A stretch of DNA of 64,000 nucleotides, taken from assembly GCA_022822135.1 (NCBI GenBank), contig JAJECH010000004.1:1-64000 (forward strand). The letters run 5' to 3'. Each line of letters opens with the position of its first letter. The first letter of the stretch is position 1. Below, piece by piece: positions 1 through 64,000 of the stretch. The stretch is from Pseudomonadales bacterium (GTDB lineage Bacteria > Pseudomonadota > Gammaproteobacteria > Pseudomonadales > Azotimanducaceae). The notes beneath the pieces are model-generated. The model did not search any database. It was not told where the DNA came from and saw only the letters and a program-made list of their open reading frames with translations. Position numbers and translations under genes: made by a program.

Positions 1-124
1 GGATGTCAATGCCGCCTTGAACATGGCGTCTGGGAGTGGCGCAGCTGGACGGGAGAGGGCTGCAACGTTGGTTGGTCCGATGATCCGTCAAATGGAATCG
101 AGGCGGCAACCGTCGGTTGTTTAG
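1..124 (+). CDS. 3' end of an unidentified gene
   Basis: Only the last 40 or so codons of a gene entering from the left edge are visible. The frame that begins at base 2 stays open to a TAG at 122-124 and its peptide ends in ESRRQPSVV. Another frame is open for longer but runs on into the next gene, so this frame is preferred because its stop lies 42 bases before the next start. I do not recognise a family. It could belong to the same operon as the pterin-fold gene that follows. Confidence 0.35.
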   Translation, partial: DVNAALNMASGSGAAGRERAATLVGPMIRQMESRRQPSVV

Positions 125-166
125 TCAAGGTTATAACTCCCTTTCGAATCCTGCAAACCGACTCGC

Positions 167-652
167 GTGTCCAAAGTTGCCATCGAAGTGGTTCGTGAGT
201 CTCTGCACTTCTCGGCCGCTCATTTCACGATCTTCTCTGCAACCGAACGAGAGAATTTGCACGGTCACAACTTTCGTTTGAAGGGTGTATTCGAGAGCGA
301 GATTCGGGACGATGGTCTGTGTTTTGACTACGGGAAAATCAAAGCCATCCTTCAAGCTATATGCGACGAGCTGGACGAGCGATTTCTGGTTCCAGCGGAT
401 TCGCCTTATCTTGACATCGAAAGAATCAACGGTCGCGTACAGCTCACCTTTAATGGCGAAACAATGTCGCTACCCGAACATGATGTTCTGGTTGTACCTT
501 TGCGCAACATAACGGTTGAAGAACTCGCAACATGGATCGCTGACCAACTGACCGCCAGTAGCGAGTTTCAAGAGCTAGGTGTTACGAAGCTGCAAATCAA
601 AGTGGCATCGGGTTCCGGCCAGTGGGGCGTCGTATCGAGGGATTTGATCTGA
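167..652 (+). CDS. 6-pyruvoyl/6-carboxytetrahydropterin synthase-fold protein (atypical)
   Basis: A 161-residue protein of the PTPS/QueD fold. The N-terminal FSAAHF and the LHGHNF motif supply the histidines that bind zinc in this family. The start is GTG at 167. QueD has a catalytic Cys in a CxxxHGH motif; here the residues are ENLHGH, which matches the ExxHGH pattern described for PTPS-III enzymes that bypass FolB in folate synthesis. The usual Asp-His pair is LDER here, and the C-terminal ETxxxxxxY-type catalytic Glu is not seen (ASGSGQWG). An insertion of about 30 residues sits in the middle (around residues 87-115). The neighbours are an SDR and a queuosine-precursor transporter, so a role in pterin or deazapurine metabolism is plausible, but the substrate is uncertain. 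Fold assignment is firm; QueD activity is doubtful. Confidence 0.8.
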   Translation: MSKVAIEVVRESLHFSAAHFTIFSATERENLHGHNFRLKGVFESEIRDDGLCFDYGKIKAILQAICDELDERFLVPADSPYLDIERINGRVQLTFNGETMSLPEHDVLVVPLRNITVEELATWIADQLTASSEFQELGVTKLQIKVASGSGQWGVVSRDLI

Positions 653-1344
653 AAGTTGTCGTCATCACCGGCGCTAGCGCCGGAATCGGTTTAGCCGCAA
701 CCTACAAGTTCATCGCTAAAGGGTTTCGCGTCATCAACCTTTCGCGTCGTCAGTGCCCTAATCAAGACGTGATGAGTATCGCAACGGATCTTTCGAACCC
801 TGCGTTTTTTGAAGAAATCGGCGCAGAGCTTCTAACCCACGTTCAAGGAGCTGATGCAATCCATCTGATCCACAATGCGTCACGATACCTCAATGATTCC
901 GCATTGACGACGACGGATGAATCGCTAACCAGCGTTTTTCAAACCAACGTTGTCGCGCCGAACACGTTAAATCGCCACCTAGTTCCTAGTATGAAATCGG
1001 GTTCAAGCATCATCGTTGTGGGGTCGACGCTCGCTGAAAAAGCCGTATCAGGTTGCTTTTCATACGTTACGTCAAAACACGCCCAGGTCGGACTCATGCG
1101 CTCGTTATGTCAAGATCTCGCTGGCACAGGTATCCACACGTTAATGGTCTGTCCCGGTTTTACTGACACGGAAATGCTGCGTTCTCACGTGCCCGACGAC
1201 GCAATGGACGGTGTTGCAGCGATGTCCGCGTTCGGACGCTTGATCGAACCTGAGGAAATCGCGGAGACGATCGTTTGGGCAACGGAGAATCCAGTTGTAA
1301 ACGGGAGCGTAATCCACGCAAACCTTGGTCAAATCGAACAATAG
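622..1344 (+). CDS. short-chain dehydrogenase/reductase
   Basis: A 240-residue NAD(P)-dependent SDR. The Rossmann motif TGASAGIG lies near residue 17, the HNAS motif near 87, a catalytic serine in VVGST and the YxxxK pair as YVTSK near residue 150. The GTG start at 622 overlaps the preceding gene by 31 bases. An alternative is the CTG at 649, which overlaps the upstream TGA as CTGA and would give the more typical N-terminus MKVVVITGAS; no ATG is available. The position behind a PTPS-fold gene recalls sepiapterin or pteridine reductase partnerships, but nothing in the sequence fixes the substrate. Confidence 0.8.
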   Translation: MGRRIEGFDLKVVVITGASAGIGLAATYKFIAKGFRVINLSRRQCPNQDVMSIATDLSNPAFFEEIGAELLTHVQGADAIHLIHNASRYLNDSALTTTDESLTSVFQTNVVAPNTLNRHLVPSMKSGSSIIVVGSTLAEKAVSGCFSYVTSKHAQVGLMRSLCQDLAGTGIHTLMVCPGFTDTEMLRSHVPDDAMDGVAAMSAFGRLIEPEEIAETIVWATENPVVNGSVIHANLGQIEQ

Positions 1345-1357
1345 AAGATTAAAAGCA

Positions 1358-2164
1358 GTGAGTGAAACTTCAATAGGACCGAATTACAGACTTCGCCGTC
1401 AACGCGTATTCCTGCTAATGAGCGGGATCTTCCTCGGCACGCTGGGTGTGCTCAACATCCTCGGTTTAACTCGATTCCTAGATTTCTCGTTCTCATTTTT
1501 CGGTCTGTTTGACGTGCCGATGTTGCTAGCAGTCGGCGTATTACCTTATCCCGTTACATTCCTGTGCACTGACCTGATTAGTGAGCTCTACGGTCGCAAA
1601 CGTGCGACAGACATGGTCATGGTCGGGTTAGTCGTAAATCTATGGATCGTGTTATTCCTCTGGCTCGGCGGCGTATTACCCGGTACGGGTCTCGATCCCA
1701 ATACGGGCGAGATTTATGTCGACGAAGCAGGTCGGGAACCGCTTTTTTACGAAATTCAAAAGCTAACGTTCGGCGCTGTCGCAGCATCGATGATCGCTTA
1801 TCTGACTGCTCAATACTGCGACGTGCGTCTGTTCCACTTTTGGAAGCGAATTACAAATGGGAAGTACCTATGGATCCGCAACAACGGGTCAACGGTTATC
1901 AGCCAGCTTGTCGATACAGTCGCCGTAATTCTGATCACCCATTACTACGCAGGGAAACTCCCTGTCGATATGGATGAACCTATCGTGCAGCAATTGCTTG
2001 TGTACATCTATTCCGGCTATGTGTTCAAACTCACCGTCGCCTTAGTAGACACCGGACCGATCTACGCAGCTGTCCATTTCTTACGCCCATATCTCGGTTT
2101 AGAGAAAGGAGAAGAAATCGACCCGTCTGATTTTGCTGAAACACAAAAGGTGGTTGATGCCTAG
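1358..2164 (+). CDS. queuosine precursor transporter, VUT family (YhhQ-like)
   Basis: An integral membrane protein of about 268 residues with roughly six hydrophobic segments. The family signature NNGSTVISQLVDT is present around residue 175, and the DLISELYGRKRA segment is typical of the VUT/YhhQ group, which imports preQ0/preQ1 for tRNA queuosine modification. I prefer the GTG at 1358 (MSETSIGPN); a TTG at 1325 in the same frame would overlap the SDR gene by 20 bases. It ends the three-gene run that began with the PTPS-fold protein. Family assignment is good; the exact precursor transported cannot be read from sequence. Confidence 0.85.
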   Translation: MSETSIGPNYRLRRQRVFLLMSGIFLGTLGVLNILGLTRFLDFSFSFFGLFDVPMLLAVGVLPYPVTFLCTDLISELYGRKRATDMVMVGLVVNLWIVLFLWLGGVLPGTGLDPNTGEIYVDEAGREPLFYEIQKLTFGAVAASMIAYLTAQYCDVRLFHFWKRITNGKYLWIRNNGSTVISQLVDTVAVILITHYYAGKLPVDMDEPIVQQLLVYIYSGYVFKLTVALVDTGPIYAAVHFLRPYLGLEKGEEIDPSDFAETQKVVDA

Positions 2165-2191
2165 GCGCGAAGTGCCTCGATCGCCAGCGAG

Positions 2192-3139
2192 CTAATCTCC
2201 TATCGTCTCAGCGGCGAGCGCCACTGACTTTTCAAGCTCGGCGGTAGGCAAACCGCCAATCCGCAATCGCGTCACGACGAGATGAGTGACCCCCAACTCC
2301 TCCTGGTATCGACTCACGACATCACGCACAAAGCCAGGTTCGCCTACGATCGACCAATCATCAATTTCAGCTACTTGCTGCTCACCGTCGGCGCCTCGAA
2401 CCACGTTCGCTGATTCTGACGCCAAGCGGCTGCGTACTTCCATGACCTTTTTTGGATCTTCGGAGCAGTACATCGTGCGCATGATGGGTACTTCCTCCGG
2501 TACCGGTAAATTGGCTTCGCGACATGCTTCTCCATGAATCCGAAGATTAGTTCGTAATCGTTCGACGGTTTCCATTGGCGAAGCGATGTACGGGCAACCC
2601 AAAGACCCGGCTTGTTTTAAGGCGAGTGGTCCGAACGCCGCGACCCAGATTGGGGGATGTGGTTGCTGGTATGGCAGTGGGGCGATCGAGGATTTTGTTT
2701 CGCCTTCCCCAACCTCGTTACCCGCCCAGGCTTCTTGCATCACATCAAGGCAATGCTTCAAGAGCAACCGCTTTCGTGACCGATCGACGCCGAACGTATC
2801 GAACAACTGCGGCGCATACCCTCGACCGATGCCAAGGATGAGTCGACCACCCGAAAGCTGGTCCAGAACCGCAACCTGCTCCGCTGCGAGAAGCGGTTGT
2901 CGGAGTGGTAGAAGGTACGATGTCGTCCCTAACTTCATGTCAGTCGTCATCGCTGCGACACTAGCGAGGAGTAGAAGGGGATCGGGGATTGCGCTGCCCC
3001 GCGTGAAATGGTGTTCCGGTAACCAAAACGATTGGTAGCCCCATGACTCACCGAGCTGGGCTTGGCGACCAAGTACCTGCGCTGTATGCGTGTCGCGCAG
3101 CGACCATGGGGTCATTCCCAAATGTAACGGCTTCGCCAT
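2192..3139 (-). CDS. LLM-class (bacterial luciferase-like) flavin-dependent oxidoreductase
   Basis: A 315-residue protein of the luciferase-like monooxygenase family. Family marks are the ESWGYQSFWLPEHHF segment near residue 33, DQLSGGRLILGIGRGY near residue 95 and the PHPPIWVAAF segment near residue 165. These enzymes use FMN or F420 for oxidations or reductions; the substrate is not deducible. Start taken at the ATG at 3139; a TTG two codons upstream (3145) is also possible. It converges on the VUT transporter gene (27-base gap) and is divergent from the PhyH enzyme gene, so the 141 bases between them probably hold both promoters. Confidence 0.85.
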   Translation of the reverse strand: MAKPLHLGMTPWSLRDTHTAQVLGRQAQLGESWGYQSFWLPEHHFTRGSAIPDPLLLLASVAAMTTDMKLGTTSYLLPLRQPLLAAEQVAVLDQLSGGRLILGIGRGYAPQLFDTFGVDRSRKRLLLKHCLDVMQEAWAGNEVGEGETKSSIAPLPYQQPHPPIWVAAFGPLALKQAGSLGCPYIASPMETVERLRTNLRIHGEACREANLPVPEEVPIMRTMYCSEDPKKVMEVRSRLASESANVVRGADGEQQVAEIDDWSIVGEPGFVRDVVSRYQEELGVTHLVVTRLRIGGLPTAELEKSVALAAETIGD

Positions 3140-3280
3140 ATCCAACGTTCAGTCTTTGCTACGTCTCATTATCGACTTGGGGACAGCGAGCGCGTTTCAC
3201 AACACGCCAATCCTCGCGCAATTCCCGCACCGTGGAAGCATTAAACTTCCGCAGTCTCTTTCTCTTTCCAAGGCCTGTGG

Positions 3281-4507
3281 ATGCCAGCGATCAAACGCTT
3301 AGGAACCGTTCCTTCCGAGGAATTCTGCCCTAACATCGTTTCGATTCCCCGTCCTACCAAACACTTTCGGTACCTCAATACGCCATCCGGTGATTGGCTC
3401 GGAACCAATGACGGAGAGAACTTGCAAGTCTTCGGGCATGTCGACGACGCGGCCATCTGGGATGTCACCGATGCTGGATTTAAGCACGTGGTGTCTGGTC
3501 TTGAGTTATCCGCCACATCGAATGAACTCAATGCCACATGTCGCTTGAGGTCAGGTAACGAGGAGGTCACCGTTACGGAGGGAGACGTCCTAGTTGACGA
3601 ATTCACCATCGAACACGGACCCGAACTCTTACCTTCGTCGTATCTCGAAACGCTCAACAAACAGGGTTGGGTATCGATCAGCTGCATCCTGCCGGATAGT
3701 GTGGTCGACGGCCTACAACGTGTGGGTTGCGTCGACGCCTATGCGGATCGTACACCCGTGCGTCAAACGCCACTGGCGCAAGACCCATCAGTGGCACAAG
3801 TATCCGCTGAACCCATCTCGTTGTGGTTGACGCGCGAATACATGAAAACGAATGACATTCGCTTAGGTCATTCCCCCGGTATTTCGGCACTCACGCGCGA
3901 TGACGGAACGCGCGAGGTGCAAGGTTGGCACACCGATTTCCCATATCTTTGGGGTACGGGTGACCGCATTCCTGTCCCATCAGGCGATCTAGTTTTGGGT
4001 ATGCAACGCAACGTCTGTGTCTCCGACTTCACGAGGGAGAACGGCGCAACCATTTTTAAACTCGGTTCGCACGCTTCCAATGAGGCACCGCCCGAAGAAT
4101 GGGGTATCTCGAACCATACGTACCGAAAAGGATTCCGTGCCGAGTATGGATTACCTTATGGTGGTGAGGAGTCTGACTTAATCGAAGCGCCTGCTGGTAC
4201 CATCATTTTGTATGACGCACGTACCTGGCATCGCGCCGGGATGAACATGACGGATCATCGCCGCGGCGCCATCATTCAGGCAATCGTTCCGGGATACATC
4301 ATTCCCTTCATGGACACGAGCCAGACCGTCAAGAGTTTCCTCGCGAGTGATGCCTTCAATCAAGTCACGGAACGGGTGCGTAAAGAGATCGAAAAGTTGA
4401 TGGTCCACAAAATCGCGGGACCTGGCGGTCTGTTTGCGATCACGACGGACGAGGAACTGACTCAGCGAGTTCGCGAGCAACGTCAAGCGGCTGCTTCGGT
4501 CTATTAG
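3281..4507 (+). CDS. PhyH-family Fe(II)/2-oxoglutarate dioxygenase with an extra N-terminal domain
   Basis: A 408-residue protein. The C-terminal two thirds carry the facial triad of the phytanoyl-CoA dioxygenase family: HTD in GWHTDFPY near residue 215 and the distal His in TWHRAG near 312, followed by the 2-oxoglutarate-binding Arg region DHRRGA. About 130 residues precede this core and do not match anything I know. Members hydroxylate lipids, small metabolites or halogenate; the substrate is unknown. It is divergent from the luciferase-like gene and is one of three PhyH proteins in the window. A gap of 447 bases follows. Confidence 0.8.
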   Translation: MPAIKRLGTVPSEEFCPNIVSIPRPTKHFRYLNTPSGDWLGTNDGENLQVFGHVDDAAIWDVTDAGFKHVVSGLELSATSNELNATCRLRSGNEEVTVTEGDVLVDEFTIEHGPELLPSSYLETLNKQGWVSISCILPDSVVDGLQRVGCVDAYADRTPVRQTPLAQDPSVAQVSAEPISLWLTREYMKTNDIRLGHSPGISALTRDDGTREVQGWHTDFPYLWGTGDRIPVPSGDLVLGMQRNVCVSDFTRENGATIFKLGSHASNEAPPEEWGISNHTYRKGFRAEYGLPYGGEESDLIEAPAGTIILYDARTWHRAGMNMTDHRRGAIIQAIVPGYIIPFMDTSQTVKSFLASDAFNQVTERVRKEIEKLMVHKIAGPGGLFAITTDEELTQRVREQRQAAASVY

Positions 4508-4954
4508 CGAAACGAAACAGCCAACTCGATGCCCATCCTGTCGTAGCGTAGGTCCAAGCCCTAGCGAACGACGACACCCGTTCCATAGCGAGATTTCGCA
4601 CTTTGTAGTGGAAACGGCGATCAAGTTTCCTATACACCCTGATTTTGAAAAATATATTCGTTCTAAATCAATGGCTTATCAGGATCGGTGCTTGGCACGA
4701 ATCGTGCAATGAGTATTGAAAATGCGATTAATGTGCGGAATCGATGTCTGATGTACAAGTCTATTTCCTAGAAAGATCTCTAGTTGACGTTCTACAAGCG
4801 CGCGTGCCTCATAGCAACTCCCGCATCGATTTTGATTGATCTCTCGAATATAAAGGCGACTCTATAATGCCCGACGCTGCACCTGGCTTGATGTCTACTG
4901 ACTGTCCGACATCAATGCTAATCTCTATTCCGCTTGGCGTGAGGACGTGATCCA
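4508..4954. other. intergenic region upstream of the ABC/RND operon
   Basis: No convincing gene is seen here. It is the likely control region of the operon that starts at 4955. It contains a TATAAT at 4863-4868 that could be a -10 box, although no good -35 lies 16-18 bases upstream, and a separate sigma-54-like or palindromic site at 4692-4708. Confidence 0.6.
4692..4708 (+). promoter_or_regulatory. sigma-54-like -24/-12 element or palindromic operator
   Basis: TTGGCACG and GTGCA are separated so that the GG and GC doublets have the -24/-12 spacing of RpoN promoters; only one base of the TTGC block differs from consensus. The same bases form an odd palindrome, GCACGA-A-TCGTGC, so a repressor or activator site is an equal possibility. 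It lies about 250 bases before the next start codon, which is far for a promoter of that gene. Confidence 0.4.
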
Positions 4955-5989
4955 ATGGCCGATACGGGACCACTAACACATTTTTCCCTAAGAACTGGCG
5001 ATACGTCGATCGAGGTAAGCGGCGTTACCCACTATTTCGGAAGGTCCGGTCCTACCGTTCTGGACGACATCAATCTCCATTTAGAAACAGGCTTCTACGG
5101 GTTACTTGGTGTCAATGGCGCCGGGAAGAGCACGTTGATGCGAATCATCTGTACGCTCCTTGAGCCAAGGGAAGGTACCGTCAAAGTCAACGGCCTTGAC
5201 ACGATCAAGGATTGCCTCGCGATCCGCGGTCAGATTGGCTATCTTCCTCAATCGTTTAACGCCTGGCGCTTGTACCGAACCGAGGAAGTCTTGGACGCGC
5301 TCGCACGTATGTCTGGCGTCACTGACAAGCGATTGCGAAAAGCACGTGTAACGCAAGTGCTCGAAGAAGTAGGTCTGGATCAAGTAGCAGATCGTAAGGT
5401 AAAGAAACTGTCCGGCGGCATGGTTCGCAGGTTGGGCGTTGCACAAGCGCTCGTTCACGACCCGGGTGTACTGGTCGTCGACGAACCGACGGTCGGCTTG
5501 GACCCAGAGGAACGCATCCGCTTTCGTCATTTGATGGCAGAGCTTGGTCAGAACCGAACCATCCTATGCTCTACACATATCGTCAGCGACCTAGGAAGTG
5601 GCTGCAAAGAGATCGCTCTCCTGGACGATGGCAAAATCGCTTTCCAAGATTCCCCTGACACGTTCATCAATCAGGCAGAAGGTCGCGTCTTTGAAATGCT
5701 CGTTGACTTGGAGACGTCGATCCAAATCGAAGATACCTATGAAATCGTCTCGCGAGAGACGGTCGACGACCGTGTGAATCTAAGACTCGTCATTGACCGT
5801 GAAACACCCCCGCCTGAAGGCGCGACGCTCGTTGACTCCTCAACCCTTGAAGAAGCCTATCTCGCATTCATGGGTTCGATCGGCAAGTTCGAGGCTGTCA
5901 GAGCCGATGAAGCGGCTGATCTTCAAGCCGAACAATCCGAAAAGAAAAAGGGGAAGAAACGGCGTAGCAAGAAGGAGGCGAAATCGTGA
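4955..5989 (+). CDS. ABC transporter ATP-binding protein
   Basis: A 344-residue ABC ATPase. Walker A is GVNGAGKST (about residue 52), the Q-loop lies in YLPQSF, the signature is LSGGM (about 156), Walker B is VLVVDEP (about 175) and the H-loop is STH. The last 25 residues form a Lys/Arg/Glu-rich tail. It belongs to the CcmA-like subgroup that pairs with ABC-2 permeases. The stop codon overlaps the start of the permease gene as GTGA, so the two are translationally coupled. It should energise the giant permease encoded next. Confidence 0.92.
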   Translation: MADTGPLTHFSLRTGDTSIEVSGVTHYFGRSGPTVLDDINLHLETGFYGLLGVNGAGKSTLMRIICTLLEPREGTVKVNGLDTIKDCLAIRGQIGYLPQSFNAWRLYRTEEVLDALARMSGVTDKRLRKARVTQVLEEVGLDQVADRKVKKLSGGMVRRLGVAQALVHDPGVLVVDEPTVGLDPEERIRFRHLMAELGQNRTILCSTHIVSDLGSGCKEIALLDDGKIAFQDSPDTFINQAEGRVFEMLVDLETSIQIEDTYEIVSRETVDDRVNLRLVIDRETPPPEGATLVDSSTLEEAYLAFMGSIGKFEAVRADEAADLQAEQSEKKKGKKRRSKKEAKS

Positions 5990-8900
5990 ATCTAACCTCC
6001 ATTTGGTCCGTTGCCTCCGCGGAGATGCGAATGAATCGCCGCCTGGCCAGGACTTGGTTGTTCATCGTGGTGACCTTGTTCTTCTGTTTCGGCATTCTGG
6101 TTAACAGTTTCTTCTCTTTCTCGTTAAGTTCCGCGATCACCTCAAGCACGATGTTGAACTCGCCGTTGATGATCCCGTATCAGCTCTACCCGTCATTAAT
6201 AGGGTTTTTCGCTATTTGGGTCATCTTCTTGGCGTTTGATGTTCGGTCGCGAGACAAGCGCGATCGACTGGACGAAGTGATTGGCGTGCTACCGGTCTCA
6301 AACTTTGAGCTCGTATTTGGACGGGCAACCGGCATCACGGTATTAATGATCATCCCAATCGTCGCATTGATCGCCCTCTATTGGATTGCAGGTGTTGTCA
6401 TAAGAGTCACCTGGCCAGATTCCGGTATCAGGGAACCCGAACTCTATGTGACCTTAGCGACGCTATTGATCGACACGATTCCGAATATCCTATTCTGGGT
6501 CGCGCTTGTGATGATGATCACACTGCTCGTTCGGTTACGTGTGATCGCCGCTGCGATCGCGCTGGGGTTACTGGGTGTGACGATATGGGCGCAAAACAAT
6601 CTGCCAATCTACGTCCTCAACTTCATTAACACGTACACCGCCGCACATTTCTTACCCTCTTACGTCGCACCCACATTCACAAATCTCGAGATCATCCCCC
6701 ATCGATTAGGGATGCTCTTCCTCAGCCTTGCCTTTCTATGTATCGCAGCCGTACTTTACCCTAGACTCGATAAAGTAAATAAGCCGCGTTTATTGATCTC
6801 CGGCTTCGTGCTATTTTGCTTAGGTTCTCTTTCGCTCGTTTTGGTTCACATGCAATTTCAGGGCGAATATACAAGTCGCGTGGAAATGGCAGGTACGCAC
6901 GAACCATATTCAGGGCTCCACCAAACCGACCTTGACTCACTGGCTGGTCGCGTCGAACTAGATCCAGGTGGTTCAACCCGTGCGGGTTTCTCCCTCGAGT
7001 TAACCTCACAAGCGAGAATCGATACCGACGATGAAATCATCATGTCGTTCAATCCTGGCTATGAAATCGAGTCCATCGAACTTAATGGCAGAGACGCCGA
7101 TTTCCGGTTCGAAAATGGCTTGTTGTTGATCAAGGCTTCGAATCCGATCGGCAAGTCGCAGCGGATTGATTTAGCAATTGAAGCAAGGGGCGATCTGAAC
7201 AAGGATTTTGCCTACCTAGACACCGCCGTAGATATGCTGTCGTCTGATGTGTTTCAAGCGTTCGGTCTTTTATTTCAAGGTGCGGACGCATACATAAACT
7301 CTTCGCGCTATGTTGCTCTCGTGCCGGACTTGGGCTGGTATCCCATACCTGGCGCGCATTTCAATCGAGAGCTGAAACATCTCCGTCCACGCGATTTTTT
7401 CAAGATGGATCTTGAAGTCGTCGTCCCGAACCATTGGCACGTCGCAGGTCCCGGAAAAAGCGAAATCGCCACCGGGGCGGACTCGCGTTTAGTCAAGTTG
7501 AATCCATCGACACCAGTGCACGAAATTGCGCTGTTTGCGGCTGCTTTCGAACGTCGCACAGTAGCGATTGAGGATGTCGAGTTCGAGTTATTAGTGACAC
7601 CTAATCATCTTACGAACGTCTATTTGTTTGAGCCGGTGTTAGATGAACTAAAAACGCACGTCCAGGAGATGCTCGCTTCCGCATCAGCCGTAGGTTTGGG
7701 CTATCCGTATGACACGTTTACGATCGTCGAGACTCCCATCAATTTGCGCGCATATCGCGGTGGCTGGCGCATGGACAGCGCACAGTCTTTCCCCGGTGTA
7801 TTCACCATTCGTGAAGGGTCGTTTCTGCAAGCGGGTTTTCGCTCACCCTTCGAACAACTGAAGGAAGACACCGAGCTTTCGGATGAGGAAAAGGCCGAAA
7901 AGACTCTCGCCTACCTCACTAGTTACTTCAAGAACGATGTGACCGGAGGCAACATCTATCTAGCTGCGTCTAACAATCTGATGCAATATCAAACCGATGC
8001 AACGGGACCCGGCGCCATTCCGCTCAGCTACTTAATCAACTATCTGACGAAAAGCGTTTCCACAGATTTAGAGGGTTTCTACTCCGTACATGTGTCCATG
8101 AATCCCGCTTCACAAGGAACTGCGAATATCGGTATCGCCAATATGTCGCAACGTCAAGATAGTCCCACCTTGAGTCGTTTCTACTACGAGTGGTTTATCA
8201 ATCAACCTGACATTTGGGAAGCGATGATGGCGCAACCTTTGGATGCAGCTGATTACGCAGACTTGCCGAATTCGAAAACAAATCTGCATGTGCTCCACCT
8301 TTGGGGAAGGTCGATGGGCCACCTTCTCCGAGATTGGCTCGGCGATGACCAACTCGGTACGCTTTTGGCTGAACTGCGAACGCGTTACGCGGGCACAAAC
8401 TACACGTACGATGACTTCGTTGCCGTAGCGAACGATGTTGGCATCGATATCACCCAGGTCCTTGGCGATTGGTTGACGAACGCCGATTTCGCTGGATTCC
8501 GTACGAGCCAAGTGACAACCGTCCGTTTACCCGATCGAGAGTATGGCGTGCCGTCGTACGAAAGCAGTTTCTTTTTGGAAAACGCGGAACCTGTACCCGG
8601 ATTGATCACCGTTGAATACGGAGTTGAGCAAGACTACGCTGACAATCAGCGTGGCGAGGTTACGCCACCGATCAAGGTTCCCGGGAACGGCGCTGTTCAA
8701 ATCTCACTTACTTCCGAGCAACCGCTTAACGTCATTCAAGTTAACCCCTACTTGAGTTACAACCGAACCAGCTTCTCGTTGGCTGTTCCTCGACGACGCA
8801 CCTACGATCAAGTAGAGCGAAACGAAAGCCCGCTCGTTCAACCAGCAAACTGGCAATATGAACCCGGGGACAGCATCGTGGTTGATGACCTCGATCCTGG

Positions 8901-9471
8901 ATTTACGTTCGATGAAACCGATGACGCGTCATCGCAAATACCTTGGTTCATGAGATTTGCAAACGTAGCTTTCGGCGAACGACCCAAAGATCGAGGCTTG
9001 CAGTCCTACAGTTCCACTGGATTCAATTTCATCTTCGGAGAATGGGCGCGCCAGCAGCTCGATGACGCCTACGGCAAATATCGCAGGACACTTGCACGCG
9101 CATTTCGAGGCGCAACCGAGGCGAACGTTCATTTTGCCGCGAACTTACCCAATGGCGGAAATTGGAAGCTTGAGTATCACGTGCCATCGCCGTACTCAAT
9201 CCAAGGTAGTGCAAACTTTGCAGCTGGTGGTGGTGGCGTAAGAATCCAAGTCGAGAGAGAACGTCGTCGGAGATGGGGAGACTTCGACGTCTGGGTCACT
9301 GACGGCGATCGCGTATTACCCATTGAGTTCGACGGTGAATCGATGGATGAAGGTTGGAATCTATTAGGTGAGTTCGACCTGCAAAATCCTCTCGTGACAG
9401 TAAGTGTTTCAACCAACACCAGTCAAGGCACGGTCGTCGCCGATGCCATCCGCTGGACCCCCGCAAGTTAA
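5986..9471 (+). CDS. ABC-2 permease fused to an M1-peptidase-like region and a golvesin-like C-terminal domain
   Basis: A 1161-residue protein starting with GTG. The first 300 residues hold about seven membrane segments of ABC-2 type. A long extracytoplasmic region follows (about 300-850) that resembles the M1 aminopeptidase-like part of known ABC permease/M1 fusions, including the GGWRMD segment. I see no HEXXH zinc motif in it, so peptidase activity is unlikely. The last 150 residues resemble the golvesin/xanthan-lyase carbohydrate-binding-like domain, with the closing VVADAIRW motif. It works with the ATPase encoded upstream; an RND adaptor and pump follow 31 bases downstream. The substrate is unknown. 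Confidence 0.8.
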   Translation: MNLTSIWSVASAEMRMNRRLARTWLFIVVTLFFCFGILVNSFFSFSLSSAITSSTMLNSPLMIPYQLYPSLIGFFAIWVIFLAFDVRSRDKRDRLDEVIGVLPVSNFELVFGRATGITVLMIIPIVALIALYWIAGVVIRVTWPDSGIREPELYVTLATLLIDTIPNILFWVALVMMITLLVRLRVIAAAIALGLLGVTIWAQNNLPIYVLNFINTYTAAHFLPSYVAPTFTNLEIIPHRLGMLFLSLAFLCIAAVLYPRLDKVNKPRLLISGFVLFCLGSLSLVLVHMQFQGEYTSRVEMAGTHEPYSGLHQTDLDSLAGRVELDPGGSTRAGFSLELTSQARIDTDDEIIMSFNPGYEIESIELNGRDADFRFENGLLLIKASNPIGKSQRIDLAIEARGDLNKDFAYLDTAVDMLSSDVFQAFGLLFQGADAYINSSRYVALVPDLGWYPIPGAHFNRELKHLRPRDFFKMDLEVVVPNHWHVAGPGKSEIATGADSRLVKLNPSTPVHEIALFAAAFERRTVAIEDVEFELLVTPNHLTNVYLFEPVLDELKTHVQEMLASASAVGLGYPYDTFTIVETPINLRAYRGGWRMDSAQSFPGVFTIREGSFLQAGFRSPFEQLKEDTELSDEEKAEKTLAYLTSYFKNDVTGGNIYLAASNNLMQYQTDATGPGAIPLSYLINYLTKSVSTDLEGFYSVHVSMNPASQGTANIGIANMSQRQDSPTLSRFYYEWFINQPDIWEAMMAQPLDAADYADLPNSKTNLHVLHLWGRSMGHLLRDWLGDDQLGTLLAELRTRYAGTNYTYDDFVAVANDVGIDITQVLGDWLTNADFAGFRTSQVTTVRLPDREYGVPSYESSFFLENAEPVPGLITVEYGVEQDYADNQRGEVTPPIKVPGNGAVQISLTSEQPLNVIQVNPYLSYNRTSFSLAVPRRRTYDQVERNESPLVQPANWQYEPGDSIVVDDLDPGFTFDETDDASSQIPWFMRFANVAFGERPKDRGLQSYSSTGFNFIFGEWARQQLDDAYGKYRRTLARAFRGATEANVHFAANLPNGGNWKLEYHVPSPYSIQGSANFAAGGGGVRIQVERERRRRWGDFDVWVTDGDRVLPIEFDGESMDEGWNLLGEFDLQNPLVTVSVSTNTSQGTVVADAIRWTPAS

Positions 9472-9502
9472 CCACTACCCTATTGTTTATCTAGAGTACA
9501 GC

Positions 9503-10573
9503 ATGCTTCGTTTTCGACTCGGTATAGTCACACTATTGACGTTCGGTCTCCTCGGATGTGGAGGTAATCCGCCCGACATCGAAGTCGAATTTCGCATTCC
9601 GGTTGAAATCGAATCCGTTGCGAATGACGACGTTGAACGAATCGTCGCAGCGACCGGTACCTTACGCCCCCGCTCATTAGCAACGCTTAATAACGAAGTT
9701 CCTGGCGTACTCTATATCAGTCGAAACCGAGACGGCGAACGTTTAGTCGAGGGCGACACCGTAACGGTTGGACAACCGATCGCCGAAATAACCGGTGAAG
9801 ACGCTCGTCTGCATGCAGGTATTGAGTCAAGACGTGTTTCACTGGAGAATGAGAAGAACGAACTCGACCGACGGCGGAACCTATTCGAACAAGGTTTGAT
9901 CGCCGAAACGGACTTACGCCAACAAGAGGTCGCACATGAAAGTGCGCTGCTCGAGTATGAGCGGAGTAAGTTGAACGCATCCAAAGGCAAACTTACCGCG
10001 CCCATCGAAGGCGTTATTTTGACGCTCGCCCGCAACAGCGATCAATTGCCCGTCGCGGATGGTCAGCTCGTCGAACCCGGTTTTAGAGTCGCGGAGATCG
10101 CCCCGCTAAATCCTCTTATCGCGGACGTAGACCTAGTTGGGCCTGAGCTCTCTCAAGTCGAAGTCGGAATGCCTGTTCGCGTACGCCATTTCGCATACGA
10201 CGAACCCAATCTAGGCGAAGTTCTACGTATTGCTCCTAAACTCGACCCTACCACGCACACATTCCGTATCGAAGTTTCGGTGGACAACACAAATGACCAT
10301 TTCAGACCCGGTATGTTCGTCGAGGTGAACATCATCGCCGCGAAGCGTTCAGAGGTGCCCGTCGTCCCGCGTGAAGCGGTTACCCGCCGCGGTAGTTCCA
10401 ACGTGGTATTCGTAGTAAGTGGGCAACGCGCAAGTCGGCGGGACGTTCGTCTAGGTCTAAGCGACGATGAGAAGTACGAAGTCATCGATGGCATTAAGGC
10501 TGGCGACCAGGTCGTTGTGCGTGGACTTGAAACGCTCACTGACGGAACTCGAATTCGCATCATCGGCTCCTAA
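9503..10573 (+). CDS. RND efflux periplasmic adaptor (membrane fusion) lipoprotein
   Basis: A 356-residue HlyD/AcrA-type adaptor. The ATG at 9503 gives a clean lipoprotein signal with the lipobox LLGCGG, so Cys18 or so would be lipidated; upstream in-frame codons reach into the previous gene and are rejected. A lipoyl/barrel-sandwich half (GDTVTVGQPIAEI), a coiled-coil hairpin of about 60 residues rich in Glu, Arg and Leu, the second half (GKLTAPIEGVIL) and the beta-barrel and membrane-proximal domains follow in order. The stop TAA directly abuts the GTG start of the RND pump gene. It should link the pump to an outer-membrane channel, which is not encoded nearby. Confidence 0.9.
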   Translation: MLRFRLGIVTLLTFGLLGCGGNPPDIEVEFRIPVEIESVANDDVERIVAATGTLRPRSLATLNNEVPGVLYISRNRDGERLVEGDTVTVGQPIAEITGEDARLHAGIESRRVSLENEKNELDRRRNLFEQGLIAETDLRQQEVAHESALLEYERSKLNASKGKLTAPIEGVILTLARNSDQLPVADGQLVEPGFRVAEIAPLNPLIADVDLVGPELSQVEVGMPVRVRHFAYDEPNLGEVLRIAPKLDPTTHTFRIEVSVDNTNDHFRPGMFVEVNIIAAKRSEVPVVPREAVTRRGSSNVVFVVSGQRASRRDVRLGLSDDEKYEVIDGIKAGDQVVVRGLETLTDGTRIRIIGS

Positions 10574-13500
10574 GTGAGTTTCTTCGAAACCCTAGCTGGG
10601 CTCGCAACGCGACGCCCAGTGTCAATTTCCGTGATCGCTTTGGCGATCGCGCTGATCGGCTACTTGTCGTGGGAACGTCGGCCGATTGATCTTCTACCGG
10701 ATTTACAGAGCCCCACCATTGTGGTCTCCGTCCGCGCCGGAGATCGCCCACCGCTAGAAATCGAACGCTTGTTCGGCGAACGATTAGAGCAACAGCTATT
10801 CACCGTTCGCGGCATACGAGAAATCGAACAGGTATCTCGCACCGGACGCCTTGTCGCAACCGTTCTATTCGATTGGGATGCTGATATCGACATAGGCTTA
10901 ATCGATGTCCAAAAGGCCGTCGGCGGGATCGAGGCAGATCCGTCCGTTGATGAAGTACTGGTACGTCGGTTCGACCCGCGACAGGATCCCATTCTCGAAT
11001 TGGGTTTGCTCTCAACCGATGACCGACATTCGCTCCTAGAGCTCCGTCAAATCGCCAGACGTCAGCTCGGCACGAACCTTGAGCAACTAGATGGGGTCGC
11101 GGACGTTCACGTTTTAGGTGGACGTATGAAGGAGATTCGCGTCACCGTCGACCGCTACCTGATGGATGCCTATCAGATCACGATCGACTCGCTCGCAAGC
11201 TCGATCAATTCTCAGAACATCGACATCGCGGCGGGTACCGTTGAAGAAAACAATCGCGTCTTTCAATTACGTGGGCGCGCTCGCTACGAAGACGCTCAAG
11301 ATGTCGCCGACGTCGTACTGCGATACATCCAAACACCCGGTGGTGCGTCTAAGGCCATTCGTGTTCATGACATCGCAACCGTTACCGAAGAAGCGCAGGA
11401 AATCGACCACCTTGTACTCGTCAATGGGCGCGAAGGCGTCGGTCTTTCAATCTATAAGGAAGCCGGCGAGAACACGGTCGAGGTCTCCGGAACCATCCGT
11501 GAAGCCATCGCGAATGTGGCGGATGACCTACCTGGCATCGAGATTCACGAAGTAAGCGACAACGCCAAGTTGGTGGTGGACGCACTGGATGATCTTCAGG
11601 TCGCCGCAGGCATCGGGATTACGCTCGCGGTGATCGTCTTGATCGTGTTTCTGCGGTCAGCAGGCGCGACCTTGATCGTTGCGACCGCTGTGCCAGTATC
11701 GATCTGCACCGCTTTGTTCTTCATGCACCTTGGTGACTACAGTCTGAATATCGTCACCCTCGGTGGTTTGGCATTAGGCGCTGGCATGCTCGTTGACAAC
11801 GCGATCGTTGTTGTCGAATCGATGTTTAGACGCCTTCAAGCGGGCGACGAGCCTAAACTCGCAGCACAGGCTGGTACAGGACAGGTCGCCGGTGCCATTA
11901 CCGCCAGTACGCTGACGACGTGTGTCGTTTTCTTACCCGTCTTCTTCGTTCAGGGATTGGCCGTTCGATTAATCGATGGGATCGCCTTTACGGTCGTGGT
12001 CTCTCTGATCGCTTCGTTATTTGTCGCGGTGTTCCTGATTCCAGCACTGGGACAGTGGTTTCTGCCTCGTATCACCAATTTACCAGATGCAGATGAAACA
12101 GCGACGAGTGCGGTTCGAAGGGGACTAGAAGGCTTCGTCAAGCGATTGCTGAACCATCCGTTTCTAGTCGTCCTGACCGCTTCCGCTTTCATCGCAGCTG
12201 CGCTCTACTTCCTGTTGCAGTTGGGTACCGAGCTTTTACCGCCATCTGATCCAAAACAGTTCTCCGTGCGGGTCGTCGGTCCTGCGGGACAGCGTGTTGA
12301 GTCAACGGCTCGCATGGTCGAAGGATTAGAGACGGTCATTCGCGACGCCACCAACAATCAAGTTGCAGCGACCCTTTCAGAAGTCGGACGAATCCCCGAC
12401 GATGACCGCGTTATCCGACAGGAAATGTCGGACGAGCATACCGCGCGCGTCATCGTTAAAGTAGCCGATACCGGTCCCACAGGTCGTGATGTTGCGTTGG
12501 CACTTGCAAACGTTGTGGAATTCGAAGATACGACGCTCAACTGGGAAATAAATCGAAGCGCACTCAGCGATGCATTAGGCAGCAGTGGTATACCTGTATT
12601 GGTCGAAGTTTCCGGTACAGCCCTCGAGGATATTCGTCTAGCGACAACTGCCATCCGAAGTCAACTTGCTGAACTACCGTCATTGTGGAACGTTCGAAGC
12701 TCCTTTGAGGGAGGTCCACCCGAACTTCATGTCGAGATGGACCGGTCATTAGCGGATGCAGCCGGGGTCAACCTAAACCAGATTTCAGGCACGCTACAGT
12801 CCAGCTTAGATGGTCGTATCGTCACCCAACTTGCGATTGGTGACGAGGAATACCCGATCGTCATTCGGAGCGATACCCCTTTTCGAGATGAATTGGAGAA
12901 CATCGTGCTGAGTTTGCCGAGCGGCCGTCAGATATCCATGGGTGAAGTCGCGAACTTCCAAGAGATTGAAGGGGCGAGAGAGATCTTTCGGCGGGATCAG
13001 CGACGTACCGCGCAAGTTACCGCCCAAGTAGCTGAAGGCTCCGACTTGCCGCAAGCGACGAAGGACGTGCAGGATGTCCTTGATAAAGCCGTTCTACCCC
13101 GTGGTGTTCAAGTCAAGATCAGAGGCGAGGAAGTAGAACGAGCAAGGACCTTTGGTGAGCTGCAATTAGCAGGAATCCTCGCCATTGCCCTCGTATTCAT
13201 GGTCCTTGCCGGTACGTTCGAATCGGTGTTGCAACCCATCACGGTCTTGGCATCGATACCTCTCGCGATCGTTGGGGTTGCCATCGCGGTCGTCCCGCTT
13301 GGGAATCCCATCGGTGTCATGTCCATGCTGGGATTGATTGTCTTGGCGGGAGTGGCCGTGAACGATGCAGTGCTATTGATAACGACCGCGCGTCAGTTGA
13401 TGGCAAGCGGCGTCGTACGTATCGAAGCGCTCTATCGCGCGGCGGGAATTCGATTACGCCCGATTACGATGACCACGCTTACAACCGCTCTCGCGTTAAC

Positions 13501-13696
13501 GCCTCTATTGTTCGGTGGGGGCGAAGGCGCAGTCTTGCGTCAACCGATGGCGCTAACCATCATCGGCGGAATCATCACATCGACGATAGGGTCCTTGCTC
13601 GTACTGCCGTGTCTTTATCTATTGCTGGATGACCTTGGTATCAAACTTCGCAGGTTGGGTCGAACACGCGTCGAAAGCGGCGTAGTTTCTACCTGA
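10574..13696 (+). CDS. RND-superfamily efflux pump, inner-membrane transporter
   Basis: A 1040-residue AcrB/MdtB-type transporter beginning with GTG immediately after the adaptor stop. The usual two repeats of six membrane helices with large periplasmic loops are present. The fourth helix has GMLVDNAIVVVES, with one of the two tandem Asp residues of AcrB kept and the second replaced by Asn, as in many RND pumps. The second repeat has GLIVLAGVAVNDAVLL. It likely exports hydrophobic compounds with the adaptor encoded upstream. The 3' end overlaps the convergent enolase-superfamily gene by 8 bases. Joining an RND pair to an ABC/M1-like pair in one run is unusual. Confidence 0.93.
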   Translation: MSFFETLAGLATRRPVSISVIALAIALIGYLSWERRPIDLLPDLQSPTIVVSVRAGDRPPLEIERLFGERLEQQLFTVRGIREIEQVSRTGRLVATVLFDWDADIDIGLIDVQKAVGGIEADPSVDEVLVRRFDPRQDPILELGLLSTDDRHSLLELRQIARRQLGTNLEQLDGVADVHVLGGRMKEIRVTVDRYLMDAYQITIDSLASSINSQNIDIAAGTVEENNRVFQLRGRARYEDAQDVADVVLRYIQTPGGASKAIRVHDIATVTEEAQEIDHLVLVNGREGVGLSIYKEAGENTVEVSGTIREAIANVADDLPGIEIHEVSDNAKLVVDALDDLQVAAGIGITLAVIVLIVFLRSAGATLIVATAVPVSICTALFFMHLGDYSLNIVTLGGLALGAGMLVDNAIVVVESMFRRLQAGDEPKLAAQAGTGQVAGAITASTLTTCVVFLPVFFVQGLAVRLIDGIAFTVVVSLIASLFVAVFLIPALGQWFLPRITNLPDADETATSAVRRGLEGFVKRLLNHPFLVVLTASAFIAAALYFLLQLGTELLPPSDPKQFSVRVVGPAGQRVESTARMVEGLETVIRDATNNQVAATLSEVGRIPDDDRVIRQEMSDEHTARVIVKVADTGPTGRDVALALANVVEFEDTTLNWEINRSALSDALGSSGIPVLVEVSGTALEDIRLATTAIRSQLAELPSLWNVRSSFEGGPPELHVEMDRSLADAAGVNLNQISGTLQSSLDGRIVTQLAIGDEEYPIVIRSDTPFRDELENIVLSLPSGRQISMGEVANFQEIEGAREIFRRDQRRTAQVTAQVAEGSDLPQATKDVQDVLDKAVLPRGVQVKIRGEEVERARTFGELQLAGILAIALVFMVLAGTFESVLQPITVLASIPLAIVGVAIAVVPLGNPIGVMSMLGLIVLAGVAVNDAVLLITTARQLMASGVVRIEALYRAAGIRLRPITMTTLTTALALTPLLFGGGEGAVLRQPMALTIIGGIITSTIGSLLVLPCLYLLLDDLGIKLRRLGRTRVESGVVST

Positions 13697-14795
13697 GTCT
13701 AAATACCTCGACTTTCGCTTCGTCTAGGTCAATACCAAGCCCGGGTCGGTCCGTCAGATTGACTTCACCGTTTTGTGGAACGACATGCTCGCCGTAAATC
13801 GCTGCGATATCGTCTAGCGGTCCAGAGAACTCGGTCGAGAATTCGTGTGGACGCGTCGCATTTTGAACGGTTGCGTACACATGCATCGAAGCCATGCTGT
13901 TGATCCCTGCTTGCGGACTATGTGGCATCACTGGCTTGTCAAGTACCGTGGCCATATCGAATATCCGTTTCACCTCAGATGGACCGCCCGCACTCAGAAT
14001 GTCAGGTTGCAAGATGTCCGGATTTCCGAGCAACACCAAATGTTCGAACCACCAGCGATAGGCGTCCTGTTCGCCCGCTGAAACCGCAACATCCAGCGCG
14101 TCCGCGATCTGCTTCAATCCTGGTAAATCGTTATGAGGAATCGGTTCTTCGAAATGGTCGATGCCGAGCTCTTCGAATTTGCGTCCTTGCTGAATCGCGG
14201 TGGATACGGAATAACCGTTATTTGCATCGAACCCAAGATATACGTCAGCCGGTAGAAATTCTCGAACCAGCTTGAACATCGCGAAATCTTTCCTCGGATC
14301 GATGTCCTGTCGCCAGCCCCTCCAATCCATTCGGATCTTAAACGCTCGATAGTTTGCCTCCCATCCCTCTTGGACTTTTTCGAGCATTTCCTCCGGCTGC
14401 ATGCGCCAGCCAGATCCAACCGACCAATAGAGTGGTAGGCGTGTACGAGCTGCACCGCCCATTAACGCGTAGACTGGTAGACCGGTTTCCTTACCGAAGA
14501 GATCCCATAGCGCAACATCAATGACACCGACGACATTGGCGGGTACGCGATACGCTCGTTCGTCGCGTCCGAATGTCAAGGATTCCCAATGTCGCTCAAT
14601 CTGCAAGGGGTCTTCGCCGACTAGCACAGGCTTGATGATGTTCTCAAGGTAGGCGTCGAAGACAGACACTCTTCCCGAACTCGGCGGATTCGCGCCAAAA
14701 ACTTCGGCCCATCCTTCAACGCCGGCATCCGTTTGGATACGGACCAGCGTTTTCCTGATCTTGAGGGGTGTAAGCGTGATATCGGTAATCTTCAT
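13689..14795 (-). CDS. mandelate racemase/muconate lactonizing enzyme-family protein (enolase superfamily)
   Basis: A 368-residue enolase-superfamily enzyme. The metal ligands are Asp in FDANNGY (about residue 198), Glu in HFEEPIP (about 222) and Glu in SAGEQD (about 247). The second-strand base is KxR (FKIRMD, about 160), and a His sits in MPHSPQ (about 298). Such enzymes dehydrate or racemise sugar acids and related compounds; the residues seen do not settle which. It stands alone on the minus strand, with an exported metallo-beta-lactamase-fold gene lying 82 bases upstream of its start in the same direction. Confidence 0.88.
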   Translation of the reverse strand: MKITDITLTPLKIRKTLVRIQTDAGVEGWAEVFGANPPSSGRVSVFDAYLENIIKPVLVGEDPLQIERHWESLTFGRDERAYRVPANVVGVIDVALWDLFGKETGLPVYALMGGAARTRLPLYWSVGSGWRMQPEEMLEKVQEGWEANYRAFKIRMDWRGWRQDIDPRKDFAMFKLVREFLPADVYLGFDANNGYSVSTAIQQGRKFEELGIDHFEEPIPHNDLPGLKQIADALDVAVSAGEQDAYRWWFEHLVLLGNPDILQPDILSAGGPSEVKRIFDMATVLDKPVMPHSPQAGINSMASMHVYATVQNATRPHEFSTEFSGPLDDIAAIYGEHVVPQNGEVNLTDRPGLGIDLDEAKVEVFRLR

Positions 14796-14877
14796 TCAAT
14801 CATCCAATCCTGAATAGGTGTTCGCTGAAAATAGACGACGCCACTTCGAAAGCGACGACGTAATGAGTTGCCCTACA

Positions 14878-15828
14878 CTATTTCGTGAGACTCGTGTAAA
14901 CGCGATTAATAAACCCGAGTGATTGTGAAACGTCGCCATACACTTCATCTAGATCAGCCGTTACATTTGCTGCGATGACCTCGTCCATTGTCTTCCCATC
15001 GTCTATTAATGCCTTTACGCGTTGGCGCACGGTCTTAAGCATCTCGATATACGCCGCCAGATCCGGCATATCAGTTACGACGCCGTGTCCAGGAATCACA
15101 ATCGTGTCTTCGTTCAATTCCGCATAGACGGTTTCACAAAAAAGGATCATTCCATCAATCGATCCGCCGCTATCCACATCCACAAACGGATAGCCGAGTT
15201 TGTTGAACACATCACCGAAATGTACGGCGTTTTGCTTGCGGAATATGACAGCGACATCTCCTGCCGTGTGAGCTGCACCCGCGTGGATCAATTCGATATC
15301 ACCGCCATTGAAGTGAAACGTCATAAGGTCTCCGAATGAAATTACAGGACGTGCATCGGGTGGATAGGCATCTTGCTTGTACTTTGCGATGACCAAATTG
15401 ATGATGTTGTCCTTTGCCATCATCTCAGCCGAGTGTTCATGAGCGACAATCCAGCTACCTGCGGGACCGAGTGCCTTGTTCCCATCAGCGTGATCGAAGT
15501 GCCAATGTGTATTAATTGCAAAGTCGACAGGACCGCCACCTAGCTCCTCGATCGCTTCATTCACTTTCGGGATCATCTCCGGAAACTGATCATCCACGAC
15601 AAGCACGCCACTCTCGCCAATGGAAACCGCGATATTGCCGCCGATTCCAAAGAACACGTGTAGTCCGTCTGCAACAGTCTCTACTTCGATAGGCGTGTCG
15701 AAATTCCAAGAAAATGCCTGCGAAAGTTGCTCAAGATCCATCACGGTCTCGTCCGAAGTAGGCTCCTGCGCTACTCCGACGACGCTGATAAAGATCGTTA
15801 CTAAGGCGGCAATCAACCGATCTCTCAT
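14878..15828 (-). CDS. exported metallo-beta-lactamase-fold hydrolase
   Basis: A 316-residue protein with a signal peptide (about residues 1-20, ending near VGVAQ). The MBL zinc motif HWHFDH is near residue 112, a second His in AGAAHTAGD near 178, an Asp in GDVFN near 200 and a His in PGHG near 247, so both metal sites look complete. It resembles the periplasmic MBL proteins associated with quinoproteins and class B-like hydrolases rather than a proven beta-lactamase. The substrate is unknown. Confidence 0.85.
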   Translation of the reverse strand: MRDRLIAALVTIFISVVGVAQEPTSDETVMDLEQLSQAFSWNFDTPIEVETVADGLHVFFGIGGNIAVSIGESGVLVVDDQFPEMIPKVNEAIEELGGGPVDFAINTHWHFDHADGNKALGPAGSWIVAHEHSAEMMAKDNIINLVIAKYKQDAYPPDARPVISFGDLMTFHFNGGDIELIHAGAAHTAGDVAVIFRKQNAVHFGDVFNKLGYPFVDVDSGGSIDGMILFCETVYAELNEDTIVIPGHGVVTDMPDLAAYIEMLKTVRQRVKALIDDGKTMDEVIAANVTADLDEVYGDVSQSLGFINRVYTSLTK

Positions 15829-16018
15829 GGCATTCCCAATCTAACGTTCATTTCAATGCATTTTATTTTGGGTGGATTTCTTTGTTGATGGACCGCTGTC
15901 GATGTATTGCTAATGCCACACATAGAGAGCGACTGATTCTTCCTCGACCCTTCTTTAAGCAGCGTGTTGACACCCGCGACGATTCGCTGCGCAAATTAGT
16001 GCCAATCCAACCGAAAAA
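15829..16018. other. non-coding stretch before the decayed frame
   Basis: This part of the 390-base gap between the MBL-fold gene and the DUF899 gene shows no recognisable gene, repeat or terminator. It is somewhat AT-rich and probably includes the promoter of the MBL-fold gene. Confidence 0.5.
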
Positions 16019-16225
16019 CTAAATTCCGATTTCTTTTAGTTCATCCGGCGATCCACCTAGCGGCACGAAGAACATACCGACGACTACATCATTTGCACGT
16101 TAAGTTCTCGCTGCGCGAGAGATTGCGTCACGGAAAATGAGGTTTTCAGTTTCCAGAGGAACAGCGAGTGCGATTGAAGCATCTGCGGAGCCGAACACCC
16201 CGCAACTCGTGCATTCGACGTCAGT
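16019..16225 (-). pseudogene. decayed coding remnant (two frame-matched segments split by a stop)
   Basis: In one minus-strand frame the sequence is protein-like on both sides of a TAA at 16100-16102: the first part includes ECTSCGVFGSADASIALAV, the second GMFFVPLGGSPDELKEIGI and then TAG. There is no start codon in the usual place, and the frame is closed by a TAG at 16226-16228 inside the DUF899 gene. I read this as the remains of a gene's 3' part. The family is not recognised; chance coding is possible. Confidence 0.35.
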
Positions 16226-16823
16226 CTACGACGTTTTTCCCTCCATCAGACAAGCGCTCAGGAGGCGACCAATAACGAAATTGCGGTGTCCAGTCTGATT
16301 CACCCAAACCCGCTAAGGCGAGAACATGCCAAAGCGAACAATACAGATCTCCCGGCCCGAACATACAGTTGTTCTTTTTGAAAATCTTGCCGTCTTTACG
16401 CTCGTACACCGACGCGCCCGGGCAATTCTCGTATTCGGGGGAAACGTTGTGTTCAGCCATATAGTCGCTGTTCTTGTGTGATGCGAGCTTGAATCGCCAC
16501 CCGCGCGAATTCGCGAATTTCCGTTGAGTCTCTGGATCGTCGCCCGATACCAGCACGACTCCCATCGCGTCTTCCAAGTGTCCGACGAAGCCGTTCAGAC
16601 CATCGGCCCACACCGTGCAATAACGACATCCTTCGCCCATGTTGTGAATGACGAAGAGCTTGTCTTTGTTACCAAAGAGGTCGTCTAGCGTGACGTTTCC
16701 ATTCTCAGTCTCGAACACGTGGTTCTTCACTTGCTGGGGTTCGGATTCAGCCAAGAGCTTATTGAGTTTTTCGATTGACTCGGTAATCTCCTGAGTGAGT
16801 GACTGAATTTCTGCTCGACTCAT
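16221..16823 (-). CDS. DUF899 family thioredoxin-like protein
   Basis: A 200-residue cytoplasmic protein. The CRYCTVWADG segment near residue 66 and the VVLVSGDDPE region are typical of DUF899 proteins, which have a thioredoxin-like fold and are predicted dithiol-disulfide oxidoreductases. The first 30 residues form an amphipathic helix. No function is proven for the family. It lies about 200 bases downstream of groEL on the same strand, but a terminator separates them. Confidence 0.8.
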   Translation of the reverse strand: MSRAEIQSLTQEITESIEKLNKLLAESEPQQVKNHVFETENGNVTLDDLFGNKDKLFVIHNMGEGCRYCTVWADGLNGFVGHLEDAMGVVLVSGDDPETQRKFANSRGWRFKLASHKNSDYMAEHNVSPEYENCPGASVYERKDGKIFKKNNCMFGPGDLYCSLWHVLALAGLGESDWTPQFRYWSPPERLSDGGKNVVD

Positions 16824-16934
16824 CTATGTTCTCAACATCGGTTGTTTCTAAATCGATTTTATTTCGGGAAATCTCGGTCGTGCAGTTGCAACATCAACGC
16901 CGAATCTGCAAGTCCAGCCGAAGAGCGGACTAAC

Positions 16935-16968
16935 AAAAAGGGCTCGCAAACGCGAGCCCTTCTTTTTT
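16935..16968. terminator. bidirectional rho-independent terminator after groEL
   Basis: AAGGGCTCGC and GCGAGCCCTT form a perfect 10-bp stem with an AAAC loop (16938-16961). T-runs follow on both strands: TTTTTG after the stem on the minus strand, and TTCTTTTTT on the plus strand. It ends the groESL transcript. Confidence 0.9.
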
Positions 16969-17029
16969 CGACGAAATGTTCCAATCGGAACACTCGTCTA
17001 ATTTAGATCAGGTGATCAAATCACGCCAT

Positions 17030-18691
<1,662 letters not shown>

Positions 18692-18979
18692 TTATTCAAT
18701 GACGCCGAAAATTTCGGATTCGGAGAGAATCAAATACTCTTCTTCTTGGATTTTGACGGTGCTTCCACCGTACTGCCCGAAAATGACTTTGTCGCCGACC
18801 TTGACGTCGAGCGGTCGAACGTCGCCACTATCCAGGATCTTGCCTGGACCGACGGCCTGTACCGTGCCTTGCGACGGCTTTTCGTTTGCTGTATCTGGCA
18901 AAACGATGCCACCGGCGGATACAGCTTCGTCCTCGTCACGTGTCACGACGACACGATCATGAAGGGGTCGAATATTCAT
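18692..18979 (-). CDS. groES: co-chaperonin GroES (Hsp10)
   Basis: A 95-residue GroES. The start [10 protein letters not shown] is at 18979, with GAGG six bases upstream; a TTG four codons earlier is in frame but has no better ribosome site. The mobile-loop region ([14 protein letters not shown]) and the KVIFGQYGG segment are present. It caps the GroEL ring. It is the first gene of the operon. Confidence 0.98.
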
Positions 18980-19049
18980 CGATATCCTCAATGGTTGATA
19001 AAGTTTGTGTTCCCTACCTAGTGCTGTGCAGCAACTAAGCGCGCGAATT

Positions 19050-19076
19050 TTAGCACTCTCAAATCAAGACTGCTAA
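19050..19076. promoter_or_regulatory. CIRCE element (HrcA operator) of groESL
   Basis: TTAGCACTC, nine spacer bases, then GACTGCTAA: this matches the CIRCE inverted repeat (TTAGCACTC-N9-GAGTGCTAA) with exact spacing and one mismatch. It lies about 70 bases upstream of the groES start, where HrcA repressor sites sit. On the minus strand one arm includes TAAAAT, a possible -10 box for groES. HrcA itself is not in the window. Confidence 0.9.
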
Positions 19077-19120
19077 TTTTTGGCAGTTGCAGGACGTGTT
19101 TGCTAACAAGAGGTGCAATA

Positions 19121-19441
19121 GTGAATGACGATGCCGTTAATACGATCAAATGGATTATTGAGTCGATTCCATATGGGAGAGTAGCTACGTACAGTCAAAT
19201 CGCCGAACTTGCCGGCTTACCTCGTCGCGCACGCTTCGTCGCGCGAATTCTCAGCGATTCGGATGACTCCGACGCGCTACCCTGGCATCGCGTGGTTCGC
19301 GCCGACGGACGCATCGCACCCCGACCTGGAGCTGATAAGCAAGCGACCCGCCTTCGACGGGAACGTGTCGATGTGATAGACGGTCGCATCGACTTGAAAC
19401 GATATGGATGGAATGACGACCGCGACATGTTGACGGAATAG
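19121..19441 (+). CDS. alkyltransferase-like protein (ATL; MGMT fold, PWHRV motif)
   Basis: A 106-residue protein of the O6-alkylguanine-DNA alkyltransferase C-terminal domain family. The active-site motif is PWHRVV (about residue 55) in place of PCHRV, the hallmark of ATL proteins, which bind O6-alkylguanine lesions and hand them to nucleotide excision repair without transferring the alkyl group. The helix-turn-helix part YGRVATYSQIAELAG is intact. The GTG start at 19121 has AAGAGG seven bases upstream. It is divergent from groESL, and its start lies 44 bases from the CIRCE element, so heat-shock control of both directions is conceivable. Confidence 0.9.
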   Translation: MNDDAVNTIKWIIESIPYGRVATYSQIAELAGLPRRARFVARILSDSDDSDALPWHRVVRADGRIAPRPGADKQATRLRRERVDVIDGRIDLKRYGWNDDRDMLTE

Positions 19442-19557
19442 ACTTTTTGCCTTACGGGACATTTCTTGAGAATATGTAGGAAGGAGTATGCGGGTAATCC
19501 ACCCTGCGGTCCGGGTGATGCTCATTCCCGCTACACATTTCTAAAATCAGTTTCGCT

Positions 19558-20928
19558 ATGTCTGAAAAACCAATGAAGCTGCAGCGTCCTTATTTGGATG
19601 AAGAGGCGAGAGGGAATCTCCGTGAGTTCGTTGAAAGTACGGACCGAGATCCACCACCCGTTTTTGCAGGTCGGACGGAGATTATCGATCGTGTTACTAA
19701 GTCTGTAGGGCGATGTCGTCTAAACACTACAGACACAGCGTGTTTCACACACGCGATTCATGGTGCACCAGGTGCGGGTAAAACCAGTCTCTTGACCGAA
19801 ATAAGTCACCGATTGGGTAGTGAGAATGGATCTAGTGAAGCTCTCACGGTAGTGAACCTACAAGGGGATGAAATATCCCGACCTGATTTTGTTGCAAGCG
19901 AATTTATCAAAGCACATAGCGGTAGTTACCCTGACGTACTGAAGATGAAAACGACGTCCACTACTACAAAGGTGGGTGCCTACGGTTCAGGCGTGGAGCA
20001 TCAGCGTAGTGGAGCCGAGAGTACGATCGTTCAGCAGATTGACGCGGGAAGCAGCGTGTGGCGGGCGATTCGCGAGAACACAACTATCGCTGAACACCAT
20101 GTTTTCTTGCTGCTGGTGGACGAGTCCCAGAATATCGAAGGGGTGAATCCAGATAAAAACAGCAGGAATCATGTTGTGACTAATCTACACGCCGGATTCG
20201 GGACAACGAACAATCTCAAAATCGTACCTGTTTTCGCAGGTCTTTCCGATACAGTATCCGTGTTGGCTGAGAGGGGGGTTTCCAGACTCCCAGAAGGTGG
20301 TTCAATTAGGCTCGGATCGTTGTCTCAGGACGATACCGAAGAATTAGTGAAGAGATGGATGCATCACAAGGCGTTTGGATTCGAGAACTTATTCCAGGAT
20401 GCGGATATTCAGCGGCTGTCAAAACTCATTGCCGTGGCGAGTGAGGGTTGGCCTCGTCATGTAACCACGTATTTGCGGGAATTTGGCGTTGCAATTTTGG
20501 ATGTCGGGTTGACTGAAGATCTAAAAGTTGATTTAGATGCGGTTATCGAGAGAGGCCACAATAGCCGACTTGAGTATTACGAAGCGCGATTAAATGCTGC
20601 GGATTTAGATAGATACGAAGAGGTTATATGCCAGGCGGCAAGGGCATCTTCGGAGGGTATCATCAAAGATCACCAACTCGATTCCATCGCTAAGAATAAC
20701 TTTGAAATTCCACAGACAAAGTCCGTTGAACTCCGAAAAAAAGCGATCAAAGCGGGGATACTCGAAAGAGACCGCAAATCCGGTAGAAATAGTTTTCGAT
20801 TTCCAATCCCATCATTCCACACCTATATGCGTTGCGATGGTAACGAAAGAGAGTTCAAAGCCAAGATGCGGCAGCAGATGGACGCACACTCACACCTATG
20901 GGCTGAATCTAAGGGACCGAATCGGTAG
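19558..20928 (+). CDS. orphan AAA+ ATPase (Orc1/Cdc6-like or STAND-like)
   Basis: A 456-residue soluble protein. Walker A is GAPGAGKTS near residue 72, Walker B is LLLVDESQN near residue 189, and a likely sensor region follows in IVPVFAGLSDT. The N-terminus contains FAGRTEII, as in AAA_16/Orc-type ATPases. A helical C-terminal part (about 340-456) looks like a winged-helix or lid region. There is no partner gene: groESL/ATL lies on one side and a TonB receptor on the other. Such lone ATPases are often accessory or defence genes; that is inference only. Confidence 0.7.
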   Translation: MSEKPMKLQRPYLDEEARGNLREFVESTDRDPPPVFAGRTEIIDRVTKSVGRCRLNTTDTACFTHAIHGAPGAGKTSLLTEISHRLGSENGSSEALTVVNLQGDEISRPDFVASEFIKAHSGSYPDVLKMKTTSTTTKVGAYGSGVEHQRSGAESTIVQQIDAGSSVWRAIRENTTIAEHHVFLLLVDESQNIEGVNPDKNSRNHVVTNLHAGFGTTNNLKIVPVFAGLSDTVSVLAERGVSRLPEGGSIRLGSLSQDDTEELVKRWMHHKAFGFENLFQDADIQRLSKLIAVASEGWPRHVTTYLREFGVAILDVGLTEDLKVDLDAVIERGHNSRLEYYEARLNAADLDRYEEVICQAARASSEGIIKDHQLDSIAKNNFEIPQTKSVELRKKAIKAGILERDRKSGRNSFRFPIPSFHTYMRCDGNEREFKAKMRQQMDAHSHLWAESKGPNR

Positions 20929-21408
20929 ATCCCGGATGGATCTTGGCAAATAGAACCTGCCTCGTGTCCCACACATGCCGAAGGCGCAGTTGTTAATCTT
21001 CAGACGTTAGTTTGTGCGGCGGTAGACACTCCAGTTTGGTTCCACGATTGCAGGGAAGATTGCGTCATATCAGGTCCGATCGCTCGAAGGTTGAAACGCA
21101 GCATCAAATATCTGATGATGACCTTTCCCACGATTAAGGCTGCATTGCGACCTATCCCTACGTGCGAGTCACGAACACCATTTTTTCGTAGGGACTACGA
21201 AGGGTGAATACGTGCTAAAGAGTAAATCATCCCTCGCGCAGTTGCACGCATCGGACGCACGCACGCGAAAGCGCGTGGCCGACAATGAATCCCGCGTACA
21301 CAGCAGGAAGTACTCAAGCAAATGCGCCGTTGATCTGTTTGAGAACAGGGTGAATGATGGTTGCGTAATCAATTATCTAATCCCGTATTTAGAGATTTAG
21401 GGCAAGCT
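20929..21408. other. 480-base leader upstream of the TonB-dependent receptor
   Basis: I see no convincing gene. Two mutually exclusive stems are present: TCCCTACG (21155-21162) can pair with CGTAGGGA (21187-21194), or CGTAG (21187-21191) can pair with CTACG (21195-21199). A T6 run at 21181-21186 lies just before the second arm. The rest shows no obvious signal. A short open frame at 21212-21400 lacks any family resemblance and is not annotated. Confidence 0.5.
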
Positions 21409-24153
21409 ATGACCATTGCCCTTAGTCTTCGCGTACGCATACTCGTCCTGTCTATCAGCTTCTTAGCGTCCACGAGCACGGCCGATGAAACGTCGGACAC
21501 AGATGAATCGCCCTCGCAGGAATTACCGAAGTATGAACACCTTGAAGAGCTCATCACCGTAGGAACCCGTCACCAATCACGCTCCCGCATCGACAGCGTT
21601 GTACCTGTGGACCTCTTCACTGATACCGATCTCAACTCGGTTCACTCGAGCGACATGATCGAGATCCTGTCGTACATTATTCCGTCCTTTTCGGTACGGC
21701 GCCATCCGATTTCAGATGGTGCATCGTTCGTTAGACCAACCCATATCCGCAATCTGGAACCGCACCACACGCTCGTGCTCGTCAATCACAAGCGGCGGCA
21801 CAAAGCGGCGTTCATGCAAGTTGGTGGTTGGGGCGCACACGGGAGCGACATCGGATCGATTCCAGGTATAGCGATCGAATCTGTCGAAGTCCTGCGAGAC
21901 GGTGCCGCCGCTTTATATGGATCGGATGCAATCGCCGGTGTCGTCAACTTTAACTTGCGCGACAACGTCAACGAGTCAATATTCAAGGCGCGAGCAGGAC
22001 AATACAGTGTCGGCGACGGTGCCGAGATCGCACTCGAAGGCTACATCGGTCGCGAAATGACGAACAATGGATATGTAACCGCGAGCTTCCAATTCGCCGA
22101 TGCAGACCCCACCAGTCGATCGCAAAGATACGATCTCAGTATTGCAGGTACAGGCGTACGTCCTCATGAAGCGTTAGACGCCGCGCTTTTGGTCAACGGT
22201 CGCGAGTTTTACGGTCCCGACGCATTTACTTACGTTTACGATGAAGCTGGCAGTTTGATCAATGTGATTCTGGAACCCGACGGAATCCCTGACGATCCCG
22301 ATACGCGGTACCGTGATCACTTCGAAACTGTGGGCGGAGAACGTCCGTTTAAGCATCCCGCGCAGGTATGGGGACAACCGAGTCGTCGCCAATACGCTGC
22401 AGTGCTCAATTTCGGCTTGAGCGAGGTTGGTGATTGGGATATCTATGGATATACAAATTACACGATTAAAGAGCAAACAGGTGGATTCTTTTATCGCCGT
22501 GCAGGCATAAACACATTTCATCCAGTCCGGTTGGAGGACGGTTCGATCTTTGACATACGCCAGTCCATTTATCCTGCTGGATTTACACCTCAGTTTTCTG
22601 GTGATGTTGTGGAGGTCGCTCTTCTAGTCGGAATGCACCGTGATTTAAGTGCTCTTTGGTCAGCCGATTTCTCATTGAACTCCGGACGTAGCTTTGTCGA
22701 ATACCACATTGCAAACACTCTCAATCCTTCGTTAGGTCCTCGTTCACCTACGTCATTTCGACCAGGCAATTTAGGAAATCAAGAGCTAACCGTGAACGCC
22801 GACCTTTCCGGTTCTTTGGAAATCGGCGCCATCGAGCCAATGAGTCTTGCACTGGGGTTCGAGCGCCGATACGAACGCTATGAGATCGAGTCAGTTGATC
22901 CTGCGTCTTACGAGTTAGGACCGTTTGGCATCCGCGATCCTTTTAACTTTGAAATTACCCAAGCGGAAGTTGATGCTGACCCTGACGACACGTTAACTAC
23001 GATCGAATGTCGAATACCCGGCTATGTGGTGAGTGGCGCATTATGTCCAACCGGTGATCCGATCAACAACACACTGCCTATCGGGTCGAATGGTTTTCCA
23101 GGTTACTCGCCTTTGTACGCGACCGAACAGTCACGAGAGAGTTTTGGACTCTACGTCGACGGCGAAATTAATCCCGTGGAGCCTCTGCTTCTAAATTCGG
23201 CGCTACGCTACGAGTACTTCGAGGATTTCGGCGACATCGCGGTGTGGAAGCTTGCAACAAAATACCAAATTAGCCCTGATATAAATCTTCGAGGCTCAAT
23301 CGGTACCGGCTTCCGCGCTCCCACAACCGGGCAACTTTCAACGACGAACGTTTCCACTCGAATCGCACCGGACGGGTCGCCAGAGGCCGTTGGTCTGTTT
23401 CCTGCAACACATGCCGCATCAATGCTGTTCGGCAGCAAAGAGCTTCTCCCGGAACGCGCAATTTCGTTTACCTTTGGCGCGACGATCAGTTCCTCAAGAT
23501 TCGGCGACATCACGTTGGACGCCTATTCGACAGTCATCGACGATCGATTGATTTTGGCGAGCGGATTCGAGGTCGGACCATCGGAACGCGAGAAGCTCGT
23601 CGAGCTAGCAGTACCTGGTGCGCGAGACATTGGTCGCGTTTCGTTCTTCACCAACGATGTCGATACCAAGACATCCGGCTTGGACGTGACCGGGCATTTT
23701 CATTTTGACTCGAGATTTGGTTCCACGTCGCTCTCATGGCTCGTGAACGTCAATCGCACAGAAATCACACGACGCGGAATGTACATAGATGACGAGGGGG
23801 TTTTTGATATCGAGAACGGTGTCCCGTCGCATCGAACCACATTCACGATCCGTCATACATGGCGCATTTTCGACTTTTTGATTCGTGTCCGCGAATACGG
23901 TCCATATCAAAACGCAAGCAACGCGAGTCTAGACGAAATTCAAACTTTCAACACTGAGTTCTTCGCCGACATCTCGAGCTCGTTTAACTTCAACAATGGC
24001 CTGCAACTTGAATTAGGTATCGAAAACGTGTTCGACAACTATCCATCGCCAGGACAGTTTGAATCTTGTTGTGGAAGGATCTATCGAAGTGATTCAGTCG
24101 TCCCGTGGCAAGGCACGCTGGTGTACATTCAATTAGAGTCCGTATTCAATTAG
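21409..24153 (+). CDS. TonB-dependent outer-membrane receptor
   Basis: A 914-residue receptor. The ATG at 21409 has AGGG about seven bases upstream and gives a signal peptide of about 28 residues; an earlier in-frame start at 21361 would bury it. A TonB-box-like EELITVGTR is near residue 47. The plug domain includes IESVEVLRDGAAALYGSDA near residue 155, and a 22-strand barrel with many aromatic-rich strands follows. The last strand ends YIQLESVFN, with Asn instead of the usual terminal Phe. It imports a scarce nutrient using TonB energy. The substrate is unknown and no partner genes lie nearby. Confidence 0.93.
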   Translation: MTIALSLRVRILVLSISFLASTSTADETSDTDESPSQELPKYEHLEELITVGTRHQSRSRIDSVVPVDLFTDTDLNSVHSSDMIEILSYIIPSFSVRRHPISDGASFVRPTHIRNLEPHHTLVLVNHKRRHKAAFMQVGGWGAHGSDIGSIPGIAIESVEVLRDGAAALYGSDAIAGVVNFNLRDNVNESIFKARAGQYSVGDGAEIALEGYIGREMTNNGYVTASFQFADADPTSRSQRYDLSIAGTGVRPHEALDAALLVNGREFYGPDAFTYVYDEAGSLINVILEPDGIPDDPDTRYRDHFETVGGERPFKHPAQVWGQPSRRQYAAVLNFGLSEVGDWDIYGYTNYTIKEQTGGFFYRRAGINTFHPVRLEDGSIFDIRQSIYPAGFTPQFSGDVVEVALLVGMHRDLSALWSADFSLNSGRSFVEYHIANTLNPSLGPRSPTSFRPGNLGNQELTVNADLSGSLEIGAIEPMSLALGFERRYERYEIESVDPASYELGPFGIRDPFNFEITQAEVDADPDDTLTTIECRIPGYVVSGALCPTGDPINNTLPIGSNGFPGYSPLYATEQSRESFGLYVDGEINPVEPLLLNSALRYEYFEDFGDIAVWKLATKYQISPDINLRGSIGTGFRAPTTGQLSTTNVSTRIAPDGSPEAVGLFPATHAASMLFGSKELLPERAISFTFGATISSSRFGDITLDAYSTVIDDRLILASGFEVGPSEREKLVELAVPGARDIGRVSFFTNDVDTKTSGLDVTGHFHFDSRFGSTSLSWLVNVNRTEITRRGMYIDDEGVFDIENGVPSHRTTFTIRHTWRIFDFLIRVREYGPYQNASNASLDEIQTFNTEFFADISSSFNFNNGLQLELGIENVFDNYPSPGQFESCCGRIYRSDSVVPWQGTLVYIQLESVFN

Positions 24154-24287
24154 TGACCGCTCAAGAGAGCGCAATAGATTCTCGTCGTCCGAACAGACCC
24201 CACGAAAAGCCTTCTTTGCAAGCGTTCGTGCGTTGTGACTAGGGTGATATGATGATTCGAGTCCACCGCACTTAAAAAGACATTTCA

Positions 24288-24770
24288 ATGCCGAGCTTTG
24301 ATGCAGTATCAGAAATAGATTGGCAAGAAGTGCGGAATGCTGTTGATCAGGCAAAACGTGAGCTTGGAACAAGGTTCGATTTTCGCCACGTTGATGCAGG
24401 AATCGATCTCTCGGACCGAGCAGTCGAGTTGCATGCGGAAGAAGAATTTCAACTCCAACAGTTATTGGACATCCTGAGATCCAAGCTGGTAAACAGGAAA
24501 GTAGACGTTAAAGTTCTCCAGCCTGGTGAAGTTACACCATCGGGGAAGACTAAACATCAAGTAATTCCTCTTATCGAAGGAATTGACCGGGACACAACTA
24601 AAGTAATCAGCAAACGTATTAAGGAACTAAATAAGAAACTCCAGATTCAAATACAAGGGAACCAAGTTCGCATTTCTGGAAAGAAGCGTGACGAACTGCA
24701 AGAAGCGATAGCAGAACTGCGAGATATGGATCTACCAATGCCGCTTCAGTTTAAGAACTATCGAAATTAG
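24288..24770 (+). CDS. yajQ: YajQ family nucleotide-binding protein
   Basis: A 160-residue protein, the family's usual length. It has the characteristic MPSFDxVSEIDxxEVxNAVDQ start, the FDFR segment and the closing LPxPLQFxNYR. YajQ proteins bind nucleotides, and in Xanthomonas a member binds cyclic di-GMP. It lies 24 bases before the ampG-like gene and may be co-transcribed with it. Confidence 0.95.
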   Translation: MPSFDAVSEIDWQEVRNAVDQAKRELGTRFDFRHVDAGIDLSDRAVELHAEEEFQLQQLLDILRSKLVNRKVDVKVLQPGEVTPSGKTKHQVIPLIEGIDRDTTKVISKRIKELNKKLQIQIQGNQVRISGKKRDELQEAIAELRDMDLPMPLQFKNYRN

Positions 24771-24794
24771 CCTGGAGTCAATACGTCAATCCAG

Positions 24795-26117
24795 ATGACC
24801 GACACAACCGCCAACACGACTGTACTCGAGAGGATTTCAGTCTACCTCGACTTGCGCCTCTGGCGCATCTTCCTATTAGGTACGGTAAGTGGCTTTCCCT
24901 GGTTATTCATCGGCGCCGGGATGACCGCGTGGTTAGCAGACCTTGATCTCTCTCGCACGGCGATTGGTTTATTCGGCGCCGTATTTGTGGCGTACACCAT
25001 CAATTTCCTATGGGCGCCGTTAATCGACCACTTACCACTTCCTGGTTTACGTCGCCTCGGTCACCGAAGGTCATGGATCGTACTCTGCTTGTTGCTATTG
25101 ATCGCCCAAGTTCTAATTCTCGCGGCAACAGGACCCGCTGTCAGTCTGTTTCTGACTGCAGCCGTGTGCCTGGGCATTGCAGTCGTTTCTGCAACTCAAG
25201 ACCTAGCGATTGACGCCTATCGTGTCACGGTGATCGAGACGCACGAAGAACACATGATTGGTCATGCCGCCGCAATGGCAACGTGTGGCTGGTGGACCGG
25301 CGTGAGTCTGCCAGGCACATTTGCATTCATTCTGGCAGATCAGTTTGGGTGGAATACGGTCTTTTTCGGACTTACGGGAATACTCGTAGCAATGCTCGTA
25401 GGCGTCCTATGGGCGGTGAAGGAACCTACCAAAGTTACAACACCTAACGAACCCGTGTCGCAAGTTACCCGTATCCAGTTCTTTGATCGATCGTACGTCG
25501 CCGCCGTTACGGAGTTTTTCCAGCGCAATGGATTACGACTAGCGCTCGGCTTGCTTCTTTTCATCTTCATGTTCAAGTTAGGTGAAGCATTTCTCGGTCG
25601 CATGGTCGTCGTGTTTTACAAAGAAATCGGCTTCTCAAACGCCGACATTGGTGTCTACTCCAAAGGGTTGGGTTTAGTCATCACCATCACGTGTGCGATA
25701 GCTGCCGGATTTTTCACGAGCAAATTCGGTACAGTAAAAGGGCTCATGCTCGCCGGTATCGCCATGGCGTCGACCAATCTCTTGTTTGCCTGGTTAGCCA
25801 CGGTCGGACCTGATAAGTCCTTGCTCGTACTCGCTCTCGTTGCAGACGGAATCACGAGCGCGCTTTCGACGGTTGCGTTCGTCGCCTTCCTCACTTTTTT
25901 CACAAGTCATCTACATGCAGCGACGCAATACGGAGCGCTAGCGTCATTAGGAAACGCTGGGCGTACGCTTCTTGCCGCTTCTAGCGGAATCCTAGTAGAT
26001 TGGCTAGCAGGCGATTGGATGTCATTTTTCATCCTCACGGCGCTGATGGTTTCTCCCGCCCTTCTGATTCTCTGGTGGATCAGCAGGTCCCTAGGTGAGA
26101 CTCAGGTTGAGAACTAG
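24795..26117 (+). CDS. ampG: AmpG-like muropeptide permease (MFS)
   Basis: A 440-residue protein with about 12 membrane helices. The SATQDLAIDAYRV segment near residue 135 and the early FLWAPLIDH segment are typical of AmpG, which imports GlcNAc-anhydromuropeptides for cell-wall recycling. The window also holds ampD and a ROK sugar kinase, which would act downstream of it. The 3' end overlaps the convergent DUF488 gene by 4 bases. A more general MFS role cannot be excluded. Confidence 0.85.
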   Translation: MTDTTANTTVLERISVYLDLRLWRIFLLGTVSGFPWLFIGAGMTAWLADLDLSRTAIGLFGAVFVAYTINFLWAPLIDHLPLPGLRRLGHRRSWIVLCLLLLIAQVLILAATGPAVSLFLTAAVCLGIAVVSATQDLAIDAYRVTVIETHEEHMIGHAAAMATCGWWTGVSLPGTFAFILADQFGWNTVFFGLTGILVAMLVGVLWAVKEPTKVTTPNEPVSQVTRIQFFDRSYVAAVTEFFQRNGLRLALGLLLFIFMFKLGEAFLGRMVVVFYKEIGFSNADIGVYSKGLGLVITITCAIAAGFFTSKFGTVKGLMLAGIAMASTNLLFAWLATVGPDKSLLVLALVADGITSALSTVAFVAFLTFFTSHLHAATQYGALASLGNAGRTLLAASSGILVDWLAGDWMSFFILTALMVSPALLILWWISRSLGETQVEN

Positions 26118-26710
26118 GCAACCCGAGGCAACAGCTCGTTAATACTGTTGCCGGTCGCGAGAGGCTCCGCTTCTACGCTGTCAAATAGGCTACGCTGAAC
26201 CCAACGCTCATCAGTGATGACCCTTTCTAATGGAGCATCGAATGCGCTCCGAACTTGGCCGTCCTTGAAAATATGCTGAGTCGATACACCCACCTTCGCC
26301 AGCTCCGCAGCAAGAATGGTGTGGCGGTGACACCGATATGGTGCACTTTCGACGCACATGATGGCGACCCGGTTCTCATTTATTTGCTCGATTAGCTGCG
26401 ACATCCCGTCGCTGAACGCATCACAAGCGATCTGCTTTCGGTAATCAGAGAGGCTTTCGCAGCTATTGCGCATGCGCGAATTGTGGGAACCGAGCTGATT
26501 GCCAAGATACAGGTACTCGAATCCAGACTGACGCAGTTTACGTCGAATCACTTCATAGTTGAAGTGCGGTACGTGTCGACTGAACGGGATTGTCCGAACA
26601 TCAACGACCTGTTCAATTGACCACTTCCTAAGCAAAGACGCGAAGGATCGATAACTCATATTCGAGTGACCAATCGAATACACTTCCTCATTTTGCTCTT
26701 TCAAGTTCAA
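26114..26710 (-). CDS. DUF488 family protein
   Basis: A 198-residue protein. It has the N-terminal SIGHSN motif, VVDVRTIPFSR and the C-terminal CVESAPYRCHRHTI motif, which together define DUF488. The conserved Cys/His/Arg set suggests an enzyme, but the family has no settled function. It lies 72 bases downstream of an unknown gene on the same strand. Confidence 0.85.
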   Translation of the reverse strand: MNLKEQNEEVYSIGHSNMSYRSFASLLRKWSIEQVVDVRTIPFSRHVPHFNYEVIRRKLRQSGFEYLYLGNQLGSHNSRMRNSCESLSDYRKQIACDAFSDGMSQLIEQINENRVAIMCVESAPYRCHRHTILAAELAKVGVSTQHIFKDGQVRSAFDAPLERVITDERWVQRSLFDSVEAEPLATGNSINELLPRVA

Positions 26711-26781
26711 TTCCTCCCCTTAACTGTGATTTTATACAAGTTAAAACAAAACGACAACATAGTCGCATCAGCCGATCGCCG

Positions 26782-27753
26782 CTACAGCGTCCGAAGTAAC
26801 GACTTGAAGCCGCGTGAAACTTTCACTCGGCGTCCACGCGCCGTGAAGACTTCGCCCGTGCGGGGTCGATAGGCGAGTGCGTTGCCAAGTCGGAGCACGC
26901 CATTACTCTTGAGCTCATATTCCAGATCACAAGCGTCAAGTAGTCGACGGGCGTCCAACATCGCACGCTTTGACATCCTCTGCATACGATCTGACGGATC
27001 GCCATCCGATGCCGACTCGCTCGCGAATGCTTGCACGTACTTTGGCGAGCACCTCATCGACTGCGCGTGCACCCGTAGCGGGTTCTGTGAGTGTTGCAGC
27101 GTTACCGCAAATGCCGCCTCGAACGTACTCTCACCTTCCTCATCCAGCTCCCAAGCGTTGTCGAAGCGGCGAGTGTGAAATGCATATCCTGCAAGTTCAG
27201 CAGGTTCTCGAACCAGAACGTCCGAATCCTCGAATTCCGCGACCACGCAGCCGCTTGCATCTACGACTCGTCCGTTCAATGTACCTGGCCACACGTCGCG
27301 ACGTTGGCGGTAGACCCAGTAACCGGTGATCTTCCGATGCATGTCGTCACGCCAGTCCCGAATGTCGTACAAAACGCCGTCGACCAGTGGAACGTATACC
27401 GAATCGTCAACTTCTAGCATGACCCGGTGATGCATGTTTTGCATCGCGAGCACTTGTCTTAACGAAAGCGTGGTGGTTGGTTGAGGTGCTTTGGCGTATC
27501 CTGCGTATTCAAAAAATCGCGTCATCCAATCTCGCGGTACGCCGACCTTCTTCAGATCCGCCGAAGGTATCTCTAGTTCGATAAAGCGACGCGCTTCTTC
27601 GTATCTAAGGTCCAGGTCAATCGCAACCGCTCGAATCCCGCTATCCAGCTGAAGGTCTACTCGGTCCGTTCGTGGTGTCGAGCTTCGTTTGCCGTCCGCA
27701 ACGCAGAAATTTGGCAATCCAGTTCGCTCTCGAATACGAAGGTTTCTCAGCAT
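26782..27753 (-). CDS. uncharacterised protein
   Basis: A 323-residue protein that I do not recognise. The ATG at 27753 (MLRNLRIRERTGLPNF) has AAGAGAGA about ten bases upstream and is preferred; upstream in-frame codons would overlap the promoter of the divergent adenosyltransferase gene. No signal peptide, membrane segment or clear catalytic motif is visible. The protein is rich in Arg and Asp, with many aromatic residues in the middle. Its C-terminus GRRVKVSRGFKSLLRTL is basic. Confidence 0.7.
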   Translation of the reverse strand: MLRNLRIRERTGLPNFCVADGKRSSTPRTDRVDLQLDSGIRAVAIDLDLRYEEARRFIELEIPSADLKKVGVPRDWMTRFFEYAGYAKAPQPTTTLSLRQVLAMQNMHHRVMLEVDDSVYVPLVDGVLYDIRDWRDDMHRKITGYWVYRQRRDVWPGTLNGRVVDASGCVVAEFEDSDVLVREPAELAGYAFHTRRFDNAWELDEEGESTFEAAFAVTLQHSQNPLRVHAQSMRCSPKYVQAFASESASDGDPSDRMQRMSKRAMLDARRLLDACDLEYELKSNGVLRLGNALAYRPRTGEVFTARGRRVKVSRGFKSLLRTL

Positions 27754-27878
27754 CTCATGTCTCTCTTTTCTCTTCACGCTCGCAAAGATAAACGCCTTCG
27801 CGACACGTTGTGTCGCAAGTAAAAATGGACTTGGACAAGAAGTACAGTTGCGGTATGCAACTCTAGGAACTAAGCGAC

Positions 27879-28421
27879 ATGGCAAAGGACCGACCACGTA
27901 TCGACCGCGTAACGACAACCAGTGGCGACCTCGGCGAAACCAGCCTTGCGGACGGCACGCGACACGACAAAGGCAGTCCGCGCATGGAGCTCGTCGGCGC
28001 GTTAGATGAGCTCAACTGTGACTTAGGCTCAGCGGCGCTAGTGCTCGAAGATGAGTTGCTTGATGAAATCAGACTAATTCAAGCGCGCGTATTCGACGTA
28101 GGCGCCGCAGTCGCAACCGGTAAACCGCAACCATTCTGGGCGCGTGAAACTGAACGGCTTACTGACGTGACCGAGACCCTCAACTCGAAGCTCGAACCTC
28201 TTGCGGAATTCGTGCTACCCGGTGGTAACGAACCAAATGCGCGTCTGCACATCGCACGCGCAACTACGCGGCGATGCGAGCGTGTGTTTTGGCGCTTGGA
28301 TGACTCGGTTCTAATCGGAGCATCCATCGGCGCATTTCTCAACCGGCTCTCGGATTTCCTTTTCGTTGCCTCACGGAGTGTGTGCGAAGATGAGGTACTT
28401 TGGCAGCCACTGAAGGACTAG
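27879..28421 (+). CDS. PduO-type ATP:cob(I)alamin adenosyltransferase-like protein
   Basis: A 180-residue protein with the family's N-terminal TTxxGDxGxTxLxDGxR pattern (here TTSGDLGETSLADGTR), the VGALDELN segment near residue 40, and the C-terminal TTRRCERVFWRL and FLNRLSDFLFV motifs that form the ATP and cobalamin sites. It would make adenosylcobalamin. The loop after the N-terminal motif differs a little from textbook members (HDKGSPR). No cobalamin-dependent enzyme or B12 riboswitch is visible nearby. Confidence 0.85.
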   Translation: MAKDRPRIDRVTTTSGDLGETSLADGTRHDKGSPRMELVGALDELNCDLGSAALVLEDELLDEIRLIQARVFDVGAAVATGKPQPFWARETERLTDVTETLNSKLEPLAEFVLPGGNEPNARLHIARATTRRCERVFWRLDDSVLIGASIGAFLNRLSDFLFVASRSVCEDEVLWQPLKD

Positions 28422-28430
28422 CAGCGGCAC

Positions 28431-28718
28431 TCATGACGCGCTTAAGTTGTCGCGAATCTCGTATTCAATGAAACCAAGTTGACGCATTTCGCGCGCAAGG
28501 CGATTAAGGTCCTGCCACTCACGACGGTTTTTTCGGACGCTCACCAACGAGTGCATCGCGCCGTCGATCGGAATCGCCACCGCCCAAGCAAGCGGTTTCG
28601 CATCCATATCCGCCAGATTTCCACCACGTACCGAACGATGTACCCGGTACACGAGCGGCTTCCCTATCGCATGGCGATTCGCATCGATGTCCGTTGTCAA
28701 AATCGTTTTAGGATCCAC
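28431..28718 (-). CDS. small uncharacterised protein
   Basis: A protein of about 95 residues, soluble in appearance, convergent with the adenosyltransferase gene. The GTG at 28718 has GGAG just upstream (MDPKTILTTDID); a TTG at 28739 is an alternative. It contains LAWAVAIPIDGAMHSLVSV and ends IEYEIRDNLSAS. The amino-acid make-up is like a real protein and the opposite strand offers nothing better. No family recognised. Confidence 0.5.
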   Translation of the reverse strand: MDPKTILTTDIDANRHAIGKPLVYRVHRSVRGGNLADMDAKPLAWAVAIPIDGAMHSLVSVRKNRREWQDLNRLAREMRQLGFIEYEIRDNLSAS

Positions 28719-28874
28719 ACAACACTCCGCAAGAGCCAAACATCATGGTTAATGGTGTAGTACAATATGAAAATGTACCGACATCATTACCAAAACTGTT
28801 ACAACCAAACCACACTATTTCATTAAATGTATGATAGCGACTAACGTCCATCGTGAAAGAGGAGTTGCCCCAAT

Positions 28875-30524
28875 ATGTTGAAGTCACTAATCGCCGGTCT
28901 ATTTACGACGATCCTGGTCGTCGGTGTCGCATACGACGCCGATGCGCGACGGTTCGGTGGATCGTTTAAGTTCAGCAGCGCTCGAAGCTACAAAGCACCA
29001 GCGTTCAAGAGCTTCTCACGTAAGACAACACCGCGTCCGAAAGCCACGACTAGTCGACCCACTTCACAGTCGGCAACATCCCGCCAGCGCTCCGGTGGTT
29101 TTGGTGGTGCGACGCGTGCCGGGTCAACGACCGGCGCAGCAAGCAGAGCGTCTACTTCGACGCGTTTTGCACGTGCGCCGACCAACAACTTCCGAAGTAC
29201 ACGACAACAAAACGCGTATCGCAACTACCAGTCGCAACATCAAAGTAAATTCCGAGGCACGACGACTAACACGGGACGCGCCACGTCTTCATCGCCACTT
29301 TATCAGCGCGCGTCGCAAAACTCCGGGCGGACGCGCAACGATTACTGGCAACGGCGTGACGGCTTCTACGGCGGCTGGGACACCCCCGGTTACGTCTACA
29401 TGGGAGCACCGCGTTACGGTATGTTTGACGGCTTGTTTCTGGGGTACATGCTCGGCCACGCGTTCACGCCACACTACTCAGCTTTCGCCTACCACCATCA
29501 GAACGATCCAGGCATGAAGGAATGGATGGCTGAAATGGAAAGTCAAGCAACTGAAAACGCCGAGATTAAGGCACAGCTTGACGCGCTCAAAGCAGAAATG
29601 GCGAAACTCGAAGGCACGCCAATCGACCCGACGTACCTACCAATCGGCGTCGACCCTGATATGGTGTTTGCACCAGAAGTCGTTCGTTCACTCGCGCCGA
29701 CATTTAAGTTGTGCACCGCACGAGCGGAAGGTAATTACCATCGTTTCGGCGAGATTGTGAAACAGCAAGCAGGAGACCGCGTATTGATCGAAATCGTCAA
29801 TACGAACGGCTCGATGCAAAACCTCGAATTCATGGAGAACGGCACATGCGACGGCGCATACGTGCAGCGGAACGCATTCGGCGTCTACGCGGAACGAAAC
29901 CCCTCTGGCGGTTTCAAGTTCGAACGTGTCGCTACGCCAGCGGTTGAGTTTGCCCACATGATCTGCAATCGAGACAGCGACATTGATGATGTCGGTGATC
30001 TACCCGGCAAGACCTTGTTGGTCGATGTCGTGGGATCAGGCACAGAACTTACCTGGAGCGAGTTCGTCTATATGGACGACACGTATGCCGCTGTGAACAC
30101 TCGAAACGTCGGCGGTACGACTGCACTGAATCGTGTCGCCAATGGTGAAGCGGACTGCATGCTTTTTGTCGCATCGCTCAACACGCAATTACTGCAACGG
30201 GCAAACTCGCTCGGCGATGATGTCGTGCTGGTTCCAGTTAACGATTGGGATTTCAACGACATGGAGTATGGTCACGGCAAGCTCTTTCAAGGCCATCAAG
30301 ACCCCTCCGGTGAGGACGTCTATGTTTTCCTCGATATCCCTGACGATCAGTATCCAGAGATACAAGACGGACTCATTTTTTCCGAAGTGGAAACGTTGAC
30401 AGTACCCGTCGATATGGTGGCGAGTCTAGGATGGCGTGACGAAAACGCACAAGCCTACGACGCATTTCTTGGTACCGTACTCGATGCCCAACCCGCGATC
30501 GATGACTTGACTCGCGAGCACTGA
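28875..30524 (+). CDS. exported low-complexity protein with a TAXI-type solute-binding domain
   Basis: A 549-residue protein. A signal peptide covers residues 1-25 (AYDADA). Residues 26-150 are a basic Ser/Thr/Arg/Gly-rich low-complexity tract. A Tyr/Trp/Gly-rich segment (about 150-215) contains GYMLGHAF, and a short coiled coil (about 220-255) follows. The rest resembles TAXI-type TRAP solute-binding proteins: YHRFGEIVKQQ, then NGSMQNLEFMENGTCDGAYVQ, then DLPGKTLLVDVVGSGTE. The ligand is unknown. AGGAG lies about 11 bases before the ATG. It opens the co-directional run that contains DUF2491, PspA-like and ligand-gated-channel genes. Confidence 0.75.
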   Translation: MLKSLIAGLFTTILVVGVAYDADARRFGGSFKFSSARSYKAPAFKSFSRKTTPRPKATTSRPTSQSATSRQRSGGFGGATRAGSTTGAASRASTSTRFARAPTNNFRSTRQQNAYRNYQSQHQSKFRGTTTNTGRATSSSPLYQRASQNSGRTRNDYWQRRDGFYGGWDTPGYVYMGAPRYGMFDGLFLGYMLGHAFTPHYSAFAYHHQNDPGMKEWMAEMESQATENAEIKAQLDALKAEMAKLEGTPIDPTYLPIGVDPDMVFAPEVVRSLAPTFKLCTARAEGNYHRFGEIVKQQAGDRVLIEIVNTNGSMQNLEFMENGTCDGAYVQRNAFGVYAERNPSGGFKFERVATPAVEFAHMICNRDSDIDDVGDLPGKTLLVDVVGSGTELTWSEFVYMDDTYAAVNTRNVGGTTALNRVANGEADCMLFVASLNTQLLQRANSLGDDVVLVPVNDWDFNDMEYGHGKLFQGHQDPSGEDVYVFLDIPDDQYPEIQDGLIFSEVETLTVPVDMVASLGWRDENAQAYDAFLGTVLDAQPAIDDLTREH

Positions 30525-30566
30525 GCGTCGCCACCAAATGTCTATTTCACGATTGAGTCGTCCGCG

Positions 30567-31328
30567 ATGTCGATGAAGCAGTATTTGCGCTTGAAGGTCC
30601 AAGCAGCGAAGGATCGCTGGTCAGGCGATGGCAAGGAGAAAGTCCGGGTCGACGGTGAATTGCCTTTAAATCTACGGATCGGATCCCGCGTGCAGTTTGC
30701 AGAAGCGCCATTTCTATTGGCGGGAGATGCGACCCACGTGCCATATCCAGGTACTGAGACCTTGCTTGCCGCATTCAGCGAAGTCGAGCTTGCCGGAATG
30801 AAAACTTTCCGACTCTATCTAGACTCCCGCGACGACACGGACGAGAGCGTCATGTTGATGCTGTTGATGGATGACGGCGGTGATTACGTCGACGAGCGAT
30901 ACGTGTTCCATGAGCAATACGAAATCCCGCTTTATCACGTCTCTCTTGCCGACGTGCCCGAACATGAAGATGAGACCTCGGCTGTCGATTTCTGGCTCGC
31001 AAAGAATGAAGGTATTCTCGGAATGCCTCTCTTTCATACGCCGGAGGAATCAACCTACGAACGATTGTGGGAAGCGGATCAAGATATTTGGCTGAAACCG
31101 GCTGCTCTGACCGAAACGATCACGCTCGACCCGTACGGCGAAGGTCGAACGGACGTTGAACATCTCGGCACCATGCTTTTCGCGCGAGTATTTGACGGGT
31201 TAGGTGGAGTCGAGACGCAGGAGTATCTGTTGCCAACCGTCGAACGCGACACCGATGGCTTTCGGGTTCGAATCTGGGTAGGGCTACCACTCGCCGCCAA
31301 CGACCTGGAGCTGCCCGATGCTATCTAA
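30567..31328 (+). CDS. DUF2491 (YjfK) family protein
   Basis: A 253-residue soluble protein. The LPLNLRIGSRV segment near residue 29, LLMDDGGDYVDERYVFH in the middle and the RVFDGLGG.QEYLLP region near the end match YjfK/DUF2491 proteins. In E. coli yjfK lies in the yjfIJKL operon beside the PspA-like yjfJ; the same pairing is seen here, since the next gene encodes a PspA-like protein 45 bases on. Biochemical function is unknown; the family is linked to membrane-stress loci by context. Confidence 0.85.
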   Translation: MSMKQYLRLKVQAAKDRWSGDGKEKVRVDGELPLNLRIGSRVQFAEAPFLLAGDATHVPYPGTETLLAAFSEVELAGMKTFRLYLDSRDDTDESVMLMLLMDDGGDYVDERYVFHEQYEIPLYHVSLADVPEHEDETSAVDFWLAKNEGILGMPLFHTPEESTYERLWEADQDIWLKPAALTETITLDPYGEGRTDVEHLGTMLFARVFDGLGGVETQEYLLPTVERDTDGFRVRIWVGLPLAANDLELPDAI

Positions 31329-31373
31329 AACAGAGTTTATTTCACTCAACATGCACACAAGGAGGATGCAATC

Positions 31374-32141
31374 GTGCTAGACAAACTCGCATTCTGGAAG
31401 AACTATGGGGAAGGCAAACTGGCTGATGCTGGCGACGCCATCTTGACTGGTATGGTCAAACTCGACCCAGAAGGTACGTCCAAAGCTGAGATCGCGGCGG
31501 AACGAGAGAAGTTCGAGAAGTTCGCGCTCGAAGTCGAGGACTATCGTGTGACGTACAACCGCGAAGCCGCAGAGGCAGAAGCGGCACGCAATGCGTACAA
31601 CAAGAAGATGGATCAAATCCGCGCACTCGAAGATGCCGCCGCCGCGAGCCCTGAAAAAGCTGACAAACTATCCCTCGCTGCTGACAAGCTCAAAGCGGAA
31701 GCAGCAGAGCTACTAGCGAGCGCTCGCACCGAGATCGAAGAAGCCGAAATGGCGAAGCAAGACCTCGACGAAGTTGAAGCCATTCAGGAAGAAATGGCTG
31801 AAACGATCAAGATGCTCGAGTCGAATCTCAAGAAGGCTCAAGCGGAAATGGAACGGGCGAAGCGTGCAGAAAGTCGTGCGAATAAGCGCGCGCAGCACCA
31901 GGAGCGGTTAGCAGGTATACGCACTGGCAGCACGAATTTAGGTGTTGCTTCCAAAGTCATGCAGGAACAAGCTGAGAAGTCGCGCCAAGCGGCGAACGCC
32001 GCAAACCGTCGTGCTGAATTGTTAGGCGACGCGCGCGAAAAGAAAGATCCAGCGTTTGAGGATGCTGACGTGGCCGCCGTGCTTGCGGGTGTAGACGAAG
32101 CGGACAAGCCACCGGCTCCCGACCTGCCAGACAAGCTTTAA
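31374..32141 (+). CDS. PspA/IM30 (YjfJ)-like coiled-coil protein
   Basis: A 255-residue protein that is almost wholly alpha-helical. Residues 45-190 form long Ala/Glu/Lys-rich coiled coils, and the C-terminal tail is Pro/Asp-rich (DKPPAPDLPDKL). The N-terminus MLDKLAFWKNYGEGK may be an amphipathic membrane-binding helix. This is the make-up of the PspA/IM30 superfamily, which coats and remodels stressed membranes. A very strong AAGGAGG at 31361-31367 precedes the GTG start, so high expression is likely. Sequence alone makes this a good but not certain family call; DUF2491 next door supports it. Confidence 0.75.
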   Translation: MLDKLAFWKNYGEGKLADAGDAILTGMVKLDPEGTSKAEIAAEREKFEKFALEVEDYRVTYNREAAEAEAARNAYNKKMDQIRALEDAAAASPEKADKLSLAADKLKAEAAELLASARTEIEEAEMAKQDLDEVEAIQEEMAETIKMLESNLKKAQAEMERAKRAESRANKRAQHQERLAGIRTGSTNLGVASKVMQEQAEKSRQAANAANRRAELLGDAREKKDPAFEDADVAAVLAGVDEADKPPAPDLPDKL

Positions 32142-32188
32142 GCCACGACGAACTTCGCGTTGGGTTCTTTCATCGTATTTAGCTTGAA

Positions 32189-32347
32189 ATGAAGAAGTCG
32201 GTTTGGTACGTACTCGGTGTCGTCGTAGGCGGGGCACTGCTCTATTTCATTCTCGGCTGGGTCACCAGCTTGTTGACCATCATGGCGCTCACTATCGTGG
32301 TGTTTGCGGTCTTCATGTTTGTGCGGAGGCGTTTGAATAAGAGATGA
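32189..32347 (+). CDS. small two-helix membrane protein (52 aa)
   Basis: A 52-residue protein with the sequence order MKKSVWYVLG, a first hydrophobic helix (VVVGGALLYFILGW), a short turn, and a second helix (about residues 29-45), ending in the basic tail VRRRLNKR. The positively charged tail suggests a cytoplasmic C-terminus. It sits 47 bases after the PspA-like gene and 19 before the next small membrane gene, in the same direction. The ribosome-binding site is weak. Its fit between the operon genes is the main support. No family recognised. Confidence 0.6.
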   Translation: MKKSVWYVLGVVVGGALLYFILGWVTSLLTIMALTIVVFAVFMFVRRRLNKR

Positions 32348-32366
32348 CGCGCACAGGAGAAGAAAC

Positions 32367-32576
32367 ATGGAGATCCTAGTGGCTGTCTTGGCAATTGTCG
32401 GGATACTGATATTTGCTGCGGCGCGTGTCCTCTATGTCACCGTGCTTGCGGTGGGCATTGCACTGGCGGTGATCCTACTAAGTCTCGCTGGCATCGGCTA
32501 CGCTTTGGCAGTCATCGTAGTCTTCGCAGGCTATCTCGTCATCGAGTGCATCAAATACCGAAACTCAACCAGCTAG
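32367..32576 (+). CDS. small membrane protein (69 aa)
   Basis: A 69-residue, very hydrophobic protein with two or three membrane helices and a short polar tail (IECIKYRNSTS). AGGAGAAG precedes the ATG by about five bases, a good ribosome site. PspA-family operons often carry such small membrane partners, in the manner of PspB, PspC and PspD, but no sequence family is recognised here. Confidence 0.7.
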   Translation: MEILVAVLAIVGILIFAAARVLYVTVLAVGIALAVILLSLAGIGYALAVIVVFAGYLVIECIKYRNSTS

Positions 32577-32600
32577 AAGGCATCTAGACGATGGATCGAA

Positions 32601-33626
32601 TTGGCTAGATTTTTGATTATTCGACTTACGCTCACCCTAGCCTTCGTCCTCGGTAGCTCTTTCCTACTCGCCGCAGAACCAATCCGCGTTGTTGCGAGCG
32701 AGCTACCACCTTGCGTCATTGCAAGTGATGAATTGAATGGCTTCTCAATCGAGCTTTGGGAAGCCATGGCAGATGAACTTCAGCTCAACTACGAAGTCTC
32801 CCTGCTCGGCTTCGACGAGAAACTCGAAGCGCTAAAAACCGGGAACGCCGACGCCGCAATCGGTTGCATCAGCGTGTCTGCCGATCGCGAGCAGGACATG
32901 GACTTCACCCATGCCATAACCACCAACGGATTCTCAGCGGCAAGCTTGATCGAAGCCAGCCTGATTCCGAATTTCAGCGACGAAAGTCTGAAGATGCTCC
33001 TGCTTCTTTTGCTGTTCGTCGTTGTCTTTGCACACCTGATGTGGTGGTCGGAGCATGGGCAGTCTGCTATCAGTGACCGGTATTTCCCAGGCGTTTTTCA
33101 ATCCATCTGGTTTAGTTTGGTCACGATGTCCACCGTAGGCTACGGTGATATCGCACCGCAACGATGGTTGGGTCGCATCAGTGCGGCTTTGTTGATCTTA
33201 ACTGGCGTGACCGCCTTTGGCGTGATTTTCAGCCAATTCGCTGCAGATGCAATCGGGCAACGTGCAGCAAAACCGGTTCAGTCCGTGAGTGACCTTCGAA
33301 CGTACTCGATTGGCACAAAAGAAGGAACTGCCGCTGAGCTATATCTGAACGCGCTCGGCGTGGAAACGAAGGCGCATGCTGATCTCGTTGAAGCCGCTGA
33401 ATCCATGCGCGAAGGGTCCGTCGATGTGGTGATGCACGACACACTCGCGATCACGCATTTGGTTCACAATACCGACGACTTAGTTATGACCGGTCCAAGG
33501 TTTTCACCTCACTACATAGGGATCGCGCTACAAGAATCGTCGCCGCTACGCGAATCCCTCAACGCAACACTGCTGAAACTGCAAGCCGATGGTCGGTACC
33601 AAGCGATACACGATCGTTGGTTCTAA
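32601..33626 (+). CDS. ligand-gated potassium channel with split solute-binding domain (GluR0-like ionotropic receptor)
   Basis: A 341-residue protein. A signal peptide (about 1-24) is followed by the first lobe of an amino-acid-type solute-binding domain (EPIRVVASELPPCV to about 125). A membrane helix comes next (MLLLLLLFVVVFAHLMWW, about 132-150), then a pore loop with the potassium filter TVGYGD near residue 177, a second helix (about 190-210), and the second binding lobe to the C-terminus. This order is that of prokaryotic ionotropic glutamate receptors such as Synechocystis GluR0. It should open potassium flow when a small ligand binds outside. The start is a TTG. It closes the DUF2491/PspA-like run, 24 bases after the small membrane gene. 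Confidence 0.88.
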   Translation: MARFLIIRLTLTLAFVLGSSFLLAAEPIRVVASELPPCVIASDELNGFSIELWEAMADELQLNYEVSLLGFDEKLEALKTGNADAAIGCISVSADREQDMDFTHAITTNGFSAASLIEASLIPNFSDESLKMLLLLLLFVVVFAHLMWWSEHGQSAISDRYFPGVFQSIWFSLVTMSTVGYGDIAPQRWLGRISAALLILTGVTAFGVIFSQFAADAIGQRAAKPVQSVSDLRTYSIGTKEGTAAELYLNALGVETKAHADLVEAAESMREGSVDVVMHDTLAITHLVHNTDDLVMTGPRFSPHYIGIALQESSPLRESLNATLLKLQADGRYQAIHDRWF

Positions 33627-33754
33627 ACTGACCTCACGTAATTCGCGAGCAGTCAATCTCACGTATTTCCCTCGAGAACTTGCGTCCCTGTCAATAAACG
33701 CGCCATTTCGTGACGTGGATCGTTAGGGTTTTACGGGTGAAAAACAAATCTCAC

Positions 33755-33772
33755 TGATCCGACTACGGATCA
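33755..33772. other. perfect 7-bp hairpin after the channel gene
   Basis: TGATCCG, an ACTA loop, then CGGATCA. No T-run follows on the plus strand, so it is not a standard terminator for the channel operon; it could be a processed 3' end or an operator for the gene at 33833. Confidence 0.35.
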
Positions 33773-33832
33773 CATTGAGGATTTACGAGAAGAAGCGCTG
33801 TCGTAATTGAAGCAACAGCTACATTCGAGGAC

Positions 33833-34192
33833 ATGATCGACCCAACGCACGAATATCACGATCGCATCAACGCACTTATGTCCGACGCAGCGACAGAAGG
33901 TATACGTCCTCAGGAAGAGTCTTTATGTGAATTCGCTAGGTTTACTCGATACGCACCCTATCCAATGAAACTAGGTTCGCTAATTCTTTTGGACGATGGA
34001 ATGTTCTCAGCGGTTTGGCGTAACGATCGTTGGCGTTTAAATCTGAAATTCTGGGCAGATGGCACCATTGAATATGTGCTTCTAGATCGAAATTCGACTC
34101 CAACTTCGGGCGATACAGGTCTACTTACAGATCGTCATGCCTTCGATGAACTATCTACGAAATACGGTCTTCAGTCGTTACTTCGAGAATGA
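33833..34192 (+). CDS. uncharacterised soluble protein (119 aa)
   Basis: A 119-residue protein with no signal peptide or membrane helix. The central part, including MFSAVWRNDRWRLNLKFW and then GTIEYVLLDRN, alternates hydrophobic and charged residues as in a beta-sheet domain. I do not recognise the family. It lies 206 bases after the channel gene and converges on the SDR gene, so it seems to be a single transcription unit. Confidence 0.6.
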   Translation: MIDPTHEYHDRINALMSDAATEGIRPQEESLCEFARFTRYAPYPMKLGSLILLDDGMFSAVWRNDRWRLNLKFWADGTIEYVLLDRNSTPTSGDTGLLTDRHAFDELSTKYGLQSLLRE

Positions 34193-34239
34193 GCGAAACC
34201 CGCGAATCAATGTTGCCTTTCGTCAATAACGATGTCTCT

Positions 34240-35130
34240 TTAAGCAGTCCCTGCTTCTGCGTCGCGCTTTTCCCACATTTCCCGCATCTGTTTCGCCGTG
34301 CCAACATGATCACCTTTAACGGCGAGCATGCCACCATCCACAACAAGGTCGATACCCGTTACCCAACGGCTTTCATCGCTTCCCAGGTACACACACGCAT
34401 ACGCGATATCGCTTGCTTCGCCTCCAGGTCCGGTCAACGGCATTAACCCGCCGCTAACGTTGCGGACGAATCGCGCCAAGCGGTTTTTCTTATGTTCCGC
34501 CGTGATTTGTTGACCGTGTGTGTGACCTCCCCAGAAGATCGGCGTGGCGATCGCACCGGGACTGACTGCATTCACACGTATACCCAGAGGTCCCAGTTGC
34601 ATAGCAGCGGCTTTCGTGTAGTTCGACAGACCTGCTTTAGCGGCCGAATAGAGTGGATCTGCGGCAACTTCCGCTTGGTGCGCACCTTTCGACGAGTTAT
34701 TGATGATCGAACCTGATTGTTGTCTGCGCATGATGGGAGACACAAGCTTCGTTGCGACCATACAGGTACCCAATAAGTACCACTGGGAGTACTTGAAACT
34801 CTCCTCATCAACGTCTTCTATGTTGAAAGCGTGAGGGCGACCTGGGATCGCCGATGAACCACCCGCATTATTGAACAGTACATCAATACGACCCCACTTT
34901 TCGACAGCAGTATTGATGACCTTTGCGATCTCTTCCTCGTGTAACACATCCGCCTTCACAAATACAGCGGTGCCGTCAGGTTGTCTAGCTTCAACTTCCG
35001 CCCCGAACTCTTCGTTTCGACCGCAAAACACGACCTTTGCGCCTTCTGCACAGTATGCGTCAACGGTAGCCTCGCCAATACCACTGGTTGCGCCGGTAAT
35101 GACCGCAATCTTTCCGTCTAGTCTCCCCAT
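34240..35130 (-). CDS. short-chain dehydrogenase/reductase
   Basis: A 296-residue NAD(P)-dependent SDR. TGATSGIG is near residue 13, NNAGG near 89, a catalytic Ser in NNSSKG near 147, and YSAAK near 162. The usual C-terminal VTGIDLVVDGG is present, and a 25-residue extension rich in Met, Lys and Glu follows it. AGGAA precedes the ATG. It lies 32 bases downstream of the enoyl-CoA hydratase gene, and the two probably act in one pathway for degrading an acyl-CoA or related compound. Confidence 0.88.
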   Translation of the reverse strand: MGRLDGKIAVITGATSGIGEATVDAYCAEGAKVVFCGRNEEFGAEVEARQPDGTAVFVKADVLHEEEIAKVINTAVEKWGRIDVLFNNAGGSSAIPGRPHAFNIEDVDEESFKYSQWYLLGTCMVATKLVSPIMRRQQSGSIINNSSKGAHQAEVAADPLYSAAKAGLSNYTKAAAMQLGPLGIRVNAVSPGAIATPIFWGGHTHGQQITAEHKKNRLARFVRNVSGGLMPLTGPGGEASDIAYACVYLGSDESRWVTGIDLVVDGGMLAVKGDHVGTAKQMREMWEKRDAEAGTA

Positions 35131-35162
35131 CGCTATCGTTCCTTTCGTTACCGTCGCAATAT

Positions 35163-35954
35163 CTAACTCTGATTGAAATTAGGATCGCGTTTCGCAAGAA
35201 ACGCTGATACCGCTTCAGCGTGGTCCGGAAGGCGTCGGGCGATTTGGTCTCGAATACTTTCTCGTTCCATAACAGCTTCCAGATCGGCATCCATTGGATT
35301 CCGGCTAAGTAACTCCTTGATCATCATGACCGCTTGAGTGGGGTTGTTCGCGATTTCTTGCGCCTTCGCCATAGCAACATCCATCAGCTCATCGGGTTCT
35401 GCCACCGCACTTACCAATCCGAGACTCAAAGCTTCATCGCCAGGCACCATCCGCCCTGTGAGGCACATGTCCGTCGCTGGTCCAAGTCCAATCAGATTAG
35501 CTAACAGGCGCGTAGAACCTAGTTCCGGCATTAGCCCCATCTTGATAAAGCGAATGCTCAAATTTGCTGCAGTGGATGCGATTCGGATGTCAAACGGTAG
35601 GATCATCGTCAATCCGACACCAACTGAGTAACCATTGATGGCCGCGACGGTTGGCTTTGAATTGCGAATAAAGTGTGTGTAATTCGCACCCCCGAGACTA
35701 AATGATTCACCTTCGCCGGATTTGTTGGTTTCGACCCGCTCGGCGAATACGTTTAAGTCAGCACCTGCACAAAATGCTCGACCGGCCCCGGTTACCAGAA
35801 TCGCGCCGATGGAATCATCCTCATTCCATTCGCCAATCTGTTGTCCCAGTTCGGAAGCCATCGTATCTGTCCATGCGTTAAGGCGTTCAGGTCGGTTCAA
35901 TGTGATGACACCGACTCGTCCGTCTGTGTCGACGATGATTTGTTCATACGCCAC
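35163..35954 (-). CDS. enoyl-CoA hydratase/isomerase (crotonase family)
   Basis: A 263-residue crotonase-fold enzyme. The CoA/oxyanion-hole segments GRAFCAGADL near residue 60 and INGYSVGVG near 108 are present, and a likely catalytic Glu lies in MGLMPELGST near 140. The start is GTG at 35954 with an AGGAT upstream. It forms an operon with the SDR gene. It could hydrate an enoyl-CoA in fatty-acid or xenobiotic degradation; the substrate is not clear. Confidence 0.9.
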   Translation of the reverse strand: MAYEQIIVDTDGRVGVITLNRPERLNAWTDTMASELGQQIGEWNEDDSIGAILVTGAGRAFCAGADLNVFAERVETNKSGEGESFSLGGANYTHFIRNSKPTVAAINGYSVGVGLTMILPFDIRIASTAANLSIRFIKMGLMPELGSTRLLANLIGLGPATDMCLTGRMVPGDEALSLGLVSAVAEPDELMDVAMAKAQEIANNPTQAVMMIKELLSRNPMDADLEAVMERESIRDQIARRLPDHAEAVSAFLAKRDPNFNQS

Positions 35955-36298
35955 GATGTAAGGATCCTCTCAATTAATAACGGTGCGAAGCATAGAGGAT
36001 AGCCCGCGCCGATTTACGTCGGCGGTGGAGTAGCTTTGACAGCAGACACTCGCGACCCTCCGGACGGAACTGAGAGACAATGAAACGCCGTAGTCTCAGA
36101 CGTTGTCTTGTTCAACGCGCATGAATATCGACTAACAGGTGTCGTGACTCCATCGTAACTAATTGATTTACTTAATTTAAATCGTCGTAATCTAAGAAAA
36201 TCTATCAATTTACACGACATCGCCAAAGCCTATCAACGCCTTATAAACTGTGAAATATCGAAGTGATAGTTCCATATTTCACACTAAACTGATCGCAA
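35955..36298. other. intergenic region before the rearranged aceF zone
   Basis: No gene is seen. The left part should hold the promoter of the enoyl-CoA hydratase operon. The right part is AT-rich (36160-36300) and contains a perfect 10-bp inverted repeat (separate entry) just ahead of the truncated ATPase gene. Confidence 0.5.
36249..36283. repeat. perfect 10-bp inverted repeat
   Basis: TGTGAAATAT (36249-36258) and ATATTTCACA (36274-36283) are exact reverse complements with 15 bases between them. The repeat ends 15 bases before the ATG of the truncated ATPase. It may be an operator of that gene or part of a mobile-element edge. Confidence 0.6.
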
Positions 36299-36482
36299 TG
36301 ATCCGCCGAAATGCACACCTTCAGAATGTGACCGAGCTACTTAACAACTACCCGGTCGTTGGGTTGATCGGCGCACGTCAAGTCGGCAAGACTACACTCG
36401 CACGGGAGATACTTGGATCATTTCCAGGGTCAAGCCACGTTTTTGATCTAGAAGCGTCTCCGGACAGAGCGAGTCTAGCGAC
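36299..36482 (+). pseudogene. truncated DUF4143/AAA_14 ATPase, N-terminal fragment
   Basis: About 60 codons from MIRRNAHLQNV, with an intact Walker A (GARQVGKTTL, about residue 23) and the start of the next strand (SHVFDLEASPDRASLATQ). This is the N-terminus of the DUF4143/AAA_14 ATPase family. The frame then runs into sequence that belongs to a reversed aceF fragment and stops. The junction is near 36480. It differs from the complete DUF4143 gene at 36877, so the two are separate family members. Confidence 0.75.
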
Positions 36483-36850
36483 CCAAGAATCGCTACCTCT
36501 GGCGCGTTGATAATTGGCGTGAAGCCTGTCCCGCCAATCCGTCCTAAACTCGAGACCGTGAAACTAGCTCCGCTGATCTGATCAGGTGTGAGCTTCTTCT
36601 CACGTGCTGCGGTACTGAGTGTTTCGAGTTCAGACGCGATATCACGCAATCCTTTGTCGAGGCCATCTCGTATGACCGGCACGACTAATCCTTCAGGCGT
36701 ATCGACCGCAACACCGATGTGAATGTACTTTTTCAGTATGAGTGTCTTCAGCGAAGGATTGATCTACGTGTTAAATCGCAGCCGGTCCCGAGTTGACAGC
36801 TCCAGCTCGATCCCGCCTGTGCCATCTTGGATCGGTGCATGATCGACCGT
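36483..36850 (-). pseudogene. remnant of a second aceF (dihydrolipoamide acetyltransferase)
   Basis: Bases 36483-36779 align without gaps to 38521-38817 in the intact aceF, with about 20 differences by my count (roughly 93% identity). They encode part of the catalytic domain (GASFTVSSLGRIGGTGF). A TAG at 36764-36766 replaces a TCG codon. From 36781 a second, more diverged stretch matches about 39226-39295 (hinge and subunit-binding domain), so about 408 bp of the gene are missing between the two. Both ends of the gene are absent. Confidence 0.88.
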
Positions 36851-36876
36851 GACCCGCGATAGAGAATGTCTCTGGA

Positions 36877-38037
36877 CTAGCCGTCGGTATATTCACCGTG
36901 CCATAGCTTCTCAAGAAAAACCTGATAAGGCAGAATCTCTATGCCGTCCCACTTTCGCGGTCGCGACTCCTGACAGACACATAGATAGTGCTTAAATCGC
37001 TGTTCGTCCATCAAGGCTCTCAACGAACGCAAATCGTTCTTACCGACCGTTCTTTTTGCCTTGACTTCAACTGCGGTGTGATCGCTAATCAGGAAATCCA
37101 CTTCAAATCCCGATTGCGACTGCCAAAAGTGGAGTGTCTCCTCTAAGTCGTTGTAGTCCACCCACGCGCGTATTTCGTGGAATAACCAAGATTCAAATGC
37201 GAAGCCGTATTCGGGTGTCCTTTCCATTACGCGACCACGTCGTTGTAGAAAGTTAACAACGCCAGTATCGAAAAAGTAAAACTTGGATTTCGCGACTGCT
37301 TTACGTCGAACACTCTTTCTCCACGCAGGGAGTTCAGTAACTAAGAGGGTGTCGACTAACACCTCGTAATAACCTCGAACCGTCTTTCGCGGTACCTGAA
37401 TATCGCTTGATAGCTTTTCGAAATTGACAATATTTGCATTAGAAACCGCGGCAGATGTCAGCAAATTCGCGAATGCAGGTAGATTCCGAGTCAGACCCTC
37501 CGCAAGTATTTCCTGTTGCAGATATTCCTCCACGTATCGGCGTAACGCTCGTCTCGGCACTTCTGCAAAATGAACGAACGGCAAGGTGCCGTAAGTTAAC
37601 ACGTTTTGCAAGTCGAATGAACCTACGATTTCTCGATAGATAAATGGGTGAAAGCGGATTGTGTGCGCTCGACCGCCTAGAAGATTAACGCCGCCACGTC
37701 TTAGCTTTCTTGCGCTTGAACCAGTCAGTAGAAAACGTACGCCACGAGACTCAATCAAACGATGAACCTCATCGAGTAAGTGAGGCGCCTTTTGAATTTC
37801 ATCGATTACAACAAGCTCCGTACCGGGTGCCTGACTTATCGATTCTTCAATTAGACGCGGATTCTTCAGCAGAGCGTCGAAATCATTGAAATCCAGCAAA
37901 TCGAAGACCATTGCATCAGAGAGGGTCTCCCGGACGAGGGTGGACTTCCCTGTCATGCGCGGTCCAATTAAGAATGCTGATGAGTCCGCAAGAGCTTTTC
38001 GCAGGTCAAGTGCTCTGGGAATCGTCTCAGATTTCAT
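36877..38037 (-). CDS. DUF4143-type AAA_14 ATPase
   Basis: A 386-residue protein. The N-terminal AAA_14 domain has Walker A GPRMTGKST (about residue 25), Walker B LVVIDEIQKAP (about 75) and LLTGSSARKLRR (about 103). The C-terminal DUF4143 domain has KSKFYFFDTGV and the nuclease-like ending FWQSQSGFEVDFLI then AVEVKAKR, a PD-(D/E)XK-like set of residues. The ATG at 38037 gives the usual family N-terminus; a TTG at 38070 is possible. The gene is accessory, common in variable genome regions, and lies between the aceF remnant and the real aceF. The cellular role of the family is not established. Confidence 0.85.
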   Translation of the reverse strand: MKSETIPRALDLRKALADSSAFLIGPRMTGKSTLVRETLSDAMVFDLLDFNDFDALLKNPRLIEESISQAPGTELVVIDEIQKAPHLLDEVHRLIESRGVRFLLTGSSARKLRRGGVNLLGGRAHTIRFHPFIYREIVGSFDLQNVLTYGTLPFVHFAEVPRRALRRYVEEYLQQEILAEGLTRNLPAFANLLTSAAVSNANIVNFEKLSSDIQVPRKTVRGYYEVLVDTLLVTELPAWRKSVRRKAVAKSKFYFFDTGVVNFLQRRGRVMERTPEYGFAFESWLFHEIRAWVDYNDLEETLHFWQSQSGFEVDFLISDHTAVEVKAKRTVGKNDLRSLRALMDEQRFKHYLCVCQESRPRKWDGIEILPYQVFLEKLWHGEYTDG

Positions 38038-38348
38038 ACCTGCAACACTAGATTTGGCATAATTCGGCAATTCTAATGCCTATTTTAGCCTAAAACGGCG
38101 ATTCAATTGCCGCTTTCAGCCAAATTTGTTGATACGGTCTACCAAGAGTCTGTTTTGGGAGTTTAGACAGCTAAACGCCAAGAAGGTACTTCGTCGTACC
38201 CGCACGTACAAAAAATGAATATTTGAGGCGAATCGATTCTGGCACACACTGGCGCATGCGCATGCCTTCACCCTTTACGAAACGTCGAATCGTGTGCACC
38301 GATCTTCTAGAAAAGTACCTTCGGTACTCGACCTCTCCCCTTTAATCG
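38038..38348. other. intergenic region between aceF and the DUF4143 gene
   Basis: No gene is seen. It holds an 8-bp inverted repeat, CGGCAATT (38065-38072) and AATTGCCG (38105-38112), close to the DUF4143 start and possibly an operator, plus a weak terminator for aceF at 38311-38328. Confidence 0.5.
38311..38328 (-). terminator. weak rho-independent terminator after aceF
   Basis: On the minus strand AGTACC, a GAA loop and GGTACT form a 6-bp stem followed by TTT(C)T, about 20 bases past the aceF stop. The stem is short, so termination may be partial. Confidence 0.4.
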
Positions 38349-40007
38349 CTATAGGATTAGGCGCCGAACATCACCGAGCTTCTCAACCAGCGATTGCATG
38401 AAGCGACCACCTTCCGCACCGTTGATCGCGCGGTGGTCATACGATAGCGATAACGGCAGGATCTTCCTTGGTTCGAATGCTGAGCCGTCCCAAACCGGCT
38501 TCGTTGCCAGTCTCGCTACCCCAAGAATCGCTACCTCCGGCGCATTAATAATCGGCGTGAAACCTGTCCCGCCAATCCGTCCTAAACTCGAAACCGTGAA
38601 ACTAGCTCCGCTGATCTGATCAGGTGTGAGTTTCTTCTCGCGTGCTGCGGTACTGAGAGCTTCGAGTTCAGACGCGATATCACGCAGGCCTTTATCGAGG
38701 ACATCTCGTATGACCGGCACGACTAATCCGTCAGGCGTATCAACCGCAACACCGACGTGAATGTACTTTTTCAGTATGAGTGTCTTCAGCGAGGGATTGA
38801 TCGACGCGTTAAATCGCGGGTGTTCACGAAGCGTCGACGCACATGCTTTGAGAATGAAAGGAAGTGCCGTTAACCGTTGCTCACCGAGTTGACCTTGATC
38901 ATTCAACTCGACACGGAATTCTTCAAGCTCAGTTACGTCAGCTTCGTCGTGTTGGGTTACGTGTACGACGTTTAACCAACTACGCACCAGGTTCTCCGCG
39001 CCTCGCGACTGCATGCGCGTTAGTGGTACTTCCTCCGTTTCACCGAATCTTGAGAAATCTGGATATTCGACTTCTGGTAGTCCAGCCGTCGAAACCTCAA
39101 CGGCAGGTTTGAGCATCTCGGATTTGACGTAGAGCTTTACATCGTCTTTGACGATCCGACCACGAACGCCCGAACCATTAACCACGGATAGGTCAACCCC
39201 TAGTTCTCGAGCCAATCGTCTTACTGCAGGTCCGGCGTAGACAACAGCAGTTCGATCCCGTGTCGTTCCGTCTTGTGTCGAAACGTGATCGACTTCAACC
39301 GGCGCGGCAGGTTCGGTTCCCACCGTAGCTTCGGAGACCGTTGAAGTTTCAACCGGAACCGACGGCTGGTTCGTCGCAGGTTCAGGCTGTGCGCCTACGA
39401 CTCTGATGATCGCGACGAGGGTATGGTCGGTGACCTTATCGCCAACTGCGACTTCGAGACTCTCTAGTACACCTTCTACAGAGGACGGGATCTCCATCGT
39501 GGCTTTATCAGACTCAAGCACGATGAGCGCTTGATCAGAAGACACTGACTGGCCGACCTCGACAAGTACTTCAATGACCTCCACATCTTCGACATCACCT
39601 AATTCCGGCAAGCGGATTTCGAACAGGTCTCCGTGACCGTCCGCAGTTGTCGATTGAGGAATCGCTTCGTCAGCGTCGTCGGCGCTTTTGGAATCTGCCG
39701 CTTCATTGGCGTCACGAGTTGGTTCGACCGACGGCGTATCCGGGGCTGGAGGGGGCTCTTCCTCGGTCGCCGCTACTTCCAGTACCGCAACCAGGTCCCC
39801 CGTATCGATGATGTCTCCGAGTTTGACATCAATCGACTTCACAGTACCAGCTTTCGGTGATGGGACCTCCATTGATGCTTTGTCGGATTCGATGACCAGT
39901 AGTGCATCATCGATTTCGACCTGCTGACCGATCTCCACGCAAATTTCGATAACCTCGACATCCTGCGCTTCTCCGACATCAGGAATGACGACTTTGAAGT
40001 CGCTCAT
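38349..40007 (-). CDS. aceF: pyruvate dehydrogenase E2, dihydrolipoamide acetyltransferase
   Basis: A 552-residue E2 subunit. There are two lipoyl domains, with lipoylated Lys in ESDKASME (about residue 45) and ESDKATME (about 170). Acidic or Pro-rich linkers come next, then a subunit-binding domain (AGPAVRRLARELGV, about 260) and the catalytic domain ending in the active-site SYDHRAINGA (about 525). It transfers acetyl from lipoyl to CoA. The start overlaps the aceE stop by 4 bases. A partial second copy lies at 36483-36850. Confidence 0.97.
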   Translation of the reverse strand: MSDFKVVIPDVGEAQDVEVIEICVEIGQQVEIDDALLVIESDKASMEVPSPKAGTVKSIDVKLGDIIDTGDLVAVLEVAATEEEPPPAPDTPSVEPTRDANEAADSKSADDADEAIPQSTTADGHGDLFEIRLPELGDVEDVEVIEVLVEVGQSVSSDQALIVLESDKATMEIPSSVEGVLESLEVAVGDKVTDHTLVAIIRVVGAQPEPATNQPSVPVETSTVSEATVGTEPAAPVEVDHVSTQDGTTRDRTAVVYAGPAVRRLARELGVDLSVVNGSGVRGRIVKDDVKLYVKSEMLKPAVEVSTAGLPEVEYPDFSRFGETEEVPLTRMQSRGAENLVRSWLNVVHVTQHDEADVTELEEFRVELNDQGQLGEQRLTALPFILKACASTLREHPRFNASINPSLKTLILKKYIHVGVAVDTPDGLVVPVIRDVLDKGLRDIASELEALSTAAREKKLTPDQISGASFTVSSLGRIGGTGFTPIINAPEVAILGVARLATKPVWDGSAFEPRKILPLSLSYDHRAINGAEGGRFMQSLVEKLGDVRRLIL

Positions 40008-42676
40008 GCGTGACGCGGCTCTGGCTTCGAGGGATCGATATCCAAATCGACAATCGCCTTCGCAACGTCTGCGTCTGACAGCACTTGGGCATCAGCAAGT
40101 TCCTTCAGCGCAGCCAAAGTGATGTAGCGTTCATCCACTTCAAAATGGCTTCGCAGGGCTTTGCGACTATCACTCCGGCCAAAACCATCGGTACCAAGCA
40201 CACGATATGGCGCTTCAAACGACGATCGAATCGACTCAGCATGGAGTTTCATGTAATCGCTCGCCGCGATCACGGGCGTCTCGCCACTAAGTTTCTGCGC
40301 AACGAATGACTCGCGCTGCGGTTGATCAGGATGGAGCATGTTCCAACGCTCGGCTTCAAGTCCATCGCGTGCGAGTTCAGTGAAACTGGTCACACTCCAA
40401 ACTCGACAGGTCACATCGTATTCCGTCGACAACCGCTCCGCTGCGTTGATAACTTCCCTCAAAATCGTGCCGCCACCGAGTAGATTCACCACACGACCGG
40501 TCTGGCGTTCAGCATCGCCGTGAGTTGATAAGAGGTACATCCCTCTGAGGATGTCGTCTTCGATACCGTTTGGCATCGATGGTTGCACGTAGTTCTCATT
40601 CATCAACGTGATATAGAAAAACACATGCTCGTCGTTGGCGAACATTCGTTGAAGACCGTTGTGAACGATGACTGCCAGTTCGTACGCATAGCAGGGGTCA
40701 TACGAAACGCAGTTCGGGATCGTCGCGGACAACACGTGACTATGACCGTCAGCGTGCTGTAGTCCTTCACCGTTAAGCGTTGTACGACCTGCGGTAGCCC
40801 CGAGTAGAAAACCTCGTGCCTGCATATCACCCGCAGCCCAAGCGAAATCACCAACACGCTGGAACCCAAACATCGAGTAAAAGATGTAGAACGGGATCAG
40901 CGTGAATCCGTGCGTGCTGTACGAAGTAGCAGCCGCTATCCAGGCGGCAAACGCACCCGCCTCGTTGATGCCTTCTTCTAGGACTTGGCCGTCCTTGGTC
41001 TCTCGATACGCGGCGAGTTCACCAGCGTCAACAGGTTCGTAGAGCTGACCTTCAGAGGAATAAATCCCTAGCTGCCGGAATAGACCTTCCATTCCGAACG
41101 TTCGTGCTTCGTCCGGGATGATCGGCACGATTCGGTCTTTGATTTCCTTGTCGCGTAGTAACGAACCTAAGATGCGAACAAATGCCATCGTCGTGGAAAT
41201 CTCACGATTGCGAGATCCCTCGAGCTGTGCCTTCATGATCGAAAGGTCCGGCACTTCAAAGCGCGCTTTCACTTCGATTCGGTGCGGGATCGGACCACCT
41301 AGCTTTTCTCGCTGGTGTCGCAGATACACCATCTCAGCATGGTCTTTCGGCGGCCGGTAGTAAGGAACCGACTCAACTTCCACATCCGTCAGCGGAATAT
41401 CAAATCGGTCACGGAAATGTTTGAGTTCGTCGAACGTCAGTTTCTTCACCTGATGCGTGGTGTTTTCGGACTCACCTGCATCGCCCATCCCATAGCCTTT
41501 GACGGTCTTCGCCATGATGACCGTCGGCTGACCTTGATGGTGAACGGCTGCGTGATACGCAGCGTAGACTTTTTGCGGATCGTGACCCCCTCGATTGAGG
41601 CGCATGATTTGATCGTCGCTTAGATCTTTGACCAGATCCAGAGTTTCAGGGTATTTACCGAAGAACTCCGCGCGTGTGTATCCCCCGCCTTTCGCTTTGT
41701 AGTTTTGATACTCCCCGTCGACGGTTTCATCCATCCGCTGCTGCAGTAACCCTTTTGCGTCATTCGCGAGCAGTGAATCCCAAAGACGACCCCAAACAAC
41801 CTTAATGACGTTCCAGCCAGCACCGCGAAACGCACCTTCAAGTTCTTGAATGATCTTGCCGTTACCGCGCACCGGACCGTCGAGTCGCTGCAGATTGCAG
41901 TTGATGACAAAGATGAGGTTATCGAGTCGCTCACGTCCGGCCAACGCCAGCGCGCCCATCGTCTCAGGTTCGTCGCATTCGCCGTCGCCTAGAAAAGCCC
42001 AGACTTTTCGATCCCGCATAGGAATTAACCCGCGCGCATCAAGATACTTCATGATGTGCGCTTGGTACACCGCCTGCATCGGACCGAGACCCATGGATAC
42101 GGTCGGGAATTGCCAGTAGTTAGGCATCAATTTCGGATGAGGGTACGACGAGAGACCTTTGCCGTTGGTCTCTTGACGGAAACTGTCTAGATCTTCTTCG
42201 TCTAACCGTCCTTCCAAGTAAGAGCGCGCATAAATTCCCGGTGCGCTGTGCCCCTGGAAATAAATCAGGTCACCCGCCGTCTCGTCTTCAGGTCCACGAA
42301 AAAAGTGGTTGAACCCAACGTCATAAAGCGTCGCGGAAGAGGCGAACGTCGATATGTGTCCGCCTAAATCGCCGTCTTTACGGTTTGCACGCACGACCAT
42401 CGCGAGCGCATTCCAACGCATCATGCTGCGAATACGGCGTTCGATGTGGTGATCTCCCGGAATATTCGCTTCTAGATGAGCCGGGATCGTATTGCGGTAT
42501 GGTGTGTGGAGCGTAAACGGGAGCTGCGAGCCGTTTCGGGTTAGTTGGGACGAAAGTTGCCGAAGTAAATAGGCGGCGCGATCCGCACCTTCATGCTTCA
42601 GTACGTAATCAAGCGATTCGATCCATTCAGCGGTTTCGTCTGGATTGGTATCTTGATTCGCCCGATTAGAAGGCAT
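40004..42676 (-). CDS. aceE: pyruvate dehydrogenase E1, homodimeric type
   Basis: About 890 residues, close to E. coli AceE (887). The thiamine-diphosphate motif GDGECDEPE near residue 235 and the downstream NCNLQRLDGPVRGNGKI are intact. It decarboxylates pyruvate and loads acetyl on E2. I chose the ATG at 42676 (MPSNRANQD); a TTG at 42700 is in frame. No E3 (lpd) gene or pdhR-like regulator lies in the window. It is first in the aceE-aceF operon. Confidence 0.97.
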   Translation of the reverse strand: MPSNRANQDTNPDETAEWIESLDYVLKHEGADRAAYLLRQLSSQLTRNGSQLPFTLHTPYRNTIPAHLEANIPGDHHIERRIRSMMRWNALAMVVRANRKDGDLGGHISTFASSATLYDVGFNHFFRGPEDETAGDLIYFQGHSAPGIYARSYLEGRLDEEDLDSFRQETNGKGLSSYPHPKLMPNYWQFPTVSMGLGPMQAVYQAHIMKYLDARGLIPMRDRKVWAFLGDGECDEPETMGALALAGRERLDNLIFVINCNLQRLDGPVRGNGKIIQELEGAFRGAGWNVIKVVWGRLWDSLLANDAKGLLQQRMDETVDGEYQNYKAKGGGYTRAEFFGKYPETLDLVKDLSDDQIMRLNRGGHDPQKVYAAYHAAVHHQGQPTVIMAKTVKGYGMGDAGESENTTHQVKKLTFDELKHFRDRFDIPLTDVEVESVPYYRPPKDHAEMVYLRHQREKLGGPIPHRIEVKARFEVPDLSIMKAQLEGSRNREISTTMAFVRILGSLLRDKEIKDRIVPIIPDEARTFGMEGLFRQLGIYSSEGQLYEPVDAGELAAYRETKDGQVLEEGINEAGAFAAWIAAATSYSTHGFTLIPFYIFYSMFGFQRVGDFAWAAGDMQARGFLLGATAGRTTLNGEGLQHADGHSHVLSATIPNCVSYDPCYAYELAVIVHNGLQRMFANDEHVFFYITLMNENYVQPSMPNGIEDDILRGMYLLSTHGDAERQTGRVVNLLGGGTILREVINAAERLSTEYDVTCRVWSVTSFTELARDGLEAERWNMLHPDQPQRESFVAQKLSGETPVIAASDYMKLHAESIRSSFEAPYRVLGTDGFGRSDSRKALRSHFEVDERYITLAALKELADAQVLSDADVAKAIVDLDIDPSKPEPRHA

Positions 42677-42910
42677 CTCGCACGTATTTAGGTGTTTCAA
42701 AACGATTATAGAAGCGGTTTTCCGACGTTAATGTGGTGGACAATGCTCTGTCGAAGTCGTTTCTTACCGTCAAATGCGGTCCAAAAACCCGTACATTTTT
42801 CATGCAGGCTGCGAAACCAACGCGACTTCGCAAGTTCTGCCCAGTCATCGCTAATCGCAGCGAATAAATCACTGCTTTCGTAGCCTATCAGCACCCGTTT
42901 CCGACTTATT

Positions 42911-43849
42911 TCAACCTTTACCGACACATTGAAAGTCAGACAAGGTCTTCGACTCACTCTCGGAAAAACCCGCGACTAAGAAAGCACGAGCACTCATTTC
43001 CATGGCGTTTCTGTACGAAGCGAATTCCTGAATGTCTTCGAGGTATCGAAAATTCGTCGTGAAATTCATCTTCTTGATCTTCACACCCGGAATAACACGA
43101 ACAGGCTTCAGCAATTCAACGTACATCTCCTTTGGACCGCGATTCTGGGTGTCAACGGTGAAGCGGACTCGCAGATTGTCCATGAGTTTCTTCATGAAGT
43201 TCTTCATGAACCTGCTCTCTTCGTCCTCGGGCGCGACGCCATCCTCGAGTAACTCACTCGGCACAGGCAGTTGATAAACCACGGTTAGATCGGACGTGTC
43301 AACAACCTTTGCAGCTGACAAATCGTCTCGCATACCACCGAACTCGTCAAATGCAGTCAGAAAGCCCTCGGATTCGCCGTCTTCCGCATCGTCATCAAAA
43401 TCCGCGTGCGACTCTTCTTCCTCTTCGATCAACTGATCAAGTGCGTCGGGATCGAACTCAAAGCTGTGATGTCGAATGCGCGCTTCTTCCTCGTCAGGTA
43501 CGATCGACTCTTCGGTGTATGAACACAAGGGCGTCCAATTCACCCGGCTTAATGCATCCGCCAGCAACGCACGATGCTCGTCAGACAACTGAGCATCGCT
43601 TGTGCCCGCCATGGCCTCGGCGCGCCATTTGTTGCTCAATTGGTTAACAAACTCGATTGGGACCACATCGCGACCACGCATTTCCTGCTGTCCGCTATTG
43701 AGTGCGATGTCGCGTGAGGATTCGGTATTAACGTCGGCTTGGACTTGGCTATTCGCAAACGTTAAGAACGAAACCGAACCGAGTACCAAACAACCAACGA
43801 GCAAACGTCCACCACTCAAACGTTGGTTTCCGCGACCAGCGCCATCCAT
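42911..43849 (-). CDS. exported acidic protein of unknown function
   Basis: A 312-residue protein. The ATG at 43849 gives a clear signal peptide (basic MDGAGRGNQRLSGGR, hydrophobic LLVGCLVLGSVSFLTF, then ANSQVQA); upstream in-frame codons would overlap the ankyrin gene. The middle has a strongly acidic stretch (LIEEEEESHADFDDDAED, about 155-175). Near the C-terminus there is a basic Lys/Met segment (FMKNFMKKLMDNLRV) and a beta-rich region. I do not recognise a family. It lies 34 bases after the ankyrin gene, so the two probably share a transcript. Confidence 0.75.
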   Translation of the reverse strand: MDGAGRGNQRLSGGRLLVGCLVLGSVSFLTFANSQVQADVNTESSRDIALNSGQQEMRGRDVVPIEFVNQLSNKWRAEAMAGTSDAQLSDEHRALLADALSRVNWTPLCSYTEESIVPDEEEARIRHHSFEFDPDALDQLIEEEEESHADFDDDAEDGESEGFLTAFDEFGGMRDDLSAAKVVDTSDLTVVYQLPVPSELLEDGVAPEDEESRFMKNFMKKLMDNLRVRFTVDTQNRGPKEMYVELLKPVRVIPGVKIKKMNFTTNFRYLEDIQEFASYRNAMEMSARAFLVAGFSESESKTLSDFQCVGKG

Positions 43850-43883
43850 GACGACTCGCCCGCGCGCTGCTCCTCTCGTACGA

Positions 43884-44960
43884 TCAGTCTGCTGGTGTTT
43901 CGTTCCTTCCAGTCGCTGCGCTGAGACGTTGCAGTAGACGCTTGTCCTTTCCAAAAATCCGAACAACGTGAACCCAAAGATCATCATCTGGTCGTGCACC
44001 CAACTCAACAAGCGTCTCAAGCGACTTCGCTCGACCAGTGTGCACGGCGTAGTACAAAGGATCGAACGAGGCGTCTGACGCCAGAACATCTGGATGCTCT
44101 TGTGTAAATGAACGAATGAATTCAAGGTTTTCTCCAACTACGGCGGCTTCAATCGTCTGGATCGCGCCAGCCTCAAGAAGCAACTTGATGATGTCTGGGT
44201 CACACTCTTGCGACAACGAGTGTAAACAAGCGGTCGCTAACGGTGTGTCACCCGAAGCGGTCGCGAGATTAGGGTCTGCACCCGCATCGAGTATCAACCG
44301 CACAATTTCTGGTTGGTTGTTATGACACGCATGGAAAAGAGGTGTTTCACCCGCTTCGTCGGGTTCGTCGATATTTACCGATCGTTGACTCAATATCGAT
44401 CGTACGCTTTCAATATCGCCTCGACCAGCGGCAAACCAAAGCTGCTGGTCCAACCCACACAATGGCGCTAAGAAATCTACAACCTCGGTAGCGCTTGAAG
44501 CTTTCCATGGTCCGGCATGCATTGCTCGCACGATCGGGAGCTCTCCATCTGCTGCCTGTCGACGAGGATCAGCCCCTACTTCACACAACCACGTTACCAT
44601 CGCGAGGTCGCCTCTTTCCGCAGCCGCATGCAGTGGCGAACGACCTTCGAAGTTTTGTGAATTTACAACTGTTGCATCCTGGGCAATAAGAGATTTCGCT
44701 TGTTCAATCAACCCAAGGTACGCGCACGACGCGAGATCAGGCTGCAGTCCTTTCTCGAGAAGTGTTTTAACGATACGCTTATATCGACTCGTGCGTCCGG
44801 AGTATCCAAATTTTCCGAGTGCTACCAGTGTTTCGTTCTCGTTCACATCCGGCGTCGCGTCGTTTACTGGTTCATACCCATCGACGAGTTCGTCTAGCTG
44901 CTGAGTGTTGTCTGCATACAACGCTTCGAGAACTCGATCTCTAAATTCTTGCGGAGTCAA
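43884..44960 (-). CDS. ankyrin-repeat protein
   Basis: A 358-residue soluble protein with about five to six ankyrin repeats between residues 75 and 340; clear ones include GRSPLHAAAERGDLAMVTWL and GETPLFHACHNNQPEIVRLI. No signal peptide is present. Ankyrin repeats bind proteins; in bacteria they often pair with an exported enzyme or toxin, and here an exported unknown protein follows. The start is a TTG at 44960, 21 bases after the ROK kinase stop. Confidence 0.85.
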   Translation of the reverse strand: MTPQEFRDRVLEALYADNTQQLDELVDGYEPVNDATPDVNENETLVALGKFGYSGRTSRYKRIVKTLLEKGLQPDLASCAYLGLIEQAKSLIAQDATVVNSQNFEGRSPLHAAAERGDLAMVTWLCEVGADPRRQAADGELPIVRAMHAGPWKASSATEVVDFLAPLCGLDQQLWFAAGRGDIESVRSILSQRSVNIDEPDEAGETPLFHACHNNQPEIVRLILDAGADPNLATASGDTPLATACLHSLSQECDPDIIKLLLEAGAIQTIEAAVVGENLEFIRSFTQEHPDVLASDASFDPLYYAVHTGRAKSLETLVELGARPDDDLWVHVVRIFGKDKRLLQRLSAATGRNETPAD

Positions 44961-44981
44961 CGTTGACGATTTGAGCTGATC

Positions 44982-45896
44982 TTAGCTCTCCGCGGGAAAG
45001 AGCCAAGCAGCGCCGCGACGTCCGCTTGAGTCACCGTATTTCGCCGATACTACGAGCGTCTCACCTTCCGACGAAAACGCATATTGCTTGAGTAGCGCTG
45101 GCAGTTTCTCGTAGATCCGCGTGATGTTGGATAGACCCCCACCGATAACGATGACATCTGGATCAATGACGTTTACGATAACGACCAAAGCGATCGCCAG
45201 CTGCTTTATGTATTCATCGAGCGTACGCGAAGCGCTCTCCGATTCGCCACGACCAATTTCCGGCGCGGTCATTCGTTCGTCGTGAAGTTCAACATGCGTA
45301 GTTTCTAATCCGCGACCCGATAAAAAGGTCTCAACGCAGTTCGTACGACCGCAATAGCAAGTCCGTGGTCGATCTTTCGGGTCCAACGCTAACCCAGCAT
45401 CGTCCGGGACATTGGGGAATGTGTTGTGCCCCCACTCGCCTGCCAGCAGATTAGGGCCTGCTAATACACTGCCGTTGACGACACAACCACCGCCGACGCC
45501 CGTACCGAGGATCACACCGAACACGCAGTTCGCTTCCGCTCCCGCACCGTCAACCGCTTCTGAAAGCGCCATGCAGTTCGCGTCATTTGCAATTCGAATT
45601 GGCCGATTGAGCAGTTTCTGCAGGTCGTGCAGGAATGGCTTGCCGTTCAAGACCGTACTGTTGCAGTTCTTCATAGCACTGCTCTTTTCGACCCAAGCAC
45701 CAGGCGTACCAAGACCAACAGGACATACAGCTTCGGCAATCTCGTCGAATTGCAACGTCATGTCATGGATCGCCTTAACTGTGCCGAAATAGCTGTCGGG
45801 CGTTGGTACACGAACGGTCTCTACGATCCCGCCGTTTACGTCCATCAAGATGCCTTCAATCTTGGTACCACCTAGATCAATGCCAATACGGTGCAT
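44982..45896 (-). CDS. ROK-family sugar kinase (NagK/Mak-like)
   Basis: A 304-residue kinase. DLGGTKIEG near residue 8 binds phosphate, GTGVGGG lies near 133, EWGHN near 155, and the zinc motif CYCGRTNCVETFLSG near 180. The C-terminus has the second ATP motif IVIGGGLSN. N-acetylglucosamine kinase and manno(fructo)kinase are the closest types. It lies 14 bases after ampD on the same strand, so I favour a role in amino-sugar recycling from peptidoglycan (inference). Confidence 0.88.
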   Translation of the reverse strand: MHRIGIDLGGTKIEGILMDVNGGIVETVRVPTPDSYFGTVKAIHDMTLQFDEIAEAVCPVGLGTPGAWVEKSSAMKNCNSTVLNGKPFLHDLQKLLNRPIRIANDANCMALSEAVDGAGAEANCVFGVILGTGVGGGCVVNGSVLAGPNLLAGEWGHNTFPNVPDDAGLALDPKDRPRTCYCGRTNCVETFLSGRGLETTHVELHDERMTAPEIGRGESESASRTLDEYIKQLAIALVVIVNVIDPDVIVIGGGLSNITRIYEKLPALLKQYAFSSEGETLVVSAKYGDSSGRRGAAWLFPAES

Positions 45897-45910
45897 GAAT
45901 TTAGCTTTCT

Positions 45911-46483
45911 CTACGCCTTATGCTCGCTGTTCAATTGAGCGGTTACCGCTGTGAGCAACCGCTTCCAATCAAAACCAACGCCAGGATCCGTCTTACGCCC
46001 CGCCGCTATTTCGTTATGTCCAACGATATTTCCCAACGATAGCGTTGGGTACCGATTTAACAGCGCAAACAGTGTATCGACCAGGACCGTGTACTGAGAA
46101 TCCTCGAACGGCGAGTCGTCGCTGCCTTCAAGCTCGATTCCAATCGAAAAATCATTACAGTCCTCACGCCCTTGCCACTCCGACTCACCCGCGTGCCATG
46201 CTCGTTTGTCAAAAGGTACGAATTGAGTCAAAGTGCCTGTTCGTTCAATCAGCAAGTGTGCTGATACGCGGTAATCCCTGAGTTCGACCAGTTCAGGATG
46301 TTCATTGAAATCGATCGTGTTCAAGAAAAGTTGCGCTGGTAATCCCGTACCAAATTCTCCTCTCGGTAACGAAATACAGTGGATCACCACGGTCGAGATG
46401 TCGATACCGGTTGATCGTAAGTCGAAATTCGGACTCCTGATGAAAACAGCAGAATCGATCAGATGATTCTCCGTAACGTTCAT
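45911..46483 (-). CDS. ampD: 1,6-anhydro-N-acetylmuramyl-L-alanine amidase AmpD
   Basis: A 190-residue amidase_2 protein. The zinc ligands are His in VIHCISLP near residue 34, His in VGHNEIAAGRKTDPG near 155, and Asp in the same motif; the central RAWHAGESEWQGR and CNDFSIGIELEG segments are typical of AmpD. It is cytoplasmic and cuts the stem peptide from anhydro-muropeptides imported by AmpG. The ATG at 46483 is preferred to the TTG at 46492. It is first in the ampD-ROK-ankyrin run. Confidence 0.95.
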   Translation of the reverse strand: MNVTENHLIDSAVFIRSPNFDLRSTGIDISTVVIHCISLPRGEFGTGLPAQLFLNTIDFNEHPELVELRDYRVSAHLLIERTGTLTQFVPFDKRAWHAGESEWQGREDCNDFSIGIELEGSDDSPFEDSQYTVLVDTLFALLNRYPTLSLGNIVGHNEIAAGRKTDPGVGFDWKRLLTAVTAQLNSEHKA

Positions 46484-46802
46484 GTTGACCAAGTCGTAGC
46501 GCGGATCAAACTTCGAGAGGATGATTGAGATTTAACGACCGCGACGCAGTAACGAAGCGATTCATATTTGGCAGGATCGTCAATCGAAACCCTACCCGAA
46601 CTGATTCGTGTTAATTTTGCTTTAGCGTGTGATTGCAAGTGAAGCGCGATTAATCTCAACCGCGAGGCAAATAAATAGCCTCTTTGACAGTTGTACATGG
46701 CCATATTGAGAACAGCTAGGAATTACGTCTCACGACATTAATTATTGATTTGTGTTTTCACATCTAGAATCTTTCGCCGAACTCGTTAATAAGCAAATTT
46801 AT

Positions 46803-47879
46803 GTGTTGAAATCACTCAATTTGACCGGATTTCGCGCCTTTAAATCCTACTCAGTGGATTCACTAGCTAGAGTCAATCTCGTCGTCGGCAAGAACCAAAG
46901 TGGCAAAACTTCATTGCTTGAGGCAGTAGACCTGCATGTATCGGCCGGAAGTCCCTCTAAGATCTCCGAATCCGCAGAACGACGTAACGAAATAGAAGCT
47001 GTCGAAGCGCTAACCTCAGTTTATCGAGTTCCTAGTATCGCCTCTCTCTTCTACGAACACAAGTGCGAACCTGGCGCCTGGTTTGAGATTCAAGGCTCAC
47101 GAAGTACAGAAACGATAGTCGTCAAACTGCACTCCTTGGATGAGCTTGACGATAACGCGCTTTCGCAAATGTTCAATGAGCAACTGCCATCGGAATTCGT
47201 ACCGACTATGGCATTAACTATCTCTCGCGGATCACGCAAGAAACCAGAACTCACTTTGCCGGTCTCTGAAGAAGGATTGCTTCTCTATAACCCACATCGC
47301 CAATCAAGATACCGCTCCCCTGCTCTCTTCCTTTCCCCAACATCAATGGAACCGACCTTTATGTACGACGCGTGGAATTCACTTGTCAGAGAAGGTCGCG
47401 AGCATGAAGTCGTCGAAGACATGAAGTTACTCAAGCCTAACATTGACTCCATTCATTTATTGAGCGGGAGTCATAATGTCCACGGGGCATTCGTGGTCGG
47501 TCTGTGCGATGCTCGTCCTCGTTATCACTTGGGTAATTTAGGCGATGGCTTCCGTCGCCTATTGGAACTAAGGTTAGCGCTCGCGAACAGCACACACGAA
47601 TGCGTACTTGTCGACGAAATCGCTACCGGGTTAGATCGGACGGTCGTCGCAGCCATGTGGCGTCTAGTGGTTGAAGTTGCTCGTAAAAAGCACATTCAGG
47701 TATTTGCGACCACGCATAGTTACGACTGCATTTACGGTCTTGCTTCTATGATCAGATCGTATGCAGAACTTGCCGACGAGGTCTGTATTCATAAGGTTGA
47801 GAAATCATTACCGAGAACGGTCAGTATTCAAGGAGCGGACATACCCGCTGCTCTTGAGAGTGGAATCGACTTTCGCTAG
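46803..47879 (+). CDS. AAA ATPase of the OLD/RecF-like (AAA_15/AAA_21) type
   Basis: About 358 residues. Walker A is VVGKNQSGKTSLLEAV near residue 27, the ABC-type signature is LGDGFRRLLEL near 250, and Walker B is CVLVDEIATGLD near 275, followed by an H-loop-like TTHS. There is no TOPRIM nuclease domain. I prefer the GTG at 46803 because MLKSLNLTGFRAF is the usual family N-terminus; a GTG at 46752 extends it by 17 residues. Such ATPases occur alone or in defence pairs; no partner nuclease is seen here. The product is cytoplasmic. Confidence 0.75.
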   Translation: MLKSLNLTGFRAFKSYSVDSLARVNLVVGKNQSGKTSLLEAVDLHVSAGSPSKISESAERRNEIEAVEALTSVYRVPSIASLFYEHKCEPGAWFEIQGSRSTETIVVKLHSLDELDDNALSQMFNEQLPSEFVPTMALTISRGSRKKPELTLPVSEEGLLLYNPHRQSRYRSPALFLSPTSMEPTFMYDAWNSLVREGREHEVVEDMKLLKPNIDSIHLLSGSHNVHGAFVVGLCDARPRYHLGNLGDGFRRLLELRLALANSTHECVLVDEIATGLDRTVVAAMWRLVVEVARKKHIQVFATTHSYDCIYGLASMIRSYAELADEVCIHKVEKSLPRTVSIQGADIPAALESGIDFR

Positions 47880-48174
47880 GAGTCTCTCATTCCGCAACAA
47901 ACATGCCTTTCGGCATTGCTTTCACAGTCAGATGCTAAAGAGCAGACACACCAATAGCAGGGTCGTTCACGTGCTAGTGCAACGACCTCTATCGAATCAA
48001 CTCGCTGAGCACGCTACCATAAACTTGCGTGGTAGCCGTTGCTTGATTCAATCTCGTGAATTCCCCTCGGATACGACTGATTTGCTTGGGTAAGTGAGGT
48101 ATACACTTGAATCGCGAAACTGACCGCACCCAAACTAGCAACAACCTGATTGTCTCAAGTATTTAAACAAGAGC
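47880..48174. other. intergenic region with stem-loops before an ABC transporter
   Basis: No gene is annotated. Three inverted repeats occur within 89 bases (47961-48049, separate entry). The rest of the region presumably holds the promoter of the ABC transporter operon. Confidence 0.5.
47961..48049. ncRNA. structured intergenic element, candidate small RNA or operator cluster
   Basis: GGTCGTTCAC pairs with GTG-c-AACGACC (47961-47987; 10 bp with one bulge). GAATCAA (47994-48000) pairs with TTGATTC (48043-48049) and encloses a third stem, GCTACCA (48013-48019) with TGGTAGC (48030-48036). No T-run follows, so it is not a simple terminator. It matches no RNA family I know; the stems could be chance. 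Confidence 0.3.
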
Positions 48175-48936
48175 ATGATTGAAACTCATCAACTCGAAAA
48201 GAAATTTGGCACGACGTTAGCTATACGGTCCTTGGACTTGCGGATACAACCCGGTGAGATCGTCGGCCTCTTAGGTCCGAATGGTGCAGGGAAGACGACG
48301 ACACTTCGACTATTGACAGGTATGCTCCAACCGTCCTCAGGATCCGCCCGGGTCGCTGGTTACGATGTCGTTGCGGATCCCATTGAGGTTAAGAAACGTG
48401 TTGGTTTCGTGCCTGAAACAGGAGCCTTGTTCGAATATCTCTCAGCAGAGGAATATTTGGAACTGGTCGCCACACTCCACAAAATCGAAGACGAGGAGGC
48501 AAGCGCACGAATCGAGAAATTTCTCCGATTATTCGGCTTGTACCAAGAGCGCGAAAAACGGATGCATACGTTCTCGAAAGGATTAAGACAACGAGTCGTC
48601 ATCTGTTCAGCCCTAATCAGTAATCCCGAAGTCCTGTTACTTGATGAACCTCTCGAAGGTCTTGATGCAACGACTGCACTGATCGTTAAAGAACTCCTTA
48701 GCGAACTTGCAACGCAAGGTCGAACGATTCTCTTGTGCTCCCACGTTCTTGAAATGGTCGAGCGATTGTGTACCCGCCTAATCATCATTAACGAAGGACG
48801 ACTGATCGCTGACGGAAGCGTTGACGAAATCGTCGCTCGTGCAGACACTGATTCATTGGAGTCGGCTTTCGCTAAATTGACTGGCACGCGGAATGCCACA
48901 CGTGTTGCCGACAGCATTTTGAACGCTCTCAAATGA
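48175..48936 (+). CDS. ABC transporter ATP-binding protein
   Basis: A 253-residue ABC ATPase. Walker A is GPNGAGKTT near residue 35, the Q-loop FVPETG near 82, the signature is unusual (FSKGLRQRV, with FSKGL in place of LSGGQ, near 137), Walker B is VLLLDEP near 160 and the H-loop is CSHV near 192. FSKGM/FSKGL is typical of exporters for natrium or multidrug (CcmA/NatA subgroup). The permease gene starts 34 bases downstream. Confidence 0.9.
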   Translation: MIETHQLEKKFGTTLAIRSLDLRIQPGEIVGLLGPNGAGKTTTLRLLTGMLQPSSGSARVAGYDVVADPIEVKKRVGFVPETGALFEYLSAEEYLELVATLHKIEDEEASARIEKFLRLFGLYQEREKRMHTFSKGLRQRVVICSALISNPEVLLLDEPLEGLDATTALIVKELLSELATQGRTILLCSHVLEMVERLCTRLIIINEGRLIADGSVDEIVARADTDSLESAFAKLTGTRNATRVADSILNALK

Positions 48937-48970
48937 CTGTTAAGCACGCTGACGACGCTCGTACTAATTC

Positions 48971-50605
48971 ATGATCGACATCGACCAAGACCAATGGCGA
49001 GTGATGCACACACTTTGCCTCAAGAACATTATTCGTTCGTTCGGTGTGCGCATGGATCGAAGGTCCGAAGCCACTTCACGCAGGGGCGAATTTATCAGAA
49101 CGTTATGGTCGATCGTGGGCTTCGTCCTCATGAGTCTCATGCTCGCAGCCTTAATCAATGTCACAATGTATCCCGTTGGTGAATTTATCGCGATTACATG
49201 CCTGGCGTTTGTGGTGTTTAGTGGCGTAAGCACACAATGTGAAGGTCATCTGTTCGCGAAAAAAGAACTACAGGTGTATGGCACGTTACCTATTAATGCA
49301 GCTACTCACCTAGCGTCAAAGATCTCTGGCTCAATCGCACACTATCTACTCGTTTGCAGTGCACTCGCAGCTCCTACCTTCTTCGTGCTTCTCCTCGAAC
49401 ACGGTTTATTTGCTGGGATCCGCTGGTACGTCAGTATTGCGTTTTGTGTCGTGTTTTCTACCTTCGCGTCTATTTGGTGGCACTTAAATTCGTTACGCGT
49501 GGCTCTTCCGTCGAAGCTGCGTTTTCTTCGGTCTATTGCCGGATTCGCATACTACTTCAGCGTTTTGGCCATTTGCATAGTAATCGTTCGAAGTGAGTTA
49601 GAGTTTGGAGAGATTGGCTCTTCGTGGAACTTGGAAGGAAACGCGCTCTTTCTTCTCCTTCCGCCGTATTGGTTTCTCGCTCTTATGCTATTGCTCGATG
49701 GACACTTCACCGCGATAACGCTCACGGGTGCGTTACTTGCGATTTTTGGAAGCGTCCCTATAGGTCTCTACTTGTTTTCAAGAATCAATGCCTTGTACTT
49801 AGGAACACTGAGTCATGCTCATGCTGACAGCGACGCGAAGTTCAGATTGCCGAAAGTGCTAGGTCTGGTTTTGTCTCGGAAAATTGGCTCACTCAGGTGG
49901 GAGAGGGTCGCAGTATGGACGTTAGCGTTTTCTCGCCTCAAGTATGACTCGACATATAGACGTGCATGCTTGACCTATTTACCGTTTGTTTTTATTGTCG
50001 CCGCGATCTCGTTCGGACGTGGAACACCAATGTTGAGTGATCCATTTGTATCAGCCGAGCCTGAATGGCTCCTTGTCTTTACGTGCTCCTATTTGTTCAT
50101 GTACGTGTGTCTTCTTTTCGAAACGATTCGCGCTAGTGAACACGCACCTGCATCTTGGGTGCTTTTAGTTGCGCCTTCCAATCTAACTCGCCTAACCACA
50201 ATGTTCGTCGACTGGTCGTTCGCAGTATTTGTTTTACCGGTTCTCGTTCTGATATTCGTCGCATATTGTTTTTTCTGGGAGTCACCAATAAACGCCTTCT
50301 TGCATACCGTTACGTTGGGATGGCTCAGCTACGCTGCTATCAATCTGAAGTCAATCGTTATCCCAGTATTACCATTTGCACCAAGCTCTAGCTCACCCGC
50401 CTCAAGTCCGCGATTCTGCCTAAACTTCCTCTTAGCGTTCACGGGTGGGGTTGTTGTGTTTCACTCCTTAGCTCCGTGGATGTACGCAAGCTACTGGACA
50501 TACGGCGGTTCAATCCTTCTAGGTATGGTAATTTGCCTCGCAGTGCGTATCCTCGCCAGAATGAGGTACGACAGGAAATTTCAAAACGCGGATCTCGTGA
50601 TTTAG
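48971..50605 (+). CDS. multi-spanning membrane permease partner of the ABC ATPase
   Basis: A 544-residue protein with about 12 hydrophobic helices spread over the whole length and no known soluble domain. The N-terminal 35 residues are polar. It lies directly behind an NatA/CcmA-type ATPase gene and has the size and helix pattern of large ABC-2-like exporters, but I cannot match a specific family. Export of a small molecule is an inference from the pairing. Confidence 0.75.
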   Translation: MIDIDQDQWRVMHTLCLKNIIRSFGVRMDRRSEATSRRGEFIRTLWSIVGFVLMSLMLAALINVTMYPVGEFIAITCLAFVVFSGVSTQCEGHLFAKKELQVYGTLPINAATHLASKISGSIAHYLLVCSALAAPTFFVLLLEHGLFAGIRWYVSIAFCVVFSTFASIWWHLNSLRVALPSKLRFLRSIAGFAYYFSVLAICIVIVRSELEFGEIGSSWNLEGNALFLLLPPYWFLALMLLLDGHFTAITLTGALLAIFGSVPIGLYLFSRINALYLGTLSHAHADSDAKFRLPKVLGLVLSRKIGSLRWERVAVWTLAFSRLKYDSTYRRACLTYLPFVFIVAAISFGRGTPMLSDPFVSAEPEWLLVFTCSYLFMYVCLLFETIRASEHAPASWVLLVAPSNLTRLTTMFVDWSFAVFVLPVLVLIFVAYCFFWESPINAFLHTVTLGWLSYAAINLKSIVIPVLPFAPSSSSPASSPRFCLNFLLAFTGGVVVFHSLAPWMYASYWTYGGSILLGMVICLAVRILARMRYDRKFQNADLVI

Positions 50606-50801
50606 TTCACCGGACTTAATCCGCGCGCTTCTTTTGCTTGGTCCGTGAAAACAACGGAACGAATGAAGGACTAATTCGTACGATAGATCTATCTAGCTTC
50701 GTCAGGTTGAAGTCAAGAAAGTCTCACCAAACGAACCAGAGAAGGATCCATTCGATTTCAATTAACCCAATAATTCTGTTCTGACTCAATCCACTCCTGT
50801 C

Positions 50802-51656
50802 GTGAGCATGAGACACGATCAGATACAGCCTGCCGTCGAGCAAAACGTCTCTCAAGCAATCCATGAGGACGTTGGGAACGGGGACGTTAATGCATCGTTA
50901 ATCGACCATAAAAACCAGTCTAACGCTGAATTAGTTACGCGTTCGCCTGGTGTTTTTTGCGGCAAGATGTGGGCGGACGAAGTCGCGCAGCAAGTCGGCG
51001 GCTTTTCGATTGAGTGGCACGTCGATGATGGAGACTCGATTGAACCAAATCAAAAGTTAGCGGGGTTTCACGGCGCAAGTCGCTCGATCCTAACTGCGGA
51101 GCGTGTCATGCTGAACTTCCTCCAACTGCTTTCTGGCACAGCAACGGTCACGCGGTCATATTGCGACCGTATTCGTCACACGCAGACCAAGCTTCTCGAT
51201 ACACGTAAAACTCTTCCTGGACTCCGCATCGCGCAAAAGTACGCAGTATCAGTTGGCGGCGGTCAAAACCATCGAATGGGACTTTTTGATGCGTTTCTCA
51301 TCAAGGAGAACCACATCGAAGCAGCAGGTTCGATTTCTGCTGCTGTATATGCAGCACGCGATGCACATCCTAAGTTACCCATTGAAGTTGAGGTAGAAAC
51401 ACTGGAGCAACTGTCTGAATGTGTCAAATTGGGAGTACCGCGGGTGTTGTTAGACAACTTTCCTACAGAAACACTACGCGAAGCCGTTACTCGCTATAGC
51501 GATACGATCGAACTGGAAGCTTCTGGGGGTGTGACGCTGGAGAATATACGAGAAATTGCGGAGACAGGCGTCGATTTCATCTCCGTCGGCGCAATCACCA
51601 AGGACGTCATAGCGATTGATTTGTCACTACGTTTTATAGGAACATATGTCCAGTGA
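50802..51656 (+). CDS. nadC: nicotinate-nucleotide pyrophosphorylase (quinolinate phosphoribosyltransferase)
   Basis: A 284-residue enzyme of NAD synthesis. The hallmark TRKTLPGLRIAQKYAVSVGG near residue 130 is followed by NHRMGLFDAFLIKENH, and IEVEVETLEQ and LEASGG lie further on. It converts quinolinate and PRPP to nicotinate mononucleotide. The first codons are GTG-AGC-ATG, so the start is GTG at 50802 or ATG at 50808. In many gammaproteobacteria nadC lies near ampD and the pil genes, and the same neighbourhood is seen here. Confidence 0.96.
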   Translation: MSMRHDQIQPAVEQNVSQAIHEDVGNGDVNASLIDHKNQSNAELVTRSPGVFCGKMWADEVAQQVGGFSIEWHVDDGDSIEPNQKLAGFHGASRSILTAERVMLNFLQLLSGTATVTRSYCDRIRHTQTKLLDTRKTLPGLRIAQKYAVSVGGGQNHRMGLFDAFLIKENHIEAAGSISAAVYAARDAHPKLPIEVEVETLEQLSECVKLGVPRVLLDNFPTETLREAVTRYSDTIELEASGGVTLENIREIAETGVDFISVGAITKDVIAIDLSLRFIGTYVQ

Positions 51657-51683
51657 TTTATTAAAATATTCACCAATGAAGAA

Positions 51684-51759
51684 TGGTGCCGAGACGCAGA
51701 CTCGAACTGCGGACCTACTGTTTACGAAACAGTTGCTCTACCGGCTGAGCTATCCCGGC
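51684..51759 (-). tRNA. tRNA-Thr (anticodon CGT)
   Basis: A complete 76-base cloverleaf on the minus strand. The acceptor stem GCCGGGA/TCTCGGC has one G-U pair and an encoded CCA. The D-arm is GCTCAGCCGGTAGAGC; the anticodon arm ACTGT-TTCGTAA-ACAGT shows anticodon CGT; the T-arm contains GTTCGAGTC. It reads ACG threonine codons. In many gammaproteobacteria a tRNA-Thr lies near nadC and pilD. Confidence 0.97.
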
Positions 51760-51943
51760 GCGCGCGGGATTATAGGAAGATCCTCCCTTTTAAACGTCCG
51801 TTCCAGTAGGGAATTGTTCCCATGGTTTGTAGACATCACTACGCATGAATCCACGAAAATGAATGGGATATGTCGTAAGTTGGTAACCAAGTACATTGCG
51901 AAGTCGCGTACGCGGCAACGCACACACTAAAGAGAAAAACTCT

Positions 51944-52873
51944 ATGGTAAACCCTCAACGCGGTTCTCGATTCAGTCGGGTTGTTTCGTTCGTTATTGAC
52001 GAATCCCCACTGTGGGCTTGGATCGTAGGATTCTTCTCAATCATTGTGATCTTTGGACTGATTTTTGCATGGTTAACACCCTTCGGACACGGGGTGGCGA
52101 ATCCTAGCTCGACGGACAAATCCTTTGATTTTTGGCAAGGTCTCTATTTCAGTGTCGTGACGGTTTCGTCGCTTGGCTACGGCGACCTTCAACCAAGAGG
52201 CGCCGGAAAGGTAATGGCTGGCATAGAGGTTGTGCTGGGACTTGGATTGATCGGTATTGTGATCGCAAAGCTCACCTCAAAACGGGTATCGCACTTCGTC
52301 TCGCGTCTGTTCGCGTCCGAGACGAAACGCCAGTTGCAGAATTTCGTCACGATGTTTGTTGTCGCTCAATCGGAGTTGAAGGGACTGCTTGACGAATTGA
52401 GTCGTGAATATCAACCGACGCCCGAGCAAACTGAATCTGACCAAAAGACACCCCGGACTATCGAACATTCCTTGAGAAAGGAGCTCGATCGCCTACTCGA
52501 TTCAACCACTGAACTCCATGAGTACATTCGGGTAGAAGGCTTAGACAGAAGCTATTTCACGCTTGCGCCAGTCGCAAGTTTCATCCGACTCGCCGAAGCA
52601 GTGGAAGAAGCGCTGTTTCTATTGGGACAGAGCATCGTCATGTTTCCCATCAAGTCTAATCCGAGCATCCTGAACGACGTACTCTCGTACATAAACAGGA
52701 GGACACTTGATAGCATTCTGACATTGCAGACGGAAACATGCGACTTGATCATCTCGGGTAGAAAGATTGATGCGACCGTTCGCAAGTCGTTTGAACGGAT
52801 ACCCTCTCTTTGCTCACGAATCAATCAATCGCTTCTGGCCGTCGACGAACAGCCAGATCAAGCATTTGGCTAA
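51944..52873 (+). CDS. two-helix potassium channel-like protein with a long cytoplasmic domain
   Basis: A 309-residue protein. The first helix is WAWIVGFFSIIVIFGLIFAW (about 24-45). The pore loop carries SLGYGD (about 87), a variant of the TVGYGD filter, and the second helix follows (about 100-120). The C-terminal 185 residues are helical and soluble, without a recognisable RCK or cyclic-nucleotide domain. The ATG at 51944 follows AAAGAG; the in-frame codon at 51896 is less likely. The GIY-YIG-like gene starts 11 bases after it, so the two form an operon. Confidence 0.85.
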   Translation: MVNPQRGSRFSRVVSFVIDESPLWAWIVGFFSIIVIFGLIFAWLTPFGHGVANPSSTDKSFDFWQGLYFSVVTVSSLGYGDLQPRGAGKVMAGIEVVLGLGLIGIVIAKLTSKRVSHFVSRLFASETKRQLQNFVTMFVVAQSELKGLLDELSREYQPTPEQTESDQKTPRTIEHSLRKELDRLLDSTTELHEYIRVEGLDRSYFTLAPVASFIRLAEAVEEALFLLGQSIVMFPIKSNPSILNDVLSYINRRTLDSILTLQTETCDLIISGRKIDATVRKSFERIPSLCSRINQSLLAVDEQPDQAFG

Positions 52874-52884
52874 CTGAAACGATC

Positions 52885-53268
52885 ATGGAAACTGCCTCTA
52901 AAAAGGAATCAATCAGCAGAACACTGAATTGGATGAAGTGTCTAGGGAACGTTTGGTGCAAACTCAGCGCAGTCAATCTAGATCACAGACATTTCAACGA
53001 TTTGACTGGCGTCTATATAGTGTGGCACGCTGGACCAAATCCACATGTCGTCTATATCGGTCATGGCATCATTAGGGACCGCTTGTTGAAGCATCGAACG
53101 GATGAACGAATCCAACAATATGCCGACCTTGATCTCTTCGTGACTTGGGCTCGGGTCGACGAGCCCGATCACGAGGGAGTCGAAGCCTATCTAGCCGAAA
53201 AGTGGCAGCCAAAGGTCGGAGAAAGACATCCGCAAAGTTCACCCATTCAAACCAACTCGCCCTGGTAA
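52885..53268 (+). CDS. GIY-YIG-like domain protein
   Basis: A 127-residue protein. GVYIVWHAG near residue 41 and VVYIGHG near 54 match the two strands of the GIY-YIG nuclease fold, and the following RDRLLKHR carries the conserved Arg of the first helix. A downstream Glu (VEAYLAEKW) could be the catalytic one. Whether it is an active nuclease is uncertain. It starts 11 bases after the channel gene. The ATG at 52885 is preferred to an upstream start inside the channel gene. Confidence 0.7.
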   Translation: METASKKESISRTLNWMKCLGNVWCKLSAVNLDHRHFNDLTGVYIVWHAGPNPHVVYIGHGIIRDRLLKHRTDERIQQYADLDLFVTWARVDEPDHEGVEAYLAEKWQPKVGERHPQSSPIQTNSPW

Positions 53269-53393
53269 AAAGCACGATCGCATTGGCGCTTTTCCGAGGG
53301 TGTATCCGACATCGCCATTTCTTACGCCAAGTCGGACAATCGGGTAGATCATCTGAAATCAAGATACTAGTGTAGACTGTACGCTGCAGAGAG

Positions 53394-53615
53394 ATGGCAA
53401 TTACGGATTTAGCCAACGAAGCTGAGCCTTCAAAGATCCTCCTTGATCTTAGAGCCCATACCCGATACGGTCACATTGACATGCATTTGGGGCCTTGCAA
53501 CAACATAAATTTCACAGTGTCACGTGAACGGACTCACCGAAAACAACGAGAATTGCGGTTCGCATTTTCTGTGGACAATTCAAATCGTTTGAGGAACGTA
53601 GGTCTAAGCCAGTAG
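53394..53615 (+). CDS. possible small protein
   Basis: A 73-codon frame with GAGAG six bases before the ATG at 53394. The peptide is polar, with no family resemblance, signal peptide or membrane helix. It lies between the GIY-YIG gene and the pilin-like gene, in the same direction as both. It may not be a gene. Confidence 0.3.
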   Translation: MAITDLANEAEPSKILLDLRAHTRYGHIDMHLGPCNNINFTVSRERTHRKQRELRFAFSVDNSNRLRNVGLSQ

Positions 53616-53676
53616 GTATCAGGACCGTTCGTCGAGTTTACCGGCTGGCACGACATTCACTAACCTCGCAAGAGTT

Positions 53677-54087
53677 ATGGCCCAAATCCGCATAACCGAA
53701 CCATTAGCGATTCTTGGCTTAATCGTCGTCGTCTCTTTCGCGTTCACGAATGTGTATCGAGATTACGAAGCCGCAGAATACGCTTCTTGGCAGCAAGTCA
53801 CTTTCCGTGTCATGGATTCCATGTTGCCCTTCCAAGAACGCTTTCACCTAGTGCACGAACGTTTCGCTGTCGGAGCATTCGATCGTGCGAACGGGGAACT
53901 AACACTCGCTTCCACGATTGATTGGCGTTCGAGCGTGACCGACCCTAATCGATATGTCGCACATGTGATTGGAAACAACGCGTACAAGGTCATCGCCACA
54001 TCCGAAGACGGTCGCTCGCTCTGTCGGTTGTACCCGTCAAAACAACCTTGTTTAGATCTCGAAGACTATCTACATCGTGGTCTCTGA
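53677..54087 (+). CDS. membrane-anchored pilin-like protein
   Basis: A 136-residue protein. One N-terminal membrane helix (about residues 9-24, LAILGLIVVVSFAF) is followed by NVYRDYEAAEY and an amphipathic helix, then a small C-terminal domain with two cysteines (CRLYPSKQPC). The helix-then-globular layout and the position, overlapping the prepilin peptidase gene by 11 bases, suggest a minor pilin or pseudopilin. There is no G/A-FTLxE processing site, so it may be an uncleaved relative or something else. Confidence 0.6.
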   Translation: MAQIRITEPLAILGLIVVVSFAFTNVYRDYEAAEYASWQQVTFRVMDSMLPFQERFHLVHERFAVGAFDRANGELTLASTIDWRSSVTDPNRYVAHVIGNNAYKVIATSEDGRSLCRLYPSKQPCLDLEDYLHRGL

Positions 54088-54949
54088 ACTCACATATTGG
54101 CTGACAACGCCAATCGGGAATATCTTCGTGGTCGTCCTTGGGCTTGTACTCGGTAGCTTCTTGAATGTAGTGATCACTCGATTGCCGATGAAGGTCGAAC
54201 GAGACGAACGACACTTAAGTCTTCAGCAGCTAAACATCGAACCACCAGATGTCACACCACTCAATCTTGCGTGGCCACCTTCTTTCTGTCCGAATTGCCG
54301 TGCACCGATACGTTGGCGACACAATATTCCGCTGCTGAGTTGGTTCATCTTGCGCGGACGGTGCGCCAGTTGTGATTCGCCGATTTCGATCCGTTACCCG
54401 TTAGTAGAAGCAACTTCCGCACTCCTACTGTTCGTACTGTTCATCAGCTACGGACCGTCACTTGAGTTCTGCTTTAAGGCGTTCTTCTGTCTGAGTCTCA
54501 TCGCGGTTGCATATATCGATTGGGAGACGGGTTGGCTGCCAGATGTCGCGACGATCCCCCTAATCGGTGCAGGACTCCTCTACAGCGTTTTCGCTATGAC
54601 TACGAGCGTAGCACTGGGACCTTCCGACGCGATCATCGGAGCGGTCGCCGGCTATGGATTGTTCTGGCTCTTGAATTTCGCCTATCGGAGTCTAACCGGG
54701 CGTAATGGTTTGGGATTCGGAGATTTCAAATTGGTCGCGGCACTCGGTGCGTGGCTCGGCTGGGTGCTCCTACCGTTGAATCTCCTTATCGCTGCGCTGC
54801 TTGCGTTTGCATTCGGTATGTACATGGTGGTGGTAGGCACTTATCAACGCGACATCGGCATTCGCTTTGCCCCGTTCTTGAGCGTCGTTGGTATTGGATT
54901 GTTGCTGACGCGCGACCTTGATCTATTGCCGATGTACTTGGGCGGCTAA
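54077..54949 (+). CDS. pilD: type IV prepilin peptidase / N-methyltransferase
   Basis: A 290-residue membrane protein. The N-terminal zinc domain has CPNC and CASC (about residues 75-98). The catalytic aspartates are in YIDWETGWLPD (about 152) and GFGDFKL (about 216). About eight membrane helices are present. It cleaves and methylates prepilins in the inner membrane. The GTG start lies inside the upstream pilin-like gene. The pilD-coaE-yacG order is typical for gammaproteobacteria; no pilB or pilC genes are in the window. Confidence 0.93.
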   Translation: MVSELTYWLTTPIGNIFVVVLGLVLGSFLNVVITRLPMKVERDERHLSLQQLNIEPPDVTPLNLAWPPSFCPNCRAPIRWRHNIPLLSWFILRGRCASCDSPISIRYPLVEATSALLLFVLFISYGPSLEFCFKAFFCLSLIAVAYIDWETGWLPDVATIPLIGAGLLYSVFAMTTSVALGPSDAIIGAVAGYGLFWLLNFAYRSLTGRNGLGFGDFKLVAALGAWLGWVLLPLNLLIAALLAFAFGMYMVVVGTYQRDIGIRFAPFLSVVGIGLLLTRDLDLLPMYLGG

Positions 54950-55008
54950 GCGTCCACGACGATTCACTATAAATCGCACGTCCAAATTGCAGTTCTAGCG
55001 CTTACTTT

Positions 55009-55602
55009 ATGTCGAATTGGTTCGTCGTTTTAACCGGCGGCATTGGAAGTGGCAAGAGTCTAGCCGCTTCATGTTTTGAGAAGCGCGGTATTACGATCGT
55101 GGAACAAGACGACGTTTCACGCGAAGTTGTCGAACCCGGAGAGCCTGCGCTTGCACAAATTGCTGAACGCTTCGGGGAGAACATCCTCAACGACGAAGGT
55201 TCATTGAACCGTTCGAAACTACGTCACCAAATCTTCAACAACAGCGAAGACAAGATCTGGCTCGAACGACTGCTGCATCCATTAATCGGGCAGCGCACCA
55301 TGCACCATATGACGACTGCGCCGTCTCGATACGTGATCGTCGTTAATCCTTTATTGCACACACGTCAACCACAATACGATCGCTTCGCGGTTGTCGATAC
55401 ACCCATACCGGTCCAGATCGAACGTGCGATGCAGCGAGATGGCATGAATCGTGAGTTAGCAGAGAAAATGGTCGCCTCACAAACAGCACGTGAGGTTCGT
55501 CTTCGACTCGCGGACGATGTAATCTTGAACGATGGAGCAGTTGAGTTTGTCGACGAGCAAGTTGACCGACTCCACAGACGCTATCTTGTTATGGCGACTT
55601 AA
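55009..55602 (+). CDS. coaE: dephospho-CoA kinase
   Basis: A 197-residue P-loop kinase. Walker A is TGGIGSGKS near residue 10, followed by EQDDVSREVV (the DxD/substrate region) near 35 and the LLHPLIGQR segment near 93. It adds the 3'-phosphate in the last step of coenzyme A synthesis. It lies between pilD and yacG. The stop codon is embedded in a 10-bp hairpin (55594-55618). Confidence 0.94.
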   Translation: MSNWFVVLTGGIGSGKSLAASCFEKRGITIVEQDDVSREVVEPGEPALAQIAERFGENILNDEGSLNRSKLRHQIFNNSEDKIWLERLLHPLIGQRTMHHMTTAPSRYVIVVNPLLHTRQPQYDRFAVVDTPIPVQIERAMQRDGMNRELAEKMVASQTAREVRLRLADDVILNDGAVEFVDEQVDRLHRRYLVMAT

Positions 55603-55618
55603 GTGCACCTTAAGTCGC
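55594..55618. other. perfect 10-bp hairpin spanning the coaE stop codon
   Basis: GCGACTTAAG (55594-55603) and CTTAAGTCGC (55609-55618) are exact complements with a TGCAC loop. The coaE TAA lies in the left arm. No T-run follows, so it is not a normal terminator; it may protect the 3' end or limit read-through to yacG. Confidence 0.65.
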
Positions 55619-55679
55619 GAGCCGCTTTAGATATGATGCCGAATCCGCATTAGGCACGAACCCATCGGTCGTATGTGAA

Positions 55680-55877
55680 ATGGCTAAACCAGAGCGGCTA
55701 GTCCCTTGTCCTCGATGCCGTAAAGCGGTAATTTGGGATACCAACAACCCAGCGCGTCCCTTCTGTTCAAAACGATGTCAAATGATCGACCTCGGAAAAT
55801 GGCTTGACGAAGAGCATCGTATACCAGGCGAGGCTGGCATGGACGAAGAAGCGTCGGACAGTTATCGCGAGGACTAG
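55680..55877 (+). CDS. yacG: DNA gyrase inhibitor YacG (zinc-ribbon)
   Basis: A 65-residue protein with four zinc-binding cysteines, CPRC (residue 10) and CSKRC (about 28), and the conserved [18 protein letters not shown]. In E. coli YacG binds GyrB and blocks DNA binding. Downstream of coaE is its usual place. The tail is acidic. Confidence 0.93.
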
Positions 55878-55899
55878 CTAGTTACCGCTATCGAGGAGA

Positions 55900-57114
55900 T
55901 TAGGTTCGGTATTCAGCGTTGATTTTGACGTACTCGTATGACAGATCGCTTGTCCAAACTTGCGCCGACGCAGCACCTCGACCTAAGTGGATTCGGACCG
56001 TGAACTCATCTAATGCCATTACCTCGGCCGCGTTTTTCTCTTCGTAACTAGGATCGATTTTTCCATCCGTTGCGACAATCACGTCATCCAAGTGCAGCGA
56101 CACTCGATACGGATCAAGGTCCCCGATCCCTGCTCGACCGATCGCCATGCAGAACCGGCCCCAATTAGGATCGCCGGCAAATATCGCGGTTTTCACTAAA
56201 GGAGAGTGAGCAACCGTATACGCGACATCTAAACACTCGTGTTCTGTCCGCCCACCTTCAACGAGGACGGTCACGAATTTCGTCGCACCTTCGCCATCGC
56301 GTACGGTTCGAATCGCTAATTCCTGTACAAGTGGTTGTAACCCTTCGAGGAGATTCGAGTAAGCACTCGAGTTGCTATCTGTAACCGTGGGAAGCGTCGC
56401 TTGACCGGTACCTACCACGACGAACGCGTCGTTAGTCGAGGTGTCACCATCAATGGTGAGTCGGTTAAAACTACGCTCGGCAAGGTCCAACGCGAGACGC
56501 TTCGCGACATCTGTCGAAAGCGTAGCGTCGGTACCGAGAAATGCAAGCATCGTTGCCATGTCAGGTCGGATCATGCCTGATCCTTTCACGATGCCCGTCG
56601 CAGCGATCTTGTGACCGTTTACGTCGAATTCAACTGACACGCCTTTAGGTGCAGTGTCTGTCGTCATGATCGCTTCCGCAGCTGTGTTCCATCCGTCTGG
56701 ACGACATGCGGCGAACGCGCTCGTTATTCCGTCAGCCATGCGGTCCATCGGCAGCGTCTCACCAATCACACCGGTTGAAAAAGGCAGAACTTCCTCGGCG
56801 TGACAACCGATCTGTTCCCCTAGCAAACTGCACATTCGCCGTGCGTCACACAAACCTACATCGCCAGTCGCAGCATTCGCGTTCCCACTGTTTACGACTA
56901 AGCCACGAACTGCACCACAGTTTTCCTCCGCGACGGTTACTGGCGCTGCTCTGTAGCTGTTCTGCGTGAATACGCCACCCGCTACCGAACCCGGAGCACA
57001 TATCAGGACCGCGAGATCGAGTCGACCTTCGTATCGGATATTCGCAGCTGCAACACCAAGTTCGATCCCGTTAACAGGGGCGAGTGTGCCGATGTCCGGT
57101 AAGTTAACCGCCAT
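55900..57114 (-). CDS. argJ: bifunctional ornithine acetyltransferase / N-acetylglutamate synthase
   Basis: A protein of about 404 residues. The self-cleavage site region KGSGMIRPDMATMLAFLGTD has the nucleophilic Thr in MATML (about residue 190), and GDTSTNDAF, GEGATKF and GDPNWGR are intact. It transfers acetyl from N-acetylornithine to glutamate and so cycles the acetyl group in arginine synthesis. The ATG at 57114 is used; a TTG at 57138 is in frame. It converges on yacG with a 22-base gap. Confidence 0.95.
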   Translation of the reverse strand: MAVNLPDIGTLAPVNGIELGVAAANIRYEGRLDLAVLICAPGSVAGGVFTQNSYRAAPVTVAEENCGAVRGLVVNSGNANAATGDVGLCDARRMCSLLGEQIGCHAEEVLPFSTGVIGETLPMDRMADGITSAFAACRPDGWNTAAEAIMTTDTAPKGVSVEFDVNGHKIAATGIVKGSGMIRPDMATMLAFLGTDATLSTDVAKRLALDLAERSFNRLTIDGDTSTNDAFVVVGTGQATLPTVTDSNSSAYSNLLEGLQPLVQELAIRTVRDGEGATKFVTVLVEGGRTEHECLDVAYTVAHSPLVKTAIFAGDPNWGRFCMAIGRAGIGDLDPYRVSLHLDDVIVATDGKIDPSYEEKNAAEVMALDEFTVRIHLGRGAASAQVWTSDLSYEYVKINAEYRT

Positions 57115-57266
57115 GTTCAGGTATTTAGCTTTGTCCAAAAACGCACGTCACCAAGGGAATAACCTCTGGAGGATGCGGGCGGGGATTTTAGCGGCGAAAT
57201 GGATACTCACACAACGAGAATCTCTCACAGTTTCGTACGCTACGACGGATCCTCTCGATCGCTCCG

Positions 57267-58169
57267 CTAACGAGACACACATATCAGGTCTAGTCTCTCT
57301 TCGTGCACGATAAAACCGAGTTTTTCGTAGAGGTGCCGCGCGGGATTTTCATCCATGAGGACAAGCGAGATCGTTCGGTCTTCCAGACTATCAATCGCTA
57401 AATTTACGAGTGCTTCAGCGATCCCCTTCCTACGGTGCATCGGATAGACCGCAACTTCGTCGATCACACCTAGTTCAGGTGTCCTGTCCAAAAGGATGTA
57501 CCCTGCTACATCACCGATATCGGAAAGAACGAGACGGAGGTCGTCAGCATGCGCTTGCTTAAAAATATCGGTGATTTCGTCTTCTTCTTCACCGAGGTAG
57601 TAATCCTTCGGCCATGCCGCGTAATAGGTATCCATCAAGGAAGTGAGTAGCGTCTCGTCGAACGGCACCATTCGAAATGACGTCGGCATGTCGCGTTTTT
57701 CTAGTCTATTTTTCGGCAAAAAACGCATGATCCGAGTCGTCGAAACCGGAACAAACCCCCTCTCTGCAAGCAATGGGTACAACGGATGGTCGGAAATGCG
57801 GCTATACAAGGTTCGCCCTTCGTCCTTGGCGGAAAGACCGGTCTGTACGTTCATACCTTGACTCACAGCCTTAGTGCACGTCCAGTCGATCAATGCATGA
57901 GCCACCTCCAAATCGGTCGCGATACCGTGAAATCGAACGAGTTTCGGTGAGACCTGGTAGACGTCGGAATATCCGTGAAGACCGTTCTTTGACTCAGCAA
58001 TTCGGATGAAAGCTCTAAGAAACTGCAGTTCCCGCCACCGGTCGGTAAGCAGTTCTTCCGTAAGACGCGTCAATCCACCCCATCGAACACACGCGTCGTT
58101 TGCTGTAAGTTCCGCGATACCTGCTACATCGTCTGGCCCGACTGCACGAAGTGTTGCGAACGCATTCAT
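57267..58169 (-). CDS. GNAT-family N-acetyltransferase
   Basis: A 300-residue protein. The C-terminal GNAT domain (about 165-300) has the acetyl-CoA-binding VYPMHRRKGIAEALV segment and LYEKLGF. The N-terminal half (about 1-160) looks like a second, diverged acetyltransferase-like unit without an obvious CoA-binding loop. The substrate is unknown. It lies between argJ and secA on the same strand but with gaps of 150 bases or more on both sides. Confidence 0.8.
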   Translation of the reverse strand: MNAFATLRAVGPDDVAGIAELTANDACVRWGGLTRLTEELLTDRWRELQFLRAFIRIAESKNGLHGYSDVYQVSPKLVRFHGIATDLEVAHALIDWTCTKAVSQGMNVQTGLSAKDEGRTLYSRISDHPLYPLLAERGFVPVSTTRIMRFLPKNRLEKRDMPTSFRMVPFDETLLTSLMDTYYAAWPKDYYLGEEEDEITDIFKQAHADDLRLVLSDIGDVAGYILLDRTPELGVIDEVAVYPMHRRKGIAEALVNLAIDSLEDRTISLVLMDENPARHLYEKLGFIVHEERLDLICVSR

Positions 58170-58348
58170 TTCAGTGGTCTAATGACTCGTACGACACATT
58201 TTGACCCCAATTCTCAAAGATCTGCGTCTAGTTCGAGGCGCCGCGATGAGCGCAGGTAATGAAGTCTGATTATTGAGGTTTAAAACGTGAAGAGTCGCAC
58301 CTGAAACGAGAGAAGAACACCGAGGCAATTCGTCGCTCCACTTTCAGT

Positions 58349-61099
58349 TCAGGCAGCTTTCCCGCAGCAGTGCTTGTATTTCTTGCCGCTTCCGCACGGA
58401 CAGGGTGCGTTACGACCAACTTTAGGTTCCTCGCGTCGAACCGTCTGGACTCGTTGCGGTTCAGCCTGTTGCTCACCGTTCGCGCCTTGATGTTGATACC
58501 GTAGCCGTCGGTTGATTTCTTCCCGTCGGCGACGTTCTCGTTCCTGCGCCCGAGCCTGCTCTTCACTTTCAATCTGCATACGGCACAATGTGCTCGTCGC
58601 GGTTAGCTGCACGTCAGCGAGCATGTCCTGAAACAGCTCGAACGATTCTCGCTTGTATTCCTGCTTCGGTTGTTTCTGTGCATATGCGCGAAGATGAATT
58701 CCCTGCCGAAGATGGTCCATCGACAGTAGATGTTCCTTCCACCGACTATCGAGGATTTGAAGTAGCACTTGGTGCTCAATCGCTTCGACGTCGAATCCCG
58801 CCGTTTGCCAACTCTCACGTTTCGTTTGATAAGCCGACACGACCTCTTCGAGAATCCGGTCGCTTAACGAATCGGAATCCTCAATTGCGTTTTCGCCTTC
58901 AAGCCACGCTTCAATCGGCAGCTGAATTCCAATATCCCGACGTAGCGCAGCTTCAAGTCCTTCGAGGTCCCATTGCTCCGGAATCGATTGCGGCGGCAGA
59001 TGATCCGCGATGATGTCCAGCACGACCGTCCTGCGCATCTCCTGAATCATCTCGGTGATGTCGCCGGAAGACATCAGCTCGTTGCGTTGTTGATAGATGA
59101 CCTGCCGCTGGTCATTTGCCACATCGTCGTATTCGAGTAGATTCTTGCGAATATCGAAGTTGCGCCCTTCGATTTTCTTCTGCGCGCGTTCGATGGAGGT
59201 ATTAACCATCTTGGCTTCGATGGCTTCACCGCGTTCTAAGCCGATGGACTTCATCGTAGACTGCCAACGAGGCGTCGCAAACAAGCGCAATAGATCGTCT
59301 TCTAAAGATAGATAAAAACGGGACGAGCCCGGATCCCCTTGCCGTCCCGAGCGTCCTCGTAACTGATTGTCGATGCGACGCGACTCATGCCGTTCCGTCC
59401 CGATGATGTGAAGTCCACCTGCATCCAGAACCAGGTCGTGCCGTTTCTGCCACTCTGTACGTACTTTCTCGACGATATCCGGGGTGGCAGCATCCCCTAG
59501 CGCATCAATCTCAGCCTGCCAGTTGCCACCAAGCATGATGTCCGTACCGCGCCCCGCCATGTTGGTAGCAATCGTGACCATGCCTGGACTGCCAGCTTGC
59601 GCGATGACGTCTGCTTCCCGTTCATGTTGTTTAGCGTTGAGTACGTTATGCGCGATCTTGTGCTTCACCAGTTCTTTAGAGATCAGCTCCGACGCTTCGA
59701 TCGAAGCCGTACCGATCAGGATCGGTTGCTGTCGCTCTTGGCAATCCCGAATATCCTCAATGATCGCTTCGTATTTCTCTTCCAACGACATGTATACCAA
59801 GTCATTGTGGTCTTCACGAATCATTGGCAAATGCGTCGGCACAACGACGACGGTCAAGCCATAGGTCTGCCTGAATTCAAACGCCTCTGTGTCAGCGGTA
59901 CCTGTCATTCCTGCTAGACGAGGATAGAGGCGGAAATAATTCTGGTAGGTCGTCGACGCCATGGTCTGAGTTTCCTGGCGAATCGACATTCCTTCTTTCG
60001 CTTCAACGGCTTGGTGGATGCCTTCCGACCAGCGTCTACCTTCCATCGCGCGGCCGGTGTGCTCGTCGATGATGACGACCTCGCCGTCTCGCAACATGTA
60101 GTCAACGTCGCGTTTGTAAATGCAATGAGCTTTCAGCGCTGCCAGCACATGATGAAGTAGCGCTAGATTCGACGCCGCATAGAGACTATCGTCTTCTTCA
60201 AGCAGTTTTATCTTTTGTAGTTCGGATTCGACGGTCGCGTGACCACGCTCGGTCAATTCCACTTGGCGGTTCTGCTCGTCGATGTAGTAGTCCCCGGTAT
60301 CTTCGGGTTCCTCACCACCCAAGACTGCGGGTAACGAGGTCTCGACTTTCTCTTGTTGAACGAGTTTCGGAGGTATGCGGTTGATCTTCGTGTAAAGATC
60401 GACCGTCTCGGACGCTGGTCCCGCGATCAATAATGGCGTTCGGGCTTCGTCGATGAGAATCGAATCCACCTCGTCCACGATGGCATAGTGAAGTTCCCGC
60501 TGCACCTTATCTTCGAGACGGTACGCCATGTTGTCGCGCAGATAGTCGAAGCCAAACTCGTGGTTCGTACCGTAGGTTACGTCAGCCTGATAAGCCGTGT
60601 GCTTTTCGCTGTGTTCTTGACCTGACTGAATCACGCCTACCGTTAAGCCAAGCGCTTCGTAGGCCGGACCCATCCATTCCGCGTCCCGACGGGCGAGATA
60701 GTCATTCACCGTAACGATGTGCACACCCCTGCCAGCTAGTGCGTTTAGATACGCAGCAAGGATTGCAACAAGCGTCTTGCCCTCGCCGGTTCGCATCTCC
60801 GCGATGCAACCTTCATGAAGGACCATGCCACCAATCAACTGCACATCGAATGGTCGCATGTCAAGCGCTCTAGAGGCAGCTTCTCGAGCAAGCGCGAACG
60901 CTTCGGGTAAAAGAGCGTCTAGGTCCTGTGATTCCCTGTAACGCTCTTTGAGCTCGTCAGTGCGCGCTTTAATGTCCGTGTCAGAGAGTTCACTAACTTC
61001 GGACTCAAGTCCATTAATCTGATCGACGATCTTCGACATCCGCTTAAGTTCGCGGGCGTTATGGTTTCCGAAGATCTTCTGAATGAAATTTGCAGGCAT
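58349..61099 (-). CDS. secA: preprotein translocase ATPase SecA
   Basis: About 916 residues. Walker A is RTGEGKTLVA near residue 102, the DEAD motif DEVDSILIDEARTP near 208, and the C-terminal zinc-binding motif CPCGSGKKYKHCC binds SecB or lipid. It drives Sec-dependent export at the inner membrane. The ATG at 61099 (MPANFIQKIFGNHNAREL) matches other SecA N-termini; an ATG two codons upstream (61105) and a TTG at 61132 are in frame. Confidence 0.98.
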   Translation of the reverse strand: MPANFIQKIFGNHNARELKRMSKIVDQINGLESEVSELSDTDIKARTDELKERYRESQDLDALLPEAFALAREAASRALDMRPFDVQLIGGMVLHEGCIAEMRTGEGKTLVAILAAYLNALAGRGVHIVTVNDYLARRDAEWMGPAYEALGLTVGVIQSGQEHSEKHTAYQADVTYGTNHEFGFDYLRDNMAYRLEDKVQRELHYAIVDEVDSILIDEARTPLLIAGPASETVDLYTKINRIPPKLVQQEKVETSLPAVLGGEEPEDTGDYYIDEQNRQVELTERGHATVESELQKIKLLEEDDSLYAASNLALLHHVLAALKAHCIYKRDVDYMLRDGEVVIIDEHTGRAMEGRRWSEGIHQAVEAKEGMSIRQETQTMASTTYQNYFRLYPRLAGMTGTADTEAFEFRQTYGLTVVVVPTHLPMIREDHNDLVYMSLEEKYEAIIEDIRDCQERQQPILIGTASIEASELISKELVKHKIAHNVLNAKQHEREADVIAQAGSPGMVTIATNMAGRGTDIMLGGNWQAEIDALGDAATPDIVEKVRTEWQKRHDLVLDAGGLHIIGTERHESRRIDNQLRGRSGRQGDPGSSRFYLSLEDDLLRLFATPRWQSTMKSIGLERGEAIEAKMVNTSIERAQKKIEGRNFDIRKNLLEYDDVANDQRQVIYQQRNELMSSGDITEMIQEMRRTVVLDIIADHLPPQSIPEQWDLEGLEAALRRDIGIQLPIEAWLEGENAIEDSDSLSDRILEEVVSAYQTKRESWQTAGFDVEAIEHQVLLQILDSRWKEHLLSMDHLRQGIHLRAYAQKQPKQEYKRESFELFQDMLADVQLTATSTLCRMQIESEEQARAQERERRRREEINRRLRYQHQGANGEQQAEPQRVQTVRREEPKVGRNAPCPCGSGKKYKHCCGKAA

Positions 61100-61265
61100 A
61101 GGCATACGCGTCGGCTTAAGCCGATCAGGCAATTATCGGTTTTTACTTGGGATCAGACCACAACTTGCTTCATGTTGTTCGCTATTCTCAATAAAACCGA
61201 CGACGAATCCATCGCGTTGGGTAGCATTTCGCATATCAATCGGAGCTTTCCACATCTCACGGATC

Positions 61266-61580
61266 ATGAGGGAATACTCGCTCAAGGACGCACTCGATCC
61301 TAACCATCCGACTTCTGCTTACGTCGGTCTGCGTCCCTTGATGCTCAAGATTGAAGCCAATCGTCAGCATCTGCAGGTTGTGCGTTCGATGCTCCCGATA
61401 GACTGCGGCGAGCACTGTCTCTACGTCAGCCGTACGCCGAACGTCATGACACTAATTGTGGACTCCTCGACTTGGGCAACGCATATTCGACTAGATTCCA
61501 AGAGAATACTCCATGAACTGCAACAGCTCTCAGATTACGTCGAGCTAACCCAAGTGCGCGTTCGCGTTGGCAAGAGCTGA
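61266..61580 (+). CDS. DUF721 family protein (DciA-like)
   Basis: A 104-residue protein. The C-terminal half contains VDSSTWATHIRLDSKRIL, the signature of DUF721/DciA, which helps load the replicative helicase in bacteria without DnaC. A divergent position next to secA is common in gammaproteobacteria and supports the call. The ATG at 61266 is preferred; the frame is open further upstream into the secA promoter region. The N-terminus is not strongly KH-like, so DciA function is inferred. Confidence 0.75.
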   Translation: MREYSLKDALDPNHPTSAYVGLRPLMLKIEANRQHLQVVRSMLPIDCGEHCLYVSRTPNVMTLIVDSSTWATHIRLDSKRILHELQQLSDYVELTQVRVRVGKS

Positions 61581-61606
61581 GCTGCTCAGTCAATCACGCC
61601 GAGCTT

Positions 61607-61623
61607 TGATAACCGGGTTATCA
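61607..61623. repeat. 17-bp palindrome between convergent genes
   Basis: TGATAACC, one G, then GGTTATCA. It is exact over 8-bp arms. The genes on both sides point towards it. It may be a protein-binding site; no T-run makes a terminator unlikely. Confidence 0.5.
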
Positions 61624-61742
61624 GCCTCCGCATATTCCAAATTAGAAATTCCCGGTCAGCTTAGTGATCTAAACCCGCGCGTCTCTCGAAAACCATTTCG
61701 CCACTCGACATGGTTTTTTCGAAATCATCTACACCGACTTTA

Positions 61743-63002
61743 CTAATACGCGGTAGCACCGTATTTCGCGTCGGCCGCATAGCGCATTCGAGCGAAGTCT
61801 GCGCCGTGATAGCCGCTCTTGCCGAACGGGTCGTCAAGACCGCACAAGGTCGAGAATACCGGTGGGTTTCGATCGACAATCGCTTGGTCGATGTCATCGT
61901 ATCGTTCAAGTGGACGCATGAAAAACCGTGCGTACGCATTGTGCAGTGACGTCCGTTTTCCTTCACGTTGTCGCGGCATTGCGCCGTGCCACGAAGCGCC
62001 GTGCCAGAAAGCAATCGAACCTCTCGGCATTTCGATCAGTACACCGCCTTCCCGTGTGGTACCAGGCGGAACCTGTCGACGATTCCGAAAGCTACCTGGG
62101 ACGATAACTGTTGGTCCTGCCGGCTCATCAAAATCGTCGATTGCCCAAACCGCCGTTGCCTCGACGCAGTATTCGGGAAACGGCTCTGCCACCCTTGACG
62201 CGCCGTAGTCCGCGTGCAATCCCGGATGCGTGTCGAGACCGGGTCCCTTTATGATCGAGTCGGATTGGTAGATCAGGCATCCTCGACCGAGTAAGTACTC
62301 TGCAAGTGTGATAACCCACGGGTGGATGACGGCTTCCTCCCACAGCGCACCGCGTTTAAGCAACATCGTCGCACGAAATCCGACGTCAGGCGGCGCAGCA
62401 TCATGGTTACGATGAGCCTCCTCTCTAAGTTCGTCCGCGAATTCCTCCGAAAACGCGTCGTGCACAACGGTATAGCCTTTTTCGTCAAGCTCCGTTAGAT
62501 TCTGCGCCAACCCAAGTGCTTGTGCGCGCTGCACAACATCAGGATTCGCGATCGTGCGCAATGCCATGTGGTCATGCGCGTCGCGCAATACGTTTTTTAA
62601 CTCTGCGCTAAGACCAGGCGTATCAAACGGGATCGGTAGCTCTGATTGTGCGAGACGACGTGCATCGTTCAATTTGCGCGTAGCGATTGTCGGATTCGAT
62701 CCGAGGACCGCCGTCGCTAGCAGTTGCGCACGGTTGTAGTCCAAGATGATTGCGCCATCGCACGGATCACAGTCGCACGCTTGCGCCTTCACACGACCTT
62801 CGGCGATATCGATGAGGTACCCAAACGCAGAGTCCTGGTCCTCGTTAAGGTGCTTGGGCGCGTCCTTTAAGAGCACGCAGTGTCTGAACCGAGTATCGGT
62901 CGGTAGATCTGCTCCGTTTAAATACGTTTCTAGTGCTTTAGCCCACGCTGCCGTGCCAAACTCAACACGCTCTTCCAATGCGACAGTTGGGACCGTAGCC
63001 AT
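61743..63002 (-). CDS. PhyH-family dioxygenase with a Cys-containing N-terminal domain
   Basis: A 419-residue protein. The C-terminal PhyH core has HAD in GLHADYG (about residue 260), the distal His in SWHGAMP (about 343) and a following Arg (GKRTSL) for 2-oxoglutarate. The first 165 residues form a separate helical region with a CDCDPCDG motif (about residue 78) that might bind metal. The substrate is unknown. It is divergent from the shorter PhyH gene, with 97 bases between them. Confidence 0.8.
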   Translation of the reverse strand: MATVPTVALEERVEFGTAAWAKALETYLNGADLPTDTRFRHCVLLKDAPKHLNEDQDSAFGYLIDIAEGRVKAQACDCDPCDGAIILDYNRAQLLATAVLGSNPTIATRKLNDARRLAQSELPIPFDTPGLSAELKNVLRDAHDHMALRTIANPDVVQRAQALGLAQNLTELDEKGYTVVHDAFSEEFADELREEAHRNHDAAPPDVGFRATMLLKRGALWEEAVIHPWVITLAEYLLGRGCLIYQSDSIIKGPGLDTHPGLHADYGASRVAEPFPEYCVEATAVWAIDDFDEPAGPTVIVPGSFRNRRQVPPGTTREGGVLIEMPRGSIAFWHGASWHGAMPRQREGKRTSLHNAYARFFMRPLERYDDIDQAIVDRNPPVFSTLCGLDDPFGKSGYHGADFARMRYAADAKYGATAY

Positions 63003-63099
63003 AGCACTTTTTCCTGAGTGAACCCAAACATAATAACCGCGACATCTATGTGCTTGTCACCTACGGCTAGTAACGAATTAAGAGACTCAATCGACACGT

Positions 63100-63924
63100 A
63101 TGCAACCCGACTATAGGGCAGTCGATGCAGCGCAGCCACATGCGTTTTATCCCGTCTTCAACGAGTCTCCGAAAACACTCTCGACGGCTCAAATTTCGCA
63201 TTTCAATGAGTATGGCTTCATCGAAAAACTGCGTCTTTTCGACAAGAACGAAGCCGACCAACACCGTCATCGCTTCGACACGCTATTGGCAGAATTTCAA
63301 CGTCAGGAAAGGGACTCCTACGCGATCAATGGGTATCAAACAAGAATTGACTTCATCTGGGATATCGCAACCAATCCTCTGCTTCTAGATCACGTCGAGG
63401 ATTTGATCGGACCCAATATCGTGCTCTGGGGTAGCCATTATTTTTGCAAGATGCCTTCCGATCAACGCGAAGTACCGTTCCACCAAGACGCCACGTATTG
63501 GCCTTTTCGTCCGTTTAAAACCGTTACGGTGTGGCTTGCCGTCGACGACGTCCACCGTCATATGGGACCCATGTGTTTTCTGCCTGGGTCTCATCTACAC
63601 GGCAAACTTGCCTGGCACCAACGGACTGACAACACGGTGCTAGACCTTGAGGTCGAGGATCCCACGAGATTCGGCACGCCTCATGCTTTATTGCTAAACG
63701 CAGGAGAGTTTTCGCTGCACACTGATCTATTGGTGCATGGGTCAAGGCGGAATCGATCTAATGCGAGACGATGCGGATTGACACTACGCTATGTGCCGCC
63801 TGACGTTCGCCTGATCGACGAACGCTACGCGAACTGGACTAGGCGTGCGATGATCTGTCGCGGTGAAGATCCATCGAGGTATTGGCGCGAACAGGTACGT
63901 CCATCTTCGCCCGCAATCGATTAA
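63100..63924 (+). CDS. PhyH-family Fe(II)/2-oxoglutarate dioxygenase
   Basis: A 274-residue protein of ordinary PhyH length. The metal ligands are HQD in PFHQDATYW (about residue 128) and the distal His in LLVHGS (about 212); the Arg of ARRCGLTLRY follows (about 222). The middle has MCFLPGSH, common in ectoine-hydroxylase- and phytanoyl-type enzymes. It probably hydroxylates a small molecule or lipid. It is divergent from another PhyH gene, so the two may be regulated together. Confidence 0.88.
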   Translation: MQPDYRAVDAAQPHAFYPVFNESPKTLSTAQISHFNEYGFIEKLRLFDKNEADQHRHRFDTLLAEFQRQERDSYAINGYQTRIDFIWDIATNPLLLDHVEDLIGPNIVLWGSHYFCKMPSDQREVPFHQDATYWPFRPFKTVTVWLAVDDVHRHMGPMCFLPGSHLHGKLAWHQRTDNTVLDLEVEDPTRFGTPHALLLNAGEFSLHTDLLVHGSRRNRSNARRCGLTLRYVPPDVRLIDERYANWTRRAMICRGEDPSRYWREQVRPSSPAID

Positions 63925-63943
63925 AACCACACGCTTGATCGGT

Positions 63944-64000
63944 TTAAGACCCGCGCTGCGAGAATTCCTTTATCTTCGCCACGATCTCTGAATAGTCGCA
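63944..64000 (-). CDS. possible 3' end of a gene entering from the right edge
   Basis: The last 18 codons of a minus-strand frame are open from the window edge to a TAA at 63944-63946; the peptide CDYSEIVAKIKEFSQRGS looks like a helical C-terminus. Only 19 bases separate it from the convergent PhyH stop. The piece is too short to be sure of. Confidence 0.4.
   Translation of the reverse strand, partial: CDYSEIVAKIKEFSQRGS

Follow-up and report, generated by a model that had tools for sequence, protein, structure and literature searches.

A six-gene operon linking a GluR0-type channel and a TAXI-like protein to DUF2491 and a protein of PspA/Vipp1-like predicted fold

The window (the whole stretch of 64,000 nucleotides that was analysed), which comes from a gammaproteobacterium, contains an operon of six open reading frames, A to F, all on the forward strand and separated in the window's list of open reading frames by 42, 45, 47, 19 and 24 bases. 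The original prediction of six co-directional genes with gaps of 19–47 bases is thus confirmed, as are the place and orientation of the operon. The features are as follows.

28751..28788, no strand assigned: inverted repeat AATGRTGT-N22-ACAYCATT upstream of A, a possible regulator site
28431..28739, reverse strand: divergent small ORF of 102 codons, adjoining the operon and kept in the genus
28875..30524, forward strand: A, exported protein of 549 aa, with a signal-peptide-like N-terminus, an Arg/Ser/Thr-rich stretch, a domain called NTD here and a C-terminal TAXI-like domain
29322..29684, forward strand: stretch of A coding for NTD, a domain that is elsewhere fused to a transmembrane (TM) helix and DUF2491
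30567..31328, forward strand: B, DUF2491 protein of 253 aa
31374..32141, forward strand: C, helical protein of 255 aa with a PspA/Vipp1-like predicted layout
32189..32347, forward strand: D, 52 aa with two hydrophobic segments
32367..32576, forward strand: E, hydrophobic protein of 69 aa
32601..33626, forward strand: F, GluR0-type channel, with a signal-peptide-like start, lobe 1, M1, a P-loop with TVGYGD, M2 and lobe 2

The order A-B-C-F is constant in all eight loci compared, including that of Candidatus Azophilus, with protein identities of 50–98%, and is far from a chance arrangement. One of the eight, G001, has a broken A and a contig that stops inside F, so that the alignments of A and F contain seven sequences. 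Across 18 genomes of the genus the four genes are inherited all or none: they occur together in seven and are all absent from 11, with absence called at E ≤ 1e-10 for F and E ≤ 1e-5 for A. The copy of B in G014 was missed by the Pfam DUF2491 model and recovered by BLASTP (52% identity), so B may have been overlooked in the other 11 genomes, from which it seems to be absent. Six of the seven genomes bearing the set are close kin, and the seven are not independent events; the flanking genes differ in two of the lineages that carry the set. The operon idea was to be given up if the genes failed to co-occur in other genomes; they do co-occur, and that ground for rejecting it falls away.

The core of the operon is A, B, C and F, among which C is the best conserved (92–98% in the close clade, 75–77% in G014 and Azophilus). 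D was matched in six of the eight loci; at L038 an ORF resembles D in position and hydrophobicity, and L037 has no room for one. E was rejected as a core gene because it was found in one locus of eight, that of the window genome. The inverted repeat is present once in the window, and its 38-base form occurs in four of the eight loci (the window, L032, L033 and L035) and was not found in L034 or L036–L038. The divergent ORF has no Pfam match. Its identity is 88–93% in the close clade, and it adjoins the operon in L037 (70% identity), though the flanks of L037 otherwise differ; it was not found at L038. A scan for sigma-70 promoters over 27800–34300 found none, against 4.5 expected by chance.

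B matches DUF2491 (PF10679) at 51 bits, against a Pfam cut-off of 25, as originally assigned, and has no signal-peptide-like or TM stretch. Nothing was concluded on the fold of DUF2491, the model of B having a pLDDT of 55.4 and a best Foldseek E-value of 0.088. A search of 5.39 million papers, one of which contains the term DUF2491, found no tested function of this family.

C had been described as PspA/IM30-like. It has no match to PF04012 (PspA_IM30) at E ≤ 1, while a YjfJ-type protein from one of the related loci (L025) scores 130.6 bits against the same model. PspA/IM30 proteins have a short N-terminal helix, a long helical hairpin and two further helices. The AlphaFold2 model of C (mean pLDDT 74.7) has helices at residues 2–11, 16–28, 32–91, 93–183, 191–222 and 231–243, a layout that fits the PspA/IM30 one. 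The hairpin is confident, and residues 1–30 and from about 180 onwards are unsure, so that the N-terminal and last helices are modelled without confidence. A Foldseek search with the model returned Vipp1 at ranks 1–11 and PspA at ranks 13 and 16, with a best E-value of 0.0035, no match at E ≤ 0.001 and low TM-scores (0.21–0.38) for ranks 1–11. Long helices easily match by chance. At the sequence level, C matched a YjfJ/PspA profile with 35% probability (E 4e-4), and HMMER tied it to two of ten PspA sequences at E < 0.001, with a strong composition bias and the better match out of register. Direct comparison of YjfJ with C gave nothing convincing. The likeness of C to PspA therefore appears to lie in its predicted fold, and is absent at the family level in sequence.

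C may instead be an unrelated coiled-coil scaffold rather than a protein of PspA/ESCRT-III type. This would account for the fact that neither Pfam nor PDB sequences nor single-sequence profiles connect C with PspA, and the homologues of C that were scanned in other bacteria (below) likewise have no PF04012 match. Against it stand the run of Vipp1 structures at the head of the fold search, the matching helix layout, the weak profile match to YjfJ-type PspA and the occurrence of PspA in the same type of locus. We regard the scaffold as an unlikely alternative. Since 17 of the 18 genus genomes encode an ordinary PspA elsewhere, C may have another role.

Outside the class of the window, a three-gene form was found in all ten loci scanned. 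Here NTD is fused to DUF2491 through a TM helix, and the fusion is followed by a DUF350 gene and a homologue of C. Basic residues accompany the TM helix between NTD and DUF2491 in every case, and the K+ filter motif is absent from all ten. Four of these loci are from Azospirillum or Bosea and six from genomes of the same phylum but another class than that of the window. Among 12 matched Azospirillum records, two were scanned, three (L056, L058 and L059) were read from annotation only and seven were left out; six of the seven matched genomes beyond the Azospirillum/Bosea set were scanned, the remaining one (G838) being a fragment. Some of the profiles used on the ten loci included sequences of L055, L056, L059 or L060. 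A single comparison with the Azospirillum homologue of C gave 27% identity over 253 aa (E 2e-9). NTD, DUF2491 and C, present jointly in all ten loci, thus make up one module that predates the genus.

With B as query, one other genome of the window's own class was matched (G396, 32%). Its locus, L051, has DUF350 next to DUF2491, with no match to NTD or C. Searches for C have limited reach: tblastn against plasmids gave no match at E 1e-3 though homologues exist there, which marks it as weak, and the search of contigs relied on two peptide patterns only and missed more distant relatives.

F consists of SBP_bac_3 (75.4 bits) interrupted by Ion_trans_2 (55.6 bits), that is, binding lobes around a two-TM pore, which is the GluR0-type architecture and bears out the assignment originally made. 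It matches PDB sequences including NpGluR0 (2pyy, the second best) and GluR0 (1ii5). GluR0 has a TVGYG filter and is gated by glutamate. In F the filter TVGYGD (T178–D183) is invariant in 7/7 sequences, as are R96 and D280, which align with NpGluR0 and a glutamine-binding protein and which we take for the Arg and Asp found in the pocket of amino-acid receptors. F thus resembles GluR0 and NpGluR0 in its split domain, filter and pocket, and differs in that its operon also encodes DUF2491, C and a TAXI protein. To our knowledge, the cellular role of bacterial glutamate-receptor channels is hardly known.

The channel and the amino-acid-type pockets would also suit a role in osmotic or K+/glutamate balance, in which both binding modules report outside glutamate, K+ follows through the channel, and B and C just stabilize the membrane with no direct coupling. 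The ordinary PspA kept elsewhere in these genomes agrees with such a role. It leaves unexplained why NTD, DUF2491 and C occur without channel or TAXI domain in the three-gene form, and we judge it unlikely.

A has a hydrophobic N-terminus (residues 1–19, by hydropathy only) and a TAXI-like solute-binding domain starting at about residue 274, of which residues 281–462 match NMT1_3 (PF16868) at 36.4 bits against a cut-off of 27. It falls below the NCBIfam TAXI cut-off (TIGR02122, 47.5 bits against 84.35). The description of A as an exported TAXI-type protein consequently holds for the Pfam family and not at the NCBIfam level, and it had overlooked NTD, another conserved domain (about residues 160–270) that belongs to no named family. 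DUF1190, represented by YjfM and by ORFs assigned to it from their position, was considered as a relative of the N-terminal part of A. The two have Gly/Ser-rich stretches and a short hydrophobic motif in common, but the relationship was dropped after comparison (hhalign 0.5%, HMMER E 8).

The TAXI pocket residues Y288, S313, Q331, E358 and G389 are invariant in 7/7 copies of A, the broken eighth being omitted, and are the binding-site residues Y, S, Q, E and G that A shares with VcGluP and TtGluBP. All five are glutamate-contact residues in VcGluP, although several other side-chain contacts of VcGluP are not retained in A. Because 4ddd partly shares these residues, having several of them, and because of the contacts not retained, glutamate is not proven for A, and the residues alone were rejected as proof of specificity. 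The operon does encode two ligand-binding modules that face outside, as had been proposed, and most of the pocket residues compared are retained in both.

A might alternatively feed a carrier encoded elsewhere, somewhat like TAXI-GltS, with the channel as a side sensor. A TAXI protein has been described that functions with no TRAP membrane subunit (PMC12344293), and BP0403 of TAXI-GltS is likewise a long TAXI protein with an extra N-terminal part. In A, by contrast, the extra part is NTD, none of the operon's six genes encodes a TRAP membrane subunit or carrier, and A is present or absent together with the channel, B and C; uptake is in our view quite improbable.

Operons with PspA, DUF2491 and a K+ channel have already been published (PMC11237479). 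Group 3 of the CesT/Tir-PspA operons contains ATP-grasp, a K+ channel, DUF350, DUF1190 and DUF2491, the channel is described as sensing inside, and E. coli yjfIJKLMC lacks the channel (PMC11237479). Like this group, the present operon combines DUF2491 with a K+ channel and a protein of PspA-like predicted layout. It differs in that its channel is of GluR0 type and faces outside, a TAXI protein is added, and C lies outside PF04012. The original statement that the partners differ from those of yjf was half right: a K+ channel is present in at least 7/12 related DUF2491 loci (counted by filter motif on non-overlapping long ORFs, which can miss cases and gives no clear call for L051, with E. coli added from annotation), and the channels there do have a different, inside TrkA-like part, which is weak and exceeds the Pfam cut-off in one of four scanned. 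A polyamine-linked locus like yjfIJKLMC, with a polyamine or its conjugate as ligand, would fit the annotation of E. coli yjfC as a peptide-spermidine ligase and the association of the operon group with polyamine genes (PMC11237479), but is very improbable here, as the operon's proteins have no Pfam match to ATP-grasp, DUF1190, DUF350 or DUF2170 and the channel retains the Arg and Asp that amino-acid receptors have. New relative to the published loci are the three-gene form, the fusion to TAXI and a GluR0-type channel that senses the outside. The operon seems to be a membrane-stress locus of a known kind in a new version.

Our preferred explanation, held tentatively and at a little under an even chance, is that an amino-acid-sensing K+ channel and a TAXI co-sensor are tied to a module for inner-membrane upkeep, as one envelope system. 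It builds on what was observed: a gene set that is inherited together, fusions of NTD through a TM helix to DUF2491, the filter of the channel and the conserved pocket residues. Against it stand the weak fold and profile matches of C, the ordinary PspA elsewhere in the genomes, the absence of a K+ filter motif from the three-gene form, locus L051 with DUF350 but no match to NTD or C, the VcGluP contacts that A does not keep and the close kinship of six of the seven genomes. The TAXI domain of A and the split domain of F, both lying outside the inner membrane, would each recognize a small molecule, most probably an amino acid of glutamate/glutamine type, and this ligand would open F as a K+ channel. 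NTD would lie in the periplasm near the membrane and work with B on the inside; this partnership is suggested by the single TM-joined protein that NTD and DUF2491 form in Azospirillum, Bosea and others. B in turn would work with C, a PspA/Vipp1-like (ESCRT-III-like) protein that may coat or repair the inner membrane. Where the three-gene form has a DUF350 membrane protein, the channel would serve as its replacement here.

That the ligand, ion flux and protection of the membrane are coupled, as proposed from the start, is something we infer. In a more specific version, which we consider doubtful, an ESCRT-III-like membrane coat would have the channel as its sensor. Binding of an outside amino acid to the channel and to a TAXI co-receptor would change K+ flux and, by way of an NTD-DUF2491 relay across the membrane, switch the assembly of a new PspA-like protein; the operon of Azospirillum, Bosea and others would be the channel-less form of this same, as yet unnamed, system.

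Similarity to PspA/IM30/Vipp1, the bacterial ESCRT-III proteins, thus comes from the predicted helix layout and top fold matches of C and not from a family-level sequence match. A gene set that links a GluR-like channel to DUF2491 and such a PspA-like protein offers a testable setting for both, and the Azospirillum fusion presents the three-gene form in a cultivable bacterium, where it is open to experiment.

The six ORFs of the operon (28875-33626, forward strand), termed A to F, run in one direction with spacings of 19-47 bases, as in the original prediction. Searches against Pfam and NCBIfam assign B to DUF2491, F to a solute-binding domain interrupted by a two-TM ion channel, and the second half of A to a TAXI/NMT1-like family, which bears out the DUF2491 and GluR0-like channel genes; C, D and E match no family over a curated cut-off. 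A hydropathy script finds a signal-peptide-like stretch at the start of A, a similar start and two TM helices in F, and two and three hydrophobic segments in D and E respectively, in line with their description as tiny membrane proteins, while B and C have no signal-peptide-like or hydrophobic/TM segment. A was described as an exported TAXI-type protein, and its start and second half fit this, but the likeness is confined to the second half, and A has in addition a conserved domain of no named family (NTD, about residues 160-270).

Among 97 relatives searched, C was found in seven genomes, including that of the window, all of one genus. A and F are each detected in the same seven of the 18 genomes of the genus, as is B (six by Pfam, plus genome G014 by BLASTP). 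All seven keep the order A-B-C-F; D sits in the C-F interval in six, and G014 lacks it. In the draft genome G001, A is broken (split into several frames at L022:2499-4145) and F is cut by a contig end. When genome_contigs (84,980 species) was scanned with C, seven loci came up, six of which appear to belong to genus genomes already counted; the seventh, from Candidatus Azophilus lithoversatilis (Pseudomonadales, Ca. Azotimanducaceae), is the eighth case overall, and has A-B-C-F with a D-like ORF. E, a very hydrophobic 69-aa ORF separating D from F (32367-32576), is matched in the window genome only among the eight loci. Of the seven genus genomes, six are closely related, with a flanking protein 60-86% identical to that of the window, compared to 50-55% in the other 12 genus genomes, G014 among them. 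The proposed co-occurrence of channel, DUF2491, C and TAXI-like genes thus amounts to about three lineages rather than eight independent ones. The cobalamin adenosyltransferase gene that adjoins the operon in the close clade does not do so in G014 or Azophilus, so these genes stay together next to different neighbours.

A small divergent ORF of 102 codons lies upstream of A (28431-28739, reverse strand). Searches of Pfam, PDB sequences and plasmids gave no match to it. Its identity to the copies of the close clade is 88-93%, and to that in L037, another operon locus, 70%; apart from the operon genes, L037 retains no other of the long window ORFs at 23-42 kb next to the operon. The divergent ORF is possibly a regulator or partner. 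Between it and A is an inverted repeat, AATGRTGT-N22-ACAYCATT (28751-28788), whose 38-base form is the same in the window and loci L032, L033 and L035, both arms having changes.

The PspA-like character claimed for C was upheld in part. C has no match to PF04012 (the PspA/IM30 family), nothing at E <= 0.1 among PDB sequences, and nothing convincing against YjfJ alone, the PspA-type protein of E. coli. Its AlphaFold2 model begins with short helices, continues with a long hairpin predicted with confidence (32-91, 93-183) and adds two low-confidence helices; in a Foldseek search of 350,542 PDB chains Vipp1 takes ranks 1-11 and PspA ranks 13 and 16, but with E of 0.0035 and worse and low TM-scores. 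Set against 10 PspA sequences, 18 C-type sequences reach a probability of 35% in hhalign (E 4e-4, single comparison); HMMER matches 2/10 of the PspA sequences at E < 0.001, but the bias is strong and the best match is out of register. The predicted fold suggests that C is quite probably a distant relative of PspA/Vipp1. An ordinary PspA is present in 17/18 genus genomes.

A tblastn search of plasmids with A matched 14 records. Two matched the TAXI part only; the other 12, all Azospirillum, aligned solely with residues 167-274 (35-40% identity, lowest E 4e-14), and in the five records that carry an annotated feature there, it is a DUF2491 protein. The A. oryzae protein has an N-terminal hydrophobic stretch, a Gly/Ser-rich part, NTD, a TM helix and DUF2491. 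Next come DUF350 and then a protein of about 256 aa, which in Azospirillum aligns with C over its full length (27%, E 2e-9). Profile searches found the order NTD-DUF2491 fusion, DUF350, C homologue in 10/10 loci scanned (two Azospirillum, two Bosea, and six genomes from a different class of the same phylum). This three-gene operon, seen at L055:7332-10562 and nine further loci, is on large plasmids in Azospirillum and Bosea. The fusion starts with a hydrophobic stretch in 9/10 loci, and in 10/10 NTD and DUF2491 are separated by a TM helix with basic residues after it; by the positive-inside rule, this would place NTD outside and DUF2491 on the inner side. No K+ filter motif occurs in ORFs of 100 aa or more at any of the 10 loci. 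In broad samples NTD is rare, occurring in 2/398 genomes of the phylum (that of the window and G485), 7/96 relatives of G485, and 2/369 genomes of the class, that of the window and one weak case. The latter (L054, G135:C31:92641-92850; E 7.7e-4) is in a 640-aa open frame, which has no match at 1e-3 with the profiles used on the three-gene loci. B as a single query also found 2/369 class genomes, that of the window and G396, whose locus has DUF350 but gave no NTD or C match in profile searches.

F aligns with NpGluR0 (2pyy) and glutamine-binding proteins, its matches including GluR0 (1ii5), and R96, D280 and TVGYGD are invariant in 7/7. In this family, residues of the R96/D280 type bind amino-acid ligands by their carboxyl and amino groups. 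For the TAXI domain, the residues of VcGluP reported to contact L-glutamate (PMC11574862) were mapped to A by counting along the HMMER alignment. Five are kept and invariant in 7/7 (Y45-Y288, S75-S313, Q93-Q331, E125-E358, G156-G389), while D157 (T390), Y200 (F431, F or Y) and M201 (V432) are not, and the side-chain contacts V44, Y46 and H123 are altered to N287, H289 and A356 in the window. The kept residues speak for a working, amino-acid-type pocket, though not for glutamate alone, since several of them are common to 4ddd too; with the side-chain contacts altered, glutamate is only one possible ligand. A long TAXI protein that lacks a TRAP membrane subunit has been described before (PMC12344293).

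Operons containing PspA, DUF2491, DUF350, DUF1190, an ATP-grasp ligase and a K+ channel sensing its ligand inside have been described (PMC11237479). The main text of that paper has DUF2491 once and 'channel' once, and its passages on these operons describe no GluR0-type channel, TAXI or NTD. A literature search, with most subscription papers outside its reach, gave no recognisable report of the present gene set. In our survey, an ORF with a K+ filter motif lies beside DUF2491 in at least 7/12 DUF2491 loci (11 from the genomes surveyed and E. coli), and four such channels scanned have pore and TrkA-like parts, the latter over the Pfam cut-off in one. In contrast to the channel with inside sensing of the known operons (PMC11237479), that of the window is GluR0-type and would sense outside. 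The window operon can be read as a DUF2491 module whose sensing has moved outside, by a GluR0-type channel and a TAXI domain joined to the NTD that elsewhere is joined to DUF2491. Whereas the gene set, the fusions and the pocket residues are direct observations, we infer the ligand, gating and coupling as follows: an outside amino acid would be sensed by the operon proteins, and K+ flux and inner-membrane upkeep would be adjusted as a result, which is most likely the job of the operon.
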